From contig CALXOC010000198.1 in NCBI GenBank assembly GCA_944389915.1, positions 1 to 34,169 on the forward strand: a stretch of 34,169 nt of DNA, given 5' to 3'. A model generated the notes under the pieces. The model made no database searches. It saw only the letters and a list, made by a program, of their open reading frames with translations, and was not told the origin of the DNA. The position numbers and the translations under genes are program-made. Every line of letters starts with the position of its first letter. Position 1 is the stretch's first letter. Source of the stretch: an uncultured Opitutales bacterium. Its GTDB lineage: Bacteria; Verrucomicrobiota; Verrucomicrobiia; Opitutales; Intestinicryptomonadaceae. Shown in pieces: positions 1 to 34,169 of this stretch.

Positions 1-1412
1 TTTTAGCGGTTTTGGCGCTTGTTGCGGCAGCGGCGTCAGTGCTTTATGCTCTGGCCCGCAGCGAGCTTGGCAAGGCGCGCGCTTTGTTGGATAAAGCCGA
101 TGCGCGCTCCGCAATGCTCGAGGCGGAAAAGTCCGATATGTCGCAAAAACTGGCCGTGGCTGTTTCAGAGCGCAATGCGGCGAGGCTCTCTCTTGAGGAG
201 GCAAAAAAATCCGAATCGGCGCTGTCGGAGATTAGGACGGAGCTTGAGAAGCGACTCGCTGCGTCGGACGAGAGGCTTTCTGCCATGGCCGACAGAATCG
301 CCGAGCGCGAAGACTCGGAAAAAAAGAACCGCGAGAAACTTTCGGCCGATTTTGAAATTTTGTCCAACAGGATATTTGAATCGGCCAGGGAAAAGCTGAG
401 CTTGGCAAACGCCGAAAAGCTTGGCGCCGTGATAGAGCCGTTGTCGGCGGGAATAAAAGACTTTAGAGAGCGAATGGAAAGCGTTAACGCCCAGGCATTG
501 CGCAACAACGCAAACGTATCCGCCCAGATAGACAATCTGATAAACATGAACGCCAGGCTTGGCGACGAGGCGAGGAATCTTGCACAAGCCCTGCGTTCCA
601 ACAACAAGGCTGCCGGCAACTGGGGCGAACAGCTATTTGAGCGCATATTGGAGTCTTGCGGATTTATAGATGGCGTGCACTATCGCACACAAAACTCGTT
701 TCACGACTTTTCAGGCGCCCAAAAACGCCTGGTTCCGGATTTCATAATAGACCTTCCGGAATCGCGCTCCATAATAGTTGACAGCAAGTTGTCGCTCTTG
801 GATTTTGTAAATTACACTTCCGCTTCCGACCCCGCATCAAAGCGCGCGCATTTAGAGAAATTCAAAAAATCTGTGCGGGCGCACCTCGACGAGTTTGCAG
901 GAAAATACAACGGCATATCTGGCGTGGAGAGCGGATTTAAGATTATGTTTATGCCGGTGGAGCCTGCCTACAATCTTGCGGTGTCGGAAGATTCGAGGCT
1001 GCTTGCCGACGCGTACAATAAGAACGTGCTCATAGCGAGCCCATCAACAGTGATGTCCATATTGAAATTTGCCGAGATAGCCTACAGAAACGATGCTTTT
1101 GCAAAAAATATGGTTGAAATTTCCGCTATGGGCAGGCTTTTATACGAGCGTGTGGAATTGTTTCTTCAGCGCTTCGACAAGCTTGGCGTGAGAATATCGC
1201 AGCTCTCAAAAGAATACGAAGACTCAAAACTCACGCTGTCGAGCGGCTCAAAAAGCGTGATGAGCACGGCCAAGCGCTTTTACGAAAAGTCCCGCAAAGC
1301 CATAGACGCCGCCAATGGCGGCGAAGCGGACGCTCGCGGCCTTGGCGGAGAAAAATCACAGGACGATATTATGCAACTTTCATCGGAGGGCGAAAATGGA
1401 CAGGAAAGATAA
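1..1412 (+). CDS. rmuC: DNA recombination protein RmuC (5'-truncated by window edge)
   Basis: RmuC-family protein, a membrane-anchored predicted nuclease-like protein thought to limit inversions and rearrangements at inverted repeats. The reading frame is open to the first base of the window, so the true start lies upstream; the TTG at 12 is only an internal codon. The visible N-terminus is hydrophobic (LAVLALVAAAASVLYAL), consistent with a membrane anchor. A long Glu/Lys/Ala-rich coiled coil of about 110 residues follows, then the conserved RmuC domain, recognisable by NWGEQLFERILE, VPDFIIDLPESRSIIVDSK and a MFMPVEPAYNLA segment. The C-terminus is charged and ends at TAA 1410-1412. The last 17 nt overlap the start of meaB, so the two are probably cotranscribed. 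Family assignment is confident; the role is inferred from the family. Confidence 0.9.
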   Translation, partial: LAVLALVAAAASVLYALARSELGKARALLDKADARSAMLEAEKSDMSQKLAVAVSERNAARLSLEEAKKSESALSEIRTELEKRLAASDERLSAMADRIAEREDSEKKNREKLSADFEILSNRIFESAREKLSLANAEKLGAVIEPLSAGIKDFRERMESVNAQALRNNANVSAQIDNLINMNARLGDEARNLAQALRSNNKAAGNWGEQLFERILESCGFIDGVHYRTQNSFHDFSGAQKRLVPDFIIDLPESRSIIVDSKLSLLDFVNYTSASDPASKRAHLEKFKKSVRAHLDEFAGKYNGISGVESGFKIMFMPVEPAYNLAVSEDSRLLADAYNKNVLIASPSTVMSILKFAEIAYRNDAFAKNMVEISAMGRLLYERVELFLQRFDKLGVRISQLSKEYEDSKLTLSSGSKSVMSTAKRFYEKSRKAIDAANGGEADARGLGGEKSQDDIMQLSSEGENGQER

Positions 1413-2520
1413 CACGCCGGAGTGGTATCCGGAAAATGCTGACAGGCGTTTTTTTACGACCAGTGTAATGCCCGGAATAAATCTCAGCAAATCGGAAGTG
1501 AAAGACGACAGTGTTTCAAGCGCCACGCGCCCGAAACGCAGGGAGCTTACCCTCGACGAATATAAGGAAGGCGTTCTCGCCGGCGACAAAACCGTGCTTG
1601 CCCGCGCAATAACGCTCATTGAAAGCAATGCCCCGCGGCATTTTGAAACGGCACAAAATTTGATAGGCGAACTTTTGCCTTATTCCGGCAAAGCGTATAG
1701 AATTGGCATAACCGGTGTTCCCGGGGCGGGAAAATCGTCATTCATAGAGGCCTTTGGAACTATGTTGTGCAGGGATTTCGGCAAAAAAGTTGCCGTTCTT
1801 GCTGTGGATCCGTCGAGCTCGCTGACGGGAGGAAGCATTCTTGGCGACAAAACGCGCATGGAGAAACTGTCCCGCTGCGACAGCGCATTTATCAGGCCTT
1901 CGCCGTCCGGAGGCATGTTGGGAGGGGTTGCGAGAAAGAGCCGCGAAACCATGATATTGTGCGAGGCCGCTGGCTACGATGTAGTGCTGGTTGAGACGGT
2001 CGGAGTTGGACAGAGCGAAGTAACAGTGCGCTCCATGACAGATTTTTTCCTGCTGATACAGCTCGCGGCCCAAGGCGACGAATTGCAGGGCATTAAAAAG
2101 GGCGTAATAGAGCTGGCCGACGGCATACTTGTAAACAAGTGCGACGGCAACATGGTGGAGCGCTCAAACCTCAAGAGGGCTGAGCTTGCCGGGGTTCTCC
2201 ATTTTCTAAACTGCACAACCCCCGGATGGACTCCCTTCTGCGATGTCTGCAGCGCATTAAACGGATTGAATATAAAGGAGACCTGGATTAAGCTTGTGGA
2301 TTTTAAAAACAGGCTTGAAAGCAGCGGATTTTTTCAGGAGCGCAGGGCTCTTCAAAAGATAGAGTGGTTCCAGTCGCTTCTCGACCAGGAGGTGCTTCGG
2401 CGCTTTTATTCAAAAGAGGGCGTTTCCGAAGCCATAGGGCACTATAAAACGCTTGTGGAAGGCGACAAAATAAACGCAGCCAAAGCGGTTAGGAACTTAT
2501 TGGATTCTCAGCTGAAATAA
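1396..2520 (+). CDS. meaB: MeaB-family P-loop GTPase (methylmalonyl-CoA mutase chaperone type)
   Basis: SIMIBI-class GTPase of the MeaB/ArgK family, which protects and reloads adenosylcobalamin-dependent acyl-CoA mutases. The ATG at 1396 is chosen over the upstream in-frame start at 1315 because GGAGG (1385-1389) sits 6 nt before it; the protein is then 374 residues. Visible motifs are Walker A GVPGAGKS (107-114), VLAVDPSSSLTGGSILGDKTRM (about 134-155), the switch/Walker B segment VLVETVGVGQSE (197-208) and the base-specificity motif NKCD (247-250). The first 45-50 residues are a nonconserved leader. No mutase or cobalamin gene is in the window, so the client protein is not visible. It overlaps the rmuC 3' end by 17 nt, and xerC/D follows closely. 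Confidence 0.92.
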   Translation: MDRKDNTPEWYPENADRRFFTTSVMPGINLSKSEVKDDSVSSATRPKRRELTLDEYKEGVLAGDKTVLARAITLIESNAPRHFETAQNLIGELLPYSGKAYRIGITGVPGAGKSSFIEAFGTMLCRDFGKKVAVLAVDPSSSLTGGSILGDKTRMEKLSRCDSAFIRPSPSGGMLGGVARKSRETMILCEAAGYDVVLVETVGVGQSEVTVRSMTDFFLLIQLAAQGDELQGIKKGVIELADGILVNKCDGNMVERSNLKRAELAGVLHFLNCTTPGWTPFCDVCSALNGLNIKETWIKLVDFKNRLESSGFFQERRALQKIEWFQSLLDQEVLRRFYSKEGVSEAIGHYKTLVEGDKINAAKAVRNLLDSQLK

Positions 2521-2523
2521 TAT

Positions 2524-3489
2524 ATGCGCAAGGTAGGCGAGAAGGGAATGAAGCTTGAAAATAGGCCAATTCCCGAGCGCATGGAGCGCGAAATTGGGGA
2601 TTACGCCGCGCACCTTAGAATGGAGCTTGGGCGCGGGGCTAACACCGTGGCGTCATATTGCGGAGATGTCAGGCAATTTGCCGAATTTGCGGCGTCGGAT
2701 GGAAAAAGGTCGCTTTCAGAGGTGGATTCCGACACGCTCGCTTTGTGGATAGGAAAAGTCTCAAAGTTTGCAAAGAGTTCCACGCAGTCCCGGAAAATAA
2801 GCGCGTTGCGCTCTCTGGCTCTCTATTTTTGCGACGAGGGCATTTGGGATAAAAATCTGGCGGCTCTTGTGGCGCGCCCAAAGGTTCGGCGCAGCGTTCC
2901 CGAGGTTCTAAGCGCGTCGGAGACCGACAGACTTATTACGGCGGCGGGCGATGAGACTCCGGAATCCATTAGGGACAGGGCAATGCTCGAGCTTATGTAC
3001 GGGAGCGGCTTGCGCGTGTCGGAACTGTGCTCCCTGAAAGAGAGCGACATAGACGCGCGCGAACGCATAGTTCGCGTGCGGGGCAAAGGAGACAAAACCC
3101 GCATCGTCCCGGTGGGCGACATGGCCCTTGATGCGATAGACAAATATTGCAGGGTTAGAAAGGAGCTTCTCAAGAAGCGCAACGCCGCAGAGCTTTTTGT
3201 TACGCGAAGAGGAAAAAAGCTCTCAAGAAAAACTTTTTGGCATAATATAAAAAAATACGCCTTTGCCGCAGGCATTGAAAAAAACGTGAAGCCGCATATT
3301 TTGCGCCATTCTTTCGCCACGCATCTGCTTCAAAACGGCGCAAACCTCATGTCTATACGTGAGATGCTCGGCCACAGCGACCTCTCCACAACCCAGATAT
3401 ACACCAGACTCCTAAACGACGACATCCAAAGGGAATATGCAAGAAAACATCCGCGCTCCGGCATGAATGTGGATATTCCAGGAATTTAG
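2524..3489 (+). CDS. xerC: Tyrosine recombinase XerC/XerD
   Basis: Site-specific tyrosine recombinase, most likely one of the pair that resolves chromosome dimers at dif. An N-terminal SAM-like core-binding domain (about 20-105) precedes the catalytic domain (about 125-310). All active-site residues are present: R164 (GSGLRVSELC), K188 (VRGKGDK), H258 and R261 (PHILRHSFATHLL), H284 (LGHSD) and the Tyr nucleophile Y293 (QIYTRL). The length, 321 or 313 residues, is normal. The start is ambiguous between ATG 2524 (no Shine-Dalgarno) and ATG 2548 (GAAGG just upstream, spacing short). It begins 3 nt after meaB. XerC versus XerD cannot be decided without phylogeny. The housekeeping context and absence of phage genes argue against a mobile integrase. 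Confidence 0.9.
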   Translation: MRKVGEKGMKLENRPIPERMEREIGDYAAHLRMELGRGANTVASYCGDVRQFAEFAASDGKRSLSEVDSDTLALWIGKVSKFAKSSTQSRKISALRSLALYFCDEGIWDKNLAALVARPKVRRSVPEVLSASETDRLITAAGDETPESIRDRAMLELMYGSGLRVSELCSLKESDIDARERIVRVRGKGDKTRIVPVGDMALDAIDKYCRVRKELLKKRNAAELFVTRRGKKLSRKTFWHNIKKYAFAAGIEKNVKPHILRHSFATHLLQNGANLMSIREMLGHSDLSTTQIYTRLLNDDIQREYARKHPRSGMNVDIPGI

Positions 3490-3548
3490 GGCGCGGCAAT
3501 TCGCACGCCTTCGCAATCGCGTTTGAGCTGTTTGGCAACTGGTAGCTG

Positions 3549-4106
3549 CTATCCGTCGGCAAGTATTTTTACGCCTATCAAGATTAATATTATTCCGCCT
3601 GCGAGGGTAAATTTTGAATCTGCGTTCCTGCCTATTCTCTTTCCAAACATTATGCCCGAAAGGCAAAATAAAAAAGTGGTAATGCCTATTGTTAAGGCCG
3701 GAAATATTATGGGAAGGCGCAGGCAAGAGAAGCTGACTCCAACCGCGAGGGCGTCGAGGCTTGTTGCCACTGACAATGCGAACAGAGCCTTCAAATTTAG
3801 GGGAAATGCAAAGCACTTTTTGCCGCCGCCGTGACCGCGCAAGGAGTCCCATACCATCTTTGCACCAACCGCAAATAAAAGAAAAAATGCCGTCCAATGG
3901 TCGTAGGCTTTTATTTGTTCGTAGGCGAATTCGCTAAGGTTCCAGCCAATTACGGGCATAAGGGCCTGAAAAATGCCGAAAGACAGCGCAACGGCAGCCA
4001 TATTCTTGAACGGTATCTTTGAAGCTGAGAGCCCGCAGGCTATGGAAACGGCAAATGCGTCCATCGACAGCGCGGCGGCTATAAAGAGCAGTTCAATAAA
4101 ATTCAT
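3549..4106 (-). CDS. mntP: Manganese efflux pump MntP
   Basis: Small inner-membrane Mn(II) exporter of the MntP (YebN) family, 185 residues, with six predicted membrane helices arranged as two related halves. The paired acidic motifs that mark the family are both present: LSMDAFAVS (D16) in helix 1 and ATSLDALAVG (D118) in helix 4. The start is set at ATG 4106 because the family begins exactly there (MNFIELLFIAAALSMDAF); the upstream extension would need a TTG and adds 22 nonconserved residues. No clear Shine-Dalgarno is seen. The gene is divergent from the aldose-epimerase gene across 89 bp, leaving little room for the Mn riboswitch (yybP-ykoY) found before mntP in some bacteria. Confidence 0.93.
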   Translation of the reverse strand: MNFIELLFIAAALSMDAFAVSIACGLSASKIPFKNMAAVALSFGIFQALMPVIGWNLSEFAYEQIKAYDHWTAFFLLFAVGAKMVWDSLRGHGGGKKCFAFPLNLKALFALSVATSLDALAVGVSFSCLRLPIIFPALTIGITTFLFCLSGIMFGKRIGRNADSKFTLAGGIILILIGVKILADG

Positions 4107-4195
4107 CGAAAAAATACTGCATTCTGCCGCATGGGGCTCAAGAAAATTTTTAAAAATGGTTGAAATGCGCAAAAGGCGCGGACATCATTTTTCTT

Positions 4196-5110
4196 ATGGA
4201 AACTCTTGAAATAGGCGGACACAAGCTTTTGAAATTCGGGATAGGCGCATCAAGCTATCTGATAAACCCTACCGACGGGGCGAGATTGTTAAATTGGTAT
4301 ATAACCCTTGCCGACGGTTCGGTCAGGGATATAATATATTGGCCCGAAAACGCTCCTCTTGGCGGGTCGGAACTGGGGGACGTCTTCGGAGGGGCCCCAA
4401 TATTGTTCCCGTTCGCGGGTGGGTCGTGGGCCGACGGCCGCGAAGGATTTTGGAAGACGCCCGACGGTAGCATTCTTCCCATGCGCAAGCACGGCTTTGC
4501 AAATTGGGGAAAATACGATACCGCGTTTCTCGGCGAAAACGAGATACGCCTGCGCTACATGCCGAGTTCGGAAGACGCGAAATCGTATCCCTACGACTAT
4601 GAATTTGAAGTTTGTTACCGCTTTGGAGAGTTGTCGTATTCCTTTGAGGCTCTCTTGAAAAATAAGGGTGCAAAGCGCATACCTTGGTCGCTGGGCTACC
4701 ACCCATATTTTACAATGCCGTGGCACCGCAATTTGACGAAAGGGGATTATCGCCTTGTTTGCGACGCCCGCAAAGCCTGCTATGTCCGCCCCGACGGAAG
4801 CTTTCCAGTTGCCGACAACCTTGAAAAAATGTGTTTTTCCGATCCGGAGATGAGCCCAAGAATACATACGCATTTAAAGAGCGGCGTCTTCCGTTTTGGG
4901 CCGAAAAACGGCGAGGAGGATATTACTATAAAGGTGGACGGCGGGGCTGCAAAACCCGGATATTGTCTTGTAACGTGGACCAAAGACGCCGAAACCCCTT
5001 TTTATTGCGTCGAACCTTGGATGGGGCTTCCCAATTCGTCGACAAATGCAAAACATTTTGTAGAGCCTAATTCACAGGCTTCTTTCGTTGTGGAGGTTGC
5101 CATACTCTAA
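4196..5110 (+). CDS. Aldose 1-epimerase (galactose mutarotase-like) family protein
   Basis: Beta-sandwich protein of the aldose-1-epimerase superfamily, 304 residues. It probably interconverts sugar anomers or acts on a hexose-6-phosphate. Supporting motifs are GGAPILFPFAG (near residue 65), the MRKHGFAN segment, GYHPYF with the catalytic-type His, and VEPWMGLPNS near the C-terminus, where a Glu commonly acts as the base. ATG 4196 is chosen because the upstream alternative is TTG 4160 with no conserved residues. No signal peptide is seen, so it is cytoplasmic. Its TAA overlaps the ATG of dtd by one base, so translation of the two is probably coupled. The exact sugar substrate cannot be told from sequence. 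Confidence 0.85.
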   Translation: METLEIGGHKLLKFGIGASSYLINPTDGARLLNWYITLADGSVRDIIYWPENAPLGGSELGDVFGGAPILFPFAGGSWADGREGFWKTPDGSILPMRKHGFANWGKYDTAFLGENEIRLRYMPSSEDAKSYPYDYEFEVCYRFGELSYSFEALLKNKGAKRIPWSLGYHPYFTMPWHRNLTKGDYRLVCDARKACYVRPDGSFPVADNLEKMCFSDPEMSPRIHTHLKSGVFRFGPKNGEEDITIKVDGGAAKPGYCLVTWTKDAETPFYCVEPWMGLPNSSTNAKHFVEPNSQASFVVEVAIL

Positions 5111-5577
5111 TGAGGGCGCTCGTGCAACGCGTGAAATCGGCGGCGGTCGATATTGTGGAAAACGGGCGCAAATCCAGGAGCGGAGAGATAGCATCCGGGC
5201 TTGCCGTTCTGCTGGCCGTGGAAAACGGAGACTGCGAGGCCGACGCATCGTGGCTGGCTTCAAAAGTCTCGCTGCTGCGCGTATTTGACGACGGCCAAGG
5301 CCATATGAACGTCTCTCTTATAGACTCCGGCGGCGACGCCCTCGTCGTGAGCCAATTTACTCTTTACGGCAATCTGCGCAAAGGCAGCAGGCCCTCTTTC
5401 AACAGATCCGCGAAGCCCGAGATATCCAATCCCCTGTACGAGCGTTTTTGCTCGCTTCTTGAAGAGAAGATTGGAAAGTCCGTTCAACGCGGAGTTTTTG
5501 GCGCGTATATGGAGCTGTCGCTGGTAAACGACGGACCAGTAACCATAATTTTAGATTCGCGCAACAAAGATTTGTAG
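5110..5577 (+). CDS. dtd: D-aminoacyl-tRNA deacylase
   Basis: Dtd removes D-amino acids and glycine mischarged onto tRNA, acting as an RNA-based proofreading enzyme in the cytoplasm. The 155-residue length is typical. The two signature motifs that build the chiral pocket are intact: SQFTL (81-85) and the Gly-cisPro motif NDGPVT (140-145). The N-terminus MRALVQRVKSAAV also matches the family start. The start codon shares one base with the stop of the preceding epimerase gene (TAATG). It converges on gltX, and 34 bp separate the two stop codons. Confidence 0.95.
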   Translation: MRALVQRVKSAAVDIVENGRKSRSGEIASGLAVLLAVENGDCEADASWLASKVSLLRVFDDGQGHMNVSLIDSGGDALVVSQFTLYGNLRKGSRPSFNRSAKPEISNPLYERFCSLLEEKIGKSVQRGVFGAYMELSLVNDGPVTIILDSRNKDL

Positions 5578-5611
5578 GCGGATTTTCCTCGAATAACTTG
5601 CCTGCAACTTT

Positions 5612-6922
5612 TTATTTTAAAGCTTTCAGCGCCCTGTCTATGCGCGCAAGCACCCGTTGCTTCCCCAATATTTCAAGCATGGAAAATAGGTCGGGGCCGC
5701 CGGCCTGTCCCGTGATGGCATAGCGGAGTATTGGCATGTATTCCGAGGCTTTCTTGCCGTTTTGCGCGGCGAAATCGCAAATCTGCGGATATAGAATGTC
5801 GTGCTCGAAGCTGTCAGCGCGTTTTATCAAATCAACAAGCTCTTCTAAACGCGCGAGCGGCTCGCCCTTTTTAAAGATTTTTTCTTTTGCGCTTTCGTCG
5901 AATGGAAAATCCTCGTTGAAAAAGTGATCGAGCATGCTCGGCAAACCCTCCATGTTTGAGACCTTGGGTTGGCATACTGCAAATACCTTTCTTATATATT
6001 CGCAGTCGGGGCCCAAATCTATCTTTCCGCGAAGCGCCTCTCTTGCCGCCTTTTCAAATTTTTCGGGCGATAGCGCCCTTATGTGCTCAGTGTTGAAATG
6101 CGCCATTTTGCGCTCGTCGAAACGGGCGTTGCTCTTTACTATGCCGTGAAAGTCAAATAGCGATATTATTTCTTCTATGGGCATTATTTCCCTGTCGTTT
6201 TTCGGGTTCCAGCCGAGCATGCACAGGTAGTTTCTAACAGCCTCTGGCAGAAAGTTCTTTTGCTGGTATTCCTCAATGAGGGCGCCGCGGTCCCGCTTGC
6301 TCATTTTCCCGTGACCCTCGCTTTTAAGTATCAGCGGTATATGGGCAAATCGCGGCATTGGGGCGCCAAAGGCCTTGAATAGCTCTATGTGCTTGTTCGT
6401 GTTTGTGAGATGGTCCTGCCCGCGTATCACATCGGTAATTTCCATGCAGATGTCGTCGACTACGTTCACAAAATGGAATACGGGCGTGCCGTTGGAGCGG
6501 AAAATGGGAAAATCCTTCTCCTCCAAATGCTCCACGTCTCCGTAAACTGCGTCGTGAAGCACCTGCTTTTCTCCCGAAACCTTAAAAAATACGGCTCCGT
6601 CCTTATCGTAGGCCCGCCCGCGCTTCCTCAATATTTCAAGGTATTCCCTGTATATGCCGTCGCGCTGGCTTTGGAAATAAGGCCCGTAAGCGCCGCCGAC
6701 TTCGGGGCCTTCGTCCCAATCCAGCCCGAGCCACCTCATGCCGTCCTTTAAAATGTTCAGGTATTCTTCGCGGTTGCGCTCCTGATCGGTGTCTTCAATG
6801 CGAAGCACAAAGGTCCCGCCGGTATGCCTTGCGTACAACCAGTTAAAAAGCGCCGTGCGGGCGCTCCCTATGTGAAAGAACCCAGTCGGGCTGGGCGCGA
6901 ATCTCACTCTTACTTTGTCCAT
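5612..6922 (-). CDS. gltX: Glutamyl-tRNA synthetase
   Basis: Class I aminoacyl-tRNA synthetase charging tRNA-Glu. ATG 6922 is chosen, giving 436 residues, because the family starts at MDKVRVRFAPSPTG; a longer frame to 6973 overlaps the upstream Nudix gene. The catalytic motifs are HIGS (17-20) and KMSKR (206-210), with RIEDTDQERN and GLDWDEGPEVGG between them. The C-terminal anticodon-binding part ends with GKQRVLARI, so the protein is complete though somewhat shorter than the E. coli enzyme. Whether it is discriminating (Glu only) or also charges tRNA-Gln cannot be told here; no gatCAB or glnS is in the window. It lies 11 nt downstream of the Nudix gene, in the same operon. Confidence 0.96.
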   Translation of the reverse strand: MDKVRVRFAPSPTGFFHIGSARTALFNWLYARHTGGTFVLRIEDTDQERNREEYLNILKDGMRWLGLDWDEGPEVGGAYGPYFQSQRDGIYREYLEILRKRGRAYDKDGAVFFKVSGEKQVLHDAVYGDVEHLEEKDFPIFRSNGTPVFHFVNVVDDICMEITDVIRGQDHLTNTNKHIELFKAFGAPMPRFAHIPLILKSEGHGKMSKRDRGALIEEYQQKNFLPEAVRNYLCMLGWNPKNDREIMPIEEIISLFDFHGIVKSNARFDERKMAHFNTEHIRALSPEKFEKAAREALRGKIDLGPDCEYIRKVFAVCQPKVSNMEGLPSMLDHFFNEDFPFDESAKEKIFKKGEPLARLEELVDLIKRADSFEHDILYPQICDFAAQNGKKASEYMPILRYAITGQAGGPDLFSMLEILGKQRVLARIDRALKALK

Positions 6923-6933
6923 ATTTTTATAAT

Positions 6934-7467
6934 TTAAAGCCTCATTGGCGAATGCGACTTGCAGTAGTTCCACACGCGCAAAAAGGAGGGCGTGTATTTT
7001 TGGGGATTGGCCGCGGCGTCGGATTCAAAATCCCCGATTCTTACCCATTCCAAGCTTTCAACTTCGTCTGGCGGCGGCGAAAATTTCGCGCCGTCGGGGC
7101 ATTCAAAAAGGTAAACATATGTAAATTCATTGCACGTATCCGGGCATGCGTCTATTTTGCCGATGCGAATTAAGTCCTTTGCGCATACTTTCAGCCCGGT
7201 TTCCTCGAACATTTCTCTTAGCGCGGCGTCATCGTAGCTTTCACCGCTGTCGACATGACCTGAACACGAAGTGGTATAGCGGAGGGGATATGAATCCTTA
7301 AATGCGGAGCGTTTCTGAAGCAATATGCTTCTGCCGCCCTTTGCGCCGCTCACAATGACGACGTGCGAAGCCCTGTGGCGCAGCCCTTCGGAATGCACCC
7401 GGGAACGCGGGGCGTTTGAAATGACGGCGTCGTTTTCGTCCACTATGTCGAAAATGTCCTCGCTCAT
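6934..7467 (-). CDS. Nudix hydrolase, isopentenyl-diphosphate isomerase-like (YfcD type)
   Basis: 177-residue Nudix protein. The complete Nudix box (Gx5Ex7REUxEExGU) is at residues 70-92: G70, E76, R84-E85, E88-E89, G91. The beginning (FDIVDENDAVI) and the SCSGHVDSGESY segment resemble the IDI-like/YfcD branch that hydrolyses small diphosphates. True type 1 isopentenyl-diphosphate isomerase would require a catalytic Cys and Glu in specific positions. SCSGH supplies a candidate Cys (C68), so isomerase activity cannot be excluded, but a general Nudix hydrolase is the safer call. It lies between the DUF362-like gene (14 nt upstream) and gltX in a minus-strand operon. Confidence 0.82.
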   Translation of the reverse strand: MSEDIFDIVDENDAVISNAPRSRVHSEGLRHRASHVVIVSGAKGGRSILLQKRSAFKDSYPLRYTTSCSGHVDSGESYDDAALREMFEETGLKVCAKDLIRIGKIDACPDTCNEFTYVYLFECPDGAKFSPPPDEVESLEWVRIGDFESDAAANPQKYTPSFLRVWNYCKSHSPMRL

Positions 7468-7481
7468 GCGCGGCTTCTGTA

Positions 7482-8549
7482 TTATTTCTTAGGCAGAGGG
7501 ATTATCTGGCGCCTGACTTTCCGAGTATCCCACTCGCCGATGTTCAATTCCTTGCAGTAGTTTAATAGCGCAGGCATTGGATCTATGGGCGAAAATCCGA
7601 AGGATCGCCTGTACTTGTTTAGGGTCATCCACGATATGTAATCGAGAGCGACCGGATTCGCGCTAAGATATATGCTCTTTTCGCTAAATGTGCACCGGGA
7701 GTTAAACAGCGCCCCGCCCACAAATTGCCCCTTCTCGTAAGAGAGTATTGTGAAGATGTTCGAGTCCCTCAATTCGGGAATTGCGCAAACTTCAGCGGCC
7801 GCCATGGATGCGTTTGAGGGCTGCTTTAGGAAGCGCTCATTGTTGGACATGTTCCATATGCTGGCGTTGCCTATGGCCGCGCATACTCCGAGCCCCTCCA
7901 TATCAGTTACAACAGGCAGGTTTATCCAGAAGTCGACCGTCAGAAACAGCGGAACGGGAAGATAGCTCTTGCGCAATTCGGGATTGTATAGGTCTGTTAC
8001 TCCGGCCCCGCGCACGCTCTTGGGCATAAGCGGGTTGTCGTAGTACCATTTCTTGTCGAAAAATTCGTTGCTTTCAATATCCGCGACGTTTACCCCGCGG
8101 TAATTGTCTTTTGCCCCCGCCCGCAAGGCCGAAAGTTTTGGAAGATAGAGAGAATCCCTGAGCTTTCGGCGGCTCATATCGACTATCGTGATGTCCTCTT
8201 TTTTGTAGCCGCGCTTGAGCAGCTGCTCTATTACTGCGTCAACCAGGGCCGTAGGGGTTGCAAGCCCCGGCCCGGAGTTCGTATAGACTTTCAGCCCCAC
8301 TTTTCCCTTCTTGCCGCGCTTGATCTTGCTTCCAACCTGGCTCTCGTATGCTTTAAAAAGTGCGGAAACTGCCCGGGAATAGCTCTTGGAGTTGAAATTT
8401 GGAACTCTGCACTCAAAGACCACGTTTTTTATTGATTCCGAATCTTTAGGGGCCTCGTCGGCTGCGGAAACTTTTGCTGCGCTAAAATTCAATGCAAATA
8501 TAGCAAAAAATATTTGCATCAGAAAGATATATTTAAGATTCTTTAACAT
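7482..8549 (-). CDS. Exported DUF362-family-like protein
   Basis: 355-residue protein with an N-terminal signal peptide (hydrophobic stretch about 7-28, LKYIFLMQIFFAIFALNFSA). The body has features I associate with the DUF362 family: VGLKVYTNSGPGLATPTALV near residue 85, a VDFWINLPVVTDMEGLGVCAAIGN block near the middle and SANPVALDYISW near the C-terminus. No Cys-rich ferredoxin motif is present, although some DUF362 proteins carry one. The biochemical function is not established; some relatives are proposed to handle metal centres or redox partners. The gene is divergent from the TPR lipoprotein across 73 bp and is the first gene of the DUF362-nudix-gltX set. Family call moderate, function unknown. 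Confidence 0.65.
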   Translation of the reverse strand: MLKNLKYIFLMQIFFAIFALNFSAAKVSAADEAPKDSESIKNVVFECRVPNFNSKSYSRAVSALFKAYESQVGSKIKRGKKGKVGLKVYTNSGPGLATPTALVDAVIEQLLKRGYKKEDITIVDMSRRKLRDSLYLPKLSALRAGAKDNYRGVNVADIESNEFFDKKWYYDNPLMPKSVRGAGVTDLYNPELRKSYLPVPLFLTVDFWINLPVVTDMEGLGVCAAIGNASIWNMSNNERFLKQPSNASMAAAEVCAIPELRDSNIFTILSYEKGQFVGGALFNSRCTFSEKSIYLSANPVALDYISWMTLNKYRRSFGFSPIDPMPALLNYCKELNIGEWDTRKVRRQIIPLPKK

Positions 8550-8622
8550 AATCGGTGAGCTTATCGCCGTGGGACTTTTTAAATTGTAAAAACTCTTCCG
8601 ATAAAAACAGATTTTTCAGATT

Positions 8623-10305
8623 ATGCAAGCAATGAAGTTTTTTGGCAAAGCTCTCGCCATGCTATTGGCGGCAGTCACCATACTTGTATCGGCGTGTTCG
8701 GAAAAAACTCCCGAACAGATCGCGGCCGAGAACAAGAAGCGCGCCGAGATGTCTATAAGGCGGGCGCAGGTTCTATTGTTTGAGGACAAGACGGGCGAGG
8801 CCGTGGCAATGCTGGAGGAGACCCGCAAGGCTTGCGGGGACTCTCCGGACCTCTGCGAGGCATTGGCCTATGCTTATATTCAAGACAAACAGCCGGGGCT
8901 TTCCGCCATGTATTTTGAAAAGGCTTCGGACATAGACGGGGGAAATGCAGACTTCCTTATTCTCGCCGCCAAAACCTACGAGCAGGCGAATTCTTCTGAT
9001 GCGGCGGTAAACGCATATACAAAATATTTAAAAATAAAGCCTCAAGACGCAGTTGCGTGGAAATCCTTGGCGGGCTGTTTTGAGCGCTCCGAAAAATACC
9101 AGGAGGCTTTGAATTCTTGGATGGGGGCCATAAAGACCTCTGGCAGGAATCCCACTGCGGCGGAGGCCGCGGCGGTGGGCTCTCTCTTTGTAAAGCTCGG
9201 CAATGCCACTCAGGCGAAGCGATGGCTTGAAGCCGCGCTGGAAGCGGCGGGCCCCAAAGTTTCGGAGGCAAGAAAAAGCGCGCTTTTGGGCCTTGCAGCG
9301 GTTTATTTGTCGCAAAAAGACGTGGCCAAACTCGAATCGGTTGTTGCCGACTTGGACAAGATAGACCGCTCTATAATAGACAAGAATTATCCCGCCTTGC
9401 GCTCCCAGCTTGCCGATTTTCGCCAGAAATTGGAGGAGGCACAGGCTGCCATAAGAGCCGAAGAGAAGCGCAAAAAGGAGGAGGAGGCGAAAAAAATTGA
9501 AGCCAAAGCCGTGCAAGAGGCGGAGCAAAACCGGGCGGTAGGAATACCAATGGCGCATTCTAAAAAAGGTGAAAATCCCGCCGACGAACCGGCAGTTGAC
9601 AATGCGCAGCCCTCTAAAGAGCAGGCTGCTAAGACGCCCGCCGAGCCCGGGAAAGGCGCAGGCGCCCCTGTTGGAGGAAAGGCAGACTCGGCCTCGGCGG
9701 AGGCTTCGCAGCCAGATGCAAAACAGACCGGGGCTGAAGCCAAAAAGCAGGAATCTTTAGCCTCCGTTCCGGAGGCTCCGTTTTCGCCGTCTATGGACAG
9801 CACAGTGGAGGATGTTGCGGGAGACGCCGAGCCTCTTGCCCCTGTCGACAAATACATAGGGCGCAGTTACGAGAAACTTTCAAAAGGAGATGCAAAGGGG
9901 GCGGAAAAGGCCGCGCATTTGGCAATATTTGAAAACAGAAGGTCCCCGCAGGCGTGGAAGGCTCTCGCGCAGTCCTACGAGGCGCAAAAGCGGAACAAGG
10001 ATTCGTATCTCGCAGCCCGCGAGGCATATGTGCTTAATCCCGACGATATAAACGCAACGCTATTTTATCTGCGCAACGCCAGCCGCGTCTTGAACAACGA
10101 AAAATTTTTAAACGCCCTTTATGCCGCGCATGAAAAGTTTCCAAACAATGTCGAAATACTCATAGGTTTGGCAAGGACCTACAAAATAATCGGAGACAAG
10201 CGCAACGCAAAATTCTTTTACAAGGAATTTGTCGATAAAACTCCAAAGGAGCACAAGCTTTATGACGAGGTTTACGGCGAATACGAGGAGCTGCTGCGCA
10301 ATTAA
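8623..10305 (+). CDS. TPR-repeat lipoprotein
   Basis: 560-residue lipoprotein. The signal sequence ends in a lipobox (LVSAC, Cys25), so it is membrane-anchored on the periplasmic side. Residues about 38-260 form tetratricopeptide-like helical repeats (for example NADFLILAAKTYEQANSSDAAVNAYTKYLKIKP). A charged Glu/Lys coiled coil (about 265-300) and an Ala/Glu/Pro/Lys-rich low-complexity linker (about 305-400) follow, then a second TPR block (about 405-550). No enzymatic motif is visible; a scaffolding role in envelope or secretion assemblies is the usual inference for such proteins. ATG 8623 is used; ATG 8632 is an equally good in-frame start. Its TAA directly abuts the ATG of dnaG, so the two genes are probably cotranscribed. 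Confidence 0.8.
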   Translation: MQAMKFFGKALAMLLAAVTILVSACSEKTPEQIAAENKKRAEMSIRRAQVLLFEDKTGEAVAMLEETRKACGDSPDLCEALAYAYIQDKQPGLSAMYFEKASDIDGGNADFLILAAKTYEQANSSDAAVNAYTKYLKIKPQDAVAWKSLAGCFERSEKYQEALNSWMGAIKTSGRNPTAAEAAAVGSLFVKLGNATQAKRWLEAALEAAGPKVSEARKSALLGLAAVYLSQKDVAKLESVVADLDKIDRSIIDKNYPALRSQLADFRQKLEEAQAAIRAEEKRKKEEEAKKIEAKAVQEAEQNRAVGIPMAHSKKGENPADEPAVDNAQPSKEQAAKTPAEPGKGAGAPVGGKADSASAEASQPDAKQTGAEAKKQESLASVPEAPFSPSMDSTVEDVAGDAEPLAPVDKYIGRSYEKLSKGDAKGAEKAAHLAIFENRRSPQAWKALAQSYEAQKRNKDSYLAAREAYVLNPDDINATLFYLRNASRVLNNEKFLNALYAAHEKFPNNVEILIGLARTYKIIGDKRNAKFFYKEFVDKTPKEHKLYDEVYGEYEELLRN

Positions 10306-12156
10306 ATGGCAAGGATAAGCCAGGCGAGCATAGAGGAGTTGCGGTCGAGGGTAAACATATACGATCTTGTATCGCAATATGTGTCTCTTAAAAAGAGCGG
10401 TTCGGCGTACAAGGGCTTGAGCCCTTTTACAACGGAGAAGACGCCGTCGTTTTTTGTGTATCCGGACAAAGGTTTTTACTATTGTTTCAGCACGTCGCAG
10501 GGGGGGGATTTATTCAAGTTTGTGCAGGTGAAAGAAAACCTGAACTACCGCGAAGCGGTTGAGTTTATAGCGAACCGCTTTTCGTTTAAACTCGAATACG
10601 AGGCCGGTTCCGGCGGAGACGGGCACAGCCTTAGGAGGCAGATATACGACATGCACGAAGACGCCGCCGAATGGTATAGCCGGCAGTTCTTTTCCGACAC
10701 TCCCGAAGCCGCCGAAGTGCGCGACTATTGGACGCGCGAGCGCGGGTTTACGCTCGAACAGGCGAAGGAGCTTCGCATAGGCTACGCGCCCGTGTCTTCC
10801 GAAGCCTTGAAAAAGCTTTTCATATCGAAAAAATATTCGCCGCAGGCGGTGGCCGACAGCGGCATATTTTCCGCGCGCGATGGGGATTCGCGCATATCCG
10901 ACTTCTATCCGCGCTTCAGGGGGCGCATGATGATACCCATAACGGACATACAGGGCAGGGTCATAGCTTTTACTGCGAGAAAAACCCGCTACACTCCGGA
11001 TATTCCGTCCGAGGAAGGCAAGTATGTAAATTCGCGCGACACCTCCATATTCCTAAAAAAACACGTTGTTTTCAATATGGACAAGGCCAGGTCCGCCGCG
11101 CGCCAGAGCAATTATTGCATTGTTGTAGAAGGGCAGCTCGACGCCATAAGGATGTATTGCAGCGGATTTAAAAACGCGGTCGCCACGCAGGGAACGGCTG
11201 CGGGGCTTGAACATTTTATGCTTATGAGGCGCTTCGCCGAAAAGGTGGTGCTGCTTTTCGACGGCGATTCCGCCGGAAGGCACGCGGCGCTGAGGGTTAT
11301 TCCAATCTGCTTTAAAGCCGGCATAGAGCCCTATGTTGCTCCCCTCCCCGAGGGCGAGGATCCGGATTCCTTCATAAAGTCGAGAGGAATCCAGGCGATG
11401 CGCGAGCTTGTTGAAAACGGCCGTAAAACTGCGCTGTCTTTTGCGGCGTCCGTAATTTTGGAAGGGGATGCGAATCCTGATTCGTCGCGCAAGCGCGCGG
11501 CGCTCGAGGAGCTGTTCTCCATTGTGGACAAGGCGGATTCGCGGGTTATAAGGGACGATTACCTGCGCGAAATCTCTTCCGTTTTGTGCGCCGACCATAT
11601 TTCCATACTTGAAGATTACCGCGCCTGGAGGGCGAAATCCGCTTCACCCGCGAAATACGATGCGGCGGCGGAAGTAAAAAATTCCGGACTTTCCTCCCAA
11701 GGAATGTTGACAAACTCGGTTTTGGACGCTTTATTTGTCTGCCTTAACCATGAAAATATCGCCGAGGCAATGTCCGGAATCATACGCGACGAATGGGTGC
11801 GCGGTGATGAGGTCGAGCGCGTTGTTTTCAGAAAGCTCATGGCTCTGTACCGCGAGGGCATAGGCTTTGATATAGAAAACGCGGCCCAGATGTTTGACGA
11901 CGACGCTGAACTGAATTTGATATACGGAATTTGTGCTGAGAGAAAGGTTTCTGTGGACAATCCTGTAGGCTTGGCGAACAATTGCATAAAAAAAATATAC
12001 AGAAAGTACATTGAAGGCGAAATGAACATTTTAAACCGGGAGCTGTCTGAGGCTGACAGGGAAAATTCCGACAGAAAATTTGAAATACTGCGAAAATTGA
12101 GTTCAATGAGAAAGGCCCTTTCAAAAGCTCCCGAAATTTTGGAGGCGGCGGAGTAG
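10306..12156 (+). CDS. dnaG: DNA primase DnaG with degenerate zinc-binding domain
   Basis: Primase that makes RNA primers at replication forks; 616 residues. The N-terminal CHC2-type domain (about 1-95) keeps the fold motifs (EKTPSF, GFYYCF, GGDLFKFV), but three of four canonical zinc ligands are replaced: S39 for Cys, T42 for His and T63 for Cys, leaving only C60. The TOPRIM catalytic core is intact, with E275 (VVEGQLDA) and D319/D321 (FDGDSAGRHA) as metal-binding acids. The C-terminal part (about 420-616) should contain the DnaB-helicase-binding region. It directly follows the TPR lipoprotein and precedes rpoD by 32 bp, the classical dnaG-rpoD arrangement but without rpsU. Confidence 0.96.
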   Translation: MARISQASIEELRSRVNIYDLVSQYVSLKKSGSAYKGLSPFTTEKTPSFFVYPDKGFYYCFSTSQGGDLFKFVQVKENLNYREAVEFIANRFSFKLEYEAGSGGDGHSLRRQIYDMHEDAAEWYSRQFFSDTPEAAEVRDYWTRERGFTLEQAKELRIGYAPVSSEALKKLFISKKYSPQAVADSGIFSARDGDSRISDFYPRFRGRMMIPITDIQGRVIAFTARKTRYTPDIPSEEGKYVNSRDTSIFLKKHVVFNMDKARSAARQSNYCIVVEGQLDAIRMYCSGFKNAVATQGTAAGLEHFMLMRRFAEKVVLLFDGDSAGRHAALRVIPICFKAGIEPYVAPLPEGEDPDSFIKSRGIQAMRELVENGRKTALSFAASVILEGDANPDSSRKRAALEELFSIVDKADSRVIRDDYLREISSVLCADHISILEDYRAWRAKSASPAKYDAAAEVKNSGLSSQGMLTNSVLDALFVCLNHENIAEAMSGIIRDEWVRGDEVERVVFRKLMALYREGIGFDIENAAQMFDDDAELNLIYGICAERKVSVDNPVGLANNCIKKIYRKYIEGEMNILNRELSEADRENSDRKFEILRKLSSMRKALSKAPEILEAAE

Positions 12157-12188
12157 AAAAACATTATCCCATTTTAAATTGAGACTAT

Positions 12189-14255
12189 ATGGCAAGCAAG
12201 ACTACATCAAAAACGGCGAATAAATCCGCGAAAAAGGACGCAAAGCAAAAAAAGGCTGCCCCTGTAAAAAAAAGCGTTCCAGCGAAAAAATCTGCCCCCC
12301 TAAAGAGCGCACAGGCTAAAACCGCAAAAGCCAAATCTGCGACAAAAAAAACTGTTGCAGTAAAGGGACAGGCTGATGCCAACAAGAGGGTATCGGCGCA
12401 AAAAAAATCTCCTTCCCAAAAGGCTCAATCGAAGTCGGAGCAAAAGTCTCAGCCAAAGCCGGTGAAGGCTGTCAAAGCCTCTAAAAGGTCTCAGGACAAG
12501 GCCGCTTTTTCGGATTTGGACGTGGATATCAAGGATTCAAAGGGGTCCAAGAAATCCTCAATGTCGGTCAATGTGGAGCACAAGCGCAAGCTCAATGAAA
12601 AAATACGCCAGCTCATTCACCTTTCCAAGGAAAAAGGTTTTCTGACAAACCAAGACATAAACAAGCATCTTGCGGAAACGCTTTCCGATCCGGCTGAGTT
12701 CGACAACGTAATAAACATACTTGAAAATCTCGAGGTTGAAATTCTCGACAACGACGAGGAAGTAGAAAGCTTCAAGTCGAGGAAGGAGGAATCTGAAGAG
12801 CGCCAAACGCGCGCGCTGCAGTCCGACACGCTCGACGACCCCGTCCGAATGTATCTGAAGCAGATGGGGCAGGTTCCTCTGCTTACAAGAGAGCAGGAAG
12901 TATCCATTTCAAAGAGAATCGAGGCTGCCGAGAACAAGGCTGTAAAGGCTCTTTTTTCAGTTTCAATATCGAACGCTTTTCAGATAGACTTGGCAAAGAA
13001 GCTTTCGGCGCGCGAGGAGCGCTTTGACAAAATAGTGCTCGACAAAAAAGTCGAGAGCCGAGAGAACTACTTTAAGGAGCTTCCCGATTTCATATTGAAG
13101 GCGGAGGATTTGACTGCCAAGCTGGACAAGGCGTGGGAAAGCGCCAAAAGCGCCGCAAATCCTGCTCTCCAGAAACGGCATCTGACTCTCTACAGAAATC
13201 TTGAGGCCAAATTAAAAGACATATATATAAAGGGTTTTAAGTTTAAGCTGAAGATTTTTGAAGAATTTCTCGACTCCCTCGCTCCGGTAGTGCGCGAGAT
13301 AGAGGATTGCCTTTACAAACTCCGCGCCATAGAGCGCATAGGGAAAAAGACAAAGATTGGCGACGGCAATGCCATCAATTCGCGCCTCGGAGAGATTGAA
13401 AACTTGTATCGCATAGCTCCGGTTCAGCTTGTGGAGCTCGTGAGGGAGGTTAGGCAGGCGATGCGCGAGGCTCACAAGGCCAAGACTGAAATGGTCCGCT
13501 CAAATTTGAGACTGGTTATTTCTATAGCTAAGAAATATACCAACAGGGGGCTGAACTTCCTCGATCTCATTCAGGAAGGCAATATGGGGCTAATGAAGGC
13601 GGTGGAGAAATTTGAGTATCGCCGCGGATATAAGTTTTCCACATACGCAACGTGGTGGATACGCCAGGCCATCACCCGGTCCATAGCCGACCAGGCGCGC
13701 ACAATACGCATACCGGTCCACATGATTGAAACGCTCAACAAGGTTATGCAGGTGCAAAAGCAGCTGCTTCAGGAACTCGGTCACGAGCCCACCCCCGAGG
13801 AGGTCGCCAACGAGATGCAATTCCCCGTGGAGCGCGTTCAGTCTATAATGAAAATGGCCCAGCAGCCGATATCTCTTCAAAGCCCGGTTGGAGATTCCGA
13901 CGATACGAATTTTGGAGATTTTATAGAGGATAAGGGCGCGGAAAACCCCTACGATATGACGGCATACTCGCTGTTGCGCGAAAAGCTCATGGATGTTCTC
14001 GATTCGCTCACGCCGCGCGAGCGCAAAGTTTTAACCTTGCGCTTCGGGCTTTTAGACGGCTATTCACGCACGCTTGAGGAAGTGGGCAAGCAGTTTAACG
14101 TAACGCGCGAGCGAATCCGCCAGATAGAGGCGAAAGCGCTGAGGAAAATGCGCCATCCCACGAGAATCCGCCAACTGCACGGTTTCTTTGAGGCGGAGAA
14201 CAGCAACAGCGGTCCGGGCTTCGACCAGTTTAAGCGAACCAAGGATGAAAAATAA
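12189..14255 (+). CDS. rpoD: Primary RNA polymerase sigma factor RpoD with Lys/Ala-rich N-terminal tail
   Basis: Sigma-70 housekeeping factor, 688 residues. Residues 1-105 form a low-complexity tail with about 30 lysines plus Ala, Ser and Pro ([17 protein letters not shown]), resembling histone H1-like bacterial tails. Region 1.1 follows (about 131-187), then region 1.2 ([22 protein letters not shown], 216-237), a nonconserved region of about 190 residues, and region 2 from about 430 ([23 protein letters not shown], then [22 protein letters not shown]). Regions 3 and 4 ([34 protein letters not shown]) complete the protein. It is downstream of dnaG. The last 11 nt overlap the ATG of a small exported protein gene. 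No Shine-Dalgarno is evident before ATG 12189. Confidence 0.97.
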
Positions 14256-14673
14256 AGTGCTTTTATCCTGCGCGCGCGCGGCGCTTGCGGCGCTGTGCGC
14301 ATTGTGCGCGCTCCCCGATTTGGCGAGCGCGCAGCAATCGGCGCGCAGAAAGCTTTACAATCGCGTTGCGCCGTCGCCGTCGCTCAAATTGCTGTCGGAG
14401 TCGGCGCCCGAGGTGGATTTTGATTTTTACGTGGGAAGGGTTGTGCGCAAGGACGGGGAATATGTTGTGGTGAATATTGTCTCGCACAACAAAATAGCGG
14501 GTAGGCCCCCCATATATTACGGGTGCGATATCGAAATGCGCCCGACTTCCATACTCTCGAGCACGGGAATTTCGCATAAGGCGTGCGCAAGCTTTAAGAT
14601 AGAGAGCGGAGAGGCGCGCGTCGGAGATGTGGTAATGGTGAAATATCCGGCTCCCGAGCGAAGCGGCAATTAA
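14245..14673 (+). CDS. Small exported protein of unknown function downstream of rpoD
   Basis: I do not recognise this family. The ATG at 14245 gives a 142-residue protein with a convincing signal peptide ([21 protein letters not shown], cleavage probably after ALASA, near residue 29). The mature part (about 113 residues) looks beta-rich, with alternating hydrophobic residues in [22 protein letters not shown] and [11 protein letters not shown], suggesting a small periplasmic beta-barrel or SH3-like fold; that is inference only. An upstream in-frame start at 14188 lies inside rpoD and adds a nonhydrophobic leader, so it is rejected. The gene overlaps the rpoD stop by 11 nt, implying translational coupling. 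Confidence 0.7.
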
Positions 14674-14701
14674 TTGCGCGCTTTTGAGCAATGCTTTTTG
14701 G

Positions 14702-14723
14702 GCACCGAAAGCGGGCTTGGTGC
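14702..14723 (+). other. Hairpin downstream of the small exported protein gene
   Basis: GCACC (14702-14706) pairs with GGTGC (14719-14723), and AAG/CTT can extend the stem after a two-base bulge. No T-tract follows, so it is not a classical intrinsic terminator. It could be a 3'-end stabiliser or processing element between the rpoD cluster and rny. Weak evidence. Confidence 0.3.
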
Positions 14724-14739
14724 AGACGCACAAAAGAGC

Positions 14740-14769
14740 TTGATTAAAAAGAGTCCGCCACCATTATAG
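14740..14769 (+). promoter_or_regulatory. Putative sigma-70 promoter of rny
   Basis: TTGATT (14740-14745) and TTATAG (14764-14769) are separated by 18 bp and lie about 33 bp upstream of the rny ATG. The match is moderate and was judged by eye. Confidence 0.35.
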
Positions 14770-14801
14770 CGTCAGAATGTTGTGATTTGCGCGCTTTTAT
14801 T

Positions 14802-16343
14802 ATGGATTTGAGCTTGTACGATTGGGATACTATAGTGCTTGGGCTGTTGGCGACATGCCTCTTTGCCGAGTGCGTGATATTGTTTGTGCGCGTAAATTCC
14901 ATGAGAAACAAGATGGAGGCCGAAGCGGAATCCATCAGGACGGAGGAGCTTGTAAAATACGAGAAGAAGCGCAACGAGCTCGAGATGCTCTTGAAGGAGC
15001 AGGAGCTCGAAATGAAGGCGGAATACGAAGATATGCTCGCTTTGGCGAAATCCGCAAAGCGCGAGCAGGACGAGAAATTGGCGGAGATAAAAACCGAGCT
15101 TCAAAACGCACGCGAAGCCGTGTCGAGGGCCGATTCAGAGTATGGGCGCTACTCGAAGATGAAGGAGGATTATCGAAAGCTCGCCCAGCGCTATGCCGCG
15201 AAATTGTCGGAGATATCGAAGCTCGACATGGAGGATATACGCCGAGAGGCGAAGCTGGAAATGGAGCGCAGCTGCCTCGAGGATATGGCGGCATACAGGG
15301 CGGAGATGCTTGAGAAATCGAAGCGTGAGATAGACGAGCGCGCACTGAGGATACTTGGGGAATCCATGCAGAGGCTGTCCGCGCAAGTGCCGCAAGCGTA
15401 CAGCTCCACTGTGGTGAAAATTCCAGACGAGGCCATGAAGGGAAGGCTCATAGGCAAGGAGGGCAGAAATATACGTTCCTTTGAGGCCGAGACTGCAACG
15501 ACCCTCGTGATTGACGAATCTCCGGATTCGGTAATGATATCCTCGTTCAATCCGGTGCGCAGGGAAATAGCAAAGGCGGCGCTTGAAGACCTAATGCGCG
15601 ACGGCCGCATAAATCCGGCCACGATAGAGTCGGCGGTAAAGTCGGCTAAGGAGCTTGTGGAACAGCGCGCGTACGATACCGGGGCGGCTGTGGCCGACTC
15701 ACTGGGGCTCGCCAGGGCAAATCCCGAAATATTAAAGCTCGTAGGCTCTTTATCTTCCCATCTGTCGCTGAATCAAGACACTCTTGAACATTCCATAGAA
15801 ACGGCAAAGCTCTGTTCCATGATTGCAGCGGAACTGGGTTGCGACGCGTCTTTGGCAAAGCGCATAGGCTTGTTTCACGATATAGGCAAGGTCATATCGG
15901 ACACGGATCTAACGCACGCGCGCGCGGGCGCGGCCATGCTTTTGAGGTGCGGAGAAAGCGCTTTGGTAGCCAACGCCGTGGAGGCCCACCACGGCGAGGT
16001 TCCCGCATCGAGTATTTACGCCGTGATTTTGACGATAGCGGATACGATATCCGCGACGCGGCCGGGCGCCCGAATGGAGGCCGCGGAGGGCTACATAAGG
16101 AGAATAAAAATGCTTGAGGCCGCGGCGATGTCTTTTGAAGGCGTTGCCAACGCCTATGTCTTGCAGGCGGGGAGGGAGCTGCGCGTGATAGTTTCTCCGG
16201 ACGCGGTAAGCGATGTTGTTGCGCATGATCTTGCAAAAAAAATCCGCGCGAAAATAGAGGAGAGCGTGGATCATTCCATACCGATAAAAATAACGCTCAT
16301 AAGGGAGCAGCGCTTCTCTGAAATCGCCCGGGTACAGGGCTGA
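14802..16343 (+). CDS. rny: Ribonuclease Y
   Basis: Membrane-anchored endoribonuclease that initiates mRNA decay. ATG 14802 gives 513 residues; the in-frame TTG at 14787 is less likely. Domains in order: an N-terminal transmembrane helix (about 8-30, TIVLGLLATCLFAECVILFV), a long coiled coil (about 35-195), a KH RNA-binding domain with the IGKEGRNIRSFEAET loop (near 217), and an HD phosphohydrolase domain with H359-D360 (GLFHDIGK) and EAHHGEV. The C-terminus SVDHSIPIKITLIREQR matches the family. Length and architecture are standard. It is the last plus-strand gene of the cluster before a convergent operon. Confidence 0.95.
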   Translation: MDLSLYDWDTIVLGLLATCLFAECVILFVRVNSMRNKMEAEAESIRTEELVKYEKKRNELEMLLKEQELEMKAEYEDMLALAKSAKREQDEKLAEIKTELQNAREAVSRADSEYGRYSKMKEDYRKLAQRYAAKLSEISKLDMEDIRREAKLEMERSCLEDMAAYRAEMLEKSKREIDERALRILGESMQRLSAQVPQAYSSTVVKIPDEAMKGRLIGKEGRNIRSFEAETATTLVIDESPDSVMISSFNPVRREIAKAALEDLMRDGRINPATIESAVKSAKELVEQRAYDTGAAVADSLGLARANPEILKLVGSLSSHLSLNQDTLEHSIETAKLCSMIAAELGCDASLAKRIGLFHDIGKVISDTDLTHARAGAAMLLRCGESALVANAVEAHHGEVPASSIYAVILTIADTISATRPGARMEAAEGYIRRIKMLEAAAMSFEGVANAYVLQAGRELRVIVSPDAVSDVVAHDLAKKIRAKIEESVDHSIPIKITLIREQRFSEIARVQG

Positions 16344-16389
16344 CGCCGTTGGGCGGAAACGTCGGCGCACAAGCGCGCGGAAGTCCGGG

Positions 16390-17142
16390 TTAATCTGCTT
16401 TTTCTTTCCTTAGCTTCGCTTTTGCCTGCTCTATCTGTTCCGAGATAATCTTGTAAACGGGGGTGTCTTTGTCCACGTCCGCTATTGTGTTTTCCAAGAC
16501 TTTCAAGGCGAGTTCCGTGTCTGCGTCTCTCTCCAACAACGCGGCATATATGCGGCGGGAATATACCGACGGATTCGGAAGCGAAGTTAAATCGGCAAAA
16601 CAGGCGCGCGCAATGGCGAACTTGCCAGAGCTTATTGCAATTTGACCCTTCTTTAGCAGAAGAGCCTCGCTCTTGGGAAAAATCTTTAGCCCCCTATCCA
16701 GAAAATCCAATGCTATTTCGGCATTGCGCAGTTTAAGGCGTTCAAGCGCCCCCGCGGATTGGAGGTTTTTAGGGAGGGTACGCAACTGCCAATATGGGAA
16801 GTCGTAGGCTATGATGGCCGCCCCCTGAGTCCAGTACAATTCCATATAAGGGTCTATTGCGGCAGCGAGCTCCATTGATGCCATGCATGCCGGAATGTCT
16901 TTATTTTCCCAGTCCACATAACTTTTAATCCATACAAAATCGGCCACCAAAGAGCGGTATCCCCCGAGTACGCCGAAGAGCATTCCCTTACCCAGGGCGG
17001 CTTTGAGCGACTCGGGATCTAAAGCCTTCGTTTCCGCGTTTTCCACGCATCTTTTGAACGGCGCGGATACTGCGGCGGCAATCAGGGCGGCGGCAAGTAT
17101 TACCGCGGCGGGGAAAAGGTATGATGTGATAAGCTTTCGCAT
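16390..17142 (-). CDS. Membrane-anchored TPR-like protein
   Basis: 250-residue protein beginning MRKLITSYLFPAAVILAAAL, an N-terminal membrane anchor. ATG 17142 is preferred because the longer frame to 17211 runs into the ABC permease gene. The rest is helical with TPR-like character (AEIALDFLDRGLKIFPKSEALLLKKGQIAISSGKFAIARACF). The DFVWIKSYVDWENKDIPACM segment resembles TPR proteins encoded beside ABC exporters in some bacteria. No catalytic motif is seen. It follows the ABC permease by 16 bp, so it is likely an accessory subunit of that transporter; this is a context-based inference. Confidence 0.68.
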   Translation of the reverse strand: MRKLITSYLFPAAVILAAALIAAAVSAPFKRCVENAETKALDPESLKAALGKGMLFGVLGGYRSLVADFVWIKSYVDWENKDIPACMASMELAAAIDPYMELYWTQGAAIIAYDFPYWQLRTLPKNLQSAGALERLKLRNAEIALDFLDRGLKIFPKSEALLLKKGQIAISSGKFAIARACFADLTSLPNPSVYSRRIYAALLERDADTELALKVLENTIADVDKDTPVYKIISEQIEQAKAKLRKEKAD

Positions 17143-17158
17143 TTGTGCGCAAGGCCGT

Positions 17159-17947
17159 TTAAAATTCGCGCCTCGAAAATATCCATGATGCGGCAAGCCC
17201 GGCGGCGGCAATGTATATTAAGGCGTATGCTATTGCGCTGGCAGCAGCCTTTAGGTCTATCGGAGCGAAGGCGAAAGCCTCTGATTCGGCAAAAATCCTA
17301 AAGTCGGGAAATGCGAATGAGGCAATGCGCGCGAGTTCGCCCGGATTTCCGCCCAGGGCGAAAGCGGCATAGCCCATAAGCGATACCGCCAGAATCATAA
17401 AGGAGACAACCACCGAAAAGAGCAGCGAGCGCGAAGCCGAACAAACAAGGGCAGTTATTGCCGCTATCGCGCAAAGTTTTAGCCATTGGATTAAGGCAAA
17501 AACGCAAAGTCCGGCATAATTCGGGGAGGGAATAAGGTTCGCTCCCCTGGAGTTGAAGGCCGCGTGGGTATACGCAAGCATAGCTCCGGTTGCAAGCGTT
17601 ACGGCGAAGGCAAATAGCGCAAGCGCAGCGGAAGCGCCGAAGATTTTTCCGAACACGAAATCAGTGCGCCTAACCGGCCTGGACAGCAGTGTAGTGGCCG
17701 TCTTGTTTTCAAATTCCGAATGGAACAGCTGGCAGATTGCCGTTATAGCTATTACGGAACCGAAAAAACCGAAGGCTCCTGAACCGAAGTCGAATATGAA
17801 GCGAAGTTGTTCGTGCCCCATATCGAGCCTGAGAAAGTATTTTGAAGAGGCAATCAGCGCCAGCGCCAATAGCGTTACCAATATCGGCAGCTTTTGGCGC
17901 ATGGCCTCTTTTAAGGTGTTGGCAGATATAAGGTAAATTGCTCTCAT
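17159..17947 (-). CDS. ABC-2 type transporter permease
   Basis: 262-residue integral membrane protein with about six hydrophobic segments. It has the ABC-2 permease hallmark segment FHSEFENKTATTLLSRPVRRTDFVFGKIFGA between helices 2 and 3, where the element facing the ATPase lies. The ATG overlaps the stop of the ATPase gene by 4 nt (ATGA), indicating translational coupling and a shared complex. The substrate is not predictable; relatives include Gld-, Nos- and drug-export-type systems. The permease appears complete. Confidence 0.82.
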   Translation of the reverse strand: MRAIYLISANTLKEAMRQKLPILVTLLALALIASSKYFLRLDMGHEQLRFIFDFGSGAFGFFGSVIAITAICQLFHSEFENKTATTLLSRPVRRTDFVFGKIFGASAALALFAFAVTLATGAMLAYTHAAFNSRGANLIPSPNYAGLCVFALIQWLKLCAIAAITALVCSASRSLLFSVVVSFMILAVSLMGYAAFALGGNPGELARIASFAFPDFRIFAESEAFAFAPIDLKAAASAIAYALIYIAAAGLAASWIFSRREF

Positions 17948-18783
17948 TTTTTCCCGCCTACGATTTTTTTAAAATAGTCCTCAAGGCTCAGGCGCATATG
18001 CGCGGCTTCGGCTTTTACTCCGAGTCCCTTTGCAAATTCTGATATGTTGCGTATTTTTTCCGGGTCGCTCGTATTTAGGTCTAAGCGGACTTTCCCGCTT
18101 TCGTTTAAAAGTTCGCCGAGGCTGCCTTCGGCGGCAACGCGGCCGCGCAAAAGTATCGCCACTCTGGAGCACAATTTCTCTACCTCGTTCATCTGGTGCG
18201 AACACAGCAAGACAGTTTTGCCGCCGTCGCGCAGGCGGCGTATCATTTCCGCCATGTCGGAGGTCCCGACTGGATCGAGCCCAGAGGCGGGTTCGTCGAG
18301 TATGACGAGTTTTGGATTGTGCACTATCGCCTGCGCCAGTCCCGCGCGCTGGACCATTCCTTTTGAGTAGACAGACAAAGGCCTGTCCGCGGCGTCATCG
18401 AGCCCCGCCATATTTAAGGCTTTCATTGCGGCAGTTTTCGATTCTTTTGAAGACATGCCCGATAGTCGCGCATAGAAGCGCACAAGTTCAAATCCGCTTA
18501 AAAATTTATAGAAGTAGGGCGATTCCGGAAGATAGCCTATTTGGCGCTTTGTATTTATTGACACGGGATTTCCAAATATGGAGCACTCTCCCGCGCTTTT
18601 GCGCACAAGCCCCAGCAATATCTTTATAGTGGTGCTTTTTCCGGCCCCGTTCGGCCCTATGAGCCCGAACACCTCTCCGTCTTGGACGTCAAAACTAATG
18701 CCGTCGAGAGCCGCTACGGCTATGCCGCGAATGCCGTAGCGGTAAAACTTCCTTAAATTCAATGTGGATATTGCGGCTGTCAT
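17944..18783 (-). CDS. ABC transporter ATP-binding protein
   Basis: 279-residue ATPase. Motifs are Walker A GPNGAGKST (near 43-51), the signature YSKGMVQRAGLAQA, Walker B LVILDEPASGLDP and an H-loop His in LLCSHQMNEVEKLC. This is the ABC-2 export subclass (CcmA/NosF/GldA-like). A C-terminal region of about 60 residues (KVRLDLNTSDPEKIRNISEF onward) is the accessory domain common in this group. It follows acyP by 2 nt and overlaps the permease by 4 nt, making a compact operon acyP-ATPase-permease-TPR. Confidence 0.9.
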   Translation of the reverse strand: MTAAISTLNLRKFYRYGIRGIAVAALDGISFDVQDGEVFGLIGPNGAGKSTTIKILLGLVRKSAGECSIFGNPVSINTKRQIGYLPESPYFYKFLSGFELVRFYARLSGMSSKESKTAAMKALNMAGLDDAADRPLSVYSKGMVQRAGLAQAIVHNPKLVILDEPASGLDPVGTSDMAEMIRRLRDGGKTVLLCSHQMNEVEKLCSRVAILLRGRVAAEGSLGELLNESGKVRLDLNTSDPEKIRNISEFAKGLGVKAEAAHMRLSLEDYFKKIVGGKK

Positions 18784-18785
18784 AT

Positions 18786-19064
18786 TTAGCAGGCCTCTAT
18801 TTCAAAACCCTTCGCCGAAAAATTCCCAAAATCTTCGCGCTCCTGAACTTCCCTGATAAAATCGGCCATGACTTCCGCAAGCTTGTCGGTATAGGCTCTC
18901 ACCTCCGATTTCTCGCCTATGGCAACAAGGTGCACTCGGCCGTCGTCGAGATTCCTTACTGATCCGGAAACATCGTACCCCGAAGCCACGCTTCTGGCCT
19001 TGTAGCGAAATCCCACTCCCTGAACTCTGCCGGAGTACCAAATCTGCAATCGGTATTTTTCCAT
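18786..19064 (-). CDS. acyP: Acylphosphatase
   Basis: 92-residue acylphosphatase, which hydrolyses carboxyl-phosphate bonds of small molecules such as acetyl or 1,3-bisphosphoglycerate. The signature GRVQGVGFRYKAR carries the catalytic Arg20, and N38 in SVRNLDDGRV is the catalytic Asn. The length is standard for the family. It is the first gene of the operon with the ABC exporter; the two stop/start codons are 2 nt apart. A functional link to the transporter is not evident. No Shine-Dalgarno is visible before the ATG. Confidence 0.93.
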   Translation of the reverse strand: MEKYRLQIWYSGRVQGVGFRYKARSVASGYDVSGSVRNLDDGRVHLVAIGEKSEVRAYTDKLAEVMADFIREVQEREDFGNFSAKGFEIEAC

Positions 19065-19279
19065 AAAGGCATTGTTTTATAAATATCGATAATAGGCAAC
19101 TTATTTTTAGCTGATTATATTATGGCATCGCAAACTTTTTACCCTTTTTACAGCCGGAGGCAAAAAAAACATATACGCGTTGAAAAAAATCCGATTACAA
19201 TACAGAATACGTTTGAAATTTTGGAACATGGCGTTTTTATGTCTGTCAAAAAAACGAAAACCAATTCGATTAACAAAAG

Positions 19280-20008
19280 ATGAAAATATCAAAAACAATA
19301 ATATCAAGCATGGCGGCGGTTGCGGCTTTCGCTTCGGCAAGTTTTGCGCAAAGCGGCAGCGACTACATTAAAACTTTTGGAATGCACATGTACAACAGCG
19401 GCGGCTTTGCCGAGTTGAAGCTTACTCCCGCGGAGTTTGAAGCTTTCATTCAAGGCCTTAAAGACGCCTACGAGGGCAAAAAGCTTCCCGAAAACATGCA
19501 GGAATACGGGCCTAAAATGATGGAGTACCTCAATAAGCGCGTAGAGGCGAACATGGCTGAAAAGGCCAAGGAGTCTGCTGCAAAAGCTGCGGAATATTGG
19601 AAGGAACTCGAGAAAAAAGAAGGCCTGCAAAAGACCGCTTCCGGCCTCGCCTATGAAATAATAGAGAAAGGCTCCGACAAGATGCCGAAGGAAAATTCTG
19701 ACGTTGTAGTAAAATACACGGGCACTCTCATAGACGGAACGGTCTTCGACAGCACAGACAAACATGGCGGCCAACCAGTACCTTTTAACTTGTCCCAAGT
19801 TATACCGGGATTCCGCGAAGGCCTTCAAAAAATAGGCAAAGGCGGAAAAGCCCGCCTATATATTCCCAGCAAATTGGGCTATCAGAACCAGTCGGTTCCC
19901 GGCATTCCTCCGAATTCAACATTGATTTTCGACGTTGAGATGGTGGATGTTGATCCGCACGGCGATAAGGCTCCTGAAGCCCAAAAGACCGGTGCTGAAA
20001 AGAAATAA
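19280..20008 (+). CDS. Exported FKBP-type peptidyl-prolyl cis-trans isomerase
   Basis: 242-residue periplasmic or outer-surface PPIase of the FkpA/Mip type. A signal peptide (1-23, ending ASASFA) precedes a helical dimerisation domain (about 25-120, containing FEAFIQGLKDAYEGKKLP). The FKBP catalytic domain (about 130-235) shows VVVKYTGTLIDGTVFDST, the VIPGFREGLQKIGKGGKARLYIP loop and GYQNQSVPGIPPNSTLIFDVEMVDV. It helps fold exported proteins. The ATG follows a roughly 215-bp AT-rich gap and lacks a Shine-Dalgarno. A strong intrinsic terminator ends the unit at 20034-20065. Confidence 0.92.
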   Translation: MKISKTIISSMAAVAAFASASFAQSGSDYIKTFGMHMYNSGGFAELKLTPAEFEAFIQGLKDAYEGKKLPENMQEYGPKMMEYLNKRVEANMAEKAKESAAKAAEYWKELEKKEGLQKTASGLAYEIIEKGSDKMPKENSDVVVKYTGTLIDGTVFDSTDKHGGQPVPFNLSQVIPGFREGLQKIGKGGKARLYIPSKLGYQNQSVPGIPPNSTLIFDVEMVDVDPHGDKAPEAQKTGAEKK

Positions 20009-20033
20009 TTTTATTTTTTATAATTTGATACCG

Positions 20034-20065
20034 CGCTCCGGCAGAAAAACCGGGGCGTTTTTTTT
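20034..20065 (+). terminator. Rho-independent terminator after the FKBP gene
   Basis: Inverted repeat CGCTCCGG (20034-20041) and CCGGGGCG (20050-20057), an 8-bp stem with one T-G pair and loop CAGAAAAA, directly followed by eight T (20058-20065). It lies 26 bp after the FKBP stop codon. Confidence 0.88.
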
Positions 20066-20136
20066 GCTAATATTTGCCGCCACTTTTAACTTGACTTTGG
20101 CAGGAGCGCGAAAAGACTCGCCCAATACCATTTTTT

Positions 20137-20210
20137 CGGGCGATAGCGCAGTCTGGTAGCGCATCTGCTTTGGGAGCAGAGGGTCGCGAGTTCGAGTCTC
20201 GCTCGCCCGA
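20137..20210 (+). tRNA. tRNA-Pro (anticodon TGG)
   Basis: A 74-nt cloverleaf. The acceptor stem is CGGGCGA/TCGCCCG with discriminator A at 20210. The D-stem is GCGC/GCGC, and the anticodon stem TCTGC/GCAGA holds loop TTTGGGA with anticodon TGG. The T-stem is GCGAG/CTCGC with loop TTCGAGT. C1-G72 and A73 fit bacterial tRNA-Pro identity. The 3' CCA is not encoded (the next bases are T), so it is added post-transcriptionally. Confidence 0.96.
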
Positions 20211-20320
20211 TTTTTTACGCCTTTGGGCGTTGCGCAATTATTCGCTTTTAAGGCGCCTGTTAAAACGCGCACATTCCGGTTATTTGCGCGGACAGAACTT
20301 TTGCTGAAGCGACCGGCAAT

Positions 20321-21169
20321 TTATTGCGAGTTTATTTTTAAAATGTTTTTGACTGACTCCGAGGCGCATCGGTAGCCTTCGTCGTATAGGGCTTCGAGCG
20401 CGGCAATGTTTGTTGAGAGCCTGTCTATCTCTATCTTATTGCGGGGGCGTATGACTACAACTTCCCCTTTTTGCTCCAATTCGTCGACGAAATCCATAGA
20501 TGCGTTGTATAAGCCGGATTTGTCAGCCAAGGCTTTTCGAAGCTTTGGGTATTTTGCGTATACGAAGAAGGGTAGATGCTGAAACTCATCCCTTTTCCTG
20601 TATCCGCGATTGCGCGTTAAAATTAGAACGTTCTTTTTATAGCCGTCGGCTATGGCGCGGCGCAGCGGAATCGCATCGGATATCCCGCCGTCGAGCATTG
20701 GCACCCCGCCTACTTTCACAATGGGGCAGAGAAATGGCAGACTGCACGAGGCCCTGCATACGTCGAGCAGTCCGGGGAGCGTGGAAGGCTTTTCTATATA
20801 CTCAGGCGCTCCGTTTAGGCAGTTTGTAGCCACAAACACGAATCGGCCGCCATTCATATAGGTGTTGAAGTCGTATGGATATATTTTTAGAGGCAAGTCT
20901 CCGAAGAGAAATTTGTAATCCATTATGCATCTTTGCGACAACAAGTATCTGAGGCCTATATAGCGGTATTTCGCGAGGGCGTCGATGTCGCAAAATCTTC
21001 CCCTGCCGCGCTGTTTTGAGGCGAAGGACAAGCCGTTGGAAGCCCCTGCGGAAACTCCTATTATATATGGAAACTCAATAGAATTGTCGAGAAGGCAGTC
21101 CAATGCGCCGGAAGTGAATATGCCGCGCATTCCGCCTCCCTCCAAAACAAGGCCCAAGTTTAAAATCAT
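20321..21169 (-). CDS. Patatin-like phospholipase family protein
   Basis: 282-residue serine hydrolase of the patatin (RssA/YjjU-like) family. It carries the full catalytic set: oxyanion loop GGGMRG (11-16), nucleophile elbow GVSAG with Ser40, and the catalytic Asp160 in DGG. The N-terminus MILNLGLVLEGGG matches the family directly. No signal peptide is seen, so it is probably cytoplasmic or peripheral on the inner membrane, acting on phospholipid or lysophospholipid esters. It is divergent from the HMGL-like aldolase gene across about 60 bp. The substrate is unknown. Confidence 0.88.
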   Translation of the reverse strand: MILNLGLVLEGGGMRGIFTSGALDCLLDNSIEFPYIIGVSAGASNGLSFASKQRGRGRFCDIDALAKYRYIGLRYLLSQRCIMDYKFLFGDLPLKIYPYDFNTYMNGGRFVFVATNCLNGAPEYIEKPSTLPGLLDVCRASCSLPFLCPIVKVGGVPMLDGGISDAIPLRRAIADGYKKNVLILTRNRGYRKRDEFQHLPFFVYAKYPKLRKALADKSGLYNASMDFVDELEQKGEVVVIRPRNKIEIDRLSTNIAALEALYDEGYRCASESVKNILKINSQ

Positions 21170-21229
21170 ACTATAAGTGTTGCAAAGCGGCGTAAAATCT
21201 CAACCCTTTACTGGTAAAAATCAGGCAAT

Positions 21230-22195
21230 ATGCTAATGGAGCATAAATTCCCACCGAGAAAATTTTCCGCCAAAATATTGGACTGCACAATTCGCGACGG
21301 CGGCATAGTCAGCGCCAGCCGCTTTGAGCCGGAGTTTGTGCGGGCTCTTTACTCCGCTTTGTCAAATGCTGGGGTTGACATTATTGAGATGGGCTACAAA
21401 AACAGCCCGAACATCTTGTCTCCGGCGCAATACGGCCCGTGGCGCTTTTGCCCGGAGGAGCTGCTCAAAGACACTTTGCGGGATTGCGGAAATGGGATAA
21501 AAATATCGCTCATGGTGGATATAGGCAAATGCAACATTTCCGAAATTCCCCCGAAAGACAAGAGCGTTGTTGACATAATGCGCTGCGCGTTTTACTGCTG
21601 GCAGATTCGCGATGCGCTCGAAACGGCGGGCGCGCTTTCCGAGCTTGGTTACGAGACTGCTCTTTGCATGATGGCTTCGTCGACGATTTCCGACGAAGAA
21701 ATAACCCGGGCGCTCGATAAATTTTCCGACAGCTCTGCCGACATAGTATATTTGATGGACAGTTACGGGGCTTTGTCCCCTTCTGAAATGTTGCGGTTGC
21801 TGCGCAAATACCGCAAGGCAATGGCGTCTTGCGGCAAGAAGACGGGAGTGCATTTCCATAACAACTTGCAGTTGGCTTTTGCAAATTGCATAAGCGCGGC
21901 CATGGAGGGGGTCGACTATATAGACTCCACTCTCGACGGCTTCGGGAAAGGGGCGGGAAACTGTCCAACGGAAATGTTGGTGTGGTTTCTTCGCGGGCGG
22001 GAGTATGTGCGACCTCTCTTGGAAGCGGCGCAAAACTACATGGAGCCCATGCGCGCAAGATTCAAATGGGGGAACTCCCTTCCTTTGCTCTTGACCGCAT
22101 TGGCAAATGTAAATCCGCGCGAAGCCTCAAATTGCAATGGCAACAATTGCGCTGCGGACTTCTTCGACAGGCTCGATTCCGGAAAAGTGCTTTAA
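21230..22195 (+). CDS. HMGL-like (DRE-TIM) aldolase/lyase family protein
   Basis: 321-residue TIM-barrel protein of the HMG-CoA lyase / 4-hydroxy-2-oxovalerate aldolase superfamily. Motifs are LDCTIRDGG (17-25, the DRE-type metal/catalytic loop), VHFHNNLQLA (metal-binding His pair, H208 and H210) and DSTLDGFGKGAGNCPTEML. It should catalyse cleavage or formation of a C-C bond next to a keto group using a divalent metal. The family also occurs in cell-surface polysaccharide and sugar-acid pathways, and no neighbour identifies the substrate. The start is ATG 21230 or ATG 21236. It is followed by the 459-bp non-coding gap. Confidence 0.8.
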   Translation: MLMEHKFPPRKFSAKILDCTIRDGGIVSASRFEPEFVRALYSALSNAGVDIIEMGYKNSPNILSPAQYGPWRFCPEELLKDTLRDCGNGIKISLMVDIGKCNISEIPPKDKSVVDIMRCAFYCWQIRDALETAGALSELGYETALCMMASSTISDEEITRALDKFSDSSADIVYLMDSYGALSPSEMLRLLRKYRKAMASCGKKTGVHFHNNLQLAFANCISAAMEGVDYIDSTLDGFGKGAGNCPTEMLVWFLRGREYVRPLLEAAQNYMEPMRARFKWGNSLPLLLTALANVNPREASNCNGNNCAADFFDRLDSGKVL

Positions 22196-22508
22196 AAGCT
22201 CATTTTTCAATGCTTTTTAAGGGCTTTTGATGCAAGAAAATCGAATTTTGCAATCCAATCTCCGGATTTTTTAAGGCGCATTTTGTTTAAATCGGATTCG
22301 CACTTATATTAAGGCGTTTTGAATGCGCCATAAGTTTGGACTATTTTGCTTTGCAATATTATAATAATGGTGGAAAATTAGTATTTTGAAACGTTATTTT
22401 AATCTTGAAATACCTTAATTCGGCTTTAAAAGTGTTATCAGATGAATTAAAAGAACTTTGACTTATTGGGAAGGCGTCGGGGGTCGTAAAAATTTTTTTT
22501 AAAAATAA

Positions 22509-22539
22509 TTGACTTTTAAAATATAATTTTAGATATAAA
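22509..22539 (+). promoter_or_regulatory. Putative promoter of the dhaK operon
   Basis: TTGACT (22509-22514) could be a -35 element, with TATAAA (22534-22539) or ATATAA (22533-22538) as the -10 at 18-19 bp spacing. A TATAAT at 22522-22527 is a competing -10. The AT-rich context makes chance matches likely. Confidence 0.35.
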
Positions 22540-22548
22540 TCATAAAAT

Positions 22549-22560
22549 GTATACTTATAC
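22549..22560. promoter_or_regulatory. Inverted repeat, candidate operator upstream of dhaK
   Basis: GTATACTTATAC is a perfect 5-bp inverted repeat with a 2-bp centre, located just past the putative -10. Its position would suit a repressor site. The regulator is unknown; the IclR encoded at 31823-32620 is a candidate only by proximity. Confidence 0.3.
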
Positions 22561-22654
22561 TTCCATCCACGCCCATATCCGATAAAGCCGATGGGTTTTG
22601 GTCTGTGTAATATATAGATACCGCTCTTAGCGATTTAAAGGCAAAGGAATAAGC

Positions 22655-23659
22655 ATGAAAATGAAGAAGTTTATAAACAATCCGGAAAATCTGACCCAGG
22701 AGTTGTTGGAGGGAATGGCTGCGGCATATCCTGAAAAGATACGTTTGGAAGAGGGGAAAATAGTAGTGAGGGCAAATCCGAAAAGCGCGGACAAAGTTGC
22801 GCTAATTACGCTTGGAGGATCCGGCCATGAGCCCGCGCTTAGCGGATTCGTCGGGCTCGGCATGCTCGATGCGAGCGTTGTGGGAGATATTTTTGCGGCT
22901 CCGAATGCGGTGTCGCTTCTGGCGGCCCTTCGCAAATTTAAGCGCGAGGCCGGGATACTTCTAATTGTTTTAAACCATGCCGGGGACGTTATGAGCGCAA
23001 ACATGGCCGTAAAGATGGCGGAGCGCGAAGGCATAAAGCTAAGAACTTTGCTTGTGTGCGACGACATAAGCGCCGGTTTGGACGCTCCCATGTCGGATAG
23101 GCGCGGCCTTGCGGGCTGCATACCGGTAATAAAAGTTGCGGGCGCGGCAGCGGAAAGCGGAGCGGGCATAGACGAGGTTTATGAAATAGCGGAGCGCTTC
23201 TCGCGCAGGGTGGCGACTCTCGCCGTTGCGATGAGGGGTTGCACCCATCCTCAGAACGGATTGCCCATTAGCGAGCTCGCAGACGACGAAATGGAAATTG
23301 GAATGGGCCAGCATGGCGAAGGCGGCGGGGGCAGGGGAAAGATACTGTCGGCCGACGACACCGCAAAGGCGATGTTTGAAAATCTCGCGAAGGCTCTTTG
23401 CTTAAAGGCTGGCGATAAAGTCTTTGCCATATTGAACGGTGTTGGAGCAACAACTCCCATGGAGCTGTCCATCGTTTTTAGAGCCGTAACAAAGTTGGCC
23501 GCCGAACGCGGGGCTGAAGTTGTAGGCGGAATAATAGACGAGATATTGACAGTGCAGGAGATGGCGGGCTTTCAGATGATACTTTGCGTTGTGGACGACG
23601 AAATTTTGAAACTTCTGCGCGCAAAGTCGGACGCTCCGTATTGGACTTGCATAGGTTAA
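22655..23659 (+). CDS. dhaK: Dihydroxyacetone kinase, DhaK subunit
   Basis: 334-residue substrate-binding subunit of a DhaK-type kinase. H220 in GMGQHGEGGGG matches the His that binds the ketose covalently, and H58 (GGSGHEP) and D111 (NHAGDVMSANMA) match the catalytic pair. AAAGGAA (22643-22649) provides a Shine-Dalgarno for ATG 22655. dhaL follows after 3 nt. No DhaM-type PTS phosphoryl donor is nearby, so the phosphoryl source may be ATP bound to DhaL, or a DhaM encoded elsewhere. Members of this family also phosphorylate tetruloses and other ketoses, so the substrate here is open. ATA is the dominant Ile codon (17 ATA, 6 ATT, 1 ATC by my reading). Confidence 0.9.
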   Translation: MKMKKFINNPENLTQELLEGMAAAYPEKIRLEEGKIVVRANPKSADKVALITLGGSGHEPALSGFVGLGMLDASVVGDIFAAPNAVSLLAALRKFKREAGILLIVLNHAGDVMSANMAVKMAEREGIKLRTLLVCDDISAGLDAPMSDRRGLAGCIPVIKVAGAAAESGAGIDEVYEIAERFSRRVATLAVAMRGCTHPQNGLPISELADDEMEIGMGQHGEGGGGRGKILSADDTAKAMFENLAKALCLKAGDKVFAILNGVGATTPMELSIVFRAVTKLAAERGAEVVGGIIDEILTVQEMAGFQMILCVVDDEILKLLRAKSDAPYWTCIG

Positions 23660-23662
23660 ATT

Positions 23663-24280
23663 ATGAACTTAACTCTGGAAAATCTAAAGAGCATGTTTGA
23701 ATCCGCCTCATGCGGCGTTGCCGCGCGTGAGAGGGAGCTGTCGGAGCTCGACTCCGTTTGCGGAGACGGAGACCACGGCTCTGCAATAACTGGGGCGATG
23801 AGGGCGGCAAGCGCCGCGGTTGCCGGAGCGTCGGATATAAAGGGTGCATTTTTTGAGGCTGGGTTTGCGGCAATGTCGCACTCAAACGGTTCCACGAGCA
23901 CTCTTCTCGGCTCTTTCTTTATGGGAATTTCCGACGGAATTGAGGCGGGAGCCGGGCAGCTTGGAGCCGCCGAATTGGCGCGCGCGTTCAAATCCGGTTT
24001 AGAGGGTATACGCGCAAACACAAAGGCGGATATTGGAGACAAAACATTGATGGACGCCCTAATTCCCGCGGTGGGTGCGATGTCGGGGAGGCCTTCGGTT
24101 GCGGAAGCCCTCTCAGCCGCGGCAAAGGCCGCGAAAGATGGCGCCGACAGCACGGCCGGCTTGCGCGCAAAATTCGGGAGGGCGCGCAATCTCGGGGAGA
24201 AATCCATAGGTTCGCTAGATGCCGGAGCGGTGTCCATGTCGATAATTTTTGCGGAATTTGCGAAGGCTTTCGGCAAATGA
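23663..24280 (+). CDS. dhaL: Dihydroxyacetone kinase, DhaL (nucleotide-binding) subunit
   Basis: 205-residue helical-barrel subunit that holds the nucleotide and transfers phosphate to the ketose on DhaK. The metal/nucleotide-binding acids are in LDSVCGDGDHG (D30, D35, D37). The GSTSTLLGSFF segment, GDKTLMDALIP and GRARNLGEKSIGSLDAGA complete the DhaL signature. It starts 3 nt after dhaK and precedes the LsrF-like gene by 54 bp in one transcriptional unit. The length is typical. Confidence 0.9.
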   Translation: MNLTLENLKSMFESASCGVAARERELSELDSVCGDGDHGSAITGAMRAASAAVAGASDIKGAFFEAGFAAMSHSNGSTSTLLGSFFMGISDGIEAGAGQLGAAELARAFKSGLEGIRANTKADIGDKTLMDALIPAVGAMSGRPSVAEALSAAAKAAKDGADSTAGLRAKFGRARNLGEKSIGSLDAGAVSMSIIFAEFAKAFGK

Positions 24281-24334
24281 AGTCCGGAGAATAAACAGAA
24301 AGCATAAAAGTCAATAAGAGCAAGGGTAGAGAAA

Positions 24335-25210
24335 ATGGCAGACGCGGAAGGAAACATAGAGGCTAAAAATTACGGAATAGGAATAGAGCCGGAGCGAGGG
24401 AACTTTTTTTTGAAGGGCTGTTCGAATCTCGATTGGGGCGTAAAGTATAGGCTTGGGCGCATATTCAATCCCAAGAGCGGCAACACGGTCATGCTGGCAT
24501 TCGACCACGGATATATAATGGGGCCGACAAGCGGCCTCGAGCGGGTGGATCTGAGCATAGTCCCGTTGCTCGAATTCGCAGACTGCATAATGTGCACGCG
24601 CGGAATGCTTAGAAGTTCCATACCTGCGGAATGCGGCAAGCCTCTTGCACTGCGTTTTAGCGCGGGCTCAACAATATTGACGGAACTCAACGACGAATGC
24701 CTCGCCGCCATAGAGGACGCAATAAAATTGGACGCGTGCGCGCTTGCTCCCATGGTTGCAATAGGGGGTGAATTTGAGGCAAAAACCGTAAAAAATCTTG
24801 CGCGTTGCGCAGATTTTACCGCAAAATATTCGATACCCACGCTCGGCGTTACGGCGGTAGGCAAAAACCTTTCGCGCGATTCCCGCTATTTGGGCTTAGC
24901 CACGCGGGTGTGCGCAGAAAACGGCGCCACATTTGTAAAGACCTATTATTGCGATGAGGGTTTTGAAAAGGTTGTGGCAGCCTGCCCGGTCCCTATAGTG
25001 ATAGCGGGGGGAAAAAAGCTTCCCGAAGCCGAAGCGCTTGAGCTCGCATACAAGGCGATATCGAGCGGGGCGAGAGGCGTTGACATGGGGCGCAACATAT
25101 TTCAAAGCGAATGTCCGAAAGCGATGATACAGGCCGTCAGGGGGGTTGTTCATGAAGGCATGAAGCCGGCCGAAGCCATGGAATTGTACCGCGACATAGC
25201 AAAGAATTAG
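24335..25210 (+). CDS. LsrF-like class I aldolase/thiolase
   Basis: 291-residue TIM-barrel enzyme closely resembling E. coli LsrF, the thiolase that splits 3-hydroxy-5-phosphonooxypentane-2,4-dione in AI-2 breakdown. Shared blocks include LKGCSNLDWG, MLAFDHGYIMGPTSGLER (51-70), CTRGMLRSS, the catalytic Lys202 in VKTYYCDEGFE, PVPIVIAGGKKLP and GVDMGRNIFQSE. The family also includes fructose-bisphosphate-type and other Schiff-base aldolases. No LsrK, LsrR, LsrG or Lsr transporter is in the window. Its place directly after dhaKL suggests that it cleaves the phosphorylated ketose made by that kinase. Family call strong, substrate unknown. Confidence 0.87.
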   Translation: MADAEGNIEAKNYGIGIEPERGNFFLKGCSNLDWGVKYRLGRIFNPKSGNTVMLAFDHGYIMGPTSGLERVDLSIVPLLEFADCIMCTRGMLRSSIPAECGKPLALRFSAGSTILTELNDECLAAIEDAIKLDACALAPMVAIGGEFEAKTVKNLARCADFTAKYSIPTLGVTAVGKNLSRDSRYLGLATRVCAENGATFVKTYYCDEGFEKVVAACPVPIVIAGGKKLPEAEALELAYKAISSGARGVDMGRNIFQSECPKAMIQAVRGVVHEGMKPAEAMELYRDIAKN

Positions 25211-25253
25211 GCGCCTGGTATTTTGCGCAAGGGAAATTAACGGAGGAATGTAT

Positions 25254-28200
25254 ATGAAAAAATTGGCAGTTCTGTTATTGCAATGGCTGGCGATATCGGC
25301 CTGCATGGGCGGCGCGGAGCTTTCACCAAAGGACGCTTCCGATGTGGCCGATTCCGCATATAATAAAAAGGATTCTTTTACCGAAACCGTTCTTTCAGCC
25401 CGCCGCGCTTATAAGGATTGGCAAGGCAAATGCCTTAAGGGCGATTCGTCTGTGAAGTACGGGCAATGGTACATATCGCAGTGCATAGAAAAAAATAGGA
25501 AGAACGCTTTAAGCGCAATAGATCCGACAAAAAAGCCGGTAAATGTGAATGAAGTGTTTTCACGCCGCCCTGTATGGAGCAAGTCGGACATGCCCGATTG
25601 CTCCGTCAGCGATCTGCATGCCTATAATTGGCGGCTTATAAACAATGGGGTCTTTTATCTCGTAAGGGATATAGACGCCCTTCAGCCATGCGATGTTTAC
25701 GCCACAATAGGTTTCGAGCATTTTTATAAGGTATTTCTAAACGGCAAGCAGTTGGCCGGCGTGGATAAAATGCCGAAACTCAACCTTGAAATATACAAAC
25801 TCAATCTCAATAAGGGGCGCAATACTCTGGTAATCGTGGCCTATTCCAATACAAGATTGAACCGCGACGCCTTCTACTTTGCCCCGTTTGCGGATCCTGC
25901 CGCATATATGGGAGACAAGCTTGCGACGGATTTCAAATATTATTTTCAGGTTATACACAATAGCAGGTATTCTCCAAACAAAGACAGGCTATTGCCCGTA
26001 GATTTAATTGCATCCGACGACAACCGCAACTCTTTGAAAGAGGCGATTGGCCAAATGATTGAGGCGTCGATGTTTTCGGCGAACAAATTCGAAAAAGAGT
26101 ACGCAAAAATTGCCGCCGGGAAGTCTTCCGCTGCGAATGAAGCGCGCATAAAACTGCTGGGCGACATGCTTTCCACGCTTCGCGCCGAGAAAACGCTCGG
26201 CTACGATGTCGGGAACGTCCGCGCGGCCATGGAGGATATAAAAAAGAGCTATCCCGAATACGATGCCGACGGCTCTCTCTTTTCCGAATTGAAAAAGTGG
26301 GAGTCGGAATACGGGGAACTTAAGCAAAAAATGCTCTCGCAAGTTGAGATAGGCGGAGATTTGGCTGCTCGAGCGGCGGAATTTAAGGCCTTTGCCGATA
26401 GGGCCTTGTTGGCGAATCCGCTTTTGAAAAAATATCCCAAGTGGGTGTATGTAAAGCGCCTTCCTGGCTCGAGCCGCTTGGGATTTCCTCAAAACTGGCA
26501 GGGAAATTCGACTTTGGCGTGCAAGCCGTGGGTATCGAACGACAAGCGCGATAAAAAGACGGTGGAATCCTTTAAGGACGAGCTGTGGACTTTCGACATG
26601 TCGAATCCGCGCGAGAGCAGATTGCTGTTTAAGCCGGAGTCTGGCAACATAATATGCGACCTCGACGTCTCATACGACGCCTCTAAGGTATTGTATTCCA
26701 CTTTCGACGATAAAATGCATTTTCAGCTTGCGGAATTGGACATCGCTTCTGGAAAGGTGCGCCAGATAACTCCGTCTATAAATCCCGACATAGACAATTA
26801 CGACGGCATATATCTGCCCGACGGGCGCATAGTTTACTGTTCCACGGCTTGCTATGTTGGAGTGCCCTGCGTGGGGGGAATTGACTATGTTGCGAACTTG
26901 TATTCGCTCGATCCGTCTGCCGGAGACGAAAAGGCGGTCGACGACAGCATACGCCAGCTAACTTTCGAACAGGACGCGGACTGGATGCCTACAATGCTCG
27001 AGAACGGGCGAATCATGTACACTCGCTGGGAGTATGTTGACAATTCGCACTATTTTTCGCGCATACTAATGCATATGAATCCCGACGGAACCGCGCAGTC
27101 GTCTCTTTACGGCTCTGTTAGCTATTGGCCAAATTCGCTCTTTTATGCGCGCCAGATACCGGGCGACCCGAATAAATTCATGGGGATAGTTTCTGGGCAC
27201 CACGGAATATCGAGAATGGGCGAACTTCACATGTTTGACATTTCAAAGGGCACAAAGGAGGATTCCGGCCGCGTGCACAAATTTCCCTCTTACGGCAGGG
27301 AGTATGTTGCCGAAACTAAGGACGAGCTTGTGCGTGGGAAATTCCCCCTTGTAGTGCACCCATATCCGCTGTCGGAGAACTACGTTGTGGCTTCCGTTAA
27401 GAACCCGATGGCAAACCAAGGTTTGCCGGGCATATATTTGTTGGATAAATTCGACAATATGACGCTGTTAACGGCAGTATCGCCCCACAACAAATTTGCG
27501 GAGCTGGAACCTACGCCTTTGGCCGAGCGCAAAAAGCCCGCGGCGATATCGGACAGGACCGACAGGGATTTGGATTATGGTTATGTGTTTTTAAACGACA
27601 TCTATCAGGGCGAGGGTCTCAAGGATGTTCCGCGCGGAACTGTGAAGGCTCTGCGCGTATTGGAGTATCATTACGCCTATAGAGACATGGGATCCCACGA
27701 TATTATAGCCAACGAAGGCTCGTGGGACGTCAAGCGCATTCACGGCACGGTGCCAGTGGAGGAGGACGGCTCTGCTCTTTTCAAGGTGCCCGCGAACAGG
27801 CCTATGGCAATACAGCCTTTGGATAAAGACGGCAAGGCCATAGCGCTAATGCGCACATGGTTCACGGTTATGCCGGGGGAAACGCAGAGCTGCGTTGGTT
27901 GCCATGAGGGGCAGGGAATGTCTCCCACGTTTAAGCCCGCTATGGCCTCGCGCAAGCGTCCTTCGGAAATAAAGCAATTCATAGCCGGTGTGCGCGGGTA
28001 TTCCTTTACCCGCGACGTTCAGCCTGTGCTCGACAAATACTGCGCGGGTTGCCATGACGGTAAGCGCGCCGACATACCCGATTTTTCTCGCGGTCCGGCG
28101 GTTATTAAGAAATTCCCGAGAGCATATCTCGAGTTGTCGAAATACGTGCGCAGGGGCGGGCCGGAATGCAATCAGAATATGCTTATTCCCATGGAATTTT

Positions 28201-29465
28201 ATTCCGACACCAGCGAGCTGATGCAAATACTAAGAAAAGGCCACAAAGGAGTTAAACTCGATAAAGATTCCATGGACATTCTGGTTACATGGATGGACTT
28301 GAACGTTCCGTGCGTAGGGACTTGGACCGAAATTCGCAATGATATTCCCCACAACGGAGCCGAATTGCGCAAGAAGTACCTTGCAAAATACGCAAATCGC
28401 CACGACGACCAAAACGCAATAACCTACGACGGCGGCGTGCAAAAGTTTGTAAAGCCCCAAAGTCCCAAGCCGAGGCCAAAGGGAGAATTTAAGCTTGATT
28501 GTTTCCCATTTGACGCGGCAAAGGCCGGAGAGATGCGCGATGGCGAAAATCTGCCCAAAGAGATATCGGCCGATCTCGGAGGGGGAGTGAAGCTGCGTTT
28601 GAGCCTTGTTCCCTCCGGAACTTTTGTAATGGGATCTGACACGGGATTCGGCGACGAAGGTCCCGCGCGCGTAGCGAAGGTTGAAAAACCTTTCTATATG
28701 GGTCAGTTTGAAATAACAAACAAGCAGTACTCTCTTTTCGACCGATTGCACAATTCCGGATACCTCGACAGGCAGTGGAAAGACCATGTGAATCGCGGCT
28801 ATCCTGCGAACAATCCCAACCAGCCCGTCATTCGCGTAAATTGGAATCAGGCTGTGGCTTATTGCGATTGGCTGTCAAAGAAATTCGGGGTAAAATTTTC
28901 TTTGCCGAGCGAGAAGCAGTGGGAATGGGCGGCCCGCGCGGGAACTGCCACCCCGTTCTGGTTCGGGAAGCCGGGCGATAATTACGGGCATTTTGAAAAC
29001 TTTTCGGATTTTTCCGTGAGGGATATGGCCGTTAACGGGGTGGATCCGCAACCGCGCGTCGAAAACAGCGATTTAAACAATATACAGCCCTACGACGCCT
29101 ATGCGTGCGACGGGCAGCTGTTGAGCGCGGACGTGGGAAGTTTTAAGCCAAACGCTTTCGGCTTGTACGATATGCTTGGAAACGTCTCAGAATGGACTTC
29201 GGATTCATACAGCAAAACTCTCGGGGGCGAGCCCGTAGAAGGGAAGAAAGTTGCCAGGGGCTCATCTTGGCGCGACAGGGCAAAGCGCTCAGTGGTGACA
29301 ATGCGCCGCGACTATTATCCATGGCAGAAAGTCTACAATGTAGGATTTAGGGTTGTTGTTGACGACGCCCGCCGCGCGGCCGAACTGTTCGGGAAATCCG
29401 AGCCGCTTCCCCCCTATAGGGAGCGGAACGTTAAACCGCTTGTTGACACAATACCTTCAAATTAA
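25254..29465 (+). CDS. HzsA-related di-haem protein fused to a SUMF1 domain, exported
   Basis: 1403-residue exported protein. ATG 25254 is preferred because GGAGG (25242-25246) is 7 nt upstream; ATG 25248 is too close. The signal sequence ends ISAC, a possible lipobox. In order: an N-terminal part with a galactose-binding-like beta-sandwich (about 100-225), a helical segment, and a propeller-like region related to the hydrazine synthase alpha middle domain (about 445-800; LENGRIMYTRWEYVDNSHYF, SGHHGISRMGELHMFD). Two c-type haem motifs follow, CVGCH (880-884) and CAGCH (930-934), then a SUMF1/FGE-like domain (about 1115-1370; SGTFVMGS, NVSEWTSD, NVGFRVV). The FGE catalytic cysteines are absent. 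This is not evidence for anammox, since the other Hzs subunits are absent. Probable periplasmic redox protein; reaction unknown. Confidence 0.8.
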   Translation: MKKLAVLLLQWLAISACMGGAELSPKDASDVADSAYNKKDSFTETVLSARRAYKDWQGKCLKGDSSVKYGQWYISQCIEKNRKNALSAIDPTKKPVNVNEVFSRRPVWSKSDMPDCSVSDLHAYNWRLINNGVFYLVRDIDALQPCDVYATIGFEHFYKVFLNGKQLAGVDKMPKLNLEIYKLNLNKGRNTLVIVAYSNTRLNRDAFYFAPFADPAAYMGDKLATDFKYYFQVIHNSRYSPNKDRLLPVDLIASDDNRNSLKEAIGQMIEASMFSANKFEKEYAKIAAGKSSAANEARIKLLGDMLSTLRAEKTLGYDVGNVRAAMEDIKKSYPEYDADGSLFSELKKWESEYGELKQKMLSQVEIGGDLAARAAEFKAFADRALLANPLLKKYPKWVYVKRLPGSSRLGFPQNWQGNSTLACKPWVSNDKRDKKTVESFKDELWTFDMSNPRESRLLFKPESGNIICDLDVSYDASKVLYSTFDDKMHFQLAELDIASGKVRQITPSINPDIDNYDGIYLPDGRIVYCSTACYVGVPCVGGIDYVANLYSLDPSAGDEKAVDDSIRQLTFEQDADWMPTMLENGRIMYTRWEYVDNSHYFSRILMHMNPDGTAQSSLYGSVSYWPNSLFYARQIPGDPNKFMGIVSGHHGISRMGELHMFDISKGTKEDSGRVHKFPSYGREYVAETKDELVRGKFPLVVHPYPLSENYVVASVKNPMANQGLPGIYLLDKFDNMTLLTAVSPHNKFAELEPTPLAERKKPAAISDRTDRDLDYGYVFLNDIYQGEGLKDVPRGTVKALRVLEYHYAYRDMGSHDIIANEGSWDVKRIHGTVPVEEDGSALFKVPANRPMAIQPLDKDGKAIALMRTWFTVMPGETQSCVGCHEGQGMSPTFKPAMASRKRPSEIKQFIAGVRGYSFTRDVQPVLDKYCAGCHDGKRADIPDFSRGPAVIKKFPRAYLELSKYVRRGGPECNQNMLIPMEFYSDTSELMQILRKGHKGVKLDKDSMDILVTWMDLNVPCVGTWTEIRNDIPHNGAELRKKYLAKYANRHDDQNAITYDGGVQKFVKPQSPKPRPKGEFKLDCFPFDAAKAGEMRDGENLPKEISADLGGGVKLRLSLVPSGTFVMGSDTGFGDEGPARVAKVEKPFYMGQFEITNKQYSLFDRLHNSGYLDRQWKDHVNRGYPANNPNQPVIRVNWNQAVAYCDWLSKKFGVKFSLPSEKQWEWAARAGTATPFWFGKPGDNYGHFENFSDFSVRDMAVNGVDPQPRVENSDLNNIQPYDAYACDGQLLSADVGSFKPNAFGLYDMLGNVSEWTSDSYSKTLGGEPVEGKKVARGSSWRDRAKRSVVTMRRDYYPWQKVYNVGFRVVVDDARRAAELFGKSEPLPPYRERNVKPLVDTIPSN

Positions 29466-29482
29466 GAAATAGGATATATAAA

Positions 29483-30184
29483 ATGAAAAAAACAACAATT
29501 GCAATAACTTCACTGATGGCGGCGCTTTTTCTCGGCGCATGCGCTTCGTCTTCGGAAACGTCTGGCGTCTCTGAACCAAAAGCTTGTCCGACTGTGTCGG
29601 CACAAAAAAAACTTACAAAGGATATGTTCTACGATAAAGATGGAAAATTCAACGAAGAAGCGGCGAAACAGGCCTACTTCGACATGTTTGAACGGCTTGG
29701 ATATCCCGTTAGCGATACGCTTCGCAAGGGCATGTGGGTATCCGACTTTAACCTGAAAGATTTTCCGAATGTTGGAATGGCGGGGATATTTTGGGCGCAC
29801 GAAAACAAGCACGGCGTATTCGGGCACGAGATATTTTTGTTGCCGAACCAAATGCTTGTGGAACACAAGCATGTTGCTGGCAAGGGGCTTCCCGCAAAGT
29901 ACGAGTGCTGGCAGGCGAGAGCCGGAAGCGCCTATTGCTTTGGCGAGAGCGGTGACGATGCTTCAAAGTATCCTAACGTGAAAGTTCCCGACAGCCAAAA
30001 GAAGTTTGTTACGGTAAATAAAGTTTCAAGGGCATGTTCAAAGGAGGGCAATACCGTTTGGCTCAATAGAACCGAAGCCAGCCACTATATGATTGCCGGG
30101 CCCTCGGGCGCCATAGTTACCGAATACGGCGCGTTTCACGACAACGACAACAACAGGTATACAAATCCGAATGTAGCGTTTTAA
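29483..30184 (+). CDS. Cupin-fold lipoprotein, D-lyxose-isomerase-like
   Basis: 233-residue lipoprotein with lipobox LGAC (Cys20). The C-terminal two thirds look like a cupin: H128 and H130 (VEHKH), E141 (KYECW) and H201 (ASHYM) form an HxH...E...H metal set. Flanking segments (HEIFLLPNQM, CWQARAGSAYCFGE, TEYGAFHDNDNNRYTNP) recall the D-lyxose isomerase/YdaE group of sugar isomerases. An exported, lipid-anchored member is unusual, as that group is typically cytoplasmic. It follows the HzsA-like gene by 17 bp and ends the operon before a bidirectional terminator. Metal-binding cupin is fairly sure; isomerase activity is inference. Confidence 0.68.
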   Translation: MKKTTIAITSLMAALFLGACASSSETSGVSEPKACPTVSAQKKLTKDMFYDKDGKFNEEAAKQAYFDMFERLGYPVSDTLRKGMWVSDFNLKDFPNVGMAGIFWAHENKHGVFGHEIFLLPNQMLVEHKHVAGKGLPAKYECWQARAGSAYCFGESGDDASKYPNVKVPDSQKKFVTVNKVSRACSKEGNTVWLNRTEASHYMIAGPSGAIVTEYGAFHDNDNNRYTNPNVAF

Positions 30185-30197
30185 CAGCTTATGAACT

Positions 30198-30232
30198 AAA
30201 AATCCCCTCCAAACTTCCGAAGGGGATTTTTT
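30198..30232. terminator. Bidirectional intrinsic terminator
   Basis: ATCCCCT (30202-30208) and AGGGGAT (30221-30227) form a stem, extended by AAAA/TTTT pairs, with T runs on both strands. It lies between the cupin gene (+) and the OprB-type porin gene (-), which converge here, and can terminate both units. Confidence 0.85.
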
Positions 30233-30262
30233 ATGCGCATAGCACTTTAGCGCCGACATTTA

Positions 30263-31570
30263 TTAAAATGTAACTAATAGCTGTCCGCCCAAGACCAGGG
30301 CGTCGTCGGCATTGGGATTCCCGTACGGCCTCATTACATATTGAATGTCTGGCTGTATGGAGATGTTTTCGTTTATTTGAAATACATATGTGGCTTCAAG
30401 TACGGTTTCATAAGTTGAAACGTAGCCGTTGTTTGCCGGGCTGTATGAGTTTGAATATCCGCTTCCGAACCAGCCGGTCAGCCAGGACAAGTATATCCCG
30501 TCTTGGCTTCTATATGGAATAAATCCCTGAAATTGAATTCCGGCGTATGTCATCCATGTCATGACGGATATGCTTTCCACCGGCGAATATTGCGCTCCGG
30601 CCCAAACGTTTATATAGCGGTTTACATTGCTTTGGTCTACCCATACGACTTGCTGCCCCTGCAGATAGAAGCCGTATCCGTTATTGCGCGTCGCTCCCGT
30701 TGTGCTTGTGTAGTCCTGCATGGCGTATCCGCCGAAGAAGTATCCGCCTATCTGGTATTGGCCGGCGTACCCGCCGTTGTCTTCCTGAAAGAAGGTCGGA
30801 GTCCATTGGGCTTGGAACATGAGCATATAGCCGTCGTTTTCGTCTATCCCAAAATGCGTGCCGTTCCAGCTTGGAGAGGCCATCTCCGGCATTACCTGGT
30901 AGAGGCCCGCGGCAAGAGATATGTCGTTTTCATTAAAATAGTATTGGAGCGTCATTCCCCATGCGGCAACGGGGGAAGATGTATATGGAGAGTTATAGAA
31001 AATCGCCTCGGGGGTGCTGTCTATTCCTCCGCTCACAAGATAGCCAAACACGGGCAAACTTGCAAAAGTGTCCCCCATGCTCATTCTTCCAAGCCGTATT
31101 TTTACTGTGTCTCCCCATGAGGTATCAATGCTTTGGGCAAGGTACATTTCATAGAACATCGCCCCGTCGGTTACGCTCGATTCCGACACCGTAAAAAAAT
31201 TCCCTATTTTGTTGGAAAGGTTGTCTCCGGCGTTATAGGCGCCAGACACCACAAACTTTGCCCCCTTCCAATTCGCGATTTTTTCAAGGTCGGCAATGAT
31301 TCCGTAGAGCATTTCGTGCGTGTAATTGGTGCCCTGCAGTTGCCCGCCGTAGGGATTGGACACAAGCACGGCGTAATAGTCGAAGAAGAATTTTATTCCG
31401 GTGTCGCCATAAAGCGATGCTTTTGCCTTGTTTAATTCGTTGCTTGCGTAGTTTAGCCCAAAATTTCCGTAGGGTAGATTGTAATCGCCCCCGGAATTTT
31501 GCTGGGCATTGATTTCACCGGCGAACGGAAGCGACAATAACGCCGCGGCGGCAATTAGAGATTTTTTCAT
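30263..31570 (-). CDS. OprB-family carbohydrate-selective porin
   Basis: 435-residue outer-membrane beta-barrel. ATG 31570 is chosen: it gives a clean signal peptide (KKSLIAAAALLSLPFAGEINA) and AAGGAA lies 7 nt upstream on the minus strand. The mature protein is rich in Gly, Tyr, Asn and Trp with alternating strands and ends in a terminal Phe (GGQLLVTF), as expected for BAM-inserted barrels. Segments such as GRMSMGDTFASLPVFG and EATYVFQINENISIQPDIQYVMRP match OprB porins, which pass mono- and disaccharides. It converges on the dhaK-to-cupin operon and lies downstream of iclR, so it is a likely uptake channel for that pathway's sugar. It appears to have its own promoter. Confidence 0.85.
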   Translation of the reverse strand: MKKSLIAAAALLSLPFAGEINAQQNSGGDYNLPYGNFGLNYASNELNKAKASLYGDTGIKFFFDYYAVLVSNPYGGQLQGTNYTHEMLYGIIADLEKIANWKGAKFVVSGAYNAGDNLSNKIGNFFTVSESSVTDGAMFYEMYLAQSIDTSWGDTVKIRLGRMSMGDTFASLPVFGYLVSGGIDSTPEAIFYNSPYTSSPVAAWGMTLQYYFNENDISLAAGLYQVMPEMASPSWNGTHFGIDENDGYMLMFQAQWTPTFFQEDNGGYAGQYQIGGYFFGGYAMQDYTSTTGATRNNGYGFYLQGQQVVWVDQSNVNRYINVWAGAQYSPVESISVMTWMTYAGIQFQGFIPYRSQDGIYLSWLTGWFGSGYSNSYSPANNGYVSTYETVLEATYVFQINENISIQPDIQYVMRPYGNPNADDALVLGGQLLVTF

Positions 31571-31612
31571 AGAGCTTTCCTTATTTTTATATGTTAAAAA
31601 GGTGTATGCACA

Positions 31613-31639
31613 ATTATAATAAAACGAATTAATATTAAT
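31613..31639 (-). promoter_or_regulatory. Putative oprB promoter with an overlapping palindrome
   Basis: On the minus strand TATAAT (31618-31613) lies about 43 bp before the porin start codon. Just upstream is the perfect 12-bp palindrome ATTAATATTAAT (31628-31639), in the spacer/-35 zone where a repressor or activator would bind. AT richness lowers the weight of the match. Confidence 0.42.
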
Positions 31640-31740
31640 AAATATCGGAGACTTTCCCTCCGCGTTTAGGAAGTAAATAAACATTAATTTGGTGCGTTGC
31701 GCTTAAGGGGGGCCGCGCATTAAAAAATCACGCCAGGCCT

Positions 31741-31783
31741 AAAAATGCAAAACGCGGCGAAAAAACGTTTCCGCCGCATTTTT
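31741..31783. terminator. Terminator-like hairpin downstream of iclR
   Basis: GCGGCG (31754-31759) pairs with CGCCGC (31772-31777); outer AAAAATGC (31741-31748) and GCATTTTT (31776-31783) can also pair. Read on the minus strand the GC stem is followed by GTTTTGCATTTTT, fitting a terminator 40-80 bp past the iclR stop. Confidence 0.6.
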
Positions 31784-31822
31784 GAAATTCAGCCTTATGG
31801 CGTCTTCTAATTGGAGAGTAAA

Positions 31823-32620
31823 TCAGATTAGGCCGTAGCCCAGGCGCACTGAAATTGTATCCGCGAAAGAGCGCACAGCAGTCCCTATTTCAGCGAAATT
31901 TTCCTCTTTTATCCGCTCCTTAGGGCCTGTTATCCATATTGCCGCAACGGGATAGCCATGCGCATCAAATACGGGGGCGCCAACGCAGTTAACCCCGTCA
32001 ATTTCCTCGCTGTTATCGAGCGAATAACCGCATGCCCTCACCTTTTCAAGCTCGGATAAGAATGAGCGCTTGTCTGTAATGGTGTTATTATTGTATCGAT
32101 GGAATTTAATTTTCTTTAGGCGCTTTTCAAGTTCGTCTTTTGGCAGGTATGCCAGCATTGCCTTGCCGGGGGCGGAGGCGTGGAAACATATGCTCATTCC
32201 AACCTCTCCCAAAAATTTGAACGGGAATGTCCCCGGGGCCTGCTCAATCATGACGCATGCGTCTTCAAGCATGGTTCCAAGCATTGAAGTCTCGCCGAGT
32301 TTGTCGCGCATCTGCCTTAGAATGTCCATGCTGCGCTCGACTATGTTGAATTCTCCGAATGAGGCGTATCCCAAAGCCGCCAATTTGCGCGACATCCTTA
32401 TTGTGCGCTCGTCGGCGTTTTTTAGCACATATCCGCAGTCTTCAAGGGTACAAACTATGCGAAATATGCTGCTCTTTGAATATTTTGTAAGCTTTGCTAT
32501 TTCAGGCAAAGTTAAGCCGTCAGGGTTTTTTGCAAGAAGTTCAAAAACTTCCAAACCCCGTTTTAAGTTTGGAACATGGTAGCGTTCGTGGCTTTTTTTT
32601 GTGGTGCTTGTTCTCGGCAT
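31823..32620 (-). CDS. IclR-family transcriptional regulator
   Basis: 265-residue regulator. The N-terminal winged helix-turn-helix (about 15-75) contains LTLPEIAKLTKYSKSSIFRIVCTLEDCGYV. The C-terminal effector domain (about 95-255) has the IclR pattern MLGTMLEDACVMIEQAPG, the FHASAPGKAMLAYLP block and CGYSLDNSEEIDGVNCVGAPVFDAHGYPVAAIWITGP. IclR regulators usually sense small acids or sugars and control adjacent catabolic genes, so the porin gene and the dhaK operon are plausible targets. The start has no Shine-Dalgarno. A sigma-70-like promoter with an inverted repeat in its spacer lies upstream, suggesting autoregulation. Confidence 0.92.
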   Translation of the reverse strand: MPRTSTTKKSHERYHVPNLKRGLEVFELLAKNPDGLTLPEIAKLTKYSKSSIFRIVCTLEDCGYVLKNADERTIRMSRKLAALGYASFGEFNIVERSMDILRQMRDKLGETSMLGTMLEDACVMIEQAPGTFPFKFLGEVGMSICFHASAPGKAMLAYLPKDELEKRLKKIKFHRYNNNTITDKRSFLSELEKVRACGYSLDNSEEIDGVNCVGAPVFDAHGYPVAAIWITGPKERIKEENFAEIGTAVRSFADTISVRLGYGLI

Positions 32621-32647
32621 TGTGTATTTGCAAATTAATTTACAGTA

Positions 32648-32675
32648 TTTGTATGCTTGAAAAGCATTGGGTCAA
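32648..32675 (-). promoter_or_regulatory. Putative iclR promoter with inverted repeat in the spacer
   Basis: On the minus strand TTGACC (32675-32670) and TACAAA (32653-32648) are 16 bp apart. The spacer contains the inverted repeat TGCTT-3-AAGCA (32654-32666). A second repeat, TTTAAC-2-GTTAAA (32686-32699), lies just upstream. Both are candidate operators for IclR autoregulation. Confidence 0.45.
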
Positions 32676-32705
32676 CTGTTTTTTGTTTAACAGGTTAAAA
32701 AACAC

Positions 32706-32722
32706 GGTTTAAATTTTAAACC
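32706..32722. repeat. 17-bp palindrome just after the cysE stop codon
   Basis: GGTTTAAATTTTAAACC is a perfect 8-bp inverted repeat around one base. Read on the minus strand it lies 5 nt past the cysE stop and is followed by GTGTTTTTT, so it may be a weak AT-rich terminator for cysE. It could equally be an operator upstream of iclR. Confidence 0.4.
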
Positions 32723-32727
32723 AGAAG

Positions 32728-33540
32728 CTATTTTATGTCTATTTCCGTGTAAATTACGTTTTGATTCATGACGCGCGCGGGTTTGTCTTCCGGCGCCGTA
32801 CCCACGGGGCGCGCAGGAACCCCGACAACGGTGGTATGTTCCGGAACGTCGTCGAGAACCACGCTTCCGGCCCCAATTTTGGCGCCTTTGCCTATTACTA
32901 TGTTTCCTATGAGCTTTGCTCCGGCTCCGATGAGCACGTCGGATTTAACTTTTGGGTGCCGGTCTCCCTCCTCGTTTCCGGTGCCGCCGAGCGTAACTTC
33001 GTGAAGTATTGACACATTGTCGTCAACTTGGCTTGTTTCCCCCGCTACAAAAGACGTTGCATGGTCCAACAGGATTCCTCCGCCGAATTTTGCCGCCGGA
33101 TGAATGTCGACGGCGAATATTTCGCTGCACAGGCTTTGAATGTAGTATGCCAGATGTTTTCTGTCGTTCTCCCATAGCCAATGCGCCACCCTGTGGCTGG
33201 TTATTGATTGAAACCCCTTGAAATACATTATTGAGTGCAGGTAGCTTGTGCATGCCGGATCCCGCTCCCTGATGGCTATAATGTCGGCAATAATATTGCG
33301 CCGTATCTTTTCGTCGGAGCGGAAGGCCTCTAAAAATATTTCAAATATATCGGTTTCGGCCACGGCGTTGTGCCCGAGCTTGCGCGATATGCGTGTGGCT
33401 ATGCTTTCGAAGATGTCGCCTCTGGAAAGTACAACCTCTTTTAACAGCGGCGCAAGCGCGGGTTCCATATCCGCCGTGTCGCGGGCTTCGCGCGATACGT
33501 CGCTCCATACCGAATCGGCAAGCTTCTGGAAATTTTTCAT
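32728..33540 (-). CDS. cysE: Serine O-acetyltransferase
   Basis: Catalyses acetyl transfer from acetyl-CoA to L-serine, the first step of cysteine synthesis. 270 residues: an N-terminal helical SAT domain (about 1-140) and a left-handed beta-helix hexapeptide domain (about 145-245). The catalytic D145 (DIHPAA) and H160 (LLDHAT) pair is present, with VAGETSQVDDNVSILHEVTLGGTG and GAGAKLIGNIVIGKGAKIGAGSVV closely matching E. coli CysE. The C-terminal tail of about 25 residues includes INIYTEIDIK-like charged/hydrophobic residues (NQNVIYTEIDIK); CysE tails commonly dock CysK. No other cysteine genes are in the window. Confidence 0.95.
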   Translation of the reverse strand: MKNFQKLADSVWSDVSREARDTADMEPALAPLLKEVVLSRGDIFESIATRISRKLGHNAVAETDIFEIFLEAFRSDEKIRRNIIADIIAIRERDPACTSYLHSIMYFKGFQSITSHRVAHWLWENDRKHLAYYIQSLCSEIFAVDIHPAAKFGGGILLDHATSFVAGETSQVDDNVSILHEVTLGGTGNEEGDRHPKVKSDVLIGAGAKLIGNIVIGKGAKIGAGSVVLDDVPEHTTVVGVPARPVGTAPEDKPARVMNQNVIYTEIDIK

Positions 33541-33640
33541 TTATCTATAATAGTGGATGCGGCGCAGTTTGTTTTCAACATAAATTTCCCTTTATTTTTA
33601 TTTGAATGGCAATATAAAAAAACCTAACTTTATTATCGAT

Positions 33641-34169
33641 ATGAAAAATATAGCAATAATGTCGGCTTTAGCCGCGCTTCTGATGGTGTCGGCTTGTTCC
33701 ATCACCCAAGAAATGAAAGAAGGGGTTAGCTTTGAGGGGCTGAAGACCTTTTATGTAGATTCTCCGGGAGGCACATGGCAGTTTTTCTCCTCGCGAAGCG
33801 AATGTGCGAGTGTTGATGCCGAGTTAAAAAGCGCCATCTCCGAATTTCTGACTTCTCGGGGCTACGAGAGAGTAGATGAGAAATCCAAAGCGCAGATAAT
33901 ATTCAGGCCGCTGTGGAACGTGTCCATGCGGACTAACGAAGACGAGGGCTCTCTGCCTTTGTCTGTTGTAAACAGCCAGATAAACACGATAGGCTTCGAC
34001 AACGGCAATATCTATGCGACACTCGAAATTCAGGCCATACTTCCCGACGGCGATCTCTGGGCGTGGAGGGGCTTTTCGCCAATGCAGATGTCGACAAAGT
34101 GTTTTACCGTAGGGGCCATAAAGGACCAGGTCAGATGGTGTTTGGAGTATTTTCCCCCCGATGAATATC
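33641..34169 (+). CDS. Lipoprotein of unknown function (3' end cut by window edge), DUF4136-like
   Basis: An open frame starts at ATG 33641 and runs without a stop to the window end (176 complete codons visible). The N-terminus MKNIAIMSALAALLMVSAC is a lipoprotein signal with lipobox VSAC (Cys19). The mature part begins with GLKTFYVDSPGG and later has LKSAISEFLTSRGYERVDEKSKAQIIF, the strand-helix-strand layout of DUF4136-type lipoproteins, which typically end in a transmembrane-free C-terminal beta-rich part. The family match is tentative and the function unknown. It is divergent from cysE across 100 bp and has no visible Shine-Dalgarno. Confidence 0.7.
   Translation, partial: MKNIAIMSALAALLMVSACSITQEMKEGVSFEGLKTFYVDSPGGTWQFFSSRSECASVDAELKSAISEFLTSRGYERVDEKSKAQIIFRPLWNVSMRTNEDEGSLPLSVVNSQINTIGFDNGNIYATLEIQAILPDGDLWAWRGFSPMQMSTKCFTVGAIKDQVRWCLEYFPPDEY

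Follow-up and report, generated by a model that had tools for sequence, protein, structure and literature searches.

The window, a stretch of 34,169 nucleotides from a contig of an uncultured Opitutales bacterium, contained an operon on the forward strand. Genes for a DhaK-type kinase subunit (22655-23659), a DhaL-type kinase subunit (23663-24280) and an LsrF-type aldolase/thiolase (24335-25210) preceded a gene of 1405 codons (25248-29465) for an exported protein in which a region similar to the alpha-subunit of hydrazine synthase (HZS) is fused to a SUMF1 domain. An exported lipoprotein cupin similar to D-lyxose/D-mannose isomerases (29483-30184) was encoded last, and the four intergenic gaps measured 3-54 bases. 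On the reverse strand, an OprB-family carbohydrate-selective porin (30263-31684) adjoined the operon, its membership being uncertain, and was followed by an IclR-family regulator (31823-32620); IclR genes recurred beside homologous clusters.

The enzymes around the fusion gene could be assigned to known types. The DhaK-type subunit kept a conserved catalytic-type His220. The aldolase scored 433 bits against the LsrF equivalog cut-off of 297, matched LsrF at E 1e-130, and its Lys202 aligned with the lysine of the LsrF motif IKTYY. The cupin had no Pfam match, but compared with D-lyxose/D-mannose isomerase 7nzo it gave E 1.4e-23; His128, His130, Glu141 and His201 were invariant and are putative metal ligands. 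The earlier note had remarked on linkage of the fusion gene to a sugar kinase and an aldolase. This linkage proved much stronger than the note could tell, the homologue having these genes for neighbours in several phyla; the kinase is more precisely a split dihydroxyacetone-type enzyme, and the aldolase is of the LsrF type.

The fusion protein began with an N-terminal signal sequence (25248-25304), read from the sequence; the start at 25254 assumed previously is the in-frame Met3 of the same open reading frame. A lipobox-like motif, ISAC, ended at Cys19 and was not kept by the orthologues, whose N-termini likewise looked exported. AlphaFold2 models (pLDDT 88-89, pTM 0.88-0.90) placed the domains in the order beta-rich block, helical stretch, propeller, haem region and SUMF1 fold. 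In these models a beta-sandwich-like block spanned about aa 69-212 (25452-25883) and a helical region about aa 217-395 (25896-26432); structure model and fold comparison gave an HZS-alpha/TolB-like beta-propeller at about aa 398-762 (26439-27533). The beta block was missing from the lists of fold matches, which is no sign that its fold is new. Pfam identified the HZS_alpha middle domain PF18582 at aa 797-887 (27636-27908, E 3.1e-33) and the SUMF1/FGE-sulfatase domain PF03781 at aa 1120-1370 (28605-29357, E 2.5e-42). The protein also carried two haem c motifs, CVGCH at aa 882-886 (27891-27905) and CAGCH at aa 932-936 (28041-28055), and an invariant His999 (28242-28244), which profile alignment marked as candidate distal ligand of haem 2. 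The exported fusion of beta-sandwich, HzsA-like propeller, two CxxCH sites and SUMF1 that had been read from the sequence was confirmed, and we regard this architecture as very well supported. An artefactual gene fusion was rejected, since fused proteins make up a single clade that spans many phyla.

In the PDB, the model was most similar to 5c2v, the alpha-subunit of hydrazine synthase (Foldseek E 8e-30), with a superposition at Z 32.7 and an rmsd of 3.0 over 563 residues. HzsA of anammox Brocadiia has the propeller, the PF18582 middle domain and two c-haem motifs in like order, and its distal haem-II His fell within two columns of His999 in the profile alignment. Exactly two CxxCH motifs were found, at identical columns, in all 91 aligned fused proteins, and they are therefore not chance motifs. 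This conservation, together with cytochrome-c maturation genes in sister genomes, is the whole ground on which we infer a bound haem.

The likeness to HzsA had clear limits. HzsA lacks the extra N-terminal beta/helical region and the C-terminal SUMF1 domain, and the two proteins belong to different operons and different clades. Against the NCBIfam model hydrazine_alpha the fusion protein scored 51.9 bits, the cut-off being 800 bits. Tyr591, the proximal ligand of haem alpha-I in HzsA (PMC12607021), was replaced by Gly890, and by Asn, Gly or Ser in 87 of the 91 fused proteins. Hydrazine synthesis was rejected because this haem-ligating tyrosine is not retained in nearly all relatives, and the fusion protein, as judged from its sequence, is not a hydrazine synthase. 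The profile alignment also showed no conserved Cys in the region of HzsA Cys303, which aligns weakly; this residue is a zinc ligand that, according to PMC12758564, is not found in all anammox bacteria.

The SUMF1 domain was structurally closest to PvdO (5hha, Z 28.0), with human FGE at a Z of about 24. PvdO and FGE share the SUMF1 fold with the fusion protein, which adds the cytochrome-like core. Formylglycine generation was ruled out because the catalytic cysteine pair is absent: no Cys occupied the positions aligned with Cys336 and Cys341 of human FGE, the corresponding segment was free of Cys in 78 of 91 fused homologues, and no conserved Cys substituted for the pair. An EgtB-type non-haem iron sulfoxide synthase was likewise ruled out, as Pfam found no DinB-type domain.

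The 91 fused proteins formed one clade across many phyla. The relatives were not confined to PVC bacteria, where the earlier note had placed them, but also occurred in Bacteroidota, including those of the gut. The gene set of the operon flanked the homologue in loci of Bacteroides, Parabacteroides, Rikenella, Dysgonomonas and Akkermansiaceae, its content thus being kept across Verrucomicrobiota and Bacteroidota; a chance neighbourhood was rejected because of this recurrence across phyla. The clusters of Bacteroides, Parabacteroides and Rikenella added a two-haem homologue of HZS beta-gamma and cytochrome-c maturation genes, the Bacteroidota clusters carrying a ResB/CcsB gene and one for a VOC/glyoxalase-fold protein. 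The beta-gamma homologue beside the fusion protein matched NCBIfam hydrazine_BC at E 1e-25 and 5e-50. Both CxxCH motifs were present in 44 of 44 such homologues, which had no conserved cysteine outside them. In the genus of the window organism the beta-gamma gene lay outside the operon, adjoining a different HZS-alpha-like paralogue in genome G001, and in the draft genome of the window organism its open reading frame was cut at a contig end.

Non-anammox homologues of HZS alpha and beta-gamma, assigned to clades I-IV in PMC12758564, are also adjacent and lack key HZS residues. The words "SUMF1" and "sulfatase" do not occur in the main text of that paper, and the passages used here do not describe the DhaKL/LsrF/cupin operon or the alpha proteins of gut Bacteroidota. 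The earlier note knew of no assigned reaction for HzsA-like relatives, and this holds (PMC12758564). Our literature searches for a function of PF18582 homologues or of the SUMF1 fusion gave anammox papers only and no published reaction. The operon linkage of the haem protein with DhaK, DhaL, LsrF and the cupin is a new result.

Counted within one family, whose genomes are not phylogenetically independent, the haem protein was present, whole or in pieces, in every genome except G011. This sister genome, a single contig estimated at 95% complete, had no haem protein, LsrF, cupin, beta-gamma protein or ResB. Genome G049 had LsrF but not the haem protein. A c-type cytochrome maturation system, which the earlier note had suggested looking for, was found in sister genomes, where YchF precedes resB-ccsA, but no ResB/CcsA was found in the draft genome of the window organism. 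YchF was not found there either, and since it lies upstream of resB-ccsA in the sister genomes, our guess is that an assembly gap accounts for the missing genes. A CcsA-like open reading frame on C172 of the window organism's genome was judged HemX-like and not a cytochrome maturation gene, because it fell below the PF01578 cut-off and lay next to a ferrochelatase-like open reading frame.

As an overall explanation we favour, at slightly under an even chance, an HZS-type periplasmic haem complex reused in sugar-derived metabolism. In this complex, laid out like hydrazine synthase but used for a different reaction, the fusion protein would supply the alpha-like subunit. Its propeller and two c-haems would form the redox core, and its SUMF1 fold, a non-FGE module, would probably serve to bind or position substrate. 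The two-haem beta-gamma homologue, encoded elsewhere here and adjacent in other phyla, is its likely partner. The most likely job of the complex would be a periplasmic redox step on a sugar-derived compound, although we hold a carbohydrate reaction only tentatively. The exported cupin may isomerise substrate or product, DhaK and DhaL would phosphorylate an imported hydroxyketone, and the LsrF-type enzyme would split the phosphorylated compound into dihydroxyacetone phosphate (DHAP) and a two-carbon fragment. The domain make-up, the conservation of motifs and operon, and the co-occurrence are established here; complex formation, substrate class and the order and direction of these steps are what we infer. 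Oxidation of a carbohydrate with electrons passed to haem, as proposed in the earlier note, is plausible.

The operon could instead scavenge 1-deoxy-pentose dicarbonyls resembling autoinducer-2 (AI-2), with DhaKL replacing LsrK and a glyoxalase-fold protein replacing LsrG. LsrF would then carry out the thiolysis for which it is known, and the dicarbonyl would be made or conditioned by the haem complex. The clear LsrF identity, with the conserved lysine shared with the E. coli Lsr pathway, the catalytic-type His of DhaK and the VOC/glyoxalase-fold protein of the Bacteroidota clusters fit such a role. However, no Lsr-type transporter or LsrK was seen in the clusters and no VOC gene was identified in the window, and the split dihydroxyacetone-type kinase, the periplasmic cupin isomerase and the haem complex set the operon apart from the E. 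coli pathway, known AI-2 uptake having no role for the latter two; we consider this reading unlikely.

Equally doubtful is a place for the haem protein in an anaerobic respiratory chain, as electron conduit or terminal oxidoreductase, with its SUMF1 and sandwich domains serving for binding and the metabolic operon being only co-regulated. The two c-haem motifs and the invariant His999 would suit this, and the kinase, LsrF and cupin neighbours were missing at many Planctomycetota homologues, the role of the haem protein therefore being wider than the operon; yet the gene content was kept across Verrucomicrobiota and Bacteroidota, and LsrF, cupin and haem protein were jointly absent from G011. 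Nitrogen chemistry (for instance on NO or hydroxylamine, in detoxification or respiration), with the kinase and aldolase genes only supplying carbon, would agree with the HZS-like alpha fold and the two haem motifs in each subunit but is improbable given the replacement of Tyr591, the missing conserved Cys in the weakly aligned Cys303 region, the carbon enzymes in the operon and, according to PMC12758564, a third Cys bond at HZS gamma-I that the beta-gamma homologues have no conserved Cys to form and the judgement that the non-anammox homologues studied cannot make hydrazine.

Hydrazine synthase is the signature enzyme of anammox and was long thought to stand alone. If our reading of a haem complex in sugar-derived metabolism is right, the conserved alpha/beta-gamma module in gut Bacteroides would show a role of this haem architecture outside anammox and bring to light a pathway in gut anaerobes that depends on haem. 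Its chemistry and evolution could then be studied in cultured human gut Bacteroides, which are genetically tractable. LsrF and D-lyxose-isomerase-type enzymes gain a new context. That the sugar-gene linkage is held even in distant human gut Bacteroides points to an undescribed haem-based pathway. In its most specific form, which we advance with considerable reserve, gut Verrucomicrobiota and cultured human gut Bacteroides would share a new carbohydrate pathway, driven by a new periplasmic HZS-type haem enzyme (alpha-SUMF1 plus beta-gamma) and completed by an LsrF-type cleavage that yields DHAP and a two-carbon unit. A carbohydrate theme is also suggested by HZS-alpha-like paralogues of the same genome, which had domains of the F5/8 type C or polysaccharide-lyase CBM-like kind, and by the B. 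cellulosilyticus cluster, which lay between hybrid two-component regulators and came with a GH88 gene.

The haem protein of the window (ORF 25248-29465, plus strand, 1405 aa) combined a hydrazine synthase (HZS) alpha middle domain (aa 797-887, E 3e-33) with a SUMF1/FGE domain (aa 1120-1370, E 2.5e-42), as detected by Pfam, and carried CxxCH motifs at aa 882-886 and aa 932-936. Its N-terminus resembled a signal sequence and contained a lipobox-like ISAC, not common to the orthologues. Two AlphaFold2 models, computed from an alignment of the window protein and its homologues, reached pLDDT 89 (aa 20-1085) and pLDDT 88 with pTM 0.90 (aa 385-1400). The earlier note proposed a comparison with hydrazine synthase alpha; among PDB structures, the core was closest to this subunit (5c2v; Foldseek E 8e-30; rmsd 3.0 and Z 32.7 over 563 residues). 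The C-terminal part resembled PvdO at Z 28.0, with FGE following at Z about 24, and in the N-terminal model a beta-rich block (about aa 69-212) preceded a helical region (about aa 217-395). Domains, motifs and the 5c2v and PvdO folds confirmed the architecture noted earlier, an HzsA-like core with two CxxCH sites and SUMF1.

All 91 aligned fused proteins had exactly two CxxCH motifs, in identical columns, and Cys541, His601, His651, His652 and His999 were near-invariant among them. In a profile alignment the distal haem-II histidine of HZS fell within two columns of His999, which makes bis-histidine ligation of haem 2 plausible from the sequence. In HzsA, the histidine of the first CxxCH is a zinc ligand and Tyr591 a ligand of haem alpha-I (PMC12607021). 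The window protein, in contrast, has Gly890 in the Tyr591 column, which held Asn in 63 fused proteins, Gly in 17, Ser in 7 and Tyr in 1. An identity as FGE was rejected since the cysteine pair of that enzyme had no counterpart in the haem protein. Hydrazine synthase was rejected on the replacement of Tyr591 and on a hydrazine_alpha score of 51.9 bits against a cut-off of 800. Judged by these residues and scores, the haem protein is neither enzyme, though both share its build.

In a phylogenetic tree, every fused protein fell into a single clade (SH-aLRT 99). L039, the sole locus labelled unfused inside it, has a sequence cut at a contig end. The relatives were not confined to the PVC bacteria mentioned in the earlier note: by organism name they belonged to Verrucomicrobiota, Planctomycetota, Lentisphaerota, Kiritimatiellota, Hydrogenedentota, Armatimonadota and Bacteroidota, and one metagenome bin bore the label Spirochaetes and another Nitrospiraceae. 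Strong homologues were present in 7 of 301 sampled genomes of the B. cellulosilyticus family. In L013 (G004 C6), the orthologue match spans two in-frame stops (TAG, TAA), which may lie at the ends of the match or reflect a pseudogene or sequence error.

In the window the gene order was DhaK, DhaL, LsrF-type enzyme, haem protein and a 233-aa lipoprotein, with gaps of 3-54 bases and an adjoining OprB-type porin. The aldolase could clearly be identified as an LsrF, with E 1e-130 to the E. coli enzyme, and DhaK retained the active-site histidine of DhaK proteins. The lipoprotein had no Pfam match but proved to be a D-lyxose/D-mannose-isomerase-like cupin (E 1.4e-23), with invariant His128, His130, Glu141 and His201. 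Elsewhere in the window, a 355-aa ORF (7482-8549, minus strand) matched nothing in Pfam or NCBIfam.

The noted linkage to a sugar kinase and aldolase held beyond the window: homologues of the haem protein had the window operon genes as neighbours in Bacteroides, Parabacteroides, Rikenella, Dysgonomonas and one Akkermansiaceae genome (identities of 61-84% for the aldolase and 57-79% for DhaK). Bacteroidota clusters added an HZS beta-gamma homologue, chorismatase/Rid-like and glyoxalase-fold proteins, an exported propeller and ResB/CcsB; the chorismatase (FkbO/Hyg5)/Rid-like protein (L093:3075-4241 and relatives) was a steady member. Clustering of 80 fetched loci placed beta-gamma in 25 and cupin, DhaK, LsrF and ResB/CcsB in 15-18 each; both CxxCH motifs were kept in 44 of 44 beta-gamma homologues. 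Many Planctomycetota loci lacked the carbon genes.

In a survey of 54 relatives, the haem protein fused to SUMF1, as well as LsrF, cupin and beta-gamma, occurred chiefly within the window's own family. In the single-contig genome G011, of the same genus, these four and ResB were all absent; being one event in related genomes, this joint absence is supportive rather than decisive for their linkage. In the window genome, the beta-gamma ORF is cut at a contig end. The proposed check for c-type cytochrome maturation genes found neither ResB nor CcsA in this draft genome; ResB was present in 11 of 12 further genomes of the genus that encode the haem protein, so the absence here probably reflects a gap in the assembly.

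A possible mechanism has a periplasmic haem complex oxidise or reduce a sugar-derived compound. The cupin would isomerise an aldose/ketose pair, DhaKL would phosphorylate a hydroxyketone, and LsrF, whose reaction is known from the Lsr pathway, could cleave the phosphorylated product to DHAP and a two-carbon unit. A carbohydrate theme is supported by the carbohydrate-binding-type domains on HZS-alpha-like paralogues of the window genome, by the OprB-type porin, and by the PUL-type regulators and GH88 gene surrounding the B. cellulosilyticus cluster. The main text of PMC12758564 describes non-anammox HZS alpha and beta-gamma homologues with no reaction assigned, and mentions neither SUMF1 nor sulfatase; none of the papers searched described the operon context.

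The window genome encodes a second full-length HZS-alpha/SUMF1 protein outside the DhaKL/LsrF operon (L002, contig 138, 3033-7139; 66% identical), and four further HZS-alpha-like proteins without a SUMF1 match (L003-L006, contigs 32, 11, 132 and 41), three of which carry an F5/8 type C or polysaccharide-lyase CBM-like domain. In genome G001, a beta-gamma homologue (L160, C1:483000-496000) adjoins an HZS-alpha-like paralogue, not the window orthologue. Multiple HZS-alpha-like genes were clustered in six loci from Planctomycetota and Verrucomicrobia (L043, L050, L061, L071, L086 and L091).
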